From positions 1 to 64,000 of the IMG/VR virus record IMGVR_UViG_3300005527_002139: a stretch of 64,000 nt of DNA. The stretch is one strand, 5' to 3'. The first letter of the stretch is position 1. The number at the start of each line of letters is the position of its first letter. Below, one piece after another: positions 1 to 64,000 of the stretch. Under the pieces are notes generated by a model, which did not search any database, was not told where the DNA came from, and worked only from the letters and a program-made list of their open reading frames with translations. The DNA is from a virus. The position numbers and the translations under genes were made by a program.

Positions 1-9047: not shown

Positions 9048-11271
9048 CTACTTGCTCCGTGACACATTCGAGTACAAACTCGTTGTTTCTGAAGTCGATG
9101 TTTACTTTTCCACCATTCTTCAACTCGCCAAACAACAGCTTGCGAGCCAAAGGACGTTTAATATCTTTGTCAATCACACGTTGTAGAGGACGAGCACCCA
9201 TCTTTTTATCAAATCCACGATCTACTAGTGCATCAAGTGATTCGTTTGTGATTGAAATTTCAACATTTTTATCAGCTACTTGAGCCTTAAGTTCAACTAA
9301 GAACTTGCCAACAACCTTCATCATTACTTCTTTAGTCAGTTTACCAAATGTAATAATACCATCTAATCGATTGCGGAACTCTGGACTAAAGAATTTCTTA
9401 AGCTCTTTGTCTTCGTATTCCTTGTCTTGACTGTCACCGAATCCTATATTATTCTTTTCAGCATCCTGTGCGCCCAAGTTAGTAGTTAAGATTAATACAC
9501 AGTTACGTGCATCAGCTTCTTTACCATTTGATCCAGTTATACGACCGTTGTCCATAATCTGTAATAGGATTGTGGCTACATCAGGATGTGCTTTTTCAAT
9601 CTCATCCAGCAACAGCACACAGTTAGGGTGTTCTTGTAATTTAGTAATTAGAATACCTGCGTTTTCTTCAAAGCCTACATAGCCTGGAGGTGAACCAATC
9701 AGTTTACTAACGCTGTGCTTTTCCTGATATTCACTCATGTCAAAGCGTACTAATTTTACACCAAGCTGTCCAGCAAGTTGTTTAGCAGTTTCTGTTTTAC
9801 CTGTACCAGTTGGACCCATGAATACAAAGCTACCAATTGGTTTGTTTTCTGGTTTTAGTCCAGCTTGTGCAACAAGAATCTTATCAACAATATTTTCAAT
9901 CGCGTTATCTTGGCCGTATACTTCTGCTTTTAAATTCTTTTCTAGATTTTCTAGATTAGAAGTTTCTTTCTCCATAACCTGTTCTGGAGGAAGATTTACT
10001 ACCTTAGCAAGTTCAAACTGTACTTCTTGTTCGCCTACGATTTTTTCTTTGACATCTTTTAGATTAAATCTAGAACACGCAAGATCGATCAAGTCAATAG
10101 CCTTATCTGGTAACTTCTTATCTGCTTGATACTTGACACTGAGCTTAACAGCAACTTCAATCGCTTCGTCTGTGATAGTTACTTTGTGATGATCTTCGTA
10201 GTACTTCTTAATACCACGTAAGATGTCTTTGGTTACTTCTGGAGTAGGCTCGTCAACAGTAACACGTTGGAATCTGCGCATCAACGCACGATCCTTTTCA
10301 AAGTACTTGCGATATTCTTCCCAAGTAGTACTTGCTACAACTTTGATGTTACCTTTGCTCAGTGCAGGCTTTAACATATTAGCAAGGTCATTAGCACTGT
10401 TGCCGCCACCTGCACCTGCACCGTTCATCATGTGAGCTTCGTCGATAAACATAATAGTTTTACCTTTGCTCTTTAATCCTGACAGTACAAGTTTAAAACG
10501 TTCTTCAAAGTCACCGCGATACTTAGAACCTGCAAGCATACTACCAATGTCCAGCATGTACACAGAGTAATCTTTTAAAAACGCTGGCACAGTACCTTCA
10601 ACGATATTGTATGCAAGACCTTCTGCAATAGCAGTCTTACCAACACCGGGCTCACCAACTAACAGTACGTTGTTCTTACTGCGTCTACCCAAAGCAAGAG
10701 CAATACTTTCAAGTTCGTCTGCACGACCAATCAATGGATCAATGCGTTTCTTTTTAACTTCGTCGTTAAGGTTAGTCGTAAATTGTCTCAGTGCCTTTTG
10801 AGCAACACCTGACACTTCTTCATCTTGTGTTTCAACTTCTAATTCATTGTTGATATAATCAGCAAACTTTTCTTTTTCAATACCTGCTTTTTCTGCATAG
10901 TATGCGGCATGACTTTTCTTTTCAGACAGTATACTAAGCAATACATCGCTCAGTTGAATCTCAGATCGTCCAGCAAACAATACTTGTGTAAATGCTCTAT
11001 TCAAACAGCGTTCAACTGACTGTGTTTTCTTTGGCTTATACTTTTCTGCTTCTGTTTTAATTTCTTCTAGATTATTTTTAAGATAATATTCTAGATTAGT
11101 TTTGATATAATCAACATCAGCACTAGCACCTTTTACTAGATTGTAAAAGTTTTCAGAGCACAACATTGCAAAAAGCAGATGCTCAAGGGTAACATATTCG
11201 TGCTTGAGTGCCTTAGCATCTTTAACAGCTTTATCAAAGACAAGTTGTAGTTCTTCTGATGGTTCAACCAT
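9034..11271 (-). CDS. clpA: ClpA-type AAA+ unfoldase
   Basis: A 745-residue Hsp100 ATPase. The order is a Clp N-domain (about 1-140), a first AAA module with Walker A GEPGVGKT and Walker B MFIDEAH, and a second module with GPTGTGKT and LLLDEIEKAHPDV, ending in the conserved ARPLQRVID segment. There is no ClpB-like middle coiled coil. The loop N-N-I-G-F-G-D before the second sensor is an IGF/L-type loop, which in ClpA and ClpX docks onto ClpP. The phage encodes its own ClpP at 63.1-63.7 kb. Start 11271 is preferred over an in-frame TTG at 11280 because AAGG lies ten bases upstream. Confidence 0.95.
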   Translation of the reverse strand: MVEPSEELQLVFDKAVKDAKALKHEYVTLEHLLFAMLCSENFYNLVKGASADVDYIKTNLEYYLKNNLEEIKTEAEKYKPKKTQSVERCLNRAFTQVLFAGRSEIQLSDVLLSILSEKKSHAAYYAEKAGIEKEKFADYINNELEVETQDEEVSGVAQKALRQFTTNLNDEVKKKRIDPLIGRADELESIALALGRRSKNNVLLVGEPGVGKTAIAEGLAYNIVEGTVPAFLKDYSVYMLDIGSMLAGSKYRGDFEERFKLVLSGLKSKGKTIMFIDEAHMMNGAGAGGGNSANDLANMLKPALSKGNIKVVASTTWEEYRKYFEKDRALMRRFQRVTVDEPTPEVTKDILRGIKKYYEDHHKVTITDEAIEVAVKLSVKYQADKKLPDKAIDLIDLACSRFNLKDVKEKIVGEQEVQFELAKVVNLPPEQVMEKETSNLENLEKNLKAEVYGQDNAIENIVDKILVAQAGLKPENKPIGSFVFMGPTGTGKTETAKQLAGQLGVKLVRFDMSEYQEKHSVSKLIGSPPGYVGFEENAGILITKLQEHPNCVLLLDEIEKAHPDVATILLQIMDNGRITGSNGKEADARNCVLILTTNLGAQDAEKNNIGFGDSQDKEYEDKELKKFFSPEFRNRLDGIITFGKLTKEVMMKVVGKFLVELKAQVADKNVEISITNESLDALVDRGFDKKMGARPLQRVIDKDIKRPLARKLLFGELKNGGKVNIDFRNNEFVLECVTEQVVEKV

Positions 11272-11773
11272 GTTGTGCAATCCTTTTTTCTATTTTAATT
11301 TGTTTTTTACGTGCTAAATCTAATTTTAGTTTCGATACTCTATCAACGAACTCAATCCCTTGAAGATGATCATATTCATGTAGGAAGCAACGAGCATCAA
11401 TATCGTATAGTTCTATTGTACACTCTTTTGCGTCTGTGTCAAGGTACTTGGCCACCAACCCCCTAGGTCTTTTTACATTCAAGAACAGCAACGGATGACT
11501 CAGACATCCTTCTGGACTAGCATCTGTATCTTCTGTTACTCTAAGTATAACAGGATTAATAACAGCGAACGGTTCTTTATTTTCTAGCAGATACGGTTTT
11601 ATAACAAATATTTGAGCATCTAGTGCAACTTGATTAGCACTAAGGCCTATACCGCCTTCGGCAATCATTAGCTCAATCATTTCTTTTTCTATTTGTTTAG
11701 CATCCAGTGTTTCAAAATCAAAAGCAGATACTGCTTTATCTAGCCAAGGATCCGGTGATTTAACTAATTGCAT
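11264..11773 (-). CDS. def: Peptide deformylase
   Basis: A 169-residue enzyme with all three family motifs: GGIGLSANQ (about 40-48), EGCLS (about 89), and HEYDH (about 130), whose Cys and two His bind the catalytic metal. It removes formyl from N-terminal methionine of new proteins. Phage forms are known from marine myoviruses, where they help maturation of host photosystem or phage proteins. The length is typical of phage deformylases, and no core residue is missing. It overlaps DnaJ upstream (14 bases) and ClpA downstream (8 bases). Confidence 0.96.
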
Positions 11774-12554
11774 TTCTTATCTCTCTAATTTTGTTTAGCA
11801 TATCTTCGTCGTCTATTTTAGGAATTTCTGCTTCGACTGTTAGGAAAATTTTTCCACGTCTGCCTGTGTGTACATTTGGTGCGCCATAGTCGCTGATACT
11901 AAATGTTATTCCGTTTCTTGATGCTTTAGGAATTTTTAATTCTAATTGACGACCTTCTACAGTATTTACTATTATACTACATCCTAAGATTAAGTCAAGA
12001 GCGTTGACATTCTGTTTAGCATACAAGTCATCATCTTCTCTACGCCAAACAGGATGTGCTAGTATTTGTATTTTTACAAAAAGATTGCCGCGTTGTCCCG
12101 GCATAATATCATCGCCTAGCCCGCTGAATCGAATAGTGTCTCCGTGTCTAGCACCGGGTGGTATATCAATATTTACAGTTTCTTCCCTACCTGATCTTAA
12201 TCTATAGGCTGCTATTAATTTTTTACCAACAATTGAATCTACTAGATCTATTTTTGCTGCAATAGTAATGTCTGGGTTACGTCTTGTTCGACCACCAAAC
12301 ATCTGTGACATCATGTCAGAGAATGGATCGTTATTAAAGTCACCGGCTCTAAATCTAACCTGTGGTTGAGGATTGTCGTATTGCGCTCGTTGAGCTGGAT
12401 CGCCTAATACAGAATAGGCTTCGTTAATCTCTTTAAACTTAGCTTCGTCACCGCCTTTGTCAGGGTGATGTTGCATTGCAAGTTTTCGATATGCTCGCTT
12501 AATGTCATCTTGATTAGCAGATTTGGCAATGCCTAGTACAGAGTAATAATCCAT
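11760..12554 (-). CDS. dnaJ: DnaJ/CbpA-type co-chaperone
   Basis: A 264-residue protein. Residues 1-60 form a J domain with the HPD motif (MQHHPDKGG). A short Gly/Asp-rich linker follows, then two beta-rich C-terminal substrate-binding domains ([19 protein letters not shown] is the typical strand). The cysteine zinc finger of DnaJ is absent, so it is a class II (CbpA-like) J protein. It should recruit host DnaK to phage substrates. It is the first gene of a DnaJ, deformylase, ClpA overlapping set. Confidence 0.93.
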
Positions 12555-12598
12555 ACTATTATATATCGCAATAAATTATATTAAGAGCGTAGCTTGGA

Positions 12599-13174
12599 TT
12601 ATACTGGGTCAGTAAATACCATTTGCTCGCCACGCATCATAATATTACTAACGCTTAAATCATTTACTCCACTACCATTATTGATGATATTGGCAATAAG
12701 GGAGATAGCCGGGATCAACCCTTTGTTAGCCGCTGCATAGGCAGCTAGTCCAGGATAACTTTCTTTTATTATTCTTGAGATGGTTCTAGCACTACTAGTG
12801 GGCCGGTCAGCTTCAATAGTAACTTCATTTATTACATCCTCTAACTTATCCAAAATAGGTTTGACCGCGGCTGAGGCAGGCGTGAGTTTTTCCATACGTA
12901 TTGCAAGTATGCCAGGAACAACTTTTACAGGCTTTGGGCTAATAAACTGTGGAATGAAAAGATTCTGTTGATTAGATCGACAAGCAGCTAACCATTCCAA
13001 ATAAGAAGTGTCGCTGGCTTTGAATGTTTTTAATACATAATCAAAGTCGGGGTGCCCCCACACAGTAGCGAAAGAACCACTGCCTAAAGCAGCAAAGCCT
13101 TTTTGTTGTAGAACATCTGTATAGGATGCTGTTGCCAAATCTTGCTTTACGCCGACTAATTCTGTTATTTTCAT
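12599..13174 (-). CDS. Protein-kinase-fold protein
   Basis: A 191-residue protein with remnants of a kinase fold in order: Gly-rich loop GSGSFATVW (about 32-40), a lysine in DYVLKTF, a catalytic-loop-like DLSVSNIM near 173, and a final F-T-D-P-V in place of DFG. The spacing is short and the activation segment ends at once, so this is a minimal or degenerate kinase. T4-like phages often carry such proteins with unknown substrate. The N-terminus MKITELVGV resembles the capsid-targeting leaders of other genes here. Confidence 0.7.
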   Translation of the reverse strand: MKITELVGVKQDLATASYTDVLQQKGFAALGSGSFATVWGHPDFDYVLKTFKASDTSYLEWLAACRSNQQNLFIPQFISPKPVKVVPGILAIRMEKLTPASAAVKPILDKLEDVINEVTIEADRPTSSARTISRIIKESYPGLAAYAAANKGLIPAISLIANIINNGSGVNDLSVSNIMMRGEQMVFTDPV

Positions 13175-13193
13175 TTAGTATTTACTCAGGTTA

Positions 13194-13898
13194 TTAACTG
13201 TTTCTCAACTTGGCTAATCCAAATAATTCAAATAACTTAAACCACATCCAGCCAATATCAAACTCAAACCAACGACGACTTAGTTTAGGGTTAGCAGGAT
13301 CCAAGTGATGATTATTGTGTAGTTCTTCACCACCAATTAGTATGCCCCAAGGCCCAACATTACGACTATGGTCTTTGGTTTCACCGTTACGATATCCCCA
13401 CCAGTGACCAATGCCATTAATAAATCCTGCGGCCCAGAATGGAATCCAGATCATCTGTACGCCCCATACTAGAAAACCCCATAGCCCAAATAATAACAAG
13501 TCTATGACTAACATTAAGAGAATGCCATGGCGGTGATATCTAGTATAGAAAACTTCAATACGATCTTTCGGAGTACCTGCACCATACTTAATAACCATTT
13601 GTGGATCTTTAGTAGCTTCGTGATATAAACTCCATCCACCTAGTAGTAATCGTTTAATACCAAAGATGTGAGGACTGTGTGGATCGCCTTCTACATCAGT
13701 TGATTGATGATGCTTGCGATGCACTGCTACCCATGCTTTAGTAGTCATTCCTGTGGTCATCCATAACCAAAATCTCATAAAATGACTTAGAATTGGATGA
13801 AACTCAATTCCTCTATGTGCCTGACTTCTATGCAAATACAGCGTAACACACACTATAGTAATGTGCGTCATTATTAGGATTGCTAAGATAATTTCCAA
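13194..13898 (-). CDS. Fatty-acid desaturase (acyl-CoA delta-9 type)
   Basis: A membrane diiron desaturase. The three histidine boxes are HRSQAH, HRKHH and HNNHH, in the order of the stearoyl-CoA/acyl-ACP desaturase family, with hydrophobic helices between them. It would place a double bond in host membrane lipids. The start is uncertain. A TTG at 13898 with GGAG seven bases upstream gives the N-terminus MEIILAILIMTHITI, the usual start of the family. The longer frame would run into the promoter of the opposite-strand gene. Confidence 0.88.
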   Translation of the reverse strand: MEIILAILIMTHITIVCVTLYLHRSQAHRGIEFHPILSHFMRFWLWMTTGMTTKAWVAVHRKHHQSTDVEGDPHSPHIFGIKRLLLGGWSLYHEATKDPQMVIKYGAGTPKDRIEVFYTRYHRHGILLMLVIDLLLFGLWGFLVWGVQMIWIPFWAAGFINGIGHWWGYRNGETKDHSRNVGPWGILIGGEELHNNHHLDPANPKLSRRWFEFDIGWMWFKLFELFGLAKLRNS

Positions 13899-13945
13899 AA
13901 TATTCTCCAAAAGATGTTGTGTCTGTGTAATAGTATATTTACCTG

Positions 13946-13974
13946 TTGACAGGTGAGCAAGAATATTGTATAAT
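13946..13974 (+). promoter_or_regulatory. Sigma70 promoter TTGACA-17-TATAAT
   Basis: A perfect consensus promoter: TTGACA at 13946-13951, a 17-base spacer, and TATAAT at 13969-13974. The seventh base after the -10 box is the A of the ATG at 13981, so the mRNA would be leaderless. Confidence 0.8.
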
Positions 13975-13980
13975 AGCATT

Positions 13981-14562
13981 ATGAAACGTAAACTTATACT
14001 CACAGACGCAGACGGAGTTCTACTAGATTGGGAATGGGCATTCTCAGTTTGGATGCAAGAACGAGGTTATACACTAACAGCGGATAATAAGAAAAGCTAT
14101 TATCTGCATCATCACTACAATGAATTAGAAGAAAAAGATGCTAAGAAAGTTGTTAAGACTTTTAATGAATCTGCAGCCATTGGCTTTCTTCCTGCACTTC
14201 GTGACAGTGCTTTCTATGTTAAACGACTGCACGAAGAACACGGATATCAATTCCGTGTTATTACAAGTTTGAGTCTAGATAAAAATGCACAGAAACTGCG
14301 TGAAATGAATTTACGCAAGATCTTTGGCAATGCTATTGAATCAGTTATTTGCTTAGACACAGGCGCAGATAAAGACAGTGCATTGGCTCCGTACAAGGAT
14401 AGTGGTATGTGGTGGATTGAAGACAAGCCGCAAAACGCAGATGTTGGACATGCGTTGGGATTAAAAAGTATTCTTATTGAGCATGGACATAACATGCACC
14501 ACGTTTGTGAATATAATATTGTTAAAAATTGGAAAGAGATTTACGAACTTGTTTTAGCTTAA
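13981..14562 (+). CDS. HAD-superfamily phosphatase-like protein
   Basis: A 193-residue protein with HAD motifs: DADGVLLDW (motif I, nucleophile D), VITSLS (motif II Ser), and the acidic WWIEDKP (motif IV). This resembles 5'-nucleotidase or deoxynucleotidase types, but the substrate cannot be told. The ATG at 13981 is preferred over an upstream in-frame TTG that lies inside the promoter. It is one of the few plus-strand genes and its end overlaps the next gene tail-to-tail. Confidence 0.82.
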   Translation: MKRKLILTDADGVLLDWEWAFSVWMQERGYTLTADNKKSYYLHHHYNELEEKDAKKVVKTFNESAAIGFLPALRDSAFYVKRLHEEHGYQFRVITSLSLDKNAQKLREMNLRKIFGNAIESVICLDTGADKDSALAPYKDSGMWWIEDKPQNADVGHALGLKSILIEHGHNMHHVCEYNIVKNWKEIYELVLA

Positions 14563-15183
14563 TAGTCTATTAACAAAATTTAATAATAATTGGTGATGTC
14601 GATTCTCGTGCCAGTGAGGCTGTAGATATTTTTTGTCGTACCACCACTGTTCACTTTCTGGATGGCATCCTATTACACCAATGCGTCCTTGTATAATAGC
14701 CATAGGATCACCGTTGCTATAGGTAGCCACAACATCCATATTATTACCAACAAATGCACAGCCGTCATAGAAATACATCCTTTCGTTAACACCTAACCAA
14801 TTCACTGGCATAGCTTTAGGATGGGGGCGTCTTGTGTCAGTGTTAGGTTGTTTGATGTACTGTACTGCTCTAACACCATCTAAGACATTAAGGTAGTCTC
14901 GATCTGCCCAGTATGCTCCCATGCATATTCCAAGAAATTTGCCTCCACTCTTTACAAAGTTTCTAACAGCGTCACAGTTCCATTTCATTAGAGTATCATA
15001 TCTATCGCTGTCACCGTAGCCTCCGGGAAAACATACGCAGTCTACATCATCAAAGAAGGTAGGTTCAACTTCGTCTCTAGAAAATAATTTAAAACTGTAG
15101 TGGGATGAAAGAGCTTTGATGATGCCGTTAGCAGAGTCCACGGCACAGATGGGTTGATGCAAAAATAATGCTATCTTTTTCAA
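14554..15183 (-). CDS. Class I glutamine-amidotransferase-like protein (BPL_N type)
   Basis: A 209-residue protein with the nucleophile elbow G-I-C-M-G-A-Y (about 94-100) and a late GCHPESE that supplies the His-Glu of the triad. The PGGYGDSDRY segment resembles the biotin-protein-ligase N-terminal/DJ-1-type family. It could be an amidase, protease or glutaminase; the partner synthetase is not seen nearby. It is convergent with the HAD gene, with a nine-base overlap. The 108-base upstream region is a GC-rich structured leader. Confidence 0.8.
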   Translation of the reverse strand: MKKIALFLHQPICAVDSANGIIKALSSHYSFKLFSRDEVEPTFFDDVDCVCFPGGYGDSDRYDTLMKWNCDAVRNFVKSGGKFLGICMGAYWADRDYLNVLDGVRAVQYIKQPNTDTRRPHPKAMPVNWLGVNERMYFYDGCAFVGNNMDVVATYSNGDPMAIIQGRIGVIGCHPESEQWWYDKKYLQPHWHENRHHQLLLNFVNRLLS

Positions 15184-15291
15184 CTTTAATCTTTATAAAG
15201 CTCACTTTCGAAGTCTACGGTAGCGAATCGCTTTCTCCGCGCCAGCAGCCGGCGCACACTTTCGGTAACTTAATACCGGTCCTAAGGTGTG
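15184..15291 (-). ncRNA. Structured leader or small RNA before the amidotransferase-like gene
   Basis: This short intergenic stretch is much richer in GC than its surroundings. Read on the minus strand it offers several helices in a row: CACAC...GTGTG enclosing CGGTA...TACCG, then GCGCC...GGCGC with a seven-base loop, then AGCG-att-CGCT. It lies directly after the nuclease stop and before the downstream start, so a riboswitch-like leader or a processed sRNA is possible. No known riboswitch consensus was recognised. Confidence 0.4.
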
Positions 15292-15738
15292 TTAGTTACA
15301 CCAACTTTGTTTAGCATCGCCGTAATACTCTCTAGCTAAACCGTTGGCAATTAATCCTTGTCGAATACTTTGTCCATTTACCAAGATGTCTCCCAATATA
15401 CGGCCACCAAACTTATCCCATCCATAGATAATAACCTGGTGCTTTGGGTGGGATTGTATGGCTTGAGTTGTAAATTTACTCGCCAGTTGCGCTCGCTGGT
15501 CTTCTTGTGGACATTGAGCTCTGTGTCCTTTTTCTGGGGTGTCAACGCCGTAGATTCTAACAGCAAGTTCAGGTTTGAGCGGGGCTGGTAGAAAGGGGGC
15601 GGCGATTACAATAGTATCGCCATCACTCACTCTAATAATTTGTGCATCATATGTTGCTGACTTAGTAGGCATTTTGCCTTGTGCAAAAGCCGGAACAGAT
15701 AATACTGTTGCTAATAAAAATACAAATAAACTTTTCAT
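15292..15738 (-). CDS. Secreted thermonuclease-like (SNase) nuclease
   Basis: A 148-residue protein. Residues 1-19 are a signal peptide (MKSLFVFLLATVLSVPAFA, then QG). The rest is a staphylococcal-nuclease fold: VSDGDTIVI, RIYGVDTPE (catalytic Arg and Asp), then WDKFGGRILGDI and QGLIANGLAREY. It would act in the periplasm or medium and could cut host or competing DNA during infection or at lysis. It lies downstream of the lysis cassette. Confidence 0.9.
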   Translation of the reverse strand: MKSLFVFLLATVLSVPAFAQGKMPTKSATYDAQIIRVSDGDTIVIAAPFLPAPLKPELAVRIYGVDTPEKGHRAQCPQEDQRAQLASKFTTQAIQSHPKHQVIIYGWDKFGGRILGDILVNGQSIRQGLIANGLAREYYGDAKQSWCN

Positions 15739-15750
15739 AATTTTCCTTTG

Positions 15751-15981
15751 TTAAACAACTTGAAGTAGACCATACACACCTGTAACCAGCATGGCTTTTA
15801 CAGCCATATCGTCTGCTTCATTGTCTAGTATATCTGTTCTGACTAAGTCTTGTAGTAATTCTTTATATTCATCAGGACTAATTTGTCCAGCGGAATACGC
15901 TTCTGATAGTTGCAATGCCATTTGAGCTCTTTGTTCTGCCCATGGACGACCACAACCAATTAGTGCTCTTAGTTCTTGCAT
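15751..15981 (-). CDS. Small unknown protein
   Basis: A 76-residue, mostly helical protein with one short hydrophobic C-terminal stretch (AMLVTGVYGLLQVV). It is spaced 12 bases before the nuclease gene and abuts the lipoprotein gene, so it belongs to the envelope/lysis operon. Function unknown. Confidence 0.7.
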   Translation of the reverse strand: MQELRALIGCGRPWAEQRAQMALQLSEAYSAGQISPDEYKELLQDLVRTDILDNEADDMAVKAMLVTGVYGLLQVV

Positions 15982-16371
15982 TTAGAATCTCCCTAATACT
16001 GCACTTGCAGACTTTTCAGACTGAAGTATCATTATTTTCTTTTTAATTTCACAGTAGGCTTTGGTGCCCTGTTTGTCAATACTGCGTTTATAAAAATCGT
16101 CAACAGTTTCTTTCATCGGTCCGATCAACTTACGAACATCCTGTTGACGTGATCCCTTGCTTTCACTATAAAGATCAAACCATTCTAGATGATCTTTAAT
16201 GCGTTTTACTTGTGGAGCATGATCTATATTGCAATCTAACTGTGCTACTGATTGACGTACATCAACGATTGCGCGGCTTTGATTATCATCCCAGAAGCTG
16301 GGTATCCAATTCTGTACAGTAGCACAGCCTGTTAATGATAAAGCAAGAACTGCGGCAGCTAAGATTCTCAT
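15982..16371 (-). CDS. Putative outer-membrane lipoprotein
   Basis: A 129-residue protein. The signal peptide MRILAAAVLALSLTGC has a clear lipobox (L-T-G-C). The mature part is charged with two further cysteines. Its start overlaps the stop of the upstream lipoprotein (TAATG). Position downstream of holin and spanins suggests an envelope role, such as lysis or superinfection effects. That is inference. Confidence 0.78.
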   Translation of the reverse strand: MRILAAAVLALSLTGCATVQNWIPSFWDDNQSRAIVDVRQSVAQLDCNIDHAPQVKRIKDHLEWFDLYSESKGSRQQDVRKLIGPMKETVDDFYKRSIDKQGTKAYCEIKKKIMILQSEKSASAVLGRF

Positions 16372-16682
16372 TACTTGCTCTTCTTAGCGTCTTCGATCTT
16401 AGTTCCTTCGAACTTTTCACGAACTTTGACTGTAGTACAAGTTTGTTTTGGTTTATTAGTTTTAGGATCCATTACAGGTTTTCCGTCTTTACCTTGTACA
16501 TCTAAGCAAACTTGTTTAGTTTTTGGAGCTTCTTTATTAGTATCCGCTGGAGCAGCCGGAGCAGTTGCGTTTGCTGTGGCTGCTGGTGTTGCTTGTGTTG
16601 CTTTTTTTGGTTCTTCTTTGGCGCAGGCTGCTGTACCAATAACCATCATACCTGCAAAAATTGCTGTTGTTAATAATTTCAT
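16371..16682 (-). CDS. Ala/Thr/Pro-rich putative lipoprotein
   Basis: A 103-residue protein with signal peptide MKLLTTAIFAGMMVIGTAAC and a lipobox-like T-A-A-C. An extended Ala-Thr-Pro linker (about 27-60) follows, then a lysine-rich domain with two cysteines. AAGGA lies before its ATG. It is probably a periplasmic tethered protein; role unknown. Confidence 0.72.
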   Translation of the reverse strand: MKLLTTAIFAGMMVIGTAACAKEEPKKATQATPAATANATAPAAPADTNKEAPKTKQVCLDVQGKDGKPVMDPKTNKPKQTCTTVKVREKFEGTKIEDAKKSK

Positions 16683-16683
16683 T

Positions 16684-16806
16684 TTATTTTTCCTTTTTAG
16701 CTAACATGGCTTGAACTTTTTCTTGTACGGCTTTTGCCCAGAAAGGTTGTGGAAAATTCCATCCTACAAATGCACCTACTGCTACCCATAATAATATATC
16801 TAACAT
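16684..16806 (-). CDS. Small membrane protein (40 aa)
   Basis: A 40-codon gene starting at 16806 with an excellent ribosome site (AAAGGAGATTTTAC before ATG). The N-terminal half is a transmembrane helix (MLDILLWVAVGAFVGW) and the C-terminal half is basic. It lies between the holin-like gene and a lipoprotein gene, so it may be a second holin or antiholin. The last ten bases provide the ribosome site of the next gene. Confidence 0.7.
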   Translation of the reverse strand: MLDILLWVAVGAFVGWNFPQPFWAKAVQEKVQAMLAKKEK

Positions 16807-16818
16807 GTAAAATCTCCT

Positions 16819-17157
16819 TTATAATTCTGGCTCAGTTGGTTGCACAGGCTTACGTAGCCCTGTTGGTGTTACTACAGTCTGAGCTGGTACTGTCGTAGCA
16901 TTCATTATTTTTTCTTGTCCTCTACTCCAAGCAGCAATGCCTAGTATAGCACCCATGGCCATGTGGAACAGGCCAGCGCCTTTAAGAGTAATAGGATCCC
17001 ATTGTGTAGATACCGTGCCTGAATATGCTGCCTGCGTAATTGACCATAGTATAGGAAACACAGCAAAGTCTAGAATACAAATAAACATGTAGGTCCAGCC
17101 CATAGCAGGACGCCATTTTCTATTCATCCAATCTTCGTGTACAGTTGATCCTGACAT
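16819..17157 (-). CDS. Holin-like membrane protein
   Basis: A 112-residue protein. The N-terminus, HEDWMNRKWRPAMGWTYM, and the following hydrophobic helix match phage holins of the two-to-three-helix family. A second helix lies at about 65-80. The tail is polar and proline rich. It sits between the spanin-like pair and the small membrane gene, downstream of the endolysin. It probably makes the inner-membrane hole that triggers lysis. Confidence 0.78.
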   Translation of the reverse strand: MSGSTVHEDWMNRKWRPAMGWTYMFICILDFAVFPILWSITQAAYSGTVSTQWDPITLKGAGLFHMAMGAILGIAAWSRGQEKIMNATTVPAQTVVTPTGLRKPVQPTEPEL

Positions 17158-17158
17158 T

Positions 17159-17425
17159 TTATTTTACTGCCTTGTCGTAAATTTCTTTTTGACGTTTGTG
17201 CCATTCAACCATAGCTTCAATTTTTACACGGCATTCGTAATAAGTTCCGTAGTTTTGAACTACACTGTCAAGAAGTTTACTTAATTCAGGCGACTTTTCT
17301 GCTTGTTTAAGTTCTGGGCAAGGATCTGCAATTTCTTGCGGTAGTTCAGGAAATGTTGGCGGCTTTGTTATGGACAAACATCCTGTTAATAAAACCGCAG
17401 GAAGCAACATTAGAAGTTTTTTCAT
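17159..17425 (-). CDS. Rz1-like outer spanin lipoprotein
   Basis: An 88-residue protein. The signal peptide MKKLLMLLPAVLLTGC has a strong lipobox, followed by a proline-rich start of the mature part (ITKPPTFPELPQ), typical of outer-membrane spanins. Two more cysteines and a charged helix follow. Its ATG overlaps the end of the upstream inner-spanin-like gene by ATGA. The pair would join the two membranes at the last lysis step. Confidence 0.75.
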   Translation of the reverse strand: MKKLLMLLPAVLLTGCLSITKPPTFPELPQEIADPCPELKQAEKSPELSKLLDSVVQNYGTYYECRVKIEAMVEWHKRQKEIYDKAVK

Positions 17426-17886
17426 TTCTTGCTCCCTGGTGGTTTCGCTGCTTCGTTAAGAATATCAATAGCTTCGGGTGCTACTTTACACTCTTGATTG
17501 ATTATTTTTTCTATTTCTTTAATCTTATCTTGATAGATAACTACATTTTCTTTTACAACTTTAACACGGTCTTTGTAAACAGTAACAATTTCTTTGTTTA
17601 CTTGTTTTCCCTGTTCTTCAGCGATTCTAGCACGTTCTTCAGCAACACGAAGTTTTTCGCGCCATTCCATTTCAACACCTACACCACCTTTGAAATATAC
17701 ACCTACAATCAATAATACAATACTGACTATTTGTAAAATTAAATGATATGGAGCTATTGCTGGAAGCCAACGAACTACTCTGTGTAGTATAAAAAATGTA
17801 AAGAAAGTACCAATTGCGCCAGCGATAAGGATAGTGTTAACTACCCAAAGTAAAAAACTATCTGGCACAAAGGATAGCATCCACAT
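17422..17886 (-). CDS. Rz-like inner spanin candidate
   Basis: A 154-residue protein with two N-terminal membrane helices (about 10-35 and 48-65). A long charged coiled coil (70-130) and a single-cysteine region near the C-terminus follow. An anchored periplasmic coiled coil next to a small lipoprotein gene is the mark of an i-spanin/o-spanin pair. It lies just downstream of the endolysin gene. Two helices instead of one is unusual for Rz. Confidence 0.65.
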   Translation of the reverse strand: MWMLSFVPDSFLLWVVNTILIAGAIGTFFTFFILHRVVRWLPAIAPYHLILQIVSIVLLIVGVYFKGGVGVEMEWREKLRVAEERARIAEEQGKQVNKEIVTVYKDRVKVVKENVVIYQDKIKEIEKIINQECKVAPEAIDILNEAAKPPGSKK

Positions 17887-17887
17887 A

Positions 17888-18517
17888 TTAATGTCCTACA
17901 AACAAGTGTAATGCGTGATTGTAATGCTTGATGCGGTCTTCTAAACCAATAGTACCACCGTTGATACGCTTAGTTAGTGTAAGGATGTCTTTCTTATCAG
18001 CCCATTGATTAAGATTGTTCTGCTCCCAGAACCAGCAAGCTGATTGTACAGCACCTTCAAACGTTTGTAGGTACTCTGGAATTTCTTCTAATGGAGTATC
18101 AATAGCAGCCGCAAATAATGTGTAATTATTTTTACCTGTCAACTGAATAAGTCCTCGACCTAGATAACGGAAACCGTCACCACTAGCTTCGTCTCCGTTG
18201 CCCATACGATTCGCATATACTTTATTGGCAATCTTTTCTGGCTTTTTCTCGTAGGCCCTAGCTTCATCTAAAGTTTTAAAATACTTAGAAAAAGTCTTTG
18301 TCAAACTTTCTGCTTTATAGTTTAAATTTTCTTTAAGGAATTTAAAGCCACCTGATTCGTGAGCGCACTGTGCAACAAATGCTGCCACACGCTCAGGAGT
18401 ATGTATTTCGTATACTGGAAGGATTTCGCATAATGCACTGTACCAGTAATCTGTATATGGGTTCTTGCCAATTATTTCTGACAAATATTCTTTTTTAAAT
18501 TCAAATGTAAAACTCAT
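17888..18517 (-). CDS. Endolysin, GH19 chitinase-like
   Basis: A 209-residue protein of the class I chitinase/GH19 lysozyme family. It shows AQCAHESGGFKFLKENLNY (catalytic Glu after His), YKAESLTKTF, and GDGFRYLGRGLIQLTGKNNY. It hydrolyses peptidoglycan glycan strands. There is no signal peptide, so export depends on the holin. It is the first gene of the lysis cassette: endolysin, inner spanin, outer spanin, holin, small membrane protein. Confidence 0.93.
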   Translation of the reverse strand: MSFTFEFKKEYLSEIIGKNPYTDYWYSALCEILPVYEIHTPERVAAFVAQCAHESGGFKFLKENLNYKAESLTKTFSKYFKTLDEARAYEKKPEKIANKVYANRMGNGDEASGDGFRYLGRGLIQLTGKNNYTLFAAAIDTPLEEIPEYLQTFEGAVQSACWFWEQNNLNQWADKKDILTLTKRINGGTIGLEDRIKHYNHALHLFVGH

Positions 18518-18531
18518 TGTAGTTCCTTATT

Positions 18532-19245
18532 TTATAAACGTTCGAGAACTAGTGTTCTGCCGTTATTTTCTAGTGTAAGTTTTTTACCATATTTTGTAAT
18601 ATTGTAATTACCTATATATTTACTGAGATATATCACTTCTCCGAAGTCGTTAAAATTCAAACTTTCAGTAATGTTATTTAGTATAAGATGTTTTTCACCA
18701 ATATCTACAAATCTAAAATGCAATGGATCTGCATACATTTTTTTAATAGTAAGAATATCATCTAACATATCTATAGATTCAACAAAACTTTTACTAAAGA
18801 AATTTTTAAAATTATTCATGTTGCTTTCGTTAGCTACAATTCCATAGTTGTCAGGGTCGCTGGGTACAAATTGTTGTAAATTTTCTAACGTGGCTTCGTG
18901 GCTTCTAAAATCTTTATAATATCTAAATTTTAGTTTATCTTTATCTGCAAGTTTTTTGATACCGTCTACTATTTCAGCGATCTGTTCATGTGCTTCAGAA
19001 TTTCTTTCTAACTCTACAAAAACTTTAAAAGTACCATCGCTTTGTTCTCCTGCTGTTGTGTCTGCATCAAGAATAAAATCGTACCCTTTTTCTAAAAAAC
19101 TCACTAGATCGTCTGCAGGTTCTTTTGTTTTTACGCTGAAGCTTAGTGTGATAATGTTTTGATCATCGCCCATTTTAGAGGCAAATGAATCAATTTCAAA
19201 TATCTCGTAGATCATATCTCGTAGGTCACCTATTCGTAGTCCCAT
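18532..19245 (-). CDS. Conserved T4-like phage protein, probably virion-related
   Basis: A 237-residue acidic protein starting MGLRIGDLRDMIYEIFEIDSF. No enzyme motif was found. It is in one operon with the gene at 19245-19814, which has a GATAAATA late promoter, so it is probably made late and may be structural or assembly-related. The start overlaps the upstream stop. Confidence 0.7.
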   Translation of the reverse strand: MGLRIGDLRDMIYEIFEIDSFASKMGDDQNIITLSFSVKTKEPADDLVSFLEKGYDFILDADTTAGEQSDGTFKVFVELERNSEAHEQIAEIVDGIKKLADKDKLKFRYYKDFRSHEATLENLQQFVPSDPDNYGIVANESNMNNFKNFFSKSFVESIDMLDDILTIKKMYADPLHFRFVDIGEKHLILNNITESLNFNDFGEVIYLSKYIGNYNITKYGKKLTLENNGRTLVLERL

Positions 19246-19814
19246 TATGCTACACCTCCGGTTGGTTCGCTGCCGCTGGGTGCAGCCACTGCTCCGCCCG
19301 GTGCAGCTACTGGTGGAGCCATTGATTGATCAGCAGGTTGTGATTCTGATCCTGGAGAATTAGCAGCCACAGCAGGTTCAGTTTCAAAACTCTCCATTTC
19401 GTTATATCCTGTATAGATATCAACGATTAATTTCTTAGGCATTTGAATTTCAACAATCCATACTGGGTTTCTATCCAGCTTTCCTTTTTTAGTTCCTGGT
19501 CGAATATCATCAGGGTCTTTAATTTTTCTAGGAACAATGACGTAGTCTTTTTTATAGCCTATCTTACAATCATAGTCTACTAGACGCTTGCCTCCCATTG
19601 GATCCGGCATCTTGTTGCGTGGCCACATAAACGAGCATGTAACCCAATGGCGATCAATCACAGGGCCGCTTAAAAGTTCAGCATCTTCCCAATTAGCATA
19701 TACATAAAGATCTAGTTCGTCTAGAACTCGTTCGAAGTCTTTCAACACCTGAAAAGCAGTGTCGTTTTCGTATATTCCTTCGATGTTTTTAATAACGTCA
19801 TAAATGTCGTGCAT
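19245..19814 (-). CDS. Late phage protein with Pro/Ala/Gly-rich tail
   Basis: A 189-residue protein. The globular part (1-140) holds DLYVYANWEDAELLSGPV and FMWPRNKMPDPMGGKRL. A low-complexity Pro-Ala-Gly-Ser tail follows (about 145-189). The first gene of its operon, it has AGGA before the ATG and a GATAAATA promoter 28 bases upstream. Similar proteins accompany virion genes in T4-like marine phages; function not known. Confidence 0.75.
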   Translation of the reverse strand: MHDIYDVIKNIEGIYENDTAFQVLKDFERVLDELDLYVYANWEDAELLSGPVIDRHWVTCSFMWPRNKMPDPMGGKRLVDYDCKIGYKKDYVIVPRKIKDPDDIRPGTKKGKLDRNPVWIVEIQMPKKLIVDIYTGYNEMESFETEPAVAANSPGSESQPADQSMAPPVAAPGGAVAAPSGSEPTGGVA

Positions 19815-19841
19815 TGTGCTGTCCTATAAATCTACTATACT

Positions 19842-19849
19842 TATTTATC
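19842..19849 (-). promoter_or_regulatory. Late promoter GATAAATA
   Basis: GATAAATA reads leftward into the 19814 gene, leaving a leader of about 20 bases that ends in AGGACAGCACA. It is the same element as before the fibre genes. It lies back-to-back with the phoH leader. Confidence 0.65.
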
Positions 19850-19965
19850 GCATCAAAAAGATAACATTATGTTTTTACTTTTGGAGGTCTGAGCTAAATA
19901 TCTTTGTAGGGTGTTCCAGCCCGGAACGCTGTACACAGTTACTCAATATCCGTAAGGAGGACTTA

Positions 19966-20682
19966 ATGAGTGCAAAAAGAGCGTCTCGTACTAAAAAACA
20001 AAACTTTGAAAACGTTGTAGATATCAACAATTATAAACACAAGCGTCAAGTGCAAATTCTTCCACGCAATAAACACCAAGAAACTTACATGCTAAAATTA
20101 CTAGATCCAAAGAAAGATATAGTCTTCGGAGTGGGTCCAGCAGGAACCGGCAAAACGCTTATTGCGGTGCAGGTGGCTGTAAAATTGTTTAAAGAAGGCG
20201 AAATTGACAAAATTATTGTTACAAGACCAGCAGTATCAGTAGATGAGGATATAGGATTTTTACCAGGCACACTAGAACAAAAGATGGCACCGTGGACAAG
20301 ACCTATATTTGACGTCTTACGCGAATACTTTAATGCTAAGGAAATAGAAGGCATGATAGAAGAAGGCATCATTGAAATTGCACCCCTAGCCTATATGCGA
20401 GGCAGGACATTCAAAAATGCATTTATTCTAGCTGATGAAATGCAAAATGCAACTCAAAATCAAATGAAAATGCTCTTAACTAGATTAGGAGAAGGCTCAA
20501 TGATGGCTGTAACAGGAGATTTAGCTCAAGCAGATCGTTTAAAAGATAACGGCTTGATAAGTTTTATCGAACAGCTTGAATCCAAACAATTAAAACATTT
20601 GGACATAGTCCGTTTCGAACAAGGAGACATCGAACGTCACGAGGCAGTTAAGGAAGTATTACAACTTTACGGAGATGAATAA
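19966..20682 (+). CDS. phoH: PhoH-family ATPase
   Basis: A 238-residue protein with Walker A GPAGTGKT (about 53-60), the family signature TRPAVSVDEDIGFLPG, and Walker B-like AFILADEMQN. PhoH-like ATPases are frequent in marine phages; their role (RNA helicase or phosphate-stress related) is unsettled. The start at 19966 has a perfect AAGGAGG six bases upstream. The leader (about 19870-19960) contains the hairpin GTTCC-agccc-GGAAC. A factor-independent terminator follows. Confidence 0.95.
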   Translation: MSAKRASRTKKQNFENVVDINNYKHKRQVQILPRNKHQETYMLKLLDPKKDIVFGVGPAGTGKTLIAVQVAVKLFKEGEIDKIIVTRPAVSVDEDIGFLPGTLEQKMAPWTRPIFDVLREYFNAKEIEGMIEEGIIEIAPLAYMRGRTFKNAFILADEMQNATQNQMKMLLTRLGEGSMMAVTGDLAQADRLKDNGLISFIEQLESKQLKHLDIVRFEQGDIERHEAVKEVLQLYGDE

Positions 20683-20699
20683 GTAATATAGACTAAAAG

Positions 20700-20723
20700 G
20701 AAAAGGGCTTACGAGCCCTTTTC
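20700..20723. terminator. Bidirectional terminator between phoH and dCMP deaminase
   Basis: A perfect 10-bp hairpin (GAAAAGGGCT-tacg-AGCCCTTTTC) with A-rich and T-rich flanks can stop both convergent units. The deaminase stop codon lies inside the stem. Confidence 0.8.
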
Positions 20724-21179
20724 TACTTTAATAACATTGATATTTGACTTTTGTAAAAAGTCTAGACCATCGTTGAGTCTGTATGGATGGGCATAATAAA
20801 CAGCTTTTATGCCACTTTGATAGATCAATTTAGCACATTCCATGCAAGGTTGGTGCGTTACAAATAACGTAGCACCATCTCCGCTCTCAGAACTGCGGGC
20901 TAATTTTGCTATGGCGTTTGACTCTGCGTGTAAAACCTCTGGTCTCGTTTTTAAACCTCTATTAACTAGAGATTGTGACTCTCCAAACACTGCATCACTA
21001 AATCCAATATCTTCGTGTTCGCAATTATTGTCCCACCCACTAGGCATACCGTTATAGCCAATACTGATAATCCTATCATCTTTAACAACAATAGCACCAA
21101 CTTGCAGTCGTTTAGCAGAACTTAATTTGCTAAACCTGTCAGCAACATCCATGTATGCATCTACAAACTTTGCTTTCAT
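20709..21179 (-). CDS. dCMP deaminase
   Basis: A 156-residue zinc deaminase with HAE (VLHAESNAIA, about 83) and PCMEC (about 111), which provide the zinc ligands and catalytic Glu. SIGYNGMPSGWDNNC is typical of phage and eukaryotic dCMP deaminases. It makes dUMP for thymidylate synthesis and is followed in function by ThyX, whose gene overlaps it by ATGA. Confidence 0.94.
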   Translation of the reverse strand: MKAKFVDAYMDVADRFSKLSSAKRLQVGAIVVKDDRIISIGYNGMPSGWDNNCEHEDIGFSDAVFGESQSLVNRGLKTRPEVLHAESNAIAKLARSSESGDGATLFVTHQPCMECAKLIYQSGIKAVYYAHPYRLNDGLDFLQKSNINVIKVEKGS

Positions 21180-21877
21180 AATTCATTCATCAACGGAAAG
21201 ATCTTTCCAATGATTTCTGCACAAGCAATCGCAATAGCCATGTGTTCTTTCTGTGTGCCATTTGCACTGCGTAGTTCAATATAGTGTAACCAGCTACGCA
21301 AACTGCCTTGCATGTATAATCGTGTCTTGGTAATGCCTTCTGGCAAAACCTTACGTGCTTGTTCTTTAGCAATACCGTTTTTAATAGCCCAGTCGTATTC
21401 TTTCTTACAGTTATGTGCTACTCGCATCTGTGCATGCAACCAGTCTATGGCTAACTGACGGTCTTCAGTTTCAATACTGTTCTGACGATTCTTTTCATCT
21501 TGCAATCTTGCTTCTGAATATTCAAACATGTCGCCCATGTCTTCTGGGTTAGCATACCTCTGGCTAAACTCTTGAAAGGAAAAACTGCGATGACGCACAA
21601 TTTGATGTGCAATATCACGAGTAGTATCAATTTCGAGAGTAGCATTAACCATCTCGAGTGGACTCCAGTGACTGTGTTTGATCAAATATTTGATAAGTTT
21701 AGCACTAGTTTCTTCATTCATTTGGTTAGCTGGGTTACTAACTCTTGCGCAAAACGCAATTAGATCTTGAATGTCTGCAAATTCTGGTTCTGTTTTACCC
21801 TTGGCCAGAGCTTCTGCTTTACATTCTTCTACAAATTCTGGGTCTGCTACAGTATAGCCTACAATACGAACTCTCAT
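21176..21877 (-). CDS. thyX: Flavin-dependent thymidylate synthase
   Basis: A 233-residue protein with the ThyX signature RHRSFSFQEFSQRY (about 94-107) and the downstream E-Q-A-R-K-V-L-P-E motif that binds dUMP and FAD. It methylates dUMP to dTMP using methylene-THF and NADPH. It is coupled to the dCMP deaminase gene. The upstream clamp-loader gene ends 21 bases before it. Confidence 0.96.
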   Translation of the reverse strand: MRVRIVGYTVADPEFVEECKAEALAKGKTEPEFADIQDLIAFCARVSNPANQMNEETSAKLIKYLIKHSHWSPLEMVNATLEIDTTRDIAHQIVRHRSFSFQEFSQRYANPEDMGDMFEYSEARLQDEKNRQNSIETEDRQLAIDWLHAQMRVAHNCKKEYDWAIKNGIAKEQARKVLPEGITKTRLYMQGSLRSWLHYIELRSANGTQKEHMAIAIACAEIIGKIFPLMNEL

Positions 21878-21898
21878 TTAATTTCCTTTACTTAATTA

Positions 21899-22813
21899 TT
21901 ACAGTCTTGCAAGTCTAATAAGAGTTGCGGCAAGATTTATTTCTGGATCTACTACAAGAGTATGATCAACTAATCCTTGTTTGATAGTAAGCACCGCAGA
22001 GTTTTGTTTTTCTTCGTCACCAAACAGTTCAATATTGTCATAAAGCCAGCGGAAAATATCTTCCATTTCTTCAGGTCGAACACTTCCGCACAGTAGTTTT
22101 CGTGCTTCGCTGATCTTACCAGCTTTAAATAGTTCTACCATATGAATCTTCCAGTCTGCTTCACCAGTGTCTGCCTCATTGGGTTTTACTAATTTACCTT
22201 CTTGACTGTTCATTTGAACAGTATTAATGCACTTACGGAGGTCTGGATATGTTGCTTTAACATATGTGTCAAGAGTATCAATGTCAAATTCTACTTCTTC
22301 AGTGATAAGGATCTCAGCTACTCTAGCAGTAAACTCAGTTTGATCTACTTTTGCAACGTGGAAGCCTTGACAGCGACTGTGAATCGCAGGAATGATCCTG
22401 TTAGGATAGTTACAAGTTAGAATAAATCTTGCTGTGGTATGATACTCTTCCATAACACCGCGCAAGATAGCCTGTGCATTTGGAGTTAAGTAATCTGCCT
22501 CATCCAGCAGTACAACCTTGAACGGGCCAAACGGAATCATTTGTACAAAGTTTGTGATTTTGTCACGAATAGTATCTGCATTGTTTTCACGACTTGCGTT
22601 AATCTCCATAATGTCTAGATCGTTAATATCTAATTCATTAAACAAAATCCGAGCAAGAGTGGTTTTACCAATACCTGCATTGCCACTAAACAGTAAGTGA
22701 GGAATACTTTGGTCTTTAATCCATTGCTGTATTTGTTTTCGTTGTGCGTCATCTCGGAACACATATCCGTTGACCTTTTTAGGACGATACTTTTCTACCC
22801 ATAGTTCTTTCAT
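21899..22813 (-). CDS. 44: Sliding-clamp loader ATPase subunit (gp44-like)
   Basis: A 304-residue AAA+ protein with the start MKELWVEKYRPKKVNGYV, Walker A GNAGIGKT, Walker B VVLLDEADYL, sensor 1 FILTCNYPN and the SRC motif (HSRCQ). This is the T4 gp44/RFC-small-subunit layout. It loads the clamp onto primer junctions for phage replication. The small subunit gp62 is not obvious next to it; the 63-residue protein upstream is too short. Confidence 0.94.
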   Translation of the reverse strand: MKELWVEKYRPKKVNGYVFRDDAQRKQIQQWIKDQSIPHLLFSGNAGIGKTTLARILFNELDINDLDIMEINASRENNADTIRDKITNFVQMIPFGPFKVVLLDEADYLTPNAQAILRGVMEEYHTTARFILTCNYPNRIIPAIHSRCQGFHVAKVDQTEFTARVAEILITEEVEFDIDTLDTYVKATYPDLRKCINTVQMNSQEGKLVKPNEADTGEADWKIHMVELFKAGKISEARKLLCGSVRPEEMEDIFRWLYDNIELFGDEEKQNSAVLTIKQGLVDHTLVVDPEINLAATLIRLARL

Positions 22814-23001
22814 TCTTCTGCCTTGTTAATAATATTTTGTGTTAGTATATTAATTGATGCATCGGTTCTTAAATATTGATGCAATCGATCTGCACAGGAT
22901 CTAATGTCGTCGCTTAATTGACCTCGACCAATTCTTTTTTCAACAGTTCTAGCTGTGTCATGTAATGCTATTACAGCATCTTCTAATTCTAAGTTTCTCA
23001 A
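22810..23001 (-). CDS. Small unknown protein with TTG start
   Basis: A 63-residue helical protein. There is no internal ATG. The TTG at 23001 overlaps the stop of the upstream gene as TTGA, so it is probably read by coupled re-initiation. Its own stop overlaps the clamp-loader start by ATGA. A partner of the clamp loader is possible by position only. Confidence 0.65.
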   Translation of the reverse strand: MRNLELEDAVIALHDTARTVEKRIGRGQLSDDIRSCADRLHQYLRTDASINILTQNIINKAEE

Positions 23002-23168
23002 AATTTAAACCAGCCTTTAATAGTTTGTACTAAATTATAATATCGCATCTTGTAATTGTCAAGTACGATTTCGTTAAACATGGGATGGCGATGCGGGCAA
23101 CGACCTTGTCGCCAGTCACATCCATAACCATTTTCTTTTAAATTTTCACCGCAAGTATCACATTTCAT
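22998..23168 (-). CDS. 56-residue zinc-binding-type protein
   Basis: A 56-codon gene with ATG at 23168 (ATGA overlap with the upstream stop) and TGA at 22998. It has C-x2-C (CDTC), then C17 and C24 with two nearby histidines (CPHRHP), a likely single zinc site. The C-terminus is aromatic and basic. It sits in a run of six coupled genes (24.4-21.9 kb). Confidence 0.75.
   Translation of the reverse strand: MKCDTCGENLKENGYGCDWRQGRCPHRHPMFNEIVLDNYKMRYYNLVQTIKGWFKF
23034..23062 (-). promoter_or_regulatory. Sigma70 promoter TTGACA-17-TATAAT inside a gene
   Basis: TTGACA at 23062-23057, a 17-base spacer, and TATAAT at 23039-23034. It lies in the 3' part of the 56-residue gene and would add transcription of the 63-residue gene and the clamp loader. 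It may be fortuitous, but it matches consensus at all 12 positions. Confidence 0.6.
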
Positions 23169-23569
23169 TTTGTGGCCTCTATTACACGTTGTCTTAATTC
23201 TGAAGTTGAAAAACTGTGTCTACGTTTATTAAAGTAAAATTCCATAGGAATGTCGTGTCCCGTAAATTCTTTACTTTGATACTCTTCACCTAAAATTCTA
23301 ATATTGATAGGAAACGATAAAAGAATATCGCGTAACTCTCGCTCAGTGGAGTAAGGTACGATTTGATCTACAAATTTACAAGCCTTCAATTGTGCCCAAC
23401 GTTCAAATACTCCTTGTACAGGTTTATTTTTAGTATCGGGCCTATCAAGTGTAGGGTCAGTCTGTAATCCTACAATTAAAAACTCACATTGTGTTTTTGC
23501 CTCTTCCAGCATCATTACATGCCCGGCATGAAACAAATCAAAAGTTGAACAAGTAAAACCTATTTTCAT
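23165..23569 (-). CDS. Cytidylyltransferase-like protein (TagD/GCT type)
   Basis: A 134-residue protein with the family HxGH motif in TFDLFHAGHVMML (about 9-21), the ribose-binding QGVFERWAQLKACKFVD segment, and a C-terminal FSTSELRQR (RTxGISTT-like) motif. This is the glycerol-3-phosphate cytidylyltransferase size class. The natural substrate in phages is unknown; nucleotide-sugar or lipid-head-group activation are options. ATGA overlaps on both sides. Confidence 0.85.
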   Translation of the reverse strand: MKIGFTCSTFDLFHAGHVMMLEEAKTQCEFLIVGLQTDPTLDRPDTKNKPVQGVFERWAQLKACKFVDQIVPYSTERELRDILLSFPINIRILGEEYQSKEFTGHDIPMEFYFNKRRHSFSTSELRQRVIEATK

Positions 23570-23910
23570 TGCTTAAAATCATCCTTAACTATATTGAGTA
23601 ATATATCAAAGTTATCTTTGGCTTTTTTAAGTGCTGGATACTTCTCCATCATTTCCTGTAGTCGTTGTTCTTCCATACGTTTTTCTCTAGCCCAGTCTAA
23701 CAAAGATTCAGTTTCACCTGTTAGTCCCACGCTGGCATAGCTCATACCTAAAGACTTCCAACTATTACCGTCACATACTTCCATACAATTCATGTTTGGG
23801 TTCCAGCGCATCATGCCTGCTCCTACTGCTCCGGGACTAATATACGGATTAGTACCTGAACCATCTGACACAGTAATATATCTACTGTTAGATGTAATGC
23901 CATTTATCAT
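23566..23910 (-). CDS. Conserved phage protein, possible structural
   Basis: A 114-residue protein. The N-terminal half is Gly/Ser/Asn rich (TVSDGSGTNPYISPGAVGAG, then MRWNPNMNCMEVCDG) and looks like a fibre-type beta domain. The C-terminal half is a charged helix. Its mixed position among replication genes is unusual. It overlaps both neighbours by ATGA. Confidence 0.7.
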   Translation of the reverse strand: MINGITSNSRYITVSDGSGTNPYISPGAVGAGMMRWNPNMNCMEVCDGNSWKSLGMSYASVGLTGETESLLDWAREKRMEEQRLQEMMEKYPALKKAKDNFDILLNIVKDDFKQ

Positions 23911-24446
23911 CTTGCTTTAACTCCAAAATGCTTGTAACTTTGTTGTACACACTTTGCTTGATAATAACAGTCAGCAAGCGCATTGTGTAAACTTTCTTGA
24001 ATTGCTTTTCGAGGATCTTGAGGCATCATAGAAAACAGTGTTCGACTATCGCGAATCTGCCAATAGTGCCACGGTGCAGGCTTTCCCAGTTGCTTGTAAA
24101 GATTTTGTAAAATAGCATAGTCAAACAACGGACCTTGACACCATAATACATCTAATCCTACGCAAAACTTGTTGATTGCTCTTGTAACTTGATCCATTGA
24201 CGCTCGTTTGTGTTCGCCAAATGCTTCTTCTTTGATAGCTTCGTCTTGTTTTGCCCACCAAGCTAGAGTATTGTCGTCAATAGTCCTGCCCATGGCCGTC
24301 TGTTCATCAACATCGCAACGCAAGTATAAACCGCTATGCGGTTCTGCATCAGTAAAAGGATCAAACTTAATAGCACCTATTGTCATTACGACACAATCAG
24401 GTTCTACACCAAGTGTTTCTAAGTCAATCATTCCGTGTGTGGCCAA
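23907..24446 (-). CDS. 3'-5' exonuclease, RNase H-fold (DnaQ/Rv2179c type)
   Basis: A 179-residue protein. MIDLETLG (about 6-13) holds the D-x-E pair, DNTLAWWAKQ is the hallmark of the phage/Rv2179c exoribonuclease group, and HNALADCYYQA carries the final H...D. It degrades nucleic acid 3' ends. TTG at 24446 is taken as start because AGGAG sits seven bases upstream; ATG at 24431 is the alternative. A sigma70 promoter lies just before. Confidence 0.82.
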   Translation of the reverse strand: MATHGMIDLETLGVEPDCVVMTIGAIKFDPFTDAEPHSGLYLRCDVDEQTAMGRTIDDNTLAWWAKQDEAIKEEAFGEHKRASMDQVTRAINKFCVGLDVLWCQGPLFDYAILQNLYKQLGKPAPWHYWQIRDSRTLFSMMPQDPRKAIQESLHNALADCYYQAKCVQQSYKHFGVKAR

Positions 24447-24472
24447 AAGAAAACTCCTAATAGTTTATATAC

Positions 24473-24501
24473 ATTATACTGCATAATCTATTAGGAGTCA
24501 A
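24473..24501 (-). promoter_or_regulatory. Sigma70 promoter TTGACT-17-TATAAT
   Basis: TTGACT at 24501-24496, a 17-base spacer, and TATAAT at 24478-24473. It drives the exonuclease-to-clamp-loader run of coupled genes, with a leader that carries AGGAG. Confidence 0.75.
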
Positions 24502-24511
24502 GTAATTTAGG

Positions 24512-24913
24512 TTAAACGCAGTCTGTTACAAATCCATTAGGTGGTATTTTGGTTACAAACGGTTTTAAATCCGGAGCAGTCCATCCCACAGGTTTCAATA
24601 CTTTGCCGTCCTCACGCTTTCGAACCTTGCCAGTGTCCTTATCAATCTTAGCAAAGTTAGTACGCATAACTTCTTTCCATGCACCTTCTGCATCAAATCC
24701 TGCACTGTGAATAGCTCCAATTGTTACAACTAAAATATCAATTAAAGCATCTAATGCTTCTACATTATCATTCATATCACAGGCATGTTTAAATTCTTTA
24801 TACTCTTCTTCTATCAATTTTGTATACAGACCAAATTGATTTAAGTTACTCTCACCAACTGTTTGGTCACAGGCTCGCATAAATTTTTCTTGATCTCTGA
24901 AGGGATTTGTCAT
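24512..24913 (-). CDS. MazG/PRA-PH-like NTP pyrophosphohydrolase
   Basis: A 133-residue helical protein with the E-E-x-x-E...D-x-x-x-D pattern of all-alpha NTP pyrophosphohydrolases: EEEYKEF near 32 and DALIDILVV near 54, then FAKIDKDTGKVRKREDGKVL. It hydrolyses (d)NTPs to monophosphates, either for nucleotide pool cleaning or for lowering alarmone precursors. ATGA overlap with the GroES-like gene. Confidence 0.85.
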   Translation of the reverse strand: MTNPFRDQEKFMRACDQTVGESNLNQFGLYTKLIEEEYKEFKHACDMNDNVEALDALIDILVVTIGAIHSAGFDAEGAWKEVMRTNFAKIDKDTGKVRKREDGKVLKPVGWTAPDLKPFVTKIPPNGFVTDCV

Positions 24914-25311
24914 TTTATAAAATCTTCCGGTTTAATAGTAGTACTAGATCCGTTGGCATATTCTTGACCAACATAAACATCATTTGGTTTTTCATCTGCA
25001 TAGGCAAGAACACTTTCAGATTCAACCATACGTAGCTCTTTTTCGCCTTCTCCGTCATCAACTTTGAACCCTCGAGTCCAGCGTCCGTGTTCAACTAGGA
25101 TCCACTGTCCAATCTCATAAGGATCTTTATTATTTGGACCTTTACAGTAAACCTTTGCCCAGCGAGGATAAATTCCTCGAGTAGTTCCGTCGTCTGACGT
25201 TAGCACAATGCCGCTTGTAGTTTTTTGCTCACCAAAGTACATATCGGAGACTAGTACTCTATTACTAACTGCTCTTGGTTTGCCTTTGGTAACGTTAAGC
25301 TGAATACTCAT
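24910..25311 (-). CDS. GroES-like co-chaperonin (gp31 role)
   Basis: A 133-residue protein with the cpn10 layout. VSNRVLVSDMYFGEQ leads into a mobile-loop-like KTTSGIVLTSDDGT, then IGQWILVEHGRWTRGF and a late ESVLAYADEKPND. T4 gp31 plays this role and works with host GroEL to fold the capsid protein. The motif order fits GroES better than any other family. It overlaps the genes on both sides. Confidence 0.8.
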   Translation of the reverse strand: MSIQLNVTKGKPRAVSNRVLVSDMYFGEQKTTSGIVLTSDDGTTRGIYPRWAKVYCKGPNNKDPYEIGQWILVEHGRWTRGFKVDDGEGEKELRMVESESVLAYADEKPNDVYVGQEYANGSSTTIKPEDFIK

Positions 25312-25649
25312 TAACGCCCTCTTTTTGTAACTTTAACTTCGTCTGCCGGAACAAAATTACCTTCGTCGTCCTCAACCCATTCTTCTTCACTTGCTGTTTC
25401 TGTAACAGTTTTAGCTTTTCTTACTGGCGTTTGATCTGCTACACCTTGTGCTGTGTCGTAATATTCTTTAAGAACATCTTCCCGCTTACGAATAACTTTC
25501 CCGCCAGGACCTAATTCATCTCCTCTAGCATTTACGCGAGCATTACCTACAGCAGGTGTAAGTTCGTTGCGCTGCCTAAGCATGTCCATATCAACTATTT
25601 TGCCTTGGGCAGTTTTGTAAATCTTTTTTTGTGGTTGTTTCATTGGCAT
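25311..25649 (-). CDS. Conserved T4-like phage protein of unknown function
   Basis: A 112-residue basic-then-acidic protein. It contains KIYKTAQGKIVDMDMLRQRN and GNARVNARGDELGPGGKVI, blocks that recur in marine T4-like phages. The C-terminus is acidic (EEEWVEDDEGNFVPADEV) and then basic. Disordered character and location suggest a head or assembly accessory, unproven. Confidence 0.75.
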   Translation of the reverse strand: MPMKQPQKKIYKTAQGKIVDMDMLRQRNELTPAVGNARVNARGDELGPGGKVIRKREDVLKEYYDTAQGVADQTPVRKAKTVTETASEEEWVEDDEGNFVPADEVKVTKRGR

Positions 25650-25677
25650 ATTAATTCTCCTAATATTATATATGTAC

Positions 25678-26235
25678 TTATCTCAAGAACTCTCGCCAGT
25701 CTAGGTTATACTGAATTGAATCAATTCTGTGTATACCAATTAGATATAAAATATAACTTGCTACACTAGAGCCTCTCCCAACTCCCCAAACTATGTTATT
25801 TTCTCTCATAAAGTCTACAAGATATACCATATATCGAAGCAAATCCTGCATATTATGCTCACCAAATGCATCTAATTCTTCGCATACTCTTTTGTATTCT
25901 TCTCGTTCTTGTATTTCGTAGGGTTCAATTGTGCCTAGTTTTTGCATCAACTTATGCATGATATAGGCACCTATATCTAGATTTTTATAATCTTCAGGCA
26001 TGAACCATTCTGACTGTAAAGCGTTGTCAAAATCTTTCTGATCTACATCTAGTGCAATGTATTTGGTTAATGTTGGGAGTCCTTGTTCTTCCATAGTAGC
26101 ATTAAATTTATCAATGTCATCGGAAGGCTCGCATAGTACTACGTGACATTTATCTACATGTCCGCTATAGATCATAGATATTAAGTCTTGGTTAGAAAAT
26201 CTAGGCACCCCTAACTTGTCAGTTTTAATAAGCAT
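25678..26235 (-). CDS. DNA polymerase III alpha (DnaE)-like fragment
   Basis: A 185-residue protein. The C-terminal 45 residues (NIVWGVGRGSSVASYILYLI, then D-S-I-Q-Y-N-L-D-W-R-E-F-L-R) match the DnaE segment G-x-G-R-G-S-A-A-G-S-L-V-A-Y that begins the polymerase palm. The protein stops right after the conserved F-L-R/N, so the catalytic aspartates further on are missing. It is therefore a truncated or re-purposed DnaE piece. Its ATG lies seven bases after a -10 box. Confidence 0.7.
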   Translation of the reverse strand: MLIKTDKLGVPRFSNQDLISMIYSGHVDKCHVVLCEPSDDIDKFNATMEEQGLPTLTKYIALDVDQKDFDNALQSEWFMPEDYKNLDIGAYIMHKLMQKLGTIEPYEIQEREEYKRVCEELDAFGEHNMQDLLRYMVYLVDFMRENNIVWGVGRGSSVASYILYLIGIHRIDSIQYNLDWREFLR

Positions 26236-26241
26236 CTAACT

Positions 26242-26270
26242 ATATTAGCTGATATTGATTAAATTGTCAA
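26242..26270 (-). promoter_or_regulatory. Sigma70 promoter TTGACA-17-TAATAT
   Basis: TTGACA at 26270-26265 and TAATAT at 26247-26242 with 17 bases between. The ATG at 26235 falls on the predicted start site, so the DnaE-like mRNA may be leaderless. Confidence 0.65.
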
Positions 26271-26484
26271 GATCAGAATTGCCGTTTTGTTGTGATTGTA
26301 ATTGTGTGCGAGCACGCCTTGCTTGCATTTCTTCCTTGTACATTCCTAGCAGTGCTGCTATCTGCATTTGTACTTCTGGATTTCTAGACATAAAATATTT
26401 TCGCCCTAGATCAGTAACCTTTGATTCTACTTCAAGGTCTGAAAGTTTTGAAAAATCGTCTACTAGAGGATTAAATGATACCAT
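26245..26484 (-). CDS. Small conserved phage protein
   Basis: A 79-residue helical protein, taken from ATG at 26484 rather than TTG at 26496. It holds LVDDFSKLSDLEVESKVTDL followed by GRKYFMSRNPEVQMQIAALL and a Gln-rich tail. This protein type is found beside tail genes in T4-like marine phages. It overlaps the end of the upstream structural gene. Function unknown. Confidence 0.7.
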   Translation of the reverse strand: MVSFNPLVDDFSKLSDLEVESKVTDLGRKYFMSRNPEVQMQIAALLGMYKEEMQARRARTQLQSQQNGNSDLDNLINIS

Positions 26485-27073
26485 CGTCTTGAGCAATCGT
26501 TACATAGTTTCCGTAATAATGGCCGTAGAATGTTATACCGTCAGTTGTCCAAATATCAACTAGAACGGGTTGATTTGTCGTAACAGTAAATGGATTAGTT
26601 GGGTTTACTCTCTTAGGCCAGGTAGAATTAACCCTAAAAACATTGCTTGGAGATCCAGTAAGCCACTCAACTGTTCCGTTTCCATTAAACAAAATTTGAA
26701 TTTTAAACTGAACTTGAGCACCGTTTGGTGGTCTAAAATCTTCTAAATCTATAATAGCAAAATTGTTGATATTTAATTGCTGGTAACTTCCGTCACTGAA
26801 CAGTAAATTATGCGTATCGCCTTGGTTAATATTTTTATTAAAAAACACATATGGTGTGTTTCTAAGTTTAGCATTTGAAATTTCGTTTTGATTAAAGTTA
26901 TTGTTAACGTTTAATTTTGCAGTATTATCTTGAAGATTTGTAATCTCAGTTTTAGCAGATGCTAAACTACTTTTAATTGTTGCAAAGTTATCTCGAAAAC
27001 CCTGACTATCGTTGTCCTGTCCAGCTATTGGAAAACTTTCGTCGACATTTATATAATTTATATTACTAGCCAT
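26471..27073 (-). CDS. Small tail-fibre-type virion protein
   Basis: A 200-residue protein. Its N-terminus (INYINVDESFPIAGQDNDSQ, then G-F-R-D-N-F-A-T-I-K) is a variant of the module shared by the fibre proteins of this window. Beta-rich, Asn-rich middle and C-terminus follow, ending in TTDGITFYGHYYGNY. It is preceded by a GTAAATAAATA element and AGGAGAT ribosome site. Probably a late structural protein. Confidence 0.8.
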   Translation of the reverse strand: MASNINYINVDESFPIAGQDNDSQGFRDNFATIKSSLASAKTEITNLQDNTAKLNVNNNFNQNEISNAKLRNTPYVFFNKNINQGDTHNLLFSDGSYQQLNINNFAIIDLEDFRPPNGAQVQFKIQILFNGNGTVEWLTGSPSNVFRVNSTWPKRVNPTNPFTVTTNQPVLVDIWTTDGITFYGHYYGNYVTIAQDDGII

Positions 27074-27093
27074 TTTAATTTATCTCCTAACAG

Positions 27094-27104
27094 TATTTAT
27101 TTAC
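27094..27104 (-). promoter_or_regulatory. Possible late promoter (GTAAATAAATA)
   Basis: This minus-strand element is similar to GATAAATA and is followed by a short leader with AGGAGAT before the 27073 start. It is weaker than the other late elements. Confidence 0.4.
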
Positions 27105-27105
27105 T

Positions 27106-29787
27106 TTATATATTGTACTGATAATTTGCGAACAGTAAATACTGCGATTTACTGCTTATAAGAGTATTATCAATAATGTATCTGTCCATGTCTAAGTCAA
27201 ATTGACTAAAGTCAAAATTGCTAGCTTTAATGGCACTTTGAATAATTTGACTAGTTCCTGGTTTACAATAGCACAACACCAACGATGGAGTATAACCTAG
27301 TTCGTCTACACTACTCTGTTGTGATGATCGCATCCAAAGCGGAACAAAAGATCTTTCAGTACGACCTAACGGTCGTATATTATCACGCATGTTTGTGATA
27401 TTACTGATATATTTTATTGAATCAATTGTCTGTCCAGCAGTGTATATATTAGAATCCGCTTTAACTGTATTAGCTTCAGGTTCGGGTCTTAACACCATGT
27501 TTGGAGATAGTCCCTCTAGTATTGATAGAATTCTAGTTTCTGTTCTAGAATCTATTTCCAATCCATCTTCCCATTTTAACTTAAATTCTCCATCAGCTCT
27601 AGTTTCAACTACGAAATCTTCGCCTAGTGTAACAGTAATAGTTTTTCCTCTAGCCTGTACTGTAAAAGAAGGTTTTTCTTCGTAGTCGTAAAACATGTCT
27701 TTAGGCGTTGCACTAACAGAATTAACTTTAATCTTTTTAGAATTACGTACTGTAATACTTTTCTTAGTTCGACCTTCACTTGGATTATAAGGATCTATTA
27801 CATCCAAATAAAGTACTTCATAAACTATATCATTAGTTCCAGGAACTTTTGCAATAGCACTCTTTAAATCGCCCACTCGATAGCGTTTTCTTCTATGATT
27901 TGTAGACATTGCTCTAACTACTTCTTGTAATTCTTTAGTTTCAATACCAGCATATGCAAGCATTTTAATTTCACGTTGTATACCAAAATTAGGATCGCTT
28001 GGTCGATAAATGTATTCTGGAATAAAAATTTCTGGATTAGAAATGAAAGCATTAAAGTTTCTTCTAACTTGTTCTTTAAGAAAAGGCTTCATGTATAAAT
28101 TACTATACTTTTTACTATCAGGGTCTGATATTCTAATTACAAATTCTTTACTCACTACGCTATATTTGTAAAGATCTTGTGCAGTAACAGTGAAACGATA
28201 TTCTCTATCTATTGTAGTCGAATTGGCATCAAGTCTAAATGTATCATTATCAAATACTGTCAGCCCGTTAGTTCTATATGCAAATCTTGCCCATAGCGCC
28301 TGATCAGTACTAAATGACCCAGTACTGGTACTCTGATGAGTACTCAGAGCTTGATAAAGCAACCCTTGATAACGTACAACATCGTTTAATGTATATTGTC
28401 GTTCGTTTTTCCAAGTGCTTTTATAAACATTTTCACCAAATGCATTTACTTTACCTACAACTTCACCATCAAAACTTAGTGCAAGTCCAGGCGGCAGTCT
28501 TCCTGATGATAAGTTATAAATTACGTTACTTCCGGGAACATTTGTAGTTGCTTCAACTTTTAGTACAGAAATAACATTTGATCCCAACAGTCCTAGATTA
28601 CTATCAGTAATCCATTTTGTTTCAGAATTAATTTCCCCTAGTAATTTTACAGTAAATGTTTTACTACTTGCAACTAATTCTTGTGCTTGATCAGGGGTAA
28701 ATCTTTGAGCCCGTATAGTAAATTTAAAAGTTTTTGTAACCTCTGCTTGATAGGGCACTTTACCTGCAATTTCTCCGGTGCTACTATCTAGTGTTAGTCC
28801 TGGAGGTAGTCTGCTAAGAGAACTATCGGGATTAGTAGCCTGTAAGAAATATGTAACAATACCTGTTAATGTATTTGAATCAATAACATCTAAGAACAAA
28901 GTAATATAATTGTTGGCTCGTCTAACACCTAAGTCGCTAGGTGTTAACCATATGGGAACTCTTATATTAGTGTTATCAGCAGTAAACGTACCTGTACCAA
29001 CCTGCATAATAGTGTTGTCAGCACGTAAAAAGTCATCGCCTACTACATAAATTCTAAATGTTCGTCGAGATATAATATCTCCGTCAGATACACTTACAGT
29101 AAATTGATAATATCTATTTAATTTTTTAGGTGTTCGTTCTGGATAGTTAAAATCATAAATGTCAGTATCGTAGAAAAAACTATCAAAACCATTAGATGAT
29201 CTTAAGCCAAAATCATATCCTGCAGAAGTAAAATCGTACGGCGCTGTATCATACGAGCCTGCATTATAAAGCAGTGTTCTTTCAATAGCAAGAATAGGAT
29301 CAACTACTCCTACTAATCTGCCGTCTCTGGTTAATTGTATACCAGGCGGTAATTGTCCGTCTCCGGACGCTATATAAAAATCTAAACTTTCACCAATAGG
29401 TAAATCAACGTCAGTTGCCACTAATTGAAAATCAACTGGTGAATTGTCTAAAATATAAAATGTATTGTTATTACCTACTGGTAATAATCCAGGAGTTGTT
29501 TGCCATACAGGTGCATCAGCATCACCTACAGTAATTACAAATGTTCTATCTCTAGTTACATTGTTATAGCTAGCTCTTAGGACAAATCTGTAATCTGTAA
29601 CACGCGGCACTTCGTAAGGAGTACCTACTATTTGAGAACCTTGGATTCGTATCCCACCAGGCAATTTTCCACTGATAAGAGAAACCGTAGATGAAGGATT
29701 AACCAACGGCAAATTTATGCTTGTTGTAACATTTTCTTCTAGCGTAGCTAATTTAGTATTAGACGGTTGCGTCCACAAGTCTGCCAT
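27106..29787 (-). CDS. Large virion protein with Ig-like (He_PIG) repeats
   Basis: An 893-residue protein. At least four putative Ig repeats are marked by LPGGIRIQGSQIVGTP (about 39), LPPGIQLTRDGRLVGV (about 149), LPPGLTLDSSTGEIAGKV (about 325) and LPPGLALSFDGEVVGKV (about 429), a pattern of cadherin-like surface domains. The C-terminal third is more charged and different, perhaps the virion-attachment end. There is no signal peptide. A GATAAATA promoter precedes it. A tail-fibre or baseplate-decorating role is likely. Confidence 0.85.
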   Translation of the reverse strand: MADLWTQPSNTKLATLEENVTTSINLPLVNPSSTVSLISGKLPGGIRIQGSQIVGTPYEVPRVTDYRFVLRASYNNVTRDRTFVITVGDADAPVWQTTPGLLPVGNNNTFYILDNSPVDFQLVATDVDLPIGESLDFYIASGDGQLPPGIQLTRDGRLVGVVDPILAIERTLLYNAGSYDTAPYDFTSAGYDFGLRSSNGFDSFFYDTDIYDFNYPERTPKKLNRYYQFTVSVSDGDIISRRTFRIYVVGDDFLRADNTIMQVGTGTFTADNTNIRVPIWLTPSDLGVRRANNYITLFLDVIDSNTLTGIVTYFLQATNPDSSLSRLPPGLTLDSSTGEIAGKVPYQAEVTKTFKFTIRAQRFTPDQAQELVASSKTFTVKLLGEINSETKWITDSNLGLLGSNVISVLKVEATTNVPGSNVIYNLSSGRLPPGLALSFDGEVVGKVNAFGENVYKSTWKNERQYTLNDVVRYQGLLYQALSTHQSTSTGSFSTDQALWARFAYRTNGLTVFDNDTFRLDANSTTIDREYRFTVTAQDLYKYSVVSKEFVIRISDPDSKKYSNLYMKPFLKEQVRRNFNAFISNPEIFIPEYIYRPSDPNFGIQREIKMLAYAGIETKELQEVVRAMSTNHRRKRYRVGDLKSAIAKVPGTNDIVYEVLYLDVIDPYNPSEGRTKKSITVRNSKKIKVNSVSATPKDMFYDYEEKPSFTVQARGKTITVTLGEDFVVETRADGEFKLKWEDGLEIDSRTETRILSILEGLSPNMVLRPEPEANTVKADSNIYTAGQTIDSIKYISNITNMRDNIRPLGRTERSFVPLWMRSSQQSSVDELGYTPSLVLCYCKPGTSQIIQSAIKASNFDFSQFDLDMDRYIIDNTLISSKSQYLLFANYQYNI

Positions 29788-29807
29788 ATTTTATATCCTA
29801 TATAGCG

Positions 29808-29815
29808 TATTTATC
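29808..29815 (-). promoter_or_regulatory. Late promoter GATAAATA
   Basis: GATAAATA lies 20 bases before the ATG at 29787, with AGGA in the leader. It is the same late element as elsewhere. Confidence 0.7.
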
Positions 29816-29828
29816 GGAAACAACGGAT

Positions 29829-30524
29829 TCAAAAACCACCCAGGTCTACAGTATCTCCGCTAGGTGGGTCAAAAGGACCAAAGTCAACGTCTACTTTACG
29901 CATAATAAATTGAAGCGAATTAGTATAAACTGCTCTAAATTCACCAAAGTCAAAACCAGTTAAGTAAGGACCAAAATCTCGAACATCAAATCCGTATACG
30001 TTGCCTTGTAATTCTCCGCTGAATGTAGTTGCAGAAATTGTGTTGGCATTCTGTATGTTCTTGTTGTTAGCATTTAAGTTACCAGCTAGGGTAGGAGTTA
30101 AATCTTTAACTAGAATTCCATTATTGTCTAGGTCAACTATCAGCTGCTGACCATTAACTCTAGTGTTAATTCCTTGGCCACCTTGTATTGATAGTGTTTG
30201 TCCTCTTGAAATCGTAACAGTACCACTGTCTGATACAACAATTAATTGGTCTAAGCTGTCATTAGCATTGATTGTAATAGTGTTAGCGTTTTGATTTAAG
30301 TTTATATTAGAGCCAGCCAGGAGACGTTTAAATATATTTTCTCCATCAATTTTTCCAGCATATATACCTACACCTAAAACTCCTGCATTGTCTATAACAG
30401 TTTCTTCAACAATTCTTAAATCTAGTTCTTGAAAGTTATCGTTAACTTTTATAAATGCCTCACGGAGATCATCACCGGTGCCATCGTTAGCAACAATACC
30501 TACATCAATATAATTTATAGTCAT
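29829..30524 (-). CDS. Tail-fibre-type virion protein
   Basis: A 231-residue protein, started at ATG 30524 with AAGG ten bases before. The N-terminus, INYIDVGIVANDGTGDDLRE then A-F-I-K-V-N-D-N-F-Q-E-L, is the shared fibre module. Asn/Thr-rich beta repeats follow and a short FGPYLTGFDFGEFR end. It overlaps nothing, but its start lies just after the stop of the upstream fibre gene. Confidence 0.8.
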   Translation of the reverse strand: MTINYIDVGIVANDGTGDDLREAFIKVNDNFQELDLRIVEETVIDNAGVLGVGIYAGKIDGENIFKRLLAGSNINLNQNANTITINANDSLDQLIVVSDSGTVTISRGQTLSIQGGQGINTRVNGQQLIVDLDNNGILVKDLTPTLAGNLNANNKNIQNANTISATTFSGELQGNVYGFDVRDFGPYLTGFDFGEFRAVYTNSLQFIMRKVDVDFGPFDPPSGDTVDLGGF

Positions 30525-30537
30525 TTTAAATTCCTTA

Positions 30538-31788
30538 TCATGGCCAGAAAGTATCCATAATTGTTCTTGTCCAAATACCATCAATTCCATCAGTGTAATC
30601 TTTAACACAATAATAAATGTATGTAAATCCAGTACTACTGTCTATGCGAATTTCTCCTGCTGTGTCGCCAACCGCCCCAAACCTTGTTGTAGGCTTTGCT
30701 TTCAAAGGTTTAAAAATTATTGTATTACCTTCTAGCGTCAAATTAGTTTGCGCTTTTAATCGAACAAATGAACTAGTTGATGATATGTCAGTTTCAGTAA
30801 ATGAAGTAACTTGAACTGGCCCAGCACTACTTTGAATACCAATTTCGGTAGAACCTGATAGTTGCATATCACCAGTACCACTCAATGAGATATCCGTAGC
30901 ATTGGGTACGTTTAATACTCCCGCTGGGGATAATGTAATGCCTCCTACAGCAGTTACTAATAATTCTGAACCTGCTCTATTAATATTACCATCTAACGGG
31001 CCGTTGAAACTACCAAAAATTCGTTTAGTAGTTCCGTCTATAATTAAACTAGAATCGTCAGCTGTTAAGTTTCCTTCTAGTTTAATATCTTCGAATGTTG
31101 CAAGTGCCACTGAAAGTCTTACTGCACTCATTTGATTAAATGCACTATTTCCAACACTGTTAATATCTATGCCGGCAGTCCCAGATAGCACACTAGCTGG
31201 AATGATAGAATTTATGTGATCCACTAATAAAACATTCGAATCTGAAAACACACTACCTGTCAAATTACCAGTGTTAGTAACATCAATAGTTAATGCACCG
31301 CTTGTAAATTCGCTTCTAAGAATTACATCTGGTAAGTTATCTAAATCATTATAATCATTTGTAACAGCTACATCAGCTAGTCCAACTACATTTGAAGCAG
31401 GAACGGTAGCTGTAACACTTGTAACATATCCTGCATCGTTAGTTAGTTGTGACACTGCGGTAGGTATTACAGGCTTGTTAGTTAAATCAATATAACTGCC
31501 AGAGAAAATTACTGGACGATTATTAAGATCGTTATAGTCACCACTAAAAATATTAGGTTTATTAATTAGTGAATTATAATTTCCAGATAACGCTACACTA
31601 GCGAGATTGCTTCCACCTACGCTTATAGACTGCACTGACAAAGTATTTGCTTGCAAAGTGCCCGAAGCATTAACATTAACAACGTCAACAATACTACTGC
31701 CTTGAAGATTTAAATTATCACCGCTGGGTAACTCTTTAATCTTGTTGCCGTCAGTGGTGTCAAATATTAAGGGAAACTTATTAGCCAT
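30538..31788 (-). CDS. Tail-fibre protein with Y-x-D-L-x-N-K-P repeats
   Basis: A 416-residue protein. Residues about 72-112 are tandem repeats of the form xYxxLxNkPxIfSG (NSLINKPNIFSG, NDLNNRPVIFSG, IDLTNKPVI), and a fourth copy lies near 142 (NDLDNLPDV). This repeat is common in long tail fibres. The rest is Ser/Thr/Asn-rich beta structure, ending in FTYIYYCVKDYTDGIDGIW. A GATAAATA promoter lies 20 bases upstream. Confidence 0.85.
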   Translation of the reverse strand: MANKFPLIFDTTDGNKIKELPSGDNLNLQGSSIVDVVNVNASGTLQANTLSVQSISVGGSNLASVALSGNYNSLINKPNIFSGDYNDLNNRPVIFSGSYIDLTNKPVIPTAVSQLTNDAGYVTSVTATVPASNVVGLADVAVTNDYNDLDNLPDVILRSEFTSGALTIDVTNTGNLTGSVFSDSNVLLVDHINSIIPASVLSGTAGIDINSVGNSAFNQMSAVRLSVALATFEDIKLEGNLTADDSSLIIDGTTKRIFGSFNGPLDGNINRAGSELLVTAVGGITLSPAGVLNVPNATDISLSGTGDMQLSGSTEIGIQSSAGPVQVTSFTETDISSTSSFVRLKAQTNLTLEGNTIIFKPLKAKPTTRFGAVGDTAGEIRIDSSTGFTYIYYCVKDYTDGIDGIWTRTIMDTFWP

Positions 31789-31808
31789 TTTTTTGTCCTG
31801 TTACATTA

Positions 31809-31816
31809 TATTTATC
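31809..31816 (-). promoter_or_regulatory. Late promoter GATAAATA
   Basis: GATAAATA precedes the 31788 start with a short leader containing AGGAC. It lies just after the end of the giant fibre gene, giving the downstream fibre genes their own late start. Confidence 0.7.
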
Positions 31817-31821
31817 GGTCA

Positions 31822-34800
31822 TTATACTCTTCCTACTACAGCTTCAATAATACCTTTACCTTCACTGTCTTTATTTTCAAGAGCCTTACCTATTACAGTA
31901 CCAACTGCTGGTGTCTGTCCAACCATAGCATATCCAGGAATTGCACTAGAAACTAACAAGTCACCTTTTCTTACCTTACCTAACACTTTGCATGGTACTC
32001 GGCCTTGCAGTGCCACTGAAACAACATTGGCTCCTTGTAGATTGCTGTTCATTAGATATGCTGGATTTGTAGAAACAATACCTGCTACTCTATGATCGTC
32101 TTTAATGGTAGTTATAGTAACTTCAGCATCACCGCCAAATATCAGCACAGTGCCTGGTTCGTATGCAGCATCTGCTTGATAGTTTTCAGCTAAGTCAGCA
32201 TAACGAGCAGTTAATGCAGTACCGTCAAATGTAGTAGCATATACAGTATTCCATTTTAATAAACCGCTTCCTAGATTGTTTGCATTATTAGTACTTGGTA
32301 CAAGATCACTTGCAGCCCTAGCAGTAAAAGTCACAGTATCAGTATTAGCATCACCAATAATAGTGTTACCATTAACAGTTAGATTTCCTGTTAATGTTGT
32401 GTTACTAGTTATACCCAAGGTGCCTGTAACACTTAGATTACCTGCAATTGCTGTATCACCACTAGCACTTGCTACAGTAAATTTAGTAGTAGCTACTGCA
32501 AAGTTTCCACCAACACCTAGAGTGCCTCCAACAGCAGTGTTTCCACTAGATGCTGTAATAACAAATCTATCTAGGCCTCCACTGGAAACTTTTACATTAC
32601 CAAAGAACTGAGACTCTGTACTGTTAACTTTGATAGCTTCTGAACCGTTTGCAACCAATACTAGTGTGCTGAGTGCAGAACTTGTAAATCCAGATGTAGC
32701 ACCAAGAGAAATGCCTGTAGTGTTTGCTGTTCCTTTATTATCTAATGCTTGGATAAAGTTACTGTACATCCACGGAGCACTTACAAAGCCTTTTCCAGTT
32801 AGTCCAGCAATGTTAGATTGTGCAGTTCCTTGTGTGGTGTTAACTAATCCACTAAACAGTTCAACTCCAACGTTTAATGAACCCGGCATTTGAACAACTG
32901 GATATGTAGGACTTCCACCGCCACTACCGCCTGCGGCTGTTAATATAACGCCTTGCACAGGAGTTTTAAATGATAATACACCGCCACTTTGACTTAGTAT
33001 TTCTTGACTTGGCGTACCGCCAATAATAAATGCTTCAGCTTGTATTTTACCATCACCAGTTCTTCTTACAATACTATTGTTAGATGAACCTGTTGATATA
33101 CTAGTAGTTCCATAAATGCCGTCGGCTATCTGTACCATTGCTTTACCAGCAAGACTTATTGATGCCGGAGTAGGAATTCCTACTGCTACTCCGCCAACAG
33201 TTACAATGCCACTGTTGTTGAACGCACCAGTAATGTTTACAACAATAAATGATGTTTCACTAAATGTTTGTCCTTGTACAGTACCAGTTGCACCGCTACC
33301 TGCTTGTGTTACAGAAGCGCCATCTGCTACGCTTAGTTCACTAGTAAACACAAGTCGCTGACCTGTTAGTTGAGTAATTTCACTGTTTGTAAAATCTTTA
33401 TCCTGAACAGCGAAGCCTTGATCAACAATGGTATCAAATGGTACTAGTTCAACTGCTCCTGTTCCAGGAGTAAATCTTCCCAATACAGTATCAGTTGAAA
33501 TTGGTTCGTGTTTATCAAGTCCAATACTTCTTTCTTTTAAACCTATATATGCACTACGATTAACGGCTGTTACATTGACCCCAGTTAATGTAGTAGGAGT
33601 TTGTTCTATACCGTTAGTGAATATTGCTTTGGTTAATACAGTTGGACTAGTAGCCCAAGTGTCCGAAGTTTTAATTATTACAGTAGTGTTATTAACAATC
33701 GTGTTTACTACTACACCTTTTGAAGTTCCTTGGTATAATATATCTCCAGCATTAGCAGAGACAGAATTTGCCAATGTTACTTGCAGCTCTTCTGTAAAGT
33801 TTTTAGCATCGTATGCTGATAAACCTCTGTCAGTTTGTCCAACTGCATTGTTCACACCATATAAACCAGTACTAGCTGATAATGGTCTTGCTCTTTCCAT
33901 TAATAGTTTACTTTGCTGAATACTTGCATTAGCATTAATGTCAGCATTAACTATTGAATCATTTTCTATTTGAAGATTAAGTTGTGCGATTGGAACAGTT
34001 AAACCGTCTTGATATACTGCCGCTGTTCTTGATACAGTTATATTAATAACGCTGTTGGTTGATTCTCTTGCATTAGCAACTTCATCAATAGGACCGTCTA
34101 CTATGTTAGCTGAAATAGCACCCTTAACAACGTCTTCACCTAGGTTAAAAGAATTAGTTACTGGTAGGTATGTAATTATAGTTAGATCGTACCCTGGCGC
34201 AGAACCTAAAATTTCGTCTGTAACTTCTTGTACATCAACTACTGTTCCAGATTTACTTGCAGAAATATCTGTAATAGTATCACCAGCAACAAAAACACCA
34301 CCGCTTGGAGGTGTTACAAATATCTTTTTCAAACCAGTACCAACTAAAATATCACCAGATTCAATTCTGTTGAAGCTAATGTTTCGTTGATCTTCTAAGG
34401 TATCAAAACTAGATACCGCATCGTCAACGTAGGCTTTATTAACAGCCGCGGTAGGATCAACTCCTGGATCACCTAAGTTAGTAATTTTTTGGTTACCCAT
34501 CAGCAAGTTTCCTTGCATTTCTGCGGTACCACTTAGCGGTAAGAATCCTGGACCAATTTTGTTAGATATGTTAGTGTCATTTCTATCTCTGCCTAATCGT
34601 CTGTTAATGTAACTAACGATAGCCTTTTCAACAGGTACTTTTGTATCTGACTCATCTGCCATTGTATCGTCAATGGAGAATTCATCAATAGTAACACCTT
34701 TCTTAAATCCTAATGCTGTTGCACCAGTAATACCAATGTCACCTGAGAACTTAATACTACCCTGGCCTTGATCAACTTCAAAGAACTTACCAACTCGGAA

Positions 34801-37800
34801 GAATCCAAATTGGTCAGTACTCATCCAAAATACACGACCTTTTCGTTTTTCGTAAACTTGTCCTGATGTGGCATTAGGAGAATCTACATAAGCAGGTGCA
34901 AGAGAGCCTAATGGATCACCTAAAATTACATTAGGATAGTTAGATGTATTAAATCCACCAGTACCAATTTGTGTAAAATCGTGACCTGTAGCGCGGCACA
35001 ATGAAATAGCAATAGTTATCTCAGCAGTACTGCCTACAGGCAAACCAGCACGTAATACTTTATCGGTAGTAAACGCTTCAGCAATGCCTGTGCCTGCGCC
35101 TGCAAGATTATGTATGTTTGTACTGCTTATAGTAAGTATAGCTTCGTCTGTATCAACTGGGGTATAATTTATAATTTGATGTGTTCTACCTGCCCATGTA
35201 AACACCATACCACCACTATAGCCTGGAGCTCCAGGCAATCTACCAGCAACGTCTCTAGTAATTCTTGCAAGTTCATCTGCAAGTAATCCGAATCCTTCTT
35301 TATCTGGATTAATTTTAATTTGTGTATTACCAATAGTTCCACCAGTTGTACTGGTAACGTTCGCTGCTTCAACGTACAACTCAATATGATCGTAACTAAC
35401 TTCAAAAGTTGTCTGAATAGAATTACTGTCTAAAGGTAAACCTAGTGAATTAAATGCACTGAAACCAATACTTCTGTAAGTAACATTGTCACTCTCGTCA
35501 AAGTTAATAGCTGTACTTGGTCTAGTAACTAATCTTGAAGTATCCTTAACGCTGTCAAATATATGAGTTCCGCCGTTACGATATTCAACTAGTACTCCGT
35601 TGGCTACATCAGCCTTAATTGCTGAGTAGAAATCTCCGTTAGTACCGTTAGGTTGTCCGCTTATTTGTAATCTATATACCTTATTATTATATACACTAGC
35701 AGGTAATGCTGTTACACCGTCGTTGCCGTAAATTGATGCAACCGTAAATGTAATTGCAGTTCCTGTACCTCCAAACTGTGTATTAGCAATAGTAATAGTA
35801 TTACCAATAGCATATCCTTCACCACAGCCTTCAACGGTTACTGTAGTTGCTCCGCCAGGCACTATTACTATAGTATATGTTGCTTGTACAGTAGGTGTAC
35901 CACCAGTACCTACTTTGCCAGTATATGTTCCAGGAGTTCTAGAAGCATTACCAGCTACAGAACTAACAGATTGTATACCTGTTAGAACTACGTCTCCAGA
36001 TTGATTACCGTCTCCTAAATACCTAACAACAGAAACGTTATACTGTAAGGTTCCTACTGTACCGCCGTGATTAATTGTAACCACAGAACCAGTTAGTGGA
36101 GCATATGGTACATCTGTTACTACTATGCTATTTGCTGCTTCTACGTTTGTAAAATTAGTAGGTGCACCGAGATTGTCAACTCCTTGAGGGAATCGAAGCG
36201 TTCTAGCTGGAGCAGTCATAGGAAATTCTAATGTAACCTGATCAGGAATTTCGTTAGGATCTGCGCCTTCTGACACAAGACCAAAGTTACCATAACCGTT
36301 AGAACCGTTTAGTGAACGAATTTCTGATCCGTTCTTAGCATAGTAGGCTGCTTGACAATAATAGGTAAACATTGACACCATTTCAGAGAATGCGCCATTG
36401 TTAGTTACTAAGCCGTAACCAAGGTCATTAATCTGTGTAAAGTCATTGCCCAGCATCGAACGATTACCAGCAGTTTGTAAATATAACGGACGTTCTACTT
36501 GTCCAGTGTCTTCTTCAAATTGACTTTCTAGATATCCAACACCTGCGTTAGATGTAGCATCTAGATAGATAGTTGCAGTACCTTGTGCTTGGTCATAATC
36601 AGAAATTGCATTAACTTGATAGCGTCTGCCTTCTATGTAGAATGGACATGGTAACTGGGGTGGTCGAATTCTTAGACCTTGAGTTTCTTCGCTGCGAATT
36701 GTAAGAGTAAACGCATTAATTTTTCCAGTTATCTCAGCTGGTAAGTTACCTACATATGCATCAACAAACATACCGCCAGCAAAACGTTTGCGATTTAATG
36801 TTTGTGAGAATGAAGATCCTGTCTGTATGTAAGGTGACTTAGTTAATATTTGACCGTCTGGATCAAGAGTACACATAAATCCGCCGTGCCCCTGAACTGT
36901 CATGTTACGTAAAATTGTAGCATCGTTCATTAAAAACACATCTACTTCGTCATTTCGTTTTGGAGGATTATATCTAGGATCAAAAACAAAAACAATCTTT
37001 TCAATTAAATTGCTTATTATATTATCTGTATCATTTTCTGCTACTCCATATTCAAAGTCAGGAGCAACATAATTAACAGCTAGAGGATTTTGTTGGATAG
37101 CGCCGGCATCGTATGCACCGTCAAATAGTCTAGCAGCAATTTCTGAAATATATCTAATAGCGCCTTTGGTAACATTTTCTTGTCCACCAAATCCGTCGTT
37201 ATTATACTTTTGAATATAGCTTCTAAAATATTCTCCTTGTACTTCTGTAGAAAACTCATCACCGCCTAGCTTTAAATCATCTGCTAGTGCATTAACGATT
37301 AATCCAACGTCTCGACGACACTTTGCCTGATTGTATGAGTATACAGCAATACCATCAAGTGTACTGATTACATCAGAAACAATAGTATTAGTACTGCCGT
37401 TGATTGCAGTTTTTACATCAAGTAAGGTTACGTTTGCACTTGTTAATGAAGGATACACGGCGCTAGGCAATGTTAGCAAATTATTATTATTAATTTGATT
37501 TTTAATAATATTAACTAAATTAGTTACTATTGTTGATTCTGTTGTACTAGCTGGGTTAGATCCTACGCCAGTCTGTGACAATACATTTCCTGAAGTTGGT
37601 ACTATAGCAATACCACGAACTATGTCTGCTACTACTCCTGACAAATGCTCGTACGCATCAACAGTAAAAGATCTTTGATTTAATCCTAACTGACTTACTG
37701 CATTAACAAAGTAACTAATTGCAGATTGTCTAGTAGCAAAGTTACCTCCATACATCACATCATAGCTTAATGCATCAACTATATACTTAACATCCCTTGC

Positions 37801-40800
37801 ACACTTAGTTGAATTGTATTCTAACCTAGGAAAGTTTACAGCTATGTATGCAGTAATCTCAGCAGCAATGAAGTTTCTATTTGCCTGCAATTGATTCTTT
37901 GCATCAATTTGATCTTGTAAGGTACTGTCAATAGGACTAAATGTTAATGCATTTGCCGCAGTCTCAGTACTAACAACACCGTTTTGAATAATATCAATTA
38001 TTTCATTAAACGCTGTGTTTGATCTAGTAGTTGCAGTTGCACTACTAATAACTGCTGGTAATGCTGAAACAAGATTTCTAGCTCTAATTAATGCATCTAC
38101 CCAAAGTTCTCTTAGATATGAATCTCTGTATATACTGCCTGCACGAGAAAATTTTAATCCTTCTAGTACTTGATTGTAATTTGTACCTAATACTATGTCA
38201 TAGGTAATGCCGTCAAGTATTTCTCCAAAGTCGCTAGCAAACTGAATTTTGTCGTAGAGCAAATCTTGGAAGTTTTGATTGATATACGCAATTACTTCTT
38301 CTTGTATAAACTTTTTATTTTCTTGAAGAATGTTTGAGGCTGTTGAAAATTTTCCTGGGTTTACAACAGACGTGCCTGTGTTTTTAACTTTGGTTGGATT
38401 TTCTAAGTAATGATATCCAAATCTACCTTGTATTTCGCCTACTTGGTTATAGAATCTATTACCTCCTGTAACCAGCGGTATACCATCAAATTCTAAATCT
38501 CTGTAGAAGTAAGTACTTGCCCAAGGTGATTGAGATACTCGACGATTTGGTCTTATAATTACGCGACGAAATTCATCACCCACAACTGAAACGTTGGCAG
38601 CAACTTTAATAGGGTAGTCTTCTTCATAAATACCTGATTCAATAAAAATCGTAATCTGTTTGCGTTTAACAAAATTATCAAACTCTAGATCTTCACCTGG
38701 TATAAAATCAATAGGCTTTATTAAATGCACAAGAATTTTATCTTGGCCGCCTTCGGCTGGATCATTAGTTGTTAAGCTAACAATACGTCCTTGTGCGCCT
38801 GATATTTTACCAACTAGTATTTTTCCTGGTAATAAGTCTACGTTATTGCCTACACCTTGGTCAATTGCACTAAGACCGCCGTTATTAACAACAACTTTGT
38901 ATGTACTACCATATACTACTAATGCACCAGCATTAATACCGTTCTGGATAATGTTGGTAACTAAATTAAACTTATCACTGATAGCAGTTCTTGATGTTGC
39001 GTCAGCATCATTACCAATATCAAAAAATTGACCTTCGTCGTCTTGATATCTAATACCAATTATACCGCCCGAACTATATGCTGTAAAAGATAATGAATTT
39101 ACTGCGGTTAATAGTGTTCGATCAGTGAATAACTCAAATTGATTTGGGCTTACTACTCTTACATAATAAACGTTCTCGTTGACCTGTGTCATACCAGATA
39201 CATTTTTAATAATCACCTGATTACCGCTTACTAGATTATGTGAAACGCTAGTAGTAACTCTTGCTATAGCTGCTTGTGTAATATTTGATATTGGTCTTTG
39301 TAAATATGGACGATTTAACAGAACTGCTGCAATCATATCTCTTGCAGTATTAATAGCATCAACAGTTTCTGTTAATTGTCTTGTAATTGCTACAATAGCA
39401 CTTGCATTAGCATAATATCTTTCAGCAGCCAATCTTGTTAGGTAGTTAGCTGTAGCATCAACTGCGGGTCCTCTATTAATATCAAATGCAATAGAATCTA
39501 AAATCAAACCTAGATCACGTTCGCAAGTTTCAATATTATAATCAAAATTAGGATATTTAAATTGTAAGTAACCTGTAACTTCACTAACAACAAACGCTCT
39601 ATTTTGTTCGATCAAATACCTTGCTTGATTAAACACAGGAGTAACAATGGCAGCTTCAAGTACTTCAGCTGGTGTTGTGCCGCCGTCTCGAGTAATAGTC
39701 TGCATGTACGGACCGGGTTCAGCTTCAGATGCTTGAATAATTTCTTCAGCTCGCCGAGCTGCTGCGTTAATAGTTCTATACGCATAACTCCAAGAAGTTC
39801 CTGCTTTACCAGCTGGCACTCCTGTCATTCTATCGTCGCCCTGCGTAGTTACATATAAGTTACTGATACTAGCATAACTGGTATTGTCAACATAAAATTT
39901 AGTTGCTGCTTGTAAATCTTCATCGCTGCTGGCTAGCCCTGCAAGTTCGCCTGGGCTGTCATGCAGTATCAACGGTCCAGTCATCTTATCACCCTGACGG
40001 CGAACTACTGATTTTCTAGGTATTGCTTGATTAGCTAGATAAAATCCTTGTAAGTTTGAGTCGTATGCAGCATCAACAAAAATATGCTCATCATCTACAC
40101 CAATAGTACCCGTAATGAATATCTTATTTGTATTGGCATCGGACTGACTTAGAACAGTAGCATCGGCTCTGGTAGCATGTACACTTAATTGATTTGCTGT
40201 AGCATACCGTAAATAATAAGTTGTATCAGTTACTATTCCGGATGGATCAGTATCTTCTGCTCGAAATTTGTAAGGAGTTCCGTTAATGGTATTGTCAAAT
40301 CCGTGACCAGTAACTACAATATTACCATTTGAATAAGATTCAATAACCAACGTATAATCACTTGCATTAGCAGGCTCGTCTGGAATTCTAATTGGTAAGG
40401 CACCCGCAATATATCTATTATCAGCGTAACCTTTGGTAATAACTAGATCGTCAATGGTTATTTGAGGATTAGGTTGTTCTGCGTTAAACTCGTCAACTGC
40501 TTCTTGTGATATTGCTATACGAGCAATAGCTTTATTTCTTCCATCTAAAGGACCGCCTAATTGCGGTGATAAATCTTGTGATAATGCTCTGAAAGATGTT
40601 GACAGTACAATTTTATTAGGAGTATCATAGCTAATTAAAATACTATCGTCGGCAGTAGGATCAGCAGCTGAATTAGAAGCTAAGGCTCTAAATTTAATTC
40701 CGTCAGCGTTTGAATCAACAAATAATACAGTATTAGGTTCATAGCCGTCAGGAGTATCACTTAGCGTAGTAAATCTAATAGTACCGCCTGCTCCAAAAAT

Positions 40801-40908
40801 AGCATATAGTTCATTAAAGTTTTCGTTGGTCTTTCTAAACGACTCACGGATACTATCACCTGTGCCGTCATTGCCTTCTACGCCAATGTTAATCTCTTTT
40901 CTTGCCAT
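31822..40908 (-). CDS. Giant (3028-codon) fibre/adhesin-type virion protein
   Basis: The largest gene of the window, over 9 kb. Residues 1-40 hold the fibre module (EGNDGTGDSIRESFRKTNEN, then F-N-E-L-Y). A block near 350 reads YVTTQGDDRMTGVPAGKAGT, typical of very long T4-like cyanophage virion proteins. A helical unit with C-x-R-D recurs near 430, 860, 1000 and 1190 (for example CERDLGLILDSIAFDINRG and CARDVKYIVDALSYDVMYGG). The C-terminus has ARYADLAENYQADAAYEPGT and a KVRKGDLLVSSAIPGYA fold. It is probably a tail fibre or whisker with repeated receptor-facing modules. Confidence 0.88.
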   Translation of the reverse strand: MARKEINIGVEGNDGTGDSIRESFRKTNENFNELYAIFGAGGTIRFTTLSDTPDGYEPNTVLFVDSNADGIKFRALASNSAADPTADDSILISYDTPNKIVLSTSFRALSQDLSPQLGGPLDGRNKAIARIAISQEAVDEFNAEQPNPQITIDDLVITKGYADNRYIAGALPIRIPDEPANASDYTLVIESYSNGNIVVTGHGFDNTINGTPYKFRAEDTDPSGIVTDTTYYLRYATANQLSVHATRADATVLSQSDANTNKIFITGTIGVDDEHIFVDAAYDSNLQGFYLANQAIPRKSVVRRQGDKMTGPLILHDSPGELAGLASSDEDLQAATKFYVDNTSYASISNLYVTTQGDDRMTGVPAGKAGTSWSYAYRTINAAARRAEEIIQASEAEPGPYMQTITRDGGTTPAEVLEAAIVTPVFNQARYLIEQNRAFVVSEVTGYLQFKYPNFDYNIETCERDLGLILDSIAFDINRGPAVDATANYLTRLAAERYYANASAIVAITRQLTETVDAINTARDMIAAVLLNRPYLQRPISNITQAAIARVTTSVSHNLVSGNQVIIKNVSGMTQVNENVYYVRVVSPNQFELFTDRTLLTAVNSLSFTAYSSGGIIGIRYQDDEGQFFDIGNDADATSRTAISDKFNLVTNIIQNGINAGALVVYGSTYKVVVNNGGLSAIDQGVGNNVDLLPGKILVGKISGAQGRIVSLTTNDPAEGGQDKILVHLIKPIDFIPGEDLEFDNFVKRKQITIFIESGIYEEDYPIKVAANVSVVGDEFRRVIIRPNRRVSQSPWASTYFYRDLEFDGIPLVTGGNRFYNQVGEIQGRFGYHYLENPTKVKNTGTSVVNPGKFSTASNILQENKKFIQEEVIAYINQNFQDLLYDKIQFASDFGEILDGITYDIVLGTNYNQVLEGLKFSRAGSIYRDSYLRELWVDALIRARNLVSALPAVISSATATTRSNTAFNEIIDIIQNGVVSTETAANALTFSPIDSTLQDQIDAKNQLQANRNFIAAEITAYIAVNFPRLEYNSTKCARDVKYIVDALSYDVMYGGNFATRQSAISYFVNAVSQLGLNQRSFTVDAYEHLSGVVADIVRGIAIVPTSGNVLSQTGVGSNPASTTESTIVTNLVNIIKNQINNNNLLTLPSAVYPSLTSANVTLLDVKTAINGSTNTIVSDVISTLDGIAVYSYNQAKCRRDVGLIVNALADDLKLGGDEFSTEVQGEYFRSYIQKYNNDGFGGQENVTKGAIRYISEIAARLFDGAYDAGAIQQNPLAVNYVAPDFEYGVAENDTDNIISNLIEKIVFVFDPRYNPPKRNDEVDVFLMNDATILRNMTVQGHGGFMCTLDPDGQILTKSPYIQTGSSFSQTLNRKRFAGGMFVDAYVGNLPAEITGKINAFTLTIRSEETQGLRIRPPQLPCPFYIEGRRYQVNAISDYDQAQGTATIYLDATSNAGVGYLESQFEEDTGQVERPLYLQTAGNRSMLGNDFTQINDLGYGLVTNNGAFSEMVSMFTYYCQAAYYAKNGSEIRSLNGSNGYGNFGLVSEGADPNEIPDQVTLEFPMTAPARTLRFPQGVDNLGAPTNFTNVEAANSIVVTDVPYAPLTGSVVTINHGGTVGTLQYNVSVVRYLGDGNQSGDVVLTGIQSVSSVAGNASRTPGTYTGKVGTGGTPTVQATYTIVIVPGGATTVTVEGCGEGYAIGNTITIANTQFGGTGTAITFTVASIYGNDGVTALPASVYNNKVYRLQISGQPNGTNGDFYSAIKADVANGVLVEYRNGGTHIFDSVKDTSRLVTRPSTAINFDESDNVTYRSIGFSAFNSLGLPLDSNSIQTTFEVSYDHIELYVEAANVTSTTGGTIGNTQIKINPDKEGFGLLADELARITRDVAGRLPGAPGYSGGMVFTWAGRTHQIINYTPVDTDEAILTISSTNIHNLAGAGTGIAEAFTTDKVLRAGLPVGSTAEITIAISLCRATGHDFTQIGTGGFNTSNYPNVILGDPLGSLAPAYVDSPNATSGQVYEKRKGRVFWMSTDQFGFFRVGKFFEVDQGQGSIKFSGDIGITGATALGFKKGVTIDEFSIDDTMADESDTKVPVEKAIVSYINRRLGRDRNDTNISNKIGPGFLPLSGTAEMQGNLLMGNQKITNLGDPGVDPTAAVNKAYVDDAVSSFDTLEDQRNISFNRIESGDILVGTGLKKIFVTPPSGGVFVAGDTITDISASKSGTVVDVQEVTDEILGSAPGYDLTIITYLPVTNSFNLGEDVVKGAISANIVDGPIDEVANARESTNSVINITVSRTAAVYQDGLTVPIAQLNLQIENDSIVNADINANASIQQSKLLMERARPLSASTGLYGVNNAVGQTDRGLSAYDAKNFTEELQVTLANSVSANAGDILYQGTSKGVVVNTIVNNTTVIIKTSDTWATSPTVLTKAIFTNGIEQTPTTLTGVNVTAVNRSAYIGLKERSIGLDKHEPISTDTVLGRFTPGTGAVELVPFDTIVDQGFAVQDKDFTNSEITQLTGQRLVFTSELSVADGASVTQAGSGATGTVQGQTFSETSFIVVNITGAFNNSGIVTVGGVAVGIPTPASISLAGKAMVQIADGIYGTTSISTGSSNNSIVRRTGDGKIQAEAFIIGGTPSQEILSQSGGVLSFKTPVQGVILTAAGGSGGGSPTYPVVQMPGSLNVGVELFSGLVNTTQGTAQSNIAGLTGKGFVSAPWMYSNFIQALDNKGTANTTGISLGATSGFTSSALSTLVLVANGSEAIKVNSTESQFFGNVKVSSGGLDRFVITASSGNTAVGGTLGVGGNFAVATTKFTVASASGDTAIAGNLSVTGTLGITSNTTLTGNLTVNGNTIIGDANTDTVTFTARAASDLVPSTNNANNLGSGLLKWNTVYATTFDGTALTARYADLAENYQADAAYEPGTVLIFGGDAEVTITTIKDDHRVAGIVSTNPAYLMNSNLQGANVVSVALQGRVPCKVLGKVRKGDLLVSSAIPGYAMVGQTPAVGTVIGKALENKDSEGKGIIEAVVGRV

Positions 40909-40930
40909 ACTTTACTCCGATATTAGATGT

Positions 40931-40950
40931 AGCAGGATTTCTTTCCTGCT
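40931..40950 (-). promoter_or_regulatory. 5'-terminal stem-loop of the giant-gene mRNA
   Basis: AGCAGGA and TCCTGCT form a perfect 7-bp stem with a six-base loop. It begins about four bases after the GATAAATA box, so the mRNA would start with this hairpin, as in stable leaders such as ompA. Confidence 0.5.
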
Positions 40951-40954
40951 CAAT

Positions 40955-40962
40955 TATTTATC
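40955..40962 (-). promoter_or_regulatory. Late promoter GATAAATA
   Basis: GATAAATA on the minus strand lies 47 bases upstream of the giant fibre gene start, in the gap to the divergent plus-strand gene at 40995. Confidence 0.7.
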
Positions 40963-40994
40963 GTAAAATTTTATAATCTTAATGTAAATAGTAT

Positions 40995-41282
40995 ATGTTC
41001 ATTGGCACTAGAATTGAAAAAACACAACACACTCGTAAAAGTAAACTGGGTGTTGAGCATCTGTATGACAGGGAACGAACTTATGCTCTATTTCGGTGCG
41101 ATAGTTGTGATACGGAATTTTCAAGAGAAAAAGGAAGTATGGATCCAAAGAGGTTGAGCAACAACTATTTCCATGTTTGCTCAAAATGTGATGCTAAAAG
41201 ATTTGCTCAGAAACGCGGAGTACAAAAAAAGCAGGTATGGGATTTACCTGCTAGCTCTAGTTTAGATATTAGTAAGTTATGA
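40995..41282 (+). CDS. Small zinc-finger protein
   Basis: A 95-residue basic protein with two C-x2-C pairs 26 residues apart (CDSC and CSKC) that would form one zinc site, flanked by Arg/Lys-rich segments. DNA or RNA binding is likely. It is on the plus strand, divergent from the giant fibre gene, and its end overlaps the next minus-strand gene tail-to-tail. A TATAAT-like box lies at about 40970, but no clear -35. Confidence 0.72.
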   Translation: MFIGTRIEKTQHTRKSKLGVEHLYDRERTYALFRCDSCDTEFSREKGSMDPKRLSNNYFHVCSKCDAKRFAQKRGVQKKQVWDLPASSSLDISKL

Positions 41283-41453
41283 TTTTTTAAGTCCGTCACT
41301 AGTGACGTTAGGGGTTATTTTCATACCTTTAGGTGATTCTTGAAGTTTAGTAGTATCTTTCTTAACAGGAACGTAAGTCATGTATTGACCTTTGTCGTGT
41401 CTAATTCCTGTTACACGATCCAATTTTAAACTTCCGCTGTATAGTCCTGCCAT
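41277..41453 (-). CDS. 58-residue conserved-type phage protein
   Basis: A short gene. The ATG at 41453 has GGAG eight bases before it. The product starts MAGLYSGSLKLDRVTGIRH and is basic with a threonine-rich middle. It is below the size usually called. It overlaps the end of the plus-strand zinc-finger gene by six bases, so the two transcripts converge. Function unknown. Confidence 0.65.
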   Translation of the reverse strand: MAGLYSGSLKLDRVTGIRHDKGQYMTYVPVKKDTTKLQESPKGMKITPNVTSDGLKKS

Positions 41454-41513
41454 AATTTAATCTCCAGTTATTTGTATTTAGTTAAATAAAAGACCTTAAG
41501 GAGGTATTTTAAC

Positions 41514-41837
41514 ATGGAAATTATAATTGCAATTATAGTTGTAGTAGCTGGTACAGCGATTTGGTACGCAAATCGTAAAACTGGTATTGATGTCAATCAA
41601 GACGGAAAAGTTGATTTAGCTGATGCGAAAGCCGCAGTTGAAAAGACTGTTGAAGCTGTTGCAGAAGTTGCAGATGCTAACAAAGACGGTAAAGTTGATG
41701 TAGCTGATGTAAAAGTTGTAGCGACTAAAGCAAAAGCAGCCGTTAAGAAGACTGCAACCAAAGCAAAGGCAACCGTTAAAAAAGCAGCCACTAAGACTGC
41801 TTCAACACGTGGCCGTAAGCCGAAAACTAGTGCTTAA
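41514..41837 (+). CDS. Membrane-anchored EF-hand/dockerin-like protein with histone-like tail
   Basis: A 107-residue protein. Residues 1-18 are a membrane helix (MEIIIAIIVVVAGTAIWY). Two calcium-loop repeats follow (DVNQDGKVDLADAK and DANKDGKVDVADVK, D-x-N-x-D-G pattern). The last 45 residues are Lys/Ala/Thr-rich (AKAAVKKTATKAKATVKKAA) like histone H1. A strong AAGGAGG lies eight bases upstream. The combination is rare. It is monocistronic on the plus strand, overlapping the next gene by four bases. Confidence 0.8.
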   Translation: MEIIIAIIVVVAGTAIWYANRKTGIDVNQDGKVDLADAKAAVEKTVEAVAEVADANKDGKVDVADVKVVATKAKAAVKKTATKAKATVKKAATKTASTRGRKPKTSA

Positions 41838-42121
41838 TTACGCGAGCGCAACAAACTTTCTATAGTTTGAATTGCACTATCTTGGCGAGCTAGCTTTCGA
41901 TCTAATACATCGATGGCTGCTCGCTGTTTTCTTATCTGCTCTTCCAGACTCTGCACATAAGCATGAGTAGGAATACGCTTTTCTATACCATCTTCTCCTA
42001 GCATAGTAAATGTGTCTACACCTTGACCACGAAGCCCGCCGGCAACTCGGTTAGGATTTTTGTCTGAAGTTTTAGGTACTACGCTTGATGTGCGACCGTA
42101 CATTTTGGTTAAGTAGTTCAT
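41834..42121 (-). CDS. Small coiled-coil phage protein
   Basis: A 95-residue protein. The N-terminal half is Gly/Arg/Thr rich and probably disordered. The C-terminal half (about 55-92) is a heptad-like coiled coil (VQSLEEQIRKQRAAIDVL). It could be an assembly or scaffold-type accessory. Function unknown. Confidence 0.7.
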   Translation of the reverse strand: MNYLTKMYGRTSSVVPKTSDKNPNRVAGGLRGQGVDTFTMLGEDGIEKRIPTHAYVQSLEEQIRKQRAAIDVLDRKLARQDSAIQTIESLLRSRN

Positions 42122-42128
42122 ATTGTAT

Positions 42129-42245
42129 TTACCGTTTCAATTCGTTGAGTAGAAATTCTTTAGGGTCACACCAATACGTTTCAAAAATAGATTCACCAGG
42201 GCCAGTTATCATACTAGTAATTACTTCACAGCGTTTAAGCCACAA
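42129..42245 (-). CDS. Possible 38-residue protein, start uncertain
   Basis: The frame is open from 42368, but the first 100 bases overlap the UV endonuclease gene in another frame. If it starts at TTG 42245 the product holds CEVITSMITGPGESIFETYW and ends FLLNELKR, which looks like coding rather than random sequence. The weak ribosome site keeps this tentative. Confidence 0.4.
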   Translation of the reverse strand: MWLKRCEVITSMITGPGESIFETYWCDPKEFLLNELKR

Positions 42246-42270
42246 AAACTTATTACTTAGATAACAGCGC

Positions 42271-43371
42271 CTAGGCAATAAGCACAGTTTCTGCTGATGC
42301 CCTATCCTGCGCTTGTTGAACATCCAAGAATCCGTACTCATTCTTAATACTTGCATTGGTATTGGCATAGTTATATAAGTCCAATGTTGCTAAATTCTTA
42401 CATTTAGATTCAACCATAATATCTGCATATTCACGGAATGTAAGAGCCCAATCATTTACAGCGTCATTCCACATGTAATCGCTGTGTGCTCTAAGTTTAG
42501 CTTTCTTGTATCCGTTTTCTAGTAGCGTCCAAAGATCGGGGCGCTGGTGTTTGGAATGGCCAATAAGGCAGTCTTCCCGTGAAACACTATAATGTATAAC
42601 AGGCCGAACACCACGCCAGCTATCAATAATCCTTTTAAAACGGTCGTCAGTAGCTTCAATATATTCTCCAGAATTAATCCAATGATGATGTATGTCTAGC
42701 ACCAAAGCGAGATGCTTTGATAGTTCGAGAGAGGCGTCGATTCCCCAAGACATTTCGTCGTTTTCGATAGTAATACAGTTTCGCGCCTCTGGTGAGAGAC
42801 GCCCAAGTGCGCTGATAATACCGGCTGGACCTCTGCGACCCGCGATGTGGACATTGATTTTAAAGTCCTGAAATTGTTTGCCGAACCCCATCCAACGGGC
42901 CATATCTGCATGATATTCAAACTCCTCTATTGATCGATTAACAATGTCATCTGACTCAGATGCCAACACAGTAAACTGGCCAGGATGCATAGACACACGC
43001 ACATCAAGCCTACGAGCCGTTTCGCCCACCAAGGCAAACTCTCTTTCACAATATGCTCTAACGTCTGGTAACTTCCAATAGTACCCCCAAGTCGGCTCAG
43101 TGTACACAGGAAGGCAATCGCTACCCAGTCTAACCATTCTAAGATCTTGCGGCAAACGTCCAACATATTCTATAAGTCTCCTATACGAAGCAATATTGTG
43201 CTCCATAATTTCCCAAAGCCGCTGTTCTGCTACAGCCTTAGTTTGTCTGTTCAACCATTGTACAGTAGTTGACCGAGTATTTAGTGGTCTCTGAATTTCT
43301 TCCAAAAGTTTTTTCTTTTGAGTTCGATCAGGGTACATATATTTGCAAGCAAAGCCGATACGTTTTTTCAT
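42271..43371 (-). CDS. uvsE: UV damage endonuclease (UvsE/UVDE)
   Basis: A 366-residue TIM-barrel enzyme. IGFACKYMYPD starts the family, RVSMHPGQF carries the metal His, and VLDIHHHWINSGEY, VIHYSVSRE and RAHSDYMWNDAV supply later metal ligands. It nicks DNA 5' to pyrimidine dimers and other lesions. The ATG at 43371 is six bases after a consensus -10 box, so the mRNA may lack a leader. Confidence 0.94.
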   Translation of the reverse strand: MKKRIGFACKYMYPDRTQKKKLLEEIQRPLNTRSTTVQWLNRQTKAVAEQRLWEIMEHNIASYRRLIEYVGRLPQDLRMVRLGSDCLPVYTEPTWGYYWKLPDVRAYCEREFALVGETARRLDVRVSMHPGQFTVLASESDDIVNRSIEEFEYHADMARWMGFGKQFQDFKINVHIAGRRGPAGIISALGRLSPEARNCITIENDEMSWGIDASLELSKHLALVLDIHHHWINSGEYIEATDDRFKRIIDSWRGVRPVIHYSVSREDCLIGHSKHQRPDLWTLLENGYKKAKLRAHSDYMWNDAVNDWALTFREYADIMVESKCKNLATLDLYNYANTNASIKNEYGFLDVQQAQDRASAETVLIA

Positions 43372-43376
43372 AAGTT

Positions 43377-43405
43377 ATTATACTAGATTTAGCGCCAGTT
43401 GTCAA
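43377..43405 (-). promoter_or_regulatory. Sigma70 promoter TTGACA-17-TATAAT
   Basis: Full consensus: TTGACA at 43405-43400, a 17-base spacer, and TATAAT at 43382-43377. The start codon of uvsE follows after five bases. Confidence 0.8.
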
Positions 43406-44219
43406 CCACCCAAGGGTCTTCACAATTATGAGGATTTGGGTCTCCGTGAAATACTGTTACACAACATTCAATCCTTGGTTTTACATCTTCTATCTGTTTA
43501 AATTTTCGATTTCCTTTAGTGCTGCCATAATCAAATTCTTTAGTACGTCTAACTTCCCATTTCCAACTTAGTATCCAACTGTCCGGATACAGCATTGCTT
43601 GATTTTTTTGTGTAGCTTCAAATAACCAATCTTGATCGCCATGTAGTCTTCTTTGAATATCGTGTTGATTTTCTCGGAATCCTGTCCAGACATAATCTAG
43701 CTGGCCAGTTTTAAATCGAACTACACTGCTATTATATTTTTTCCAACTTGGGCGCATAGCTCTGGTAAAATCTCTAATAGTACACCAGTGATTAGGTTGG
43801 TAGGTAAAAAGTTTATCTATATTACTTGCTATTACTACATCTAAATCCATGTAAAGTATTGTGCCATTAATAGGCAACTCTTTACTGTACATATAAGGTT
43901 TACACCACCATCCTTGTAAGTTGGCGGGCAAAGGTATTGTTTTTATTCTTGGATCTAGTCCATTAGCGTTATCTGTTAAACAAACAAACTCGTAGTCTAA
44001 ACTACAGTTTCTCTTAACCATGTTGTAGAGTTTGTTTACATATTCTGGACCGTATTTTGTGCCGTGTTTTAAACAAAGAAGATAATTTTTTAGACTATCT
44101 TCATGGGTAACTAAATTAGGCGTAATAATTTCTTGAGGCTTTTGTTTTTCTAAATGCCTCTGTTCTTTTATCTTACGCCATTCTTCTTTAGTATATTGAC
44201 CTTTGTCAATCTTTGGCAA
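43389..44219 (-). CDS. Glycosyltransferase-like protein
   Basis: A 276-residue protein. After a charged N-terminal helix comes a GT-A fold: LKHGTKYGPEYVNKLYNM and then YMDLDVVIASN, whose DLD is the metal/nucleotide-sugar motif, and a later HGDPNPH. This layout fits small family-8/32-type glycosyltransferases. It may modify phage DNA or host surface sugars; the substrate is not clear. It follows the QueD-like gene after two bases. Confidence 0.8.
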   Translation of the reverse strand: MPKIDKGQYTKEEWRKIKEQRHLEKQKPQEIITPNLVTHEDSLKNYLLCLKHGTKYGPEYVNKLYNMVKRNCSLDYEFVCLTDNANGLDPRIKTIPLPANLQGWWCKPYMYSKELPINGTILYMDLDVVIASNIDKLFTYQPNHWCTIRDFTRAMRPSWKKYNSSVVRFKTGQLDYVWTGFRENQHDIQRRLHGDQDWLFEATQKNQAMLYPDSWILSWKWEVRRTKEFDYGSTKGNRKFKQIEDVKPRIECCVTVFHGDPNPHNCEDPWVVDNWR

Positions 44220-44221
44220 TT

Positions 44222-44746
44222 TTAACCCTCATAAGTAGCAGAGTTACCAGCGTGTTCAAACACTTCAACTGAACGTAGACGAACACCAGCACCAACAGGA
44301 TACCGTGCTTCAAATACTCTTCCGTCTGGATGAGTCCAAGCACGACCTTCTTTGTATGCTTCTAGTATTTCATTCATTGTGCGATATGCCAGTTCAGCAA
44401 ATTTTTCGCATCCAACAGCTTCTACTAGACGCAAATCCAATACACCGCCTTCAGCTTGTTTACCCAACTTAGCAAGTTCCTTAAACTTTGGGAGATGAGG
44501 ATCATCTAAAGCCATAACAGTAGTGTGATCAAATTGCCATTCACTCCACTCTTTGAATGCTTTGAGTCCACCAAAGTCCATAACCCAGTTGCGATCATCT
44601 AGTGTTTTTGATTCAAAGATTAATTTGATACCAATTGAGTATCCGTGTAGTAACGAACAGTGTGAATGTGTACTACGCCATTGTCTAAAGCAACATGACA
44701 GACCTCTGTCATTGCCATAAGTTTTTGTTGAAAGATATTTTGCCAT
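44222..44746 (-). CDS. queD: QueD-like 6-carboxytetrahydropterin synthase
   Basis: A 174-residue protein with the family pattern: a first Cys/His zinc region (THSHCSLLHGY), then NWVMDFGGLKAFKEW, FDHTTVM and a late VEVFEH. It makes CPH4 for queuosine or related 7-deazaguanine bases, which phages use for tRNA or DNA modification. Start 44746 is chosen over 44785 since AAAGGAG lies eight bases upstream. The leader of about 90 bases contains an ATGAC/GTCAT hairpin. No other que genes are in the window. Confidence 0.85.
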   Translation of the reverse strand: MAKYLSTKTYGNDRGLSCCFRQWRSTHSHCSLLHGYSIGIKLIFESKTLDDRNWVMDFGGLKAFKEWSEWQFDHTTVMALDDPHLPKFKELAKLGKQAEGGVLDLRLVEAVGCEKFAELAYRTMNEILEAYKEGRAWTHPDGRVFEARYPVGAGVRLRSVEVFEHAGNSATYEG

Positions 44747-44837
44747 CTCTAGTCTCCTTTTTGTAGGTAGCAAGTTTGATGACATGCAGAGTATTTAAAG
44801 TGGGGTGAACGTCATTAAAAGACCACTGTATAGTATA

Positions 44838-45434
44838 CTATGTATTATAGTATATGTTACTTATCTTGTCAACCTCAACGTTAGATTTAATCCAGGCTTT
44901 GGGAGTCTCCCAATTAAGCGGACGATAGACTGTAAAATTTACTTTTGAAAAATGTTCAAAAACTTTGCCTATTTGGTGTATCCAATAGCGTGGATCGACT
45001 GCGGACTTTGATGCTTCATCATAGCCCTGTGTGTCTTTGTATAAATTATTTACAAGTTTATTGTCACTGTATAAATCAAAGCCTACTAGACTAACAGAAC
45101 GTTCTTTAGATAATTTTGCCGCAAGTAACACAGCATAAGGGCCACTGCCCCATTGAAACGGCTCATCGGCTCGTATCACAGACTCGTATGGAATATCTGG
45201 AACTTCTCTAACATTTTTTAAATGTCGATAATCGCCATACCAGTCTTTTCTAGTATAAACTAATGTAGTCTCGTTTATATTATCTTTAATTGCTTCGTTG
45301 ACCATACGTCTGTCAACACATACTAGATAGTCTACTTCATGGTCACGCATTATAGCGTTACACCCTATCTTATAACCTTTAAGACGATCTAGATCAATAT
45401 GTTTACGACTTTCGCCGTTGCCAAAGACCCACAT
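44838..45434 (-). CDS. Conserved phage Rossmann-type protein (glycosyl/DUF115-like)
   Basis: A 198-residue protein starting MWVFGNGESRKHIDLDRLKG. Other motifs are IGCNAIMRD, YLVCVDRRMV and a late VSLVGFDLYS. This is the N-terminal layout of proteins annotated as putative glycosyltransferases or nucleotide-sugar binding in T4-like marine phages. No acid/base can be named. It is in a gene cluster with a real glycosyltransferase. Confidence 0.7.
   Translation of the reverse strand: MWVFGNGESRKHIDLDRLKGYKIGCNAIMRDHEVDYLVCVDRRMVNEAIKDNINETTLVYTRKDWYGDYRHLKNVREVPDIPYESVIRADEPFQWGSGPYAVLLAAKLSKERSVSLVGFDLYSDNKLVNNLYKDTQGYDEASKSAVDPRYWIHQIGKVFEHFSKVNFTVYRPLNWETPKAWIKSNVEVDKISNIYYNT
44844..44872 (-). 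promoter_or_regulatory. Sigma70 promoter TTGACA-17-TATAAT
   Basis: TTGACA at 44872-44867 and TATAAT at 44849-44844, with 17 bases between. It serves the queD-like gene and the glycosyltransferase and lies inside the 3' end of the preceding gene. Confidence 0.75.
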
Positions 45435-45446
45435 AAAATTGTTTGA

Positions 45447-46547
45447 TTAAACAGAAATTTGACCAAATGGTTTCCACACACCTGGCGTGCCTTCACGTAT
45501 ACAGATCCAACCAGTATACCCTCCAGCTTGAGGATTTGCGTCCCATACTATATCACCTTTTTTGTAAGTACCTGCTGTAGGAATCTCTGTACCTACTTCA
45601 AACTTTTTATCTTGGAATCGCACAGGACCTGCTGTAGTGATATCAGCATCCTCAGCAAAGTTCTTAACACCTACACCTAGCTTATGCTTTAACACAACTT
45701 TTTCGTAAAAAGTTACAACACCATTGTGTGCAATATCAATCCTAGTAGAATCGTCTGTGATAATTTCTAGTGCAGTTGTAGTCCATGTGCCTATTTTAAA
45801 TTTCTTATCTTCAGTAGGATCAATTACAAATTCGTGATCCCAACTCATAATACTAATAGCACCGTTAGGTGCATCTGTTCCTAAACCTAAACGTTGTGTG
45901 TCAGCATCCCAGAATAAAAATTCGTCCACTACCACGTTGCCTGCAACACGAAGCTCGTCTAATGTACCTATTTGTTTTAGATTACTTTTAACAACACTAG
46001 TGCCTAGCTCAGTTTGTGTTAACACTGGTAGACCTGATATAGAGTAGTATTTGTCTTTGAACAGGTCAATAGATTCTGAGCTAAAAAATCGATCCGGCTT
46101 TGGCTGTAGAACAAATTGTTTAGTGTAACTACCACCTGTCCAAATAAGTCCCTTACCATATGCTAATGAACCGTCTTCGCCTTTAAATTCTAGCGGACTT
46201 GTTCTTTCATATCTTATGTCCGCTGATACTTCGTCAACGTGTAGTTTACGGGCATGTATTTCGCCCTCAACTGTTAAGTTTCCTTTAACAGTTAACGGAC
46301 AAGCAACAACATTTGTATGAACTACATCAACTCGAATACCGTCATCTGCTACTCGTAAAATTGCCTTTGTAGCAGTATCTTTAATACCGACACTTGCAAA
46401 GTTGGTAATCATACCACCGTTAATTTTGTCGCCGCTTAATTCTCTATCGAAAATTTTAGTCTTTTGGACTTCGCGTTTAGAAATCCCGTCGATAGCATCG
46501 CCGAGACTCTTTAGTATATCGTGAATGTTAGGATTGTTTGTGCTCAT
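45447..46547 (-). CDS. Tail-fibre-type virion protein
   Basis: A 366-residue protein beginning MSTNNPNIHDILKSLGDAID, followed by beta-rich repeats of fibre type (VACPLTVKGNLTVEGEIHAR, FLFWDADTQRLGLGTDAPNG). Its ATG lies five bases after a GATAAATA promoter, so the mRNA is probably leaderless. The last segment, GDIVWDANPQAGGYTGWICI, resembles fibre tip domains. Separate from the main fibre block. Confidence 0.82.
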   Translation of the reverse strand: MSTNNPNIHDILKSLGDAIDGISKREVQKTKIFDRELSGDKINGGMITNFASVGIKDTATKAILRVADDGIRVDVVHTNVVACPLTVKGNLTVEGEIHARKLHVDEVSADIRYERTSPLEFKGEDGSLAYGKGLIWTGGSYTKQFVLQPKPDRFFSSESIDLFKDKYYSISGLPVLTQTELGTSVVKSNLKQIGTLDELRVAGNVVVDEFLFWDADTQRLGLGTDAPNGAISIMSWDHEFVIDPTEDKKFKIGTWTTTALEIITDDSTRIDIAHNGVVTFYEKVVLKHKLGVGVKNFAEDADITTAGPVRFQDKKFEVGTEIPTAGTYKKGDIVWDANPQAGGYTGWICIREGTPGVWKPFGQISV

Positions 46548-46552
46548 ACATG

Positions 46553-46560
46553 TATTTATC
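46553..46560 (-). promoter_or_regulatory. Late promoter GATAAATA directly before ATG
   Basis: GATAAATA, then CATGT, then the ATG at 46547. T4 late start-site rules put +1 on the A of the ATG. Confidence 0.7.
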
Positions 46561-46581
46561 AAGATACATGTATGAGCGGGT

Positions 46582-47871
46582 TTATGCTACTTTAAGTAGT
46601 ATAGTATCACTATTAATACGTCCGTTCATGATCGTATCTGTAGTATTGATGTCTTCTAAAAACTTACGCAATACAACCTTACCGGCAGCTTTAAATGCTT
46701 TGATTTGTTCTTCTGGTTTACGCAAAGTTTTTTGGATACTCTTTACTGGATCAAATCCTTCAACAGTAGTACCTTTGACTGTAAGTCCACTCCCATTTCT
46801 GCCCATACCAGTTGGATCAATGCTAGACGCAATATATTTGCCCAACTTGCGAGTCTTTACATTGAACACCCAAAGTTCATTTGCACCCACAATATCTGTA
46901 GGGTTAATGGATGCCAAACTGTACTTTTGATCCACTTTCATATATTTGAGTTTAGCAACCAATTTATCAGCCGACTTAGGCTTTGCTGTACGAGGTTTGC
47001 GTGTAGCTTTGCTGGTGTCTACGATAAGCGTACAAGCGTCTACAAGCGTTTCTAGAGCCGCAATGTAGTTAGAGACATCCTTCTTAGCAAGGTGACTGTA
47101 GGCTTCTTTTAGTTGCTCTACATGATCTGCTTCTCTAGCATCCATTTTTTTGAGTTGTGCCGCTGTGGGTAAGTTTTGGAGCGAACGAAACTCTTCCAAT
47201 TCCTTTTGATAAAAGCCAACCAATTTGCGAGCGTGTGCTTGTGTCACGCCCATTTTACTAAAGTGAGCCTTAAAATCAAAACCTTTTGGATTAAAGTTTT
47301 TGCGATCTTCAACAAATCCTTCAAGCCAATTATCGATATCTTCGGCAGCTTTTTGAGCTTGCTCTGTAATACGTTCTTGAATAGTAGGAGTATAGGTATT
47401 TGCTTTGACTTTTTCAGCCTTGGCTTCTTGGACCACAATCGATTTGCCTCCAACTATTGCTAGTTCAAGGGCAGTTTTAATATAATCAGTAACAGGTTTA
47501 ATTGGACCCATAGTTCCAGAAAGGCCTTGCCAAAACTCGTCGTGTACTTTATTGTAGTCAGGCATACCATTACGAAGCAGTTTGCAGTAGATGCAAACGG
47601 TAATGTTTACACCAGCGGCTTTTACACTTTTGATTTCGTCAGCCTTGTAACCATTTTCTTTCATCCATGCTAGAACTTCTGGTAGCAAATCTGCAGGCTT
47701 GTAATTGTCGTAATAAAAGTCACGAGCAGAACGCACAGCACGGTGATACTGTTCACCTGGCCAAGTTTCCCAACCTTCAAAGCTAGGACCTTTGATTTTG
47801 GATCCTTGGCGTACAGTGGGCGCCAACCGAGCTTTCTTTTTTGGTACTTTGATTCCGACTTTGGTTGCCAT
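46582..47871 (-). CDS. Conserved large phage protein of unknown function
   Basis: A 429-residue basic protein. The N-terminus is lysine rich, then ARDFYYDNYKPADLLPEVLA and a helical middle; the C-terminus has ADKLVAKLKYMKVDQKYSLA and a compact beta domain. No enzymatic motif. Early-type promoter and AGGAG leader suggest early or middle expression. Its charge suggests a nucleic-acid-binding role, unproven. Confidence 0.75.
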   Translation of the reverse strand: MATKVGIKVPKKKARLAPTVRQGSKIKGPSFEGWETWPGEQYHRAVRSARDFYYDNYKPADLLPEVLAWMKENGYKADEIKSVKAAGVNITVCIYCKLLRNGMPDYNKVHDEFWQGLSGTMGPIKPVTDYIKTALELAIVGGKSIVVQEAKAEKVKANTYTPTIQERITEQAQKAAEDIDNWLEGFVEDRKNFNPKGFDFKAHFSKMGVTQAHARKLVGFYQKELEEFRSLQNLPTAAQLKKMDAREADHVEQLKEAYSHLAKKDVSNYIAALETLVDACTLIVDTSKATRKPRTAKPKSADKLVAKLKYMKVDQKYSLASINPTDIVGANELWVFNVKTRKLGKYIASSIDPTGMGRNGSGLTVKGTTVEGFDPVKSIQKTLRKPEEQIKAFKAAGKVVLRKFLEDINTTDTIMNGRINSDTILLKVA

Positions 47872-47901
47872 GCTTTACTCCTAACAGTTGTGTAAGTCGT
47901 T

Positions 47902-47930
47902 AGTATATATGCTTATCCAAAAGAAGTCAA
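47902..47930 (-). promoter_or_regulatory. Sigma70 promoter TTGACT-17-TATACT
   Basis: TTGACT at 47930-47925 and TATACT at 47907-47902, 17 bases apart, followed by a 30-base leader with TAGGAG before the 47871 start. Confidence 0.7.
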
Positions 47931-48217
47931 CCTTTTTTGAGTAAAAAGTAGGTTAAATGTTTGCCCGAGAGAACACCTGTTATTACTACATTATAGCCCA
48001 ATGAATGGTGATCTATGTTTGTGTGCCACTCTATGTCTGTGGCATTTTTCATACACCACTGACCAATTTCAGTTTTTTGCCATTCACTTATTGGAAACGC
48101 GGCATATAGCTGTGGGTCTTCTACATCGCCCATGCTAAACTGGTATAGAAGAACTTTACGCCGTTCTTCTATGTTATTGCCAACTATATGATAAGTAGGT
48201 TGTCCTAACCAAGTCAC
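47927..48217 (-). CDS. Small unknown phage protein
   Basis: A 96-residue protein with many aromatic residues (TWLGQPTYHIVGNNIEERRK). It overlaps its upstream neighbour by ATGA and its 3' end reaches into the promoter of the next gene. Function unknown. Confidence 0.68.
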   Translation of the reverse strand: MTWLGQPTYHIVGNNIEERRKVLLYQFSMGDVEDPQLYAAFPISEWQKTEIGQWCMKNATDIEWHTNIDHHSLGYNVVITGVLSGKHLTYFLLKKG

Positions 48218-48447
48218 GTCGATTCTTTTAATGCTTGGAAAGTCAAATCTCGAGCATAGACATTAGCTATGGGTTTAATCCAGCCAGCATTAATTGCTGT
48301 AATAAAAATACTTTTATATTCAGCTGGACAATTTTGACTTATTTCAAAACCTGCTCTTGGTGCGACTACAAGTCCGTCAGTGAGCATAAAGCCCGGCTCA
48401 CCTTGTTTAATTGTTTTTAATTGACTGTGTGTTGTATTAATTTTCAT
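48214..48447 (-). CDS. Small unknown phage protein
   Basis: A 77-residue protein, with GEPGFMLTDGLVVAPRAGFE in the middle. It overlaps the small gene upstream by 11 bases and the next by four. Function unknown. Confidence 0.68.
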   Translation of the reverse strand: MKINTTHSQLKTIKQGEPGFMLTDGLVVAPRAGFEISQNCPAEYKSIFITAINAGWIKPIANVYARDLTFQALKEST

Positions 48448-48613
48448 TTACTATTTCGCCGAAGCGTCCTACGAATGCTTCTTGGCGACAGTTATATTCT
48501 TGTAGTGTTTTAATGTTTTTATAATAGACCCATGGGTCTCCTTCTTTTTCTATTACGTCAATAACTATAAATGTGTTGTCAACTGTCTTCCATCTGCTGC
48601 CAATTTTTATCAT
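48437..48613 (-). CDS. 58-residue SH3-like small protein
   Basis: A short gene that starts at ATG 48613, overlapping the ligase stop (the last four bases of that gene). The product is IKIGSRWKTVDNTFIVIDVI-like at its start, with DPWVYYKNIKTLQEYNCRQ and AFVGRFGEIVNEN. That is a pattern of small beta-barrel proteins common in phages. The gene chain and clear protein-like sequence make it credible. Confidence 0.7.
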   Translation of the reverse strand: MIKIGSRWKTVDNTFIVIDVIEKEGDPWVYYKNIKTLQEYNCRQEAFVGRFGEIVNEN

Positions 48614-49926
48614 AACTTTTCATCCTTTTCAAATCCTCTAAAAGTTTTGAACCTAGGAAAGCGAAGGCTATATGTACCGTCTTGATTTTGTGTTACGGCG
48701 TCTGCACGGACTTCCACCAAAGCACTAAGAAGATCATTACGACTAGTCCAAAAACTGGATCTTTGATCATCCGTAAAGCCACTGCCAACATTGACCCTAA
48801 TATCACGCCCATCATCCGCGCCACTGCATACAAAAGCCCCAAGTCTTCCTTCATTTTTTCCGGTTCCTTCTTCTACGGCTGTAATACTTAATGTTACTTC
48901 TATAAATGGTTTAGCTTTGAGCCAACTGTGGCTCCGCTTGCACTCGTAGGGTGCATCAACATCCTTGATCATAACACCCTCATAACCACCGTCTACAGCA
49001 CGTTTATTCAGGTCTACAAAGCGTTTTTGTCCGTCGGGGGTGTCTAAGTCCACAGTTTCCCAGTCTAAGCATTGGACGTGTGGCAGAAAAGCCACATGTT
49101 TTGAAACCCAAGCCTGAACCATTTGACTGCGGACACTCTGTGGCTTTTCCCATACACCTTTTTGGAAATCCTCTAATGGACACATGTCAAACAGATGCAG
49201 TACTGCATCGCTTGCGGCAACATTGTCCTTACGGTGAACCTGCTTCATTAGGTCCTGAAAGCTGGCGCTCATTACTTCGCCGTCTAGCACTAGGTCATAA
49301 GCTGGCGGATTAAATTTTACTACTTTAGAAATTTCGTCTGCGATGTGTCCAAAGTTATGAAACTCTTTACCATTGCGGCTAAACAGTTCGACTCTGCCGT
49401 CAACACGAACTACAGCAATGACTCGAACACCGTCTAGTTTAACTTCAATCTGTTTCTTGCCAGTCATCTTCTTTTCGTGATTAGCTGAGTCATGCGCAAG
49501 CTGACATTCAAAGATTGGAATTGTGTACTGCGGGAATTTTTTAGCAACCTTGTTTACAGTCTTTTCCGAAACACCGCAACGCAAATCCTTAATAAGGATG
49601 CGTCGATAGAATCGATTCCACTGTGATGCTGTAGCTGTGTCCATGCATAGTTTAATAGCATCACGTGCCGCATGACCGGTTAGTTCTCTACGATTAAGTT
49701 GATCTGCAAGTGTTTTAAAATTAGCCCAAGTAAGTCCTTGCCCGTCTACAGTAGCTTCTGGTACTTGCTTAACGCCAAATGTTACAAGAGGATCCAAGGC
49801 CATACGTACACCTTCAAAGAACTCGTCTAGTCCTTCTTCCATAGCCGACTCGAGGATACCTTCTTTATTAAGACGGCTAGGGTGATCTTCTAAAGCACCA
49901 ATAATGTATTCGGGTTGTGTACGCAT
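48610..49926 (-). CDS. 30: ATP-dependent DNA ligase
   Basis: A 438-residue enzyme. The adenylation motif KLDGVR (about 163) gives the catalytic Lys, followed by LVLDGEVM (motif III/IIIa region), GYEGVMIKD (motif IV) and WLKAKP (motif V). The N-terminal part (1-140) is the DNA-binding domain of T4-like ligases. It seals nicks in replication and repair. GAGGA lies before the ATG. Confidence 0.95.
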   Translation of the reverse strand: MRTQPEYIIGALEDHPSRLNKEGILESAMEEGLDEFFEGVRMALDPLVTFGVKQVPEATVDGQGLTWANFKTLADQLNRRELTGHAARDAIKLCMDTATASQWNRFYRRILIKDLRCGVSEKTVNKVAKKFPQYTIPIFECQLAHDSANHEKKMTGKKQIEVKLDGVRVIAVVRVDGRVELFSRNGKEFHNFGHIADEISKVVKFNPPAYDLVLDGEVMSASFQDLMKQVHRKDNVAASDAVLHLFDMCPLEDFQKGVWEKPQSVRSQMVQAWVSKHVAFLPHVQCLDWETVDLDTPDGQKRFVDLNKRAVDGGYEGVMIKDVDAPYECKRSHSWLKAKPFIEVTLSITAVEEGTGKNEGRLGAFVCSGADDGRDIRVNVGSGFTDDQRSSFWTSRNDLLSALVEVRADAVTQNQDGTYSLRFPRFKTFRGFEKDEKL

Positions 49927-49932
49927 ATGTCC

Positions 49933-50307
49933 TCAGCTAAAGTTAAAATGGAATTCTTGTGCAAAGTAAAGATTGCCAGGCTGATCCTCACTGTTAACTA
50001 ATTTTAACACCATTTCAGGTAAAAGTCTACCAGATCTGGTTAAGAAGTCTTCCTTGCTCAAATTCTCTGCGAAATGAATATAGAAGTCTCCAAATCGTTC
50101 TTTGAATTCTCTAGCCGCAATAAATTTTTGACTATGCTTTAGTTTGCCTGGAACATACACCATTTTACCTGTTTCGTCTGTAACAAAATCTGGTTGTACT
50201 TCGTAGTCATCTTTTTTTGGATATGCTCGTGTGATTAGAACGCACATGGTGCGCCCTTCTCCAGTACCTGCATAGTCGCTAAATATATATTGATATAGTT
50301 CACTCAT
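49933..50307 (-). CDS. Small conserved phage protein
   Basis: A 124-residue protein starting at ATG 50307, with MSELYQYIFSDYAGTGEGRT. The C-terminus ends in NLYFAQEFHFNFS. No domain recognised. It follows a chain of overlapping small genes and precedes the ligase. Function unknown. Confidence 0.72.
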   Translation of the reverse strand: MSELYQYIFSDYAGTGEGRTMCVLITRAYPKKDDYEVQPDFVTDETGKMVYVPGKLKHSQKFIAAREFKERFGDFYIHFAENLSKEDFLTRSGRLLPEMVLKLVNSEDQPGNLYFAQEFHFNFS

Positions 50308-50479
50308 TTTGCAGTCTTTCAATTTCGTTAGCGGCTTCCTCTAAGAGATCCGCAATGCGATCATTGGCACCTTCTTGCACTGATTTACGATCTTTAATTT
50401 GCCTACGTATTTCTGCTCGCTTACGCAAACGAAAAACTAGACTCTGTTCTGCTACTGGTAAATGACTTTCGTCCTTCAT
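50300..50479 (-). CDS. Small coiled-coil protein
   Basis: A 59-residue, charged helical protein from ATG 50479 (ATGA overlap with the upstream stop), rich in Arg and Glu. It resembles small phage proteins with a single long helix. Function unknown. Confidence 0.68.
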   Translation of the reverse strand: MKDESHLPVAEQSLVFRLRKRAEIRRQIKDRKSVQEGANDRIADLLEEAANEIERLQNE

Positions 50480-50637
50480 TGTAATGGTACCTTGATGTTG
50501 CACTCAACTACCCAATCTTCAAATCGAGTATGCTTGGTTACTTCTACTCCTAGTCCAACTGCTTCATTTACAAAATGCTGTAGTAGTGCATTATACAATT
50601 CGTCGGGCATAGTTTCTTTATCAAATTTAATTTTCAT
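50476..50637 (-). CDS. 53-residue phage protein
   Basis: A short gene with ATG at 50637 and TGA at 50478-50476, each in an ATGA overlap. It starts MKIKFDKETMPDELYNALLQ. The double coupling supports it as real. Function unknown. Confidence 0.7.
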   Translation of the reverse strand: MKIKFDKETMPDELYNALLQHFVNEAVGLGVEVTKHTRFEDWVVECNIKVPLQ

Positions 50638-50729
50638 ATACGTTTACCTAAAATGAATCCCCGTGAGTAGATGATGAAAGCCTTGAGAGCTCTCATCATC
50701 TCTCGCCAATAGTACTGACGATATGTCAT
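50634..50729 (-). CDS. 31-residue basic phage peptide
   Basis: A very short gene (ATG 50729, TGA 50636-50634). ATGA overlaps exist on both sides. The product is Arg-rich with a hydrophobic middle (MTYRQYYWREMMRALKAFII). The coding sequence also holds a 9-bp hairpin (AGATGATGA/TCATCATCT). Its coupled position argues that it is translated. Confidence 0.6.
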   Translation of the reverse strand: MTYRQYYWREMMRALKAFIIYSRGFILGKRI

Positions 50730-51229
50730 TTGCTGATATTCTTTCTAGCTTCAGCTAATAACACAGGATCGCCCTTAGTCATTACTTCTAACAACAATCT
50801 CTTTTCTTCTAAGTATGTTCTAGCAAACTTTTCATCGTGTGCCATAATACTACGAGTGTTAGAGATTAAGTCAGCTAACTTTACTGTTTGCGCCGCTGCC
50901 GGTGCCATAGCAGAGTGTGCCCTGTCAATAGCCTTGCGCACAGCTCGATTGCCTTGTTCAGGACGACTAACATCAGTTAACCATCCCACTAACTCTGCAA
51001 CTTCGTCTCCGAATTCAGCACGGATCACTTCGTTAGTAACACCAGTGTCTTCTACAACATCATGTAACCAAGCCGCCGCTAACATTGCGTCAGTGTGAGT
51101 CACTGTACTAACAATGCGAACAACTTCAGCAGGGTGAACGATGTATGGTTCACCTGTGTACTTACGAAGTTGAGCTACAGCTGAATGTGCCGCTGTTGCA
51201 AATACCCTAGCTCTTTCTACGATTGTCAT
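50726..51229 (-). CDS. MESH1/SpoT-type HD hydrolase, (p)ppGpp hydrolase-like
   Basis: A 167-residue HD-domain protein. It has AHSAVAQLRKYTGEPYIVHP, then AAAWLHDVVEDTGVT (the HD pair), FGDEVAELVGWLTDVS and VKLADLISNT, the pattern of the RelA/SpoT hydrolase and metazoan MESH1. It has no synthetase domain, so it should only remove the 3'-pyrophosphate from alarmones. Start 51229 is preferred since AAGGAG lies six bases upstream of the ATG. It overlaps the 31-residue gene by ATGA. Confidence 0.85.
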   Translation of the reverse strand: MTIVERARVFATAAHSAVAQLRKYTGEPYIVHPAEVVRIVSTVTHTDAMLAAAWLHDVVEDTGVTNEVIRAEFGDEVAELVGWLTDVSRPEQGNRAVRKAIDRAHSAMAPAAAQTVKLADLISNTRSIMAHDEKFARTYLEEKRLLLEVMTKGDPVLLAEARKNISK

Positions 51230-51238
51230 AATCACTCC

Positions 51239-51796
51239 TTACATAACAGTGGTGTGGTGTCCTTTAACCTTGCCAGTCATTGCATCAGCAATGGCTCGCT
51301 CCATAGTAACCGCAATCATTCCTGTTGCATCCATACCCATGTCTCTTGCACGATATTCTTCTAATCCACTCTTGCCACCGTGTAAGTGACCATGAAAGTG
51401 AACAGCACCTCTATGCATTTGATCCCATTCTGCAATAGGATAGTGAAACATTACTACACGAGTCTTTTCGTAGTTAATGCACAAATACGGATGTATTTCT
51501 ACAAAACATCTACGAAACACTGGATCATTTAACAGTTTACGATCGTGATTTCCTTCAATCAAAATTTTTCTGCCATTCAATCGTTGCAAAATCTTTACAG
51601 CTTTGTCAGCTGGAAGAAATGCAACATCTCCTAGAATGTAAACGGTGTCATCTTGAGCAATAGTTTCATTCCATTCTTCTATCATTTTTTCGTTCATGTA
51701 CGTTACATCATTATGAAATCTTGCTCTTGCTTGTGAACAAAAGTTCATAATGTTTGCGTGTCCAAAATGCAGGTCACTAGTCAACCAAGTTGTCAT
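51239..51796 (-). CDS. Calcineurin-like metallophosphoesterase
   Basis: A 185-residue enzyme with SDLHFGH, ILGDVAF, GNHD and HFHGHLHGG, all metal-binding motifs of the family. The start at 51796 has a GAGAG leader; the longer frame would contain the promoter. Substrate unknown; phages use related enzymes for nucleic-acid end repair or cyclic-nucleotide hydrolysis. It comes right after a polynucleotide-kinase-like gene. Confidence 0.9.
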   Translation of the reverse strand: MTTWLTSDLHFGHANIMNFCSQARARFHNDVTYMNEKMIEEWNETIAQDDTVYILGDVAFLPADKAVKILQRLNGRKILIEGNHDRKLLNDPVFRRCFVEIHPYLCINYEKTRVVMFHYPIAEWDQMHRGAVHFHGHLHGGKSGLEEYRARDMGMDATGMIAVTMERAIADAMTGKVKGHHTTVM

Positions 51797-51827
51797 TTTT
51801 TTCTCTCTTATCTTTAGTAATGCATAT

Positions 51828-51856
51828 ATTATATAGTCAAGACAAAGCCCTGTCAA
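51828..51856 (-). promoter_or_regulatory. Sigma70 promoter TTGACA-17-TATAAT
   Basis: TTGACA at 51856-51851 and TATAAT at 51833-51828, 17 bases between, for the phosphoesterase, HD-hydrolase and small-gene chain. Confidence 0.8.
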
Positions 51857-51897
51857 CCAAATAGACTGACAGGGCATGTTGTAAAAAAAAGCCACAG

Positions 51898-52413
51898 TTA
51901 ATCAGCGTACCAGATTTCTTTAAATCCTTCTGCTTCAGTCGGCATTTCAAAGTTATCAATCATACTTTTAACAACTTCTAATGGAACGATCTTGTTAGGA
52001 CGATTGCTTAGTCTACGTTCTAATTCTGTCCAGTCCGGAGTCTTAAACACTACAGCAACATGCTCATAGTCTGGCAAGGCATTAAACTTACGTTTACGAC
52101 TTGCCAAAGTTGTAGATGTTTGATCCCAAATAATGCGGCGACCTTCAGACTGCGCTTTTCGAACTCGACGCATCATTAAACGAATAGCTCTAGGCATTAC
52201 CTTATCAAAAACTTCCGAATAGGTTGAACCCATTCGACGAGCAAATCGTTCTACAAAGTAATCTGTAGAAACTATTACGTAGTCACTTTTTGGAGTCCAG
52301 TAATTAATTCCAGTTTGACCAAATGAAACAAATCCTTTGATCCAGTCTTGATTGTCTAGCCAAGTAGATTTACCTGCACCAGGAACTCCAACTAGTTGAT
52401 AACACACAGACAT
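51898..52413 (-). CDS. Polynucleotide-kinase-like P-loop protein
   Basis: A 171-residue protein with Walker A GVPGAGKST (about 9-17), IVSTDYF and IIWDQTSTTLASRKRK; the D-Q-T-x-x-x-x-R pattern is that of T4 Pnk 5'-kinase-type proteins and related AAA_33 kinases. It lacks the phosphatase domain of Pnk, but a phosphoesterase gene follows at once. Probably nucleic-acid end repair. Confidence 0.8.
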   Translation of the reverse strand: MSVCYQLVGVPGAGKSTWLDNQDWIKGFVSFGQTGINYWTPKSDYVIVSTDYFVERFARRMGSTYSEVFDKVMPRAIRLMMRRVRKAQSEGRRIIWDQTSTTLASRKRKFNALPDYEHVAVVFKTPDWTELERRLSNRPNKIVPLEVVKSMIDNFEMPTEAEGFKEIWYAD

Positions 52414-52426
52414 TACAATCCTCCAC

Positions 52427-52648
52427 TCATAGAATCTTCCCTAAACCCAACCAAATCAATTGATCTAAATCTTGTTGATAGTCTTTGCCCAGTCTACGTT
52501 TTTCGTAGATAGCATTAAGAATATCTTTGCCATCACCGTAGTCGGTTACACCTGCGCCGCGGCTTTCCAATTCTTCAATTAAGTCGTCTGTGTCGAAGTC
52601 GCTGAGATCAACATCAACTTCAACTTCTTTGTACATAGTTTTATACAT
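52427..52648 (-). CDS. Small acidic phage protein
   Basis: A 73-residue protein beginning MYKTMYKEVEVDVDLSDFDT; the first half is acidic and the second helical. Its ATG overlaps the upstream stop (TAATG). Function unknown. Confidence 0.7.
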   Translation of the reverse strand: MYKTMYKEVEVDVDLSDFDTDDLIEELESRGAGVTDYGDGKDILNAIYEKRRLGKDYQQDLDQLIWLGLGKIL

Positions 52649-52839
52649 TACCAATTCTCCACGCCAGATATTTCAGTTTTAAACTCACCAGGGAGTCCGT
52701 TAATTGTGGTATGCACAATAAGCGCAGTAACACTACCAATGCCACTGTGGTTGTCTTGAATTAACTCAAAACTAGTAGCCTCCGGAAACTTGTCTATAGT
52801 GTCCAGAATCTTTTGAACTTCTTCTCTACATAGATACAT
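52648..52839 (-). CDS. Small unknown phage protein
   Basis: A 63-residue protein with IDKFPEATSFELIQDNHSGI; probably a small alpha-beta fold. It is joined to both neighbours by TAATG-type overlaps, so it belongs to the 53.9-51.9 kb operon. Function unknown. Confidence 0.7.
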   Translation of the reverse strand: MYLCREEVQKILDTIDKFPEATSFELIQDNHSGIGSVTALIVHTTINGLPGEFKTEISGVENW

Positions 52840-53306
52840 TAATCAATACTCCTAAATGTACGCCAATCATCAATGTTTGGTTTTTCGTCAGCATCATATG
52901 TCCAACCCAAAGCCTTCATCATACGATGCTTGACTAGCAAGTTTGGACTACGGAAACGTTCTGTGTCATTGAAGCCCATCATGACTCCGACTTCGCACAC
53001 AGCACCACTACGACATACGCCTGCATAACAATGCACAACAACATTCATACGGTTCTCTAATGCGTGTTGTAGCAGTCGAACAAGCTCTGCGGCCTGCTCG
53101 TGACTACACTTCATTGCTTCCTCTAACACTTCGTCTTTTTCTTCTACATCTAAAAATTCAAAGTTATGACGCTCTTTGAATTGGTGTTTAGCTTCAGGAC
53201 GCCAGCTGGCAGGATCCACAATACTGATCAGCATACTGTTAGCGCCGGCGTCGTGATGGAATCCTGTTGGAATATCAGCGGCTGCTACATTTTCAATCCA
53301 AGGCAT
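52839..53306 (-). CDS. Dual-specificity/tyrosine protein phosphatase-like
   Basis: A 155-residue protein with the phosphatase loop HCYAGVCRSG (C-x5-R; Cys about 92) after VVV, which is the core of cysteine-based phosphatases. A general-acid Asp may be in the WRPEAK/D segment. Phage forms may remove phosphate from host proteins or RNA ends. It overlaps its neighbours by one base. Confidence 0.83.
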   Translation of the reverse strand: MPWIENVAAADIPTGFHHDAGANSMLISIVDPASWRPEAKHQFKERHNFEFLDVEEKDEVLEEAMKCSHEQAAELVRLLQHALENRMNVVVHCYAGVCRSGAVCEVGVMMGFNDTERFRSPNLLVKHRMMKALGWTYDADEKPNIDDWRTFRSID

Positions 53307-53707
53307 TATACTCGCTCCTTTAAGTATTTTATAGCAGATTCTAGTCTACTAATATCATCATTCATATTACCTAACCCTAAATTACATTTATGACAAAGCC
53401 AACCTCTAAATTTTCCAGTAGCATGATCGTGGTCTGCACACCAAACTCCTTTTTTATTAGGATTGTGTCCCTTTGCTTCTTCTTCGTTTCTGTTACAAAT
53501 AGGGCATGTATAATCTTTAGGTCTAATAGGTGCAGTCGATTTTATCTTCTTCAATAAAGCAGATTGTTTCTTTGCACATGGTTTACATTCATATCTAAGA
53601 TACTTTGCACCACCATCTGTACCAAACATTCCTAAAGGAAGATTCAATAAGCACATTCCGCAGGTTTTTGTTTTTTCATCAAGGCCTTCGAATAGTTCTT
53701 TTATCAT
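53306..53707 (-). CDS. 49: Recombination endonuclease VII-like (gp49 family)
   Basis: A 133-residue protein with C-x2-C zinc pairs (CGMC; CPIC) and the family end, [20 protein letters not shown] followed by N-L-G-L-G-N. Asn/His/Asp in this His-Me finger form the active site. T4 gp49 resolves Holliday junctions before packaging. Here the C-terminal dimer region of gp49 is not obvious, so this may be a shorter relative. Confidence 0.83.
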
Positions 53708-53934
53708 GATGAACGTTCTTTTTTCACACGACCAATTCGGCTAGCCTTGTTCCAAGTGTAATCGTGACCACTTGGTAGTTTACCATTGCTCACTGTGTCA
53801 GCACCAAATATGCCAACGATTTCAAAATCTTTTCCAACGATAGTTACATATTCATTCATATGCTTTGCAACATTCATTGCTTCAGCAAGTGTAAGAACTT
53901 TGAGTGTTTCTTCTTTTCCTATTACGTTATACAT
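53704..53934 (-). CDS. Small conserved phage protein, probably leaderless
   Basis: A 76-residue protein with [20 protein letters not shown] and [20 protein letters not shown]. It is the first gene of the operon, and its ATG is six bases after the -10 box. It overlaps the next gene by ATGA. Function unknown. Confidence 0.75.
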
Positions 53935-53940
53935 ATTGCT

Positions 53941-53969
53941 ATTATATAGTCAAGTTGTAATGTTGTCAA
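53941..53969 (-). promoter_or_regulatory. Sigma70 promoter TTGACA-17-TATAAT
   Basis: Full consensus with 17-base spacing (TTGACA 53969-53964, TATAAT 53946-53941); the +1 base coincides with the ATG of the 53934 gene. Confidence 0.82.
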
Positions 53970-54054
53970 CTGGTGTGGTAAAATTAATCTTCTACCGATC
54001 CACATATAATTTTTAAAAAAAAACTACTACTAAATACTTTTTTAGGAGTTCAGA

Positions 54055-54897
54055 ATGAACATAGGTGTGTATGGAGATAGTATTTCTAGATATGATCCTA
54101 ACCAAGAATGGAATTTTGTAAGTTTATTAAAAAAAGAGTTTGATGCTAATATTGTCCATTCTGGAATCCCACATTGCAGTGAGGAAAGAATATTATTCAA
54201 TTTAAAGAAAACTAAAAAACTAGATACAGCAATTATATTCCATGCCGCACCGTATCATATCTTTATGCCTAGCTGGAACAAAGATGTTTCGAACATAGAC
54301 AAAACTACATTTGATAGAAAATACACTGCTCGAAATTGGGTAGAATCAATGTGGGGAACTGACTTTAAAGAACATGATTTTTATATTGATTTTTTTGAAA
54401 ACGTCCCTAACGGAGCATGTTTACAATTATTAGAATATTATAACATTCATTTTGAAAACTATACTGATGCATTTATAAAATGGCAAGATGGGGATAGTAG
54501 TGAAATTAAACAAGCACTATTAGATCAGGTTCGAATAGCATCAGACGATGAAAAGTTTTACCAAGAACTTTGGACTGCTTTTGAACTAACTAGAAAATAT
54601 ATGTATCATCCAGATTTACAATTAAACAGATACTATGGGGCATTAATGCAAATTGATTCGTACTTGCATAATAAAAAAATACCCTGTGTACATTTTTTTA
54701 GTAAAGATCAATGGTACCCTTCTTGGTATACTATTACGTCTGGACCTGTAGATCTTTCTATGCGCGAGCTATATAAAGATAACAGCCAATATAACATTGG
54801 TTATCAACAATCTGCTAATGCAATGAACGCAGAAGGAAATAAGATAATTTTTGACAAAATAAAAGAACTGTTGGCAACTAGTAGCACAATACCTTAA
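54055..54897 (+). CDS. SGNH/GDSL-hydrolase-like protein
   Basis: A 280-residue protein. The start, MNIGVYGDSISRYDPNQEW, is a block I GDS(I) motif with the nucleophile Ser. The C-terminal block, where D-x-x-H is expected, reads SANAMNAEGNKIIFDKI, so the catalytic Asp-His pair is not clear. It may be a degenerate or different-chemistry member that acts on surface glycans. It has AGGAG before the ATG. A plus-strand tRNA follows. Confidence 0.68.
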   Translation: MNIGVYGDSISRYDPNQEWNFVSLLKKEFDANIVHSGIPHCSEERILFNLKKTKKLDTAIIFHAAPYHIFMPSWNKDVSNIDKTTFDRKYTARNWVESMWGTDFKEHDFYIDFFENVPNGACLQLLEYYNIHFENYTDAFIKWQDGDSSEIKQALLDQVRIASDDEKFYQELWTAFELTRKYMYHPDLQLNRYYGALMQIDSYLHNKKIPCVHFFSKDQWYPSWYTITSGPVDLSMRELYKDNSQYNIGYQQSANAMNAEGNKIIFDKIKELLATSSTIP

Positions 54898-54905
54898 ATC
54901 AATAT

Positions 54906-54982
54906 GCGACTCGTAGTAGAGTGGTCACTACACTTGGGACTGTAACCCAAGAAGCGGAGGTTCGAATCCCCCGGTCGCTCCA
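54906..54982 (+). tRNA. Plus-strand tRNA, Tyr or Thr by anticodon reading
   Basis: A cloverleaf with GCGAC...GTCGC acceptor core, D-arm GTAG/CTAC, T-arm with TTCGAAT, and encoded CCA. The anticodon arm has six pairs (CTTGGG/CCCAAG) and the loop ACTGTAA. A strict seven-base loop gives TGT (Thr) with C at position 33, and a loose reading gives GTA (Tyr). Identity is uncertain. Confidence 0.55.
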
Positions 54983-55006
54983 TAATATAAAATCATACAC
55001 AGTTAA

Positions 55007-55082
55007 TGGTGCCGCCTCCCCGGATCGAACAGGGTTCCTCGGATTTTCAATCCGTTGCTATGACCACATCAGCTAAAGCGGC
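55007..55082 (-). tRNA. tRNA-Phe(GAA)
   Basis: Acceptor GCCGCTT, anticodon loop TTGAAAA, T-loop TTCGATC, CCA encoded. It is the last tRNA of the minus-strand array. Confidence 0.88.
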
Positions 55083-55218
55083 AAAAATAAAATGTAGTAG
55101 GTTGAGACAAAACTCAATTAGTTTGCGTCACGATCTTTAACGACAGCGAGCTTATCTCTATGAGACCTCTACTATCCGCAACACCTTTTACACAGCACCT
55201 AGCTGGTTACTACAAATT
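55083..55218 (-). other. Structured non-coding spacer
   Basis: No gene is seen. TAGTAG at the left and CTACTA at the right can pair, and a hairpin TTGAG-acaaaa-CTCAA lies inside. Similar terminal pairing recurs in the other long spacers of the array. Confidence 0.4.
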
Positions 55219-55292
55219 TGGGGTGAAGTCGGGAATCGAACCCTGGTCTACTGTTTCACAGACAGTCGTGTTACCACTACACTAACAACACC
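55219..55292 (-). tRNA. tRNA-His(GTG)
   Basis: Anticodon loop CTGTGAA in a 5-bp stem ACTGT/ACAGT, T-loop TTCGATT. The acceptor stem (GGTGTTG) has two mismatches and an extra G at the 5' end, as expected for tRNA-His. Confidence 0.8.
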
Positions 55293-55298
55293 ATTGAT

Positions 55299-55373
55299 TG
55301 GCACCCCTGGATGGAATCGAACCACCGTCCCCACGTTCGTAGCATGGTATCCTATCCATTGAACGACAGGGGT
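55299..55373 (-). tRNA. tRNA-Arg(ACG)
   Basis: Acceptor ACCCCTG/CAGGGGT, anticodon loop CTACGAA, T-loop TTCGATT, CCA encoded. Confidence 0.92.
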
Positions 55374-55380
55374 ATATATT

Positions 55381-55455
55381 TGGCCGGCCCTGAGAGGATC
55401 GAACTCCCACCGTCGGTTTCGAAGACCGAAATGATATCCATTTCACCAAGGGCCG
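55381..55455 (-). tRNA. tRNA-Arg(TCG)
   Basis: Acceptor CGGCCCT/AGGGCCG, anticodon loop CTTCGAA, CCA encoded. It is directly next to tRNA-Arg(ACG). Confidence 0.92.
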
Positions 55456-55459
55456 TATT

Positions 55460-55592
55460 ACCATAGAAAAACACACTCGGCTCCCCTTACAACCTTGTTC
55501 CTGTCAATTCAGGATGAAACTGGATGAACCCAGAGGCTCCCCTTGGTTGTTTGTATCTGTCAATTCAGATTGAAAGTGTGTTTATCTATGGT
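55460..55592 (-). ncRNA. Stem-closed spacer RNA with two repeat units
   Basis: Two 18-base arms (55460-55477 and 55575-55592) are complementary at 17 positions. Inside are two similar units, each with GGCTCCCCTT and a hairpin with the same six-base loop, closed as CCTG/CAGG in one copy (55500-55513) and ATCTG/CAGAT in the other (55555-55570). The compensating change suggests a conserved RNA fold. The right arm overlaps the tRNA-Lys 3' end. Confidence 0.5.
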
Positions 55593-55664
55593 AGGAGCAC
55601 CGGGACTCGAACCCGGAACTGGCAGATTAAAAGTCTGCTGTGATAACCATTTCACCATACTCCC
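55589..55664 (-). tRNA. tRNA-Lys(TTT)
   Basis: Anticodon loop CTTTTAA in stem GCAGA/TCTGC, T-loop TTCGAGT, CCA encoded. Confidence 0.93.
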
Positions 55665-55668
55665 GTAT

Positions 55669-55744
55669 TGGTCCACCCGGTGAGATTCGAACTCACACCT
55701 CATTGATTAAGAGTCAAGTGCGCTACCGTTAACGCTACAAGTGG
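55669..55744 (-). tRNA. tRNA-Lys(CTT)
   Basis: Anticodon loop CTCTTAA, T-loop TTCGAAT, acceptor CCACTTG/CGGGTGG, CCA encoded. Confidence 0.88.
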
Positions 55745-55918
55745 TTGGTCGTAATTAAATTGATTTAATGTGCCAACCAGGACCAATACGGGGTCAAGGT
55801 TGACACTAACGTTTACTTGAACGTTTCATGTCATTCTCCTATTTTAAATTTTTGTCAATAAAGTAAATTAAAGCTACTATCATAAGTAAAACTACGATCG
55901 CCCCATTTTGTTTTCTCC
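55745..55918 (-). other. Spacer with two mini-ORFs, one possibly frameshifted
   Basis: Two start codons have strong ribosome sites. ATG 55906 follows AAGGAG but reads M-G-R-S-stop; one extra G in the GGGG run would give a 22-residue membrane helix peptide ending at 55839. ATG 55829 after AGGAG reads MKRSSKR-stop (to 55806). Nothing else is seen here. Confidence 0.35.
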
Positions 55919-56110
55919 TTAATAAGATGCGTAATCACTAAACTTAGGAAACTCAAGACGATCACGCTCAACTACCTTTATTTCATATTCATCTATATTG
56001 TCATCATAGAATTTAATCTTAAATGTGTCTTCGTCTATTTTTTCTAATATTTCGCAGTCGACAAAATACGATCCGTACATACTAGTATCAAGATATCTAA
56101 TCGTTGGCAT
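55919..56110 (-). CDS. Small acidic phage protein within the tRNA array
   Basis: A 63-residue protein with MPTIRYLDTSMYGSYFVDCE and a later DDNIDEYEIKVVERD. The start has AAAGGAG seven bases upstream. It is located between tRNA-Met and tRNA-Lys genes, so it would be read from the same transcript and released by tRNA processing. Function unknown. Confidence 0.72.
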   Translation of the reverse strand: MPTIRYLDTSMYGSYFVDCEILEKIDEDTFKIKFYDDNIDEYEIKVVERDRLEFPKFSDYASY

Positions 56111-56128
56111 ATATTTCTCCTTTAAAGT

Positions 56129-56204
56129 TGGTAGTGATGGTCGGACTCGAACCGACGATAAACTCCGTATGAAGGAGGTACATTAGCCGCTATGCTACAT
56201 CACT
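56129..56204 (-). tRNA. tRNA-Met(CAT), elongator or Ile2
   Basis: Anticodon loop TTCATAC, D-stem position 11-24 C-G as in elongators, T-loop TTCGAGT, CCA encoded. Lysidine-modified Ile2 cannot be excluded. Confidence 0.88.
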
Positions 56205-56205
56205 A

Positions 56206-56279
56206 TGGCAGGGGTACTAGGGTTCGAACCTAGACTAACAGAGTCAAAGTCTGTGGTGCTACCATTACACTATACCCCA
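56206..56279 (-). tRNA. tRNA-Gln(TTG)
   Basis: Starts TGGGGTA as typical tRNA-Gln, anticodon loop CTTTGAC in stem ACAGA/TCTGT, CCA encoded. Confidence 0.92.
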
Positions 56280-56286
56280 ATAAATT

Positions 56287-56379
56287 TGGCACTTCGTTAG
56301 CCACACCGCTTTGGACACGGATCTAGACCCCTGCTTCCACAGGACTTATAGGCTTCAATACTACATTCCGCTACGAAGC
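56287..56379 (-). ncRNA. CCA-terminated tRNA-like element with non-canonical core
   Basis: GCTTCGT and ACGAAGT form a 7-bp acceptor-like stem followed by G and CCA, like a tRNA 3' end. The 75-base inside has no TTC loop or standard anticodon arm. It lies in line with the tRNA genes. It may be a decayed tRNA or a distinct tRNA-like RNA. Confidence 0.45.
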
Positions 56380-56401
56380 CCGAGCGGATTGTTGCAGTAA
56401 C

Positions 56402-56479
56402 TGGAGCACAGGGTGAGATTCGAACTCACGGTTTTGCGGATTTGCAATCCACTGCATTGGGCCTCTCTGCCACCTGTGC
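56402..56479 (-). tRNA. tRNA-Cys(GCA)
   Basis: Anticodon loop TTGCAAA in stem GTGGA/TCCGC, T-loop TTCGAAT, acceptor GCACAGG/CCTGTGC, CCA encoded. Confidence 0.92.
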
Positions 56480-56486
56480 GTATTAC

Positions 56487-56561
56487 TGGCCTCGCCTACA
56501 GGAATCGAACCCATATTCGTAGGGTAGAAGCCTACTGTATTATCCATTATACTAAAGCGAG
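56487..56561 (-). tRNA. tRNA-Arg(TCT)
   Basis: Anticodon loop CTTCTAC in stem GTAGG/CCTAC, acceptor CTCGCTT/AGGCGAG, CCA encoded. Confidence 0.92.
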
Positions 56562-56568
56562 TTATACT

Positions 56569-56642
56569 TGGCGTACCTCCAGGGACTCGAACCCCGACGA
56601 ACAGTTTTGGAGACTGTGATGCTGCCATTACATTAGAGATAC
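56569..56642 (-). tRNA. tRNA-Trp(CCA)
   Basis: Anticodon loop CTCCAAA in stem ACAGT/ACTGT, T-loop TTCGAGT, 3' CCA encoded. Confidence 0.93.
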
Positions 56643-56649
56643 ATTAATT

Positions 56650-56724
56650 TGGTAGCCACGGACAGTTTCGAAATGTCGACCTATCGCTTATCAAGCGAGT
56701 GCTCTTCCTCTGAGCTACGCGGCT
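56650..56724 (-). tRNA. tRNA-Ile(GAT)
   Basis: Anticodon loop TTGATAA in stem TCGC/GCGA, acceptor AGCCGCG/CGTGGCT, CCA encoded. Confidence 0.9.
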
Positions 56725-56729
56725 ATGTT

Positions 56730-56816
56730 TGGTGGAGATGACTGGAGTCGAACCAGTAGTGCCCGAAGGGCGGCGGATTTACAGTCCACTGGGGTTACCA
56801 ATTTTCCTACATCTCC
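56730..56816 (-). tRNA. tRNA-Tyr(GTA)
   Basis: Class II tRNA with long variable arm (GCCC-ttc-GGGC), anticodon loop CTGTAAA in GTGGA/TCCGC, T-loop TTCGACT, CCA encoded. Confidence 0.93.
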
Positions 56817-57060
56817 AAACTTAGTGACACTCTCCGCTATGCTTTTAGACGCCGTCGCAGGGCGAATGAAGAGTGTGTAGTTAAGAACACTAATAACGCC
56901 TTTTACAAAGTTCTGGGCTATGAGTCCAGTCGTCCCTATAGTGTTCTTAACTACTCTAGGATTTTAACATCTGTGTTGTCGCCACAGACTTCATCCCCTA
57001 GGCCGCCCATTTGCTAGTTTAAAGTGATAGCAGGATCTCGTTTCCTATAGCACTAAAAGA
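56817..57060 (-). ncRNA. Spacer with perfect 16-bp inverted repeat
   Basis: GTAGTTAAGAACACTA at 56877-56892 is perfectly complementary to 56939-56954, closing a 46-base inside. A smaller 7-bp closed element (ACACTCT/AGAGTGT, 56827-56876) lies directly beside it. No coding capacity with a good start was seen. GC content is locally higher. Confidence 0.5.
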
Positions 57061-57096
57061 AAAACCCCCGGAGTATTTTACATTCCGAGGGTCTTT
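57060..57096. terminator. Factor-independent terminator
   Basis: ACCCCCGGA and TCCGAGGGT pair with one mismatch. Runs of T follow on the right (plus) and TTTTTCTTTT on the left (minus), so it can end transcription in both directions. It closes the small monocistronic unit at 57119-57220. Confidence 0.75.
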
Positions 57097-57118
57097 TTGT
57101 TTTTTGAGCTGTTACTGG

Positions 57119-57220
57119 TTATGCGTAACTTGCTCCTACAGAAAGGCCCTCGCCTGGTAGTCGATACCAGCGAATGCAAAACATCTGATGTTTTCTAATT
57201 TGCTTAAACATTTTGATCAT
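57119..57220 (-). CDS. 33-residue basic peptide with own promoter and terminator
   Basis: A short frame from ATG 57220 to TAA 57119, basic N-terminus (MIKMFKQIRKHQMFCIRWYR), then a glycine-rich end (LPGEGLSVGASYA). A consensus sigma70 promoter lies 37 bases upstream and a terminator lies 23 bases downstream, so it forms a complete expression unit. The ribosome site is only a purine-rich GAAAGAAAG. Confidence 0.5.
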   Translation of the reverse strand: MIKMFKQIRKHQMFCIRWYRLPGEGLSVGASYA

Positions 57221-57256
57221 CTTTCTTTCTGTTAGTTAATTTCTTACTATGTGTAT

Positions 57257-57285
57257 AGTATACTGTATTTATTTATCTCTGTCAA
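57257..57285 (-). promoter_or_regulatory. Sigma70 promoter TTGACA-17-TATACT
   Basis: TTGACA at 57285-57280 and TATACT at 57262-57257 with 17 bases between, directed at the 33-residue peptide unit. Confidence 0.75.
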
Positions 57286-57355
57286 GAGATTTTCTTTAAA
57301 AAGTGACAAAAATATTGTTGTATTTTTGCCACACTCTTGAATACGGAAACATTTC

Positions 57356-57430
57356 TGGTACCTGGTCACGGTTTCGAACCGCGGACCTTCGCCGTGTAAA
57401 GGCGTTGCTCTACCCCTGAGCTAACCAGGC
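57356..57430 (-). tRNA. tRNA-Val(TAC)
   Basis: Anticodon loop TTTACAC in CGCC/GGCG, T-loop TTCGAAA, CCA encoded. It directly follows the Bax-inhibitor-like gene. Confidence 0.92.
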
Positions 57431-57437
57431 AAATTCT

Positions 57438-58112
57438 TTAGTCCTTACGACCACCAAATAGTTGTAGTAACATTAAGAACAAGTTGATAAAGTCTAAGTA
57501 CAAGCTAAGAGCGCCTGCAATTTCTGCCTTACCATCATTGTCGTAACTAACCATCTCACGAATCTTTTGTGTGTCGTATGCTGTTAAGCCTAAGAACACA
57601 ATAATTCCGATAGCACTAATGACCATTTGAAAAACTGTACTACCAATAAAAATATTGATTATACTTGCAATAACAATCGCAATCAACCCAATGAACATAA
57701 ATTGGCCAACTCCGTCCAAATTACGTTTAGTGAAGTAGCCATAGCCACTCATTGTAGCAAATAGAACGGCAGCTCCCATGAATGCGCTTACAATGCTTCC
57801 CATGTTATATACTACAAAGATTGTAGCAAAACTTAGACCCATTAATGCGGCAAATCCATGTAAAAATAGCTGTAACGCACTCTTACTCATTTTGTCCATT
57901 GCAAAGCTAACGCCAAGAATGGCTACAAGCGGCGCAAAGATTACAAGCCATTTCATTGCGCCTGTAAAGAAAAATTCCATCAGCGTTGTATTTGATCCTA
58001 CAAGATAACTTACAATCATTGATGTGATAACTGCCAGTGCCATATGTCCGTAAACACGGCCCATTGCACTATTAATCTGCGATGCAGAACGAAAAACACC
58101 TGTTGCATACAT
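57438..58112 (-). CDS. Bax-inhibitor-1/YccA-family membrane protein
   Basis: A 224-residue protein with seven hydrophobic helices and the family end GLTAYDTQKIREMVSYDNDG followed by a last helix. In bacteria YccA/YbhL-type proteins sit in the inner membrane, and YccA interacts with the FtsH protease. Phage use might be to change membrane protease or ion balance. ATG has AAAGGAG nine bases before. It is located inside the tRNA array. Confidence 0.88.
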   Translation of the reverse strand: MYATGVFRSASQINSAMGRVYGHMALAVITSMIVSYLVGSNTTLMEFFFTGAMKWLVIFAPLVAILGVSFAMDKMSKSALQLFLHGFAALMGLSFATIFVVYNMGSIVSAFMGAAVLFATMSGYGYFTKRNLDGVGQFMFIGLIAIVIASIINIFIGSTVFQMVISAIGIIVFLGLTAYDTQKIREMVSYDNDGKAEIAGALSLYLDFINLFLMLLQLFGGRKD

Positions 58113-58301
58113 AAGTTTGTCTCCTTTGTAAGATTACTTATAAAAAAACGAAAGTTAGCAAGTAAGTAATGAACTGTGCAAGGTGCAAACGGGCTGAGGT
58201 TACTCTAGGCCCTAAGCAAATTACAATATGCAAAGCACAGTGGCTTGCGTATTTCCGAACAGCAAATCACAAGTTCGATAGATTCGGGGCATACAAACAC
58301 G

Positions 58302-58320
58302 ATCAGTTTTCAAGACTGAT
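58302..58320 (-). other. Free-standing anticodon-arm-like hairpin (Ser TGA type)
   Basis: Minus strand: ATCAGT-CTTGAAA-ACTGAT, a perfect six-pair stem with exactly the seven-base loop of the tRNA-Ser(TGA) at 59402-59491. No acceptor or T-arm accompanies it. Confidence 0.4.
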
Positions 58321-58424
58321 TGCCAGTATTGGAGTCATCGCATGAAGCGATAACGGTGTTCATCCTCATCTCTCGCCTTCTTCCGGGTAGTTTACTGTTA
58401 CCAGCATACTACCAAAACCTTATA

Positions 58425-58541
58425 GGTGCTCTCTGTTGGAATCGAACCAAACTGTTTAACTCCGTATCTTCCTTGCACGTTCAGCAGTTAGTCGACTTAG
58501 TACCTACTGGTGTTCTCAAGTGTAGTTAAACTTCAAAGAGC
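58425..58541 (-). ncRNA. tRNA-like element: acceptor and T-arm but no anticodon arm
   Basis: GCTCTTT/AGAGAGC form an acceptor-like stem ending A-C-C. A normal T-arm with TTCGATT follows upstream of it. Instead of D and anticodon arms there is a 7-bp helix (GTTTAAC/GTTAAAC, 58454-58460 and 58525-58531) closing about 60 bases. The layout recalls the tRNA-like domain of tmRNA, but the whole is only 117 bases. Confidence 0.4.
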
Positions 58542-58758
58542 ATTTATAAAGTGTCTAGCTACTCACACCACATGAGCCCTAGACTGAGCGGTTACTCTGT
58601 CCATAACATTTATTCTTTTGGAAAGGTGCTAAACCTCACCTAATGCGTCCCCGGATTCCCTACACGGGATCGGAAGGCCAATGCACTACACGCCTAGCAC
58701 TCTTTATGGTGACTGCCCCACCCCCTGTGTATAACGGGCAAGGGAGCCCGGGTTTTCC

Positions 58759-59331
58759 TTAGATCAATTCTTCGTGCTTAAGAATGTCCACAGCCTTACC
58801 ACTTAGGGCAATAGTTGTACGAACATTAAGCTCTAAGAGCTCGTCCTGCAATTTCTGCTTGGCCTTTTTGGCTTCTGCTACTTTTGCACGGAATGTATCT
58901 ACATCTTTGCGAGTCAATACAGAAGTACTAACTTCATCACTGTGGCCGTACAAACTTGCACGAGTGTCTTCTTTGCGGTTCCGAATTTTATTCAACTTGC
59001 CCTCAATGACTTGAGCAGACTCACGAACGTCATGAGCTGTTAGACCTGAAAAGAATTGGATATCTTTCTCAAGCTGAGCCAAGTCTGCCAACTTTTCATT
59101 GACACCTGCTTGTGCATTTGCACGGCTCACTGCCTTGCGAATTTCGTACAGCACATCTGTCAGTGCTACACGACGAAACACATTGCTGTTAAATTCCTGA
59201 GCAGCCTTAGATATTTCAGCTTCAGCCTCTTGGAACTCGTTGATGCGAATTGTTTGTGTCAACGTGATACTTTTAACAGTATCGTTGATGCTGTTCTGAA
59301 GTGCGCTTGCTTTACGAAGTGTAAGTTCCAT
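58759..59331 (-). CDS. Conserved helical phage protein, unknown function
   Basis: A 190-residue, all-helical protein (MELTLRKASALQNSINDTVK; later LNKIRNRKEDTRASLYGHSD and AKQKLQDELLELNVRTTIAL). Heptad-like repeats suggest a coiled-coil dimer. AAAGGA lies before the ATG and a consensus promoter is 27 bases upstream of the start. It lies in the tRNA region but is expressed from its own promoter. Confidence 0.78.
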   Translation of the reverse strand: MELTLRKASALQNSINDTVKSITLTQTIRINEFQEAEAEISKAAQEFNSNVFRRVALTDVLYEIRKAVSRANAQAGVNEKLADLAQLEKDIQFFSGLTAHDVRESAQVIEGKLNKIRNRKEDTRASLYGHSDEVSTSVLTRKDVDTFRAKVAEAKKAKQKLQDELLELNVRTTIALSGKAVDILKHEELI

Positions 59332-59357
59332 GTTTGTGTCCTTTTCTCTATGTGTTA

Positions 59358-59386
59358 ATTGTATATGATTTGTGTCTACTTGTCAA
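59358..59386 (-). promoter_or_regulatory. Sigma70 promoter TTGACA-17-TACAAT
   Basis: TTGACA at 59386-59381, a 17-base spacer and TACAAT at 59363-59358, directed at the 59331 gene, the following RNA region, the Bax-inhibitor-like gene and tRNA-Val. Confidence 0.75.
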
Positions 59387-59401
59387 GTATTTTTTAATGT
59401 C

Positions 59402-59491
59402 TGGCGGAAGCGGTGAGATTCGAACTCACGGACCCTTTCGAGTCTTTAGTTTTCAAGACTAACGCAATAAGCCGGGCTCTGCCACGCTTCC
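59402..59491 (-). tRNA. tRNA-Ser(TGA)
   Basis: Class II with long variable arm, anticodon loop CTTGAAA in TTAGT/ACTAA, acceptor GGAAGCG/CGCTTCC, CCA encoded. Confidence 0.92.
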
Positions 59492-59505
59492 TTTGAAAAT
59501 AAAAC

Positions 59506-59584
59506 TGGTTGCGGAGGCAGGATTCGCACCTGCGATCTCTAGCTTATGAGACTAGCGAGGACGACTGGACTCCTCTACTCCGCT
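59506..59584 (-). tRNA. Initiator-type tRNA-fMet(CAT)
   Basis: Anticodon loop CTCATAA. Positions 1 and 72 are A and A (no pair) while 2-7 pair with 66-71, and the D-stem has A11-T24; both are initiator marks. The T-loop is TGCGAAT. The three G-C pairs usual at the base of the initiator anticodon stem are absent. CCA encoded. Confidence 0.85.
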
Positions 59585-60246
59585 TCAAAATATTATACAG
59601 CTGACAACTCATTAGTACTTCCATCGTTATAAGCACCATTCACCCGAATTAACAAGCTCGAGCGGGACTCGGTACGTCACTTGGGATACTAGTCCAGTTA
59701 GCAACCAATCTGCGCCGATCTTCCGATCAGCCGGGAGTTGAACCCGTCCCCTTCTACTATATCAGTCCTTCGAAGAAACCTTTATAGCGTGACATTCTCT
59801 TGCTGACAACGAATTGTCATGTGCATAACATTTCTGCTATTCTGAAACACACTACGACATTGTTATACAACCAGCTCTAATTGCTGTTTGTGGTAATGTG
59901 TTTTAGAATAGTGTTAAGACTGAGATTACATCTTAACCATAAGCACCTCTAGCATTACCGTACACCTTGCGAGTATACGTTCTCTAGACATCCACTAAGT
60001 CCATATCACTATGTAACCTAGTCTGCTTACAGTATCGCCGTTTTAAGTCAGGCAGTAGACTTGACGCCATATGCTATTCTACACCATCTATTCCGTTAAC
60101 CTTGCGAGCTATTCGAGTGCGCTAACACCCTACGAAACTTCCAGTATAAACTAATGTTACCTTGCGAGCTTCATTAGACTTGATTGTGTTACCACTCAAG
60201 TATTAGATACTTTTCACATACGACCGAGGCAGTCTTTGCATTTTTG
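59585..60246 (-). other. Long non-coding region with repeated hairpins
   Basis: No gene is seen in 660 bases. It has a 15-base inverted repeat (59837-59851 / 59897-59911, one mismatch), GTTAAGA/TCTTAAC (59913-59937), a T-arm-like GGTTCAACTCCCG near 59735 followed by a GGAA-loop hairpin, and copies of CCTTGCGAG at 59965, 60100 and 60160. Confidence 0.45.
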
Positions 60247-60318
60247 TTTAAATGATCGGATTTGAACCGACAGCATTCTTCTTAACAGGAAGATGATCTA
60301 CCATTGATCTACATTAAC
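60247..60318 (-). tRNA. tRNA-Asn(GTT), atypical copy without CCA
   Basis: D-arm, anticodon loop CTGTTAA in CTTC/GAAG and T-arm (TTCAAAT) are normal. The acceptor has two mismatches and the 3' end reads A-C-A-A. CTGAGGCAG and CTGCCTCGG outside the gene can pair and enclose it. It may be a decaying copy, since another tRNA-Asn(GTT) exists at 62169. Confidence 0.6.
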
Positions 60319-60811
60319 CTACCGCGATGAGCTGCCTCAGTTGCTTCATACTCTTTTGGAATACAAAATACAACTCACCACATACCTTTTGCCTCGCGAG
60401 CTACTCAGTGATGTTTCACGATCGGTGTACTGTATTACTACAGCCCACTAACCATTTACATTGTATACGAGCTCTTAGGTGCGACCCCTCGAACAAGTAC
60501 ACTACCCTTTCTCATACCAACTAACTGATTGGTTTTATATGGAAGTCAGCACCACCTGTTACTTTTCACTGCCCCGTGTTCCTTGCGGCACGTCGAACAA
60601 TGTTCTTTCCCATACATCAGCTTTGCTGTTACATCCACCGGTCTTATGAGTGAACGCTACCTCGCGGTAGTGAGCAGGCTTGTTTACGTGAACCATTGCT
60701 GGCGCTAGTATGTAGGCATTCTAGCTTTGGGTGTGTCGCCACACTTATTCTTTGTAAACGGCAAGCCGCCTACAGGATGATAAACCACCCTTAAATTCTT
60801 AACATGTGTCT
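60319..60811 (-). other. Non-coding spacer downstream of a promoter
   Basis: About 490 bases with small hairpins (CTACC-tcgc-GGTAG; GTGTG-tcgc-CACAC) and one more CCTCGCGAGCT element (60392). One short frame (60546-60617) would give a 23-residue Cys/His peptide. Nothing else coding was seen. Confidence 0.4.
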
Positions 60812-60840
60812 ATTTTAGCAAATTTTTACTGTCTTGTCAA
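60812..60840 (-). promoter_or_regulatory. Sigma70 promoter TTGACA-17-TAAAAT
   Basis: TTGACA at 60840-60835 and TAAAAT at 60817-60812, 17 bases apart. It directs transcription into the long structured region and the Asn, fMet and Ser tRNAs. Confidence 0.72.
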
Positions 60841-60869
60841 CATCTTTTTAAAAATATTTCTAAAACATT

Positions 60870-60943
60870 TGGAGCGGGTAGCGAGAATCGAACTCGCGAA
60901 TAAACCTTGGCAAGGTTTCAGGTTACCATTACATCATACCCGC
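60870..60943 (-). tRNA. tRNA-Gly(GCC)
   Basis: Acceptor GCGGGTA/TACCCGC, anticodon loop TTGCCAA in AAACC/GGTTT, CCA encoded. Confidence 0.93.
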
Positions 60944-60948
60944 ATATT

Positions 60949-61023
60949 TGGTGGACCGTCGGGGGATCGAACCCCGACCTAAGCCTTGCAAAGGCCCCGT
61001 GCTCCCATTATCACTAACAGCCC
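60949..61023 (-). tRNA. tRNA-Ala(TGC)
   Basis: Anticodon loop TTTGCAA, T-loop TTCGATC, acceptor GGGCTGT/ACGGTCC with wobble pairs, CCA encoded. Confidence 0.9.
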
Positions 61024-61029
61024 AAAAAA

Positions 61030-61107
61030 TGGTCGGAGTACAAGGATTCGAACCTTGGACCCCCTGGTCCCAAACCAGGTGCGCTAGCCAGACTGCGCCA
61101 CACTCCG
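61030..61107 (-). tRNA. tRNA-Pro(TGG)
   Basis: Anticodon loop TTTGGGA in CCTGG/CCAGG, acceptor CGGAGTG/TACTCCG, CCA encoded. Confidence 0.93.
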
Positions 61108-61108
61108 A

Positions 61109-61333
61109 TTATACTTTTCTTAGATACTCTCTACCAATTTTGCCTTCTTGAATTTCAAGCAGTGCAGAAACTGGCGCATTAACTTGGGTAGACATTTCGT
61201 CGTTCCTGTGTTTCCTTGCTATTTCTCTAGCTCTAACTGAAGCAATTAATACTAGATCAAATCTACCACCAACATTTTCAACACATTTATTAGTATCAAT
61301 AGTTGGACCACGACTTAAAGTTTTTGCTTTCAT
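61109..61333 (-). CDS. rpoZ: RNA polymerase omega subunit (RpoZ-like)
   Basis: A 74-residue protein. CVENVGGRFDLVLIASVRAR and APVSALLEIQEGKI match the conserved core of bacterial omega (V-E-K-I-G-N-R-F-D-L-V-L... and A-L-x-E-I-x-x-G). Omega binds beta-prime and helps RNAP assembly. In E. coli its N-terminal MARVT residues help form ppGpp site 1. Here the N-terminus is different and lacks that Arg. AAAAGG lies before the ATG. It sits between tRNA-Gly and tRNA-Pro genes in the same transcript. Confidence 0.85.
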   Translation of the reverse strand: MKAKTLSRGPTIDTNKCVENVGGRFDLVLIASVRAREIARKHRNDEMSTQVNAPVSALLEIQEGKIGREYLRKV

Positions 61334-61349
61334 ATCTACCTTTTAAAAT

Positions 61350-61423
61350 TGGAGCGGGATATCAGAATCGAACTGATGACCGAAGATTGGAAATCTGCTG
61401 TTTTACCATTAAACTAATCCCGC
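61350..61423 (-). tRNA. tRNA-Gly(TCC)
   Basis: Acceptor GCGGGAT/ATCCCGC, anticodon loop TTTCCAA, CCA encoded. Confidence 0.92.
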
Positions 61424-61433
61424 TTACTAACAT

Positions 61434-61517
61434 TGGTGCCCCAGGTCGGACTCGAACCGACACGCCTTGCGGCACTGGCTTCTAAGACCAGCGTGGCTAC
61501 CATTACACCACCGGGGC
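61434..61517 (-). tRNA. tRNA-Leu(TAG)
   Basis: Class II with variable arm GCC-gcaa-GGC, anticodon loop CTTAGAA in CTGGT/GCCAG, acceptor GCCCCGG, CCA encoded. It is the only Leu tRNA seen. Confidence 0.93.
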
Positions 61518-61531
61518 AAAAACTAACACTT

Positions 61532-61605
61532 TGGTGCCCCTACACAGAATCGAACTGCAAACTACGGATTACAAAACCGTCGTTATACCATTTAACTATA
61601 AGGGC
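61532..61605 (-). tRNA. tRNA-Thr(TGT)
   Basis: Anticodon loop TTTGTAA, acceptor GCCCTTA/TAGGGGC, CCA encoded. Confidence 0.9.
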
Positions 61606-61624
61606 AAAAACTTTCTATATTTTA

Positions 61625-61652
61625 ATTGTACACTCTTTACAATCAAAGTCAA
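61625..61652 (-). promoter_or_regulatory. Sigma70 promoter TTGACT-16-TACAAT
   Basis: TTGACT at 61652-61647 and TACAAT at 61630-61625. It drives Thr, Leu, Gly, omega, Pro, Ala and Gly genes as one unit. Confidence 0.68.
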
Positions 61653-61658
61653 CTAATA

Positions 61659-61735
61659 TGGCGCACCGTAGGGGACTCGAACCCCTGGCCTCTTGCGTGA
61701 CAGGCAAGCGATCTAACCAACTGAGCTAACGGTGC
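61659..61735 (-). tRNA. tRNA-Asp(GTC)
   Basis: Acceptor GCACCGT/ACGGTGC, anticodon loop CTGTCAC in CTTGC/GCAAG, CCA encoded. Confidence 0.93.
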
Positions 61736-61750
61736 AAAATCTTTAATAAA

Positions 61751-61976
61751 TTGTTTGAGGAAGTTCTTGACACGCATCACCAACTTGCGTCAAGACCTCA
61801 TTACAGGCCTAGTAGTTCCGCCGCCTTCCTGGAGTTTGGAATAGTTCTTGCCCTTTGACTCGATGGTGTCTCGTCATACTCTAGAACCCTCCTGCTTCAT
61901 GGGTATCAAGGCCGAGCATTTCTGCTACGCAATCACCTTTTCGTTCACCCCTAGCGGACTAGGTAACCTTAAACAA
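61751..61976 (-). ncRNA. Stem-closed 226-base element with a tiny ORF
   Basis: The ends (61751-61760 and 61967-61976) pair at nine of ten positions on the minus strand. Inside are CCTAG-tccg-CTAGG and a CTTGAC...GTCAAG hairpin. A 22-codon frame (ATG 61877, stop 61809) has AGGAGG ten bases before and overlaps the stop of a shorter upstream frame by ATGA. It may encode a mini peptide or be a regulatory RNA. Confidence 0.4.
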
Positions 61977-61990
61977 CTTACTAAAAAACT

Positions 61991-62065
61991 TGGTACACGA
62001 TACGAGAATCGAACTCGTCTTTCCGCCTTGAAAGGGCAGCGTCCTAACCGATAGACGAATCGTGC
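61991..62065 (-). tRNA. tRNA-Glu(TTC)
   Basis: Anticodon loop CTTTCAA in CTGCC/GGCGG, acceptor GCACGAT/ATCGTGT, CCA encoded. Confidence 0.93.
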
Positions 62066-62073
62066 ATTTAATT

Positions 62074-62163
62074 TGGCGGAGCGTCAGGGAGTCGAACCCT
62101 GTGACCCTTTTTACGTGATCTACGGTTTAGCAAACCGCTGCCTTACCATCCGGCCCACGCTCC
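62074..62163 (-). tRNA. tRNA-Ser(GCT)
   Basis: Class II tRNA, anticodon loop TTGCTAA, acceptor GGAGCGT/ACGCTCC, CCA encoded. Confidence 0.92.
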
Positions 62164-62168
62164 TAAAT

Positions 62169-62244
62169 TGGCTCCTCAGCGTGGGATCGAACCACGGACA
62201 CCTTGATTAACAGTCAAGTGCAACTACCGCTGTGCTACTGAGGA
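62169..62244 (-). tRNA. tRNA-Asn(GTT)
   Basis: Anticodon loop CTGTTAA in CTTGA/TCAAG, acceptor TCCTCAG/CTGAGGA, CCA encoded. It is the first tRNA after the array promoter. Confidence 0.93.
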
Positions 62245-62249
62245 ATAAA

Positions 62250-62293
62250 TCTGCTTTCAACTGTACACTTTTGTACACAGATGAAAACAGATT
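62250..62293 (-). promoter_or_regulatory. Long leader hairpin of the tRNA transcript
   Basis: AATCTG...CAGATT, TTTCA...TGAAA and TGTACA...TGTACA nest into one near-continuous hairpin between the promoter and the first tRNA. It could be a processing site or protective leader structure. Confidence 0.5.
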
Positions 62294-62351
62294 AATCTGT
62301 TTCCGTATTCAACTTTTTAAAGAACGTTTGTAAACTTGTTACAGTTTACGT

Positions 62352-62380
62352 AGTATAACACCGAAAAAGTTCTGTGTCAA
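62352..62380 (-). promoter_or_regulatory. Sigma70 promoter TTGACA-17-TATACT
   Basis: TTGACA at 62380-62375 and TATACT at 62357-62352 with a 17-base spacer. It is the head of the tRNA array (Asn, Ser, Glu, Asp). Confidence 0.78.
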
Positions 62381-62444
62381 CTACTTTTTAAAATCTTTTT
62401 ACTTGAACAACTCTGCAGCCGCTTTGTTGTTTAAGTAAGTGTCT

Positions 62445-62473
62445 ATTGTATTGCCTTATTGCTTGCCTGTCAA
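62445..62473 (-). promoter_or_regulatory. Sigma70 promoter TTGACA-17-TACAAT
   Basis: A second promoter about 90 bases upstream of the first (TTGACA 62473-62468, TACAAT 62450-62445), so the array has tandem starts. Confidence 0.72.
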
Positions 62474-62500
62474 CTGTTTTTTTGTTGTTTTTACGCAACA

Positions 62501-62531
62501 AAAAACCCTGGGTGTTTAGTCCAGGGTTTTT
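62501..62531. terminator. Factor-independent terminator
   Basis: AAAAACCCTGG and CCAGGGTTTTT pair around an eight-base loop, with poly-T on both sides. It insulates the tRNA promoters from the upstream genes. Confidence 0.8.
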
Positions 62532-62550
62532 AAAGTTTGTTAGTGCTTAC

Positions 62551-62667
62551 TTACAACTTCATAACCCTAGTCATGGTGGCGTCACTGCCTGGATTCTCTG
62601 ATCCAAGTGTTGTTGACGCTACGGGGGATAGTGTTACGAATAGCATTGAAAGCATTTCCTTTTTCAT
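62551..62667 (-). CDS. Possible 38-residue exported peptide
   Basis: A short frame from ATG 62667 to TAA 62551. The N-terminus (MKKEMLSMLFVTLSPVASTT) resembles a short signal peptide. GATAAATA lies six bases before the ATG and a sigma70 promoter lies just upstream of that. A terminator follows. There is no good ribosome site, which fits the leaderless pattern. Confidence 0.4.
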   Translation of the reverse strand: MKKEMLSMLFVTLSPVASTTLGSENPGSDATMTRVMKL

Positions 62668-62673
62668 ATATTT

Positions 62674-62681
62674 TATTTATC
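62674..62681 (-). promoter_or_regulatory. Late promoter GATAAATA
   Basis: GATAAATA with AAATAT before ATG 62667. It lies downstream of a sigma70 promoter, so this peptide could be made both early and late. Confidence 0.5.
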
Positions 62682-62702
62682 CCAGTTCTAAAAAACTACC
62701 TT

Positions 62703-62731
62703 ATAATAGGCTCAAAACGGAGATTTGTCAA
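62703..62731 (-). promoter_or_regulatory. Sigma70 promoter TTGACA-17-TATTAT
   Basis: TTGACA at 62731-62726, a 17-base spacer and TATTAT at 62708-62703, at the end of the SH3-like gene. Confidence 0.7.
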
Positions 62732-63066
62732 CCAACCTCTTGTATGTTTGAAATGTTAAGTTCAACTGCTTGAACTCGATCATATCGAAAACTACGCCAG
62801 TTGTCAGCGTCTATGTCCCAAACATTGATTGTGCCAGGCTTGCTTGGCTTTGAACTGTTGGATGGACGTGACTTTTCTGGAATATAATTCAAACTTTTTG
62901 TACAGGTCATAATTCTTTGATCACCGTCTAGTTTGAGGAACGTCACTCTTAGGATCTGTTCTTTGAGCATCTGGGTCAGGGCTTCCTCTGTTGGGATCCC
63001 TTTTAGTGCCGCCATTGTATCTTGTACCGTAGATTCGGTCCCATCCACTGCTGTATTTTGCATCAT
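62728..63066 (-). CDS. SH3-barrel-type phage protein overlapping another gene
   Basis: The conserved part (LRVTFLKLDGDQRIMTCTKS; then LNYIPEK and TINVWDIDADNWRSFRYD) matches the small beta-barrel family common in T4-like phages. The start is uncertain: ATG 63066 has AAGG five bases upstream, ATG 63015 is nearer the domain, and GTG 63105 is the longest option. In every case it overlaps the next gene in another frame by 95 bases or more. Function unknown. Confidence 0.75.
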   Translation of the reverse strand: MMQNTAVDGTESTVQDTMAALKGIPTEEALTQMLKEQILRVTFLKLDGDQRIMTCTKSLNYIPEKSRPSNSSKPSKPGTINVWDIDADNWRSFRYDRVQAVELNISNIQEVG

Positions 63067-63109
63067 CTGCGCCTTTTCTTCTTGCACTGCCTTTTCCTCC
63101 GTCACTCAT
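62921..63109 (-). CDS. Conserved MSDGGKGS-type small phage protein
   Basis: A 62-residue hydrophilic protein beginning [20 protein letters not shown], followed by SGWDRIYG. The same start is found in many marine T4-like phages as a short protein next to the SH3-type gene. Its tail is longer than usual and lies in frame-shifted overlap with that gene. The ATG overlaps the clpP stop by one base. Confidence 0.75.
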   Translation of the reverse strand: MSDGGKGSARRKGADDAKYSSGWDRIYGTRYNGGTKRDPNRGSPDPDAQRTDPKSDVPQTRR

Positions 63110-63726
63110 TATCGTTTCTCTACAACTTTATCTGCTAAACCGTAATCAACCGCTTCTTGTGCATTTAAGAAAGTATCAAATTTCATTGTTTCAAAAAGCT
63201 CATCGTATTGTTTGCCTTTGGTGTTGTGTTTGACATACAGCTCGGTTAATCGCTTGTTGAGTTTTTTACTTTCTTCCATTGAACGAATAGCATCTTCAAA
63301 TTGAAGTTCTTGTACATGAACTGAACCACGTGTTCCAGGAGTACCTGAACTAACTCGATGTATCATAGTACGGCTTTCAGGCAGTACTACTCGCTTACCT
63401 GCCGTGCCTGCTTGTGCTAGGAACGAGCCCATTGAACATGCCTGACCCATGACAATAGTACGAATATCACATTTGATGTACTGCATTGTGTCGTAGATAG
63501 CTAGTCCTGCGGTAACTGCACCGCCAGGCGAATTAATATATAGGTTAATGTCTTTGTCTGGATTCTCTGCTTCTAAAAATAATAACTGTGCTACAATTAC
63601 ATTAGCCATATTATCTTCTACAGGGCCGTTGAGCATAACAATTCGATCTTTGAGCAAGCGGCTGTAAATATCATATGAACGCTCGCCGCGAGTCTCTTGT
63701 TCAACAACCATTGGGATTAGTGGCAT
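63109..63726 (-). CDS. clpP: ClpP-like serine protease
   Basis: A 205-residue protein with the ClpP triad: nucleophile Ser in [16 protein letters not shown] (about 98), His in SRTMIHRVS (about 121), and the Asp of the later conserved region. [20 protein letters not shown] is the family N-terminal signature. Normally 14 copies form a chamber fed by ClpA or ClpX. The phage also has a ClpA with a docking loop. The start follows the upstream gene by a TAATG-like overlap. Confidence 0.94.
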
Positions 63727-63968
63727 TATCTTCTTCCTTCGTAAGTAATAGTTTCTTTTGGGCCAGCAGTAGTAAACTCAAGACCTGCCATCGAGCCAAC
63801 ATAGTTATTGCCTCGATGATTAAATTTAAGTATCATTTTAATTTTTCTTTGTATACTTACACTAATAAGCATGCCTGGGCGAAATTCTAGGATTTCAGCT
63901 GGCACTATTTCATTTTTATCCGTGCAGTGCAGATCAACAGTATCTGCGTATGTTTTTTTAACTGTCAT
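63726..63968 (-). CDS. Small conserved phage protein
   Basis: An 80-residue protein with [20 protein letters not shown] and [20 protein letters not shown], ending [17 protein letters not shown]. It looks like a compact beta domain. It overlaps ClpP at one base and the upstream gene by TAATG. Function unknown. Confidence 0.75.

Positions 63969-64000: not shown

Follow-up and report, generated by a model that had tools for sequence, protein, structure and literature searches.

A phage-borne RNA polymerase omega homolog with a remodeled N-terminus and its possible effect on ppGpp Site 1

Genomic Context of the Omega Gene

The window analyzed in this study, a stretch of 64,000 nt, comprises positions 1 to 64,000 of a 98 kb virus record (IMGVR_UViG_3300005527_002139), in which phage genes for a ligase, a clamp loader, an endolysin, an endonuclease VII and virion proteins are present. 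It contains a gene for a homolog of the RNA polymerase (RNAP) omega subunit, embedded in a tRNA array (Table 1). No alternative ATG, GTG or TTG codon was found ahead of the conserved omega core in the window ORF, and the ATG start listed in Table 1 appears credible. Sigma-70-like promoters are enriched around the gene, with 10 sites on both strands compared to 2.9 expected, eight of them on the omega strand. G+C-rich discriminators, as typically seen in stable-RNA promoters under repression by ppGpp, are missing from the promoters near the omega gene, and for this reason a tRNA-operon version of the idea, with stringent-type promoters, was rejected.

Additionally, the array harbors a GOLLD RNA and a gene for a Bax1-I family membrane protein. 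GOLLD was also detected near omega in seven of the 20 related loci scanned (L003, L015, L023, L025, L034, L065, and L074), which span three omega types.

Table 1. Features of the window discussed in the text, in window coordinates.
Feature	Position	Strand	Evidence or remark
RpoZ (RNAP omega) homolog, 74 aa, ATG start	61109..61333	minus	PF01192, TIGR00690, PDB sequence and fold matches; dN/dS 0.07-0.19
Codons of the remodeled motif S7-R8-G9-P10-T11-I12-D13-T14	61292..61315	minus	Alignments; S and R invariant in 29/29 type III sequences
L59 codon, opposite R52 (ALREI) of E. coli omega	61157..61159	minus	No type II or III sequence retains R
Shine-Dalgarno-like AAAAGG, 5 nt before the omega ATG	61339..61344	minus	AAGG-type sites also present here in relatives
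tRNA-Gly (tcc), 16 nt upstream of the omega gene	61350..61423	minus
tRNA-Pro (tgg), 1 nt downstream of the omega gene	61030..61107	minus
tRNA array, 28 genes, omega gene inside	54906..62244	minus for all but the first tRNA
Sigma-70-like promoter TTGACT-16-TACAAT, upstream of the omega gene	61625..61652	minus	Consensus match only
Stronger sigma-70-like promoter TTGACA-17-TATACT, extended -10	62380-62352	minus	Consensus match only
HD_4 (p)ppGpp-hydrolase-like protein, GTG start	50726..51235	minus	PF13328, 65.1 bits; hydrolase motifs intact
GOLLD RNA (RF02032)	59917-60381	minus	201 bits; overlaps tRNA-Asn
Bax1-I family membrane protein	57438-58112	minus	181.9 bits
Match to the PHROG of a T7-type protein kinase inhibiting host transcription	12599-13174	minus	Weak, 40 bits

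Identity and Fold of the Omega Homolog

Judged by profile and fold, the ORF encodes a genuine RpoZ homolog. It scored 41.6 bits (E 1.3e-10) against the Pfam profile PF01192, for which the cut-off is 26 bits, and 32.4 bits against the NCBIfam rpoZ profile TIGR00690 with its cut-off of 23.6 bits, and all 22 PDB sequence matches were omega chains (best E 9.5e-6). The proposal of the initial sequence-only reading that the core of this 74-residue protein matches bacterial omega was thus confirmed, as RpoZ was recovered above both curated cut-offs. The AlphaFold2 model (pLDDT 85.6) displays the three-helix core of the omega fold, with helices at residues 14-21, 24-44, and 53-62, whereas residues 1-10 are predicted to be flexible (mean pLDDT 57). 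A Foldseek search with this model returned RNAP omega chains as top PDB matches with a probability of 1.00 (best E 1.1e-2), the modest E-values being due to the small size of the protein. No matching family was found in PHROGs.

The residues F, L, V, A, and R of the core are invariant and common to the phage omega family. Based on this conserved core, binding to beta' is predicted, and the phage protein likely works as a subunit in host RNAP. A function outside RNAP, for example as a decoy or regulator titrating a host protein that acts on omega, is very unlikely: phages do target RNAP accessory proteins, and the incorporation of phage omega is itself something we infer, but the conserved beta'-binding core with its invariant residues and the score above the rpoZ equivalog cut-off speak against such a role.

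Distribution, Selection, and Origin of Phage Omegas

One scan of IMG/VR with a family profile yielded at least 363 stretches with relatives of this omega, on contigs of up to 524 kb, and 169 relatives were found with the window protein as query. The carriers are large, uncultured, mostly lake-type bacterial viruses, and two further viral contigs (L002 and L003) encode an identical omega. Among 80 loci examined, 76 have the omega gene no more than 300 nt from a tRNA gene. Pairwise dN/dS values of phage omegas are about 0.07-0.19 where they could be estimated. It is a firm result that phage-encoded omega is widespread, under purifying selection and syntenic with tRNA arrays, and that the window omega is remodeled at its N-terminus. 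The 524,565 bp record IMGVR_UViG_3300027749_002876 contains two omega-like genes (L197 and L226) about 310 kb apart, which may be two separate genes, stem from a duplication or reflect an artefact of assembly.

Among isolated phages, a search of 50,697 INPHARED records revealed no convincing phage omega. The matches obtained there fit host sequence, being either of the E. coli/Salmonella type or an Acinetobacter omega in a gmk-rpoZ-spoT context, and were accordingly rejected as isolate precedents; one additional weak match is located in a 4.4 kb fecal fragment. The expectation of the sequence-only reading that an omega is unusual in phages is consequently correct with regard to isolates, whereas it fails for metagenomic phages. 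Literature searches, which left most subscription papers outside reach, found no paper on a phage-encoded omega.

For phylogenetic analysis, trees were computed from 58-59 columns, excluding the N-terminus and position 52, with a bacterial sample consisting of Pseudomonadota only. Viral omegas were separated from the sampled bacterial omegas with a support of 100/100, and of 95/99 after betaproteobacterial-type omegas had been added. This bears on the question whether the gene merely represents host contamination or mis-binned bacterial DNA, as the INPHARED matches would fit the presence of host sequence in phage records. Nevertheless, the position of the gene inside a phage tRNA array with flanking phage genes, its recurrence in comparable surroundings across hundreds of viral contigs and the grouping apart from sampled bacterial omegas largely refute this explanation, which we consider extremely improbable.

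A search of 399 Pseudomonadota genomes with the phage profile returned short omegas of about 67 aa as best matches, which we take to be betaproteobacterial. This suggests a source of the phage gene and also a kind of host. These short omegas (MARITVEDCL...GxEMLKKV, about 67 aa) resemble the window omega in the helical core, in length and in having no long C-terminal tail, and both possess a common ALxEI...G[KQ][IV]G...L.K end. Compared to bacterial RpoZ, the window omega differs in being phage-encoded within a tRNA array, in the missing MAR motif, in an SRGPx[IV]DT extension, in the exchange of R52 to L and in a C-terminal GREYL[KR]K.

The Remodeled N-Terminus

Distinct viral omega sequences can be sorted into N-terminal types. 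Type I starts with MAR[IL]T (or MPR/MSR) and has the length of E. coli omega. In type II, M and two to three residues are followed by SRARYTSE, so that A-R-x-T is kept, but with four or five residues in front of it. Type III, to which the window omega belongs, has M and four to six residues followed by SRGPx[IV]DTxKCVE, which places P, x, I/V, and D at E. coli positions 2-5; a few remaining phage omegas have other extended N-termini. The N-terminus of the window omega (MKAKTLSRGPTID) is without an M-A-R motif and carries an eight-residue extension. In line with the sequence-only alignment over V-E-x-x-G-x-R-F, our alignments place P10, T11, I12, and D13 opposite E. coli omega A2, R3, V4, and T5.

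Across the 29 distinct type III sequences, S is conserved in 29, R in 29, G in 27, P in 25, D in 26, T in 27, and C in 29, where S and R partly served to recognize the type, which is also recovered as one clade (support 100/98) in the tree built without those columns, the deep forks of which are weakly supported. The alignments thus indicate an N-terminus that is remodeled and conserved, not absent. The earlier description of an omega "lacking" its ppGpp-contact N-terminus has to be corrected in this respect, given the extension and the invariant S7-R8. Rescue of ppGpp binding by the basic residues K2 and K4, which had been raised as a possibility, is unlikely and was rejected, since both are poorly conserved across type III (K2 in 20 and K4 in only nine of the 29 sequences) compared to S7-R8. 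That SRGPx[IV]DT is both extended and strongly conserved argues for a new contact, beyond the mere loss of an old one.

Such a contact could also be made with a phage activator. According to this main rival explanation, SRGPx[IV]DT of the incorporated omega would serve as a docking platform that steers RNAP to phage promoters, and the loss of the ppGpp contact would be a side effect. The segment is indeed conserved more tightly than mere loss needs (S, R, and C each in 29/29 type III sequences), an omega-dependent phage-like system is known with GafA (PMC9638019), and redirection of RNAP by other means is plausible as no phage sigma-70 was found in 10 records. On the other hand, no partner gene was identified, N-termini differ strongly among phage omega types and the N-terminal ten residues are predicted to be flexible, and we regard docking as rather unlikely.

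The diversity of N-termini on a conserved core would be expected if the additional omega acted as a dosage or assembly helper, stabilizing beta' or new RNAP late in infection, with an N-terminus that drifted because ppGpp control is useless to a lytic phage. Many relatives keep MAR, so that omega supply itself seems to be selected, and the phage also carries proteostasis genes (ClpA-like, ClpP, ClpS, and Hsp20). The N-terminus of the window omega, however, is not drifting but shows a conserved motif in one clade, and this explanation appears unlikely to us.

MAR-bearing phage omegas are found at more than one place elsewhere in the viral group of the tree, and nearly all sampled free-living proteobacterial omegas have MAR. 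The simplest reading of these two observations is that MAR was probably lost within the phage family. A second difference concerns R52, which we take to be a ppGpp contact. It is kept in 21 of 25 MAR/MPR phage omegas and absent from every type II and III sequence; among thinned viral rows, it is kept in 16 of 22 with MAR and lost in 50 of 51 without. The association between MAR and R52 (r 0.77) was the strongest among the columns compared, but comprises only two to four independent pairs and is not significant when allowing for descent. As a statistical proof of joint loss it was therefore rejected.

A Putative Alarmone Hydrolase and the Search for Further RNAP Genes

At a distance of 10 kb from the omega gene, the window encodes an HD_4 protein whose best PDB match is a RelA/SpoT hydrolase domain (E 1.7e-17). 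The residues expected of a small alarmone hydrolase (H, HD, ED, and D) are present as H34, H58-D59, E62-D63, and D122, counting the GTG codon as residue 1, and (p)ppGpp is the predicted substrate. Of 27 omega-bearing records tested, 11, that of the window among them, contain an HD_4 hydrolase-like gene scoring above the cut-off. This supports, without proving, the idea that omega phages act on (p)ppGpp. HD_4-type genes are common in phages in general (345 INPHARED records). As the gene is also present in four MAR-type records, and tested type II records are mostly without it, a strict link between hydrolase and MAR loss was rejected.

Omega-bearing records were also checked for other RNAP components. 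The beta' N-terminal domain (PF04997) was not found in 20 large records, and neither beta (PF00562) nor sigma-70 region 2 was found in 10 records, although fragments or very divergent subunits could escape such searches. A phage-encoded multisubunit RNAP as the home of the omega was rejected on the basis of these results. Taken together with the enriched sigma-70-like promoters, the missing beta, beta', and sigma-70 genes imply that an omega acting as a subunit would most likely have host RNAP as its partner. DksA/TraR, the Site 2 partner, was likewise not found in 10 omega-bearing records.

Several further genes were observed. Besides the weak match to a transcription-inhibiting kinase (Table 1), a near-complete Clp protease is encoded by genes for a ClpA-like ATPase, ClpP and the adaptor ClpS, along with Hsp20 (window 9034-11280 and 63109-63726, and L150:11228-11533, all on the minus strand). 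L150, a stretch of the same record, additionally contains a heme oxygenase beside a ferredoxin-dependent bilin reductase, a phage bilin-synthesis pair (L150:9998-11231, record 91.0-92.2 kb), as well as two further nucleotide-signaling genes, for an IMPDH/GMP-reductase-domain protein (L150:12106-13272, minus strand) and a CHASE2-adenylate/guanylate cyclase (L150:1302-3347, minus strand).

Proposed Effect on ppGpp Site 1

The MAR motif of omega has been taken to predict ppGpp Site 1 (PMC6912228). On the partner side, Site 1 competence refers to the beta' residues R362, R417, K615, I619, and D622. With omega residues 2-5 deleted, E. coli RNAP has a Kd for ppGpp of >100 uM, while in a multiply mutated RNAP a possibly non-functional ppGpp binding mode remained (PMC7676912). 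Omega A2, R3, and V4 use their main-chain groups to bind the terminal 3'-phosphate of the ppGpp 3'-diphosphate (PMC10191844). Side-chain identity at positions 2-5 is for that reason secondary, and a buried, proline-containing N-terminus is a stronger argument against Site 1 binding. With an eight-residue extension and a proline at position 2, the same main-chain contacts to ppGpp seem unlikely in the window omega, and a weakened response to ppGpp at Site 1 is plausible for an RNAP that carries it. The original reading of the N-terminus is thereby upheld insofar as the MAR-type predictor of Site 1 is absent, but not in treating as missing a segment that is extended and conserved.

Several considerations limit the expected effect. 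Even after a full loss of Site 1, Site 2 (DksA-beta') would remain, and E. coli without omega shows only a modest recovery lag. In a host whose omega or beta' is itself without Site 1, the loss of MAR from the phage omega would be of no consequence. Furthermore, ppGpp blindness cannot be the general reason for phage omega, because related phages keep MAR.

As best explanation we tentatively propose, with a chance that we see as not far short of even, that a phage-borne replacement omega joins host RNAP, weakens ppGpp Site 1 and keeps transcription going in starved cells. In this mechanism, phage omega would be produced along with the phage tRNA array and incorporated into host RNAP, where it would have to displace the host omega already bound, its conserved helical core binding beta' as any omega would. 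In the lineage of the window, the longer conserved SRGPx[IV]DT takes the place of the MAR segment of Site 1. The response of the resulting RNAP to ppGpp at this site would be weak or altogether lacking, and SRGPx[IV]DT probably has a contact of its own, either to beta' or to some factor of phage or host origin. The (p)ppGpp-hydrolase-like protein might act alongside the omega swap, and host RNAP could in this way continue to transcribe the genes and tRNAs of the phage when cells are starved or stressed by infection, to the presumed benefit of the phage. A farther-reaching version appears doubtful to us, though conceivable: widespread large aquatic phages would swap host omega for an alarmone-blind version, with the new segment filling or closing Site 1 and a second protein degrading (p)ppGpp, and would thus escape the stringent response in two layers through a change of a core subunit.

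Relation to Known Systems and Significance

Homology of phage proteins to omega is already reflected in UniProt as names. A0A6J5T227 and A0A6J7WH19, both assigned to uncultured Caudovirales phage and named "DNA-directed RNA polymerase," have the same fold and length and are 35-40% identical; no study of either was found in the literature searched. An experimental counterpart of the window omega is the E. coli RNAP with omega-delta2-5, which is likewise without the residues holding the ppGpp 3'-diphosphate (PMC7676912; PMC10191844). That variant is a laboratory deletion, whereas in the phage protein a longer N-terminus replaces those residues. The Rhodobacter gene transfer agent is a phage-like element that controls transcription via omega (PMC9638019). 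Its phage-like partner GafA acts through an omega that belongs to the host, while in the phage studied here the omega itself is phage-supplied. Nucleus-forming jumbo phages also encode relatives of bacterial RNAP subunits in their multisubunit RNAPs, but these are beta/beta'-like polypeptides, whereas only omega was found in the omega phages.

Although usually viewed as a housekeeping subunit of bacteria, omega is carried by hundreds of metagenomic phage contigs, and no paper describing a phage-encoded omega was among the literature searched. The family offers naturally occurring omegas that either have or lack the ppGpp-binding segment on the same structural core, which makes a direct test of the role of Site 1 during infection possible and also allows asking whether phages edit host RNAP by subunit replacement. 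A remodeled omega could let a virus keep the host polymerase working in starving cells, which bears on the way in which phages deal with host starvation in nutrient-poor waters.

A bacterial parallel to the missing motif was observed in Candidatus Stammera capleta (L086, L120, L124, L131, and L137), an extremely reduced symbiont, whose omega is also without MAR and, in most of the genomes listed, carries K in place of R52.
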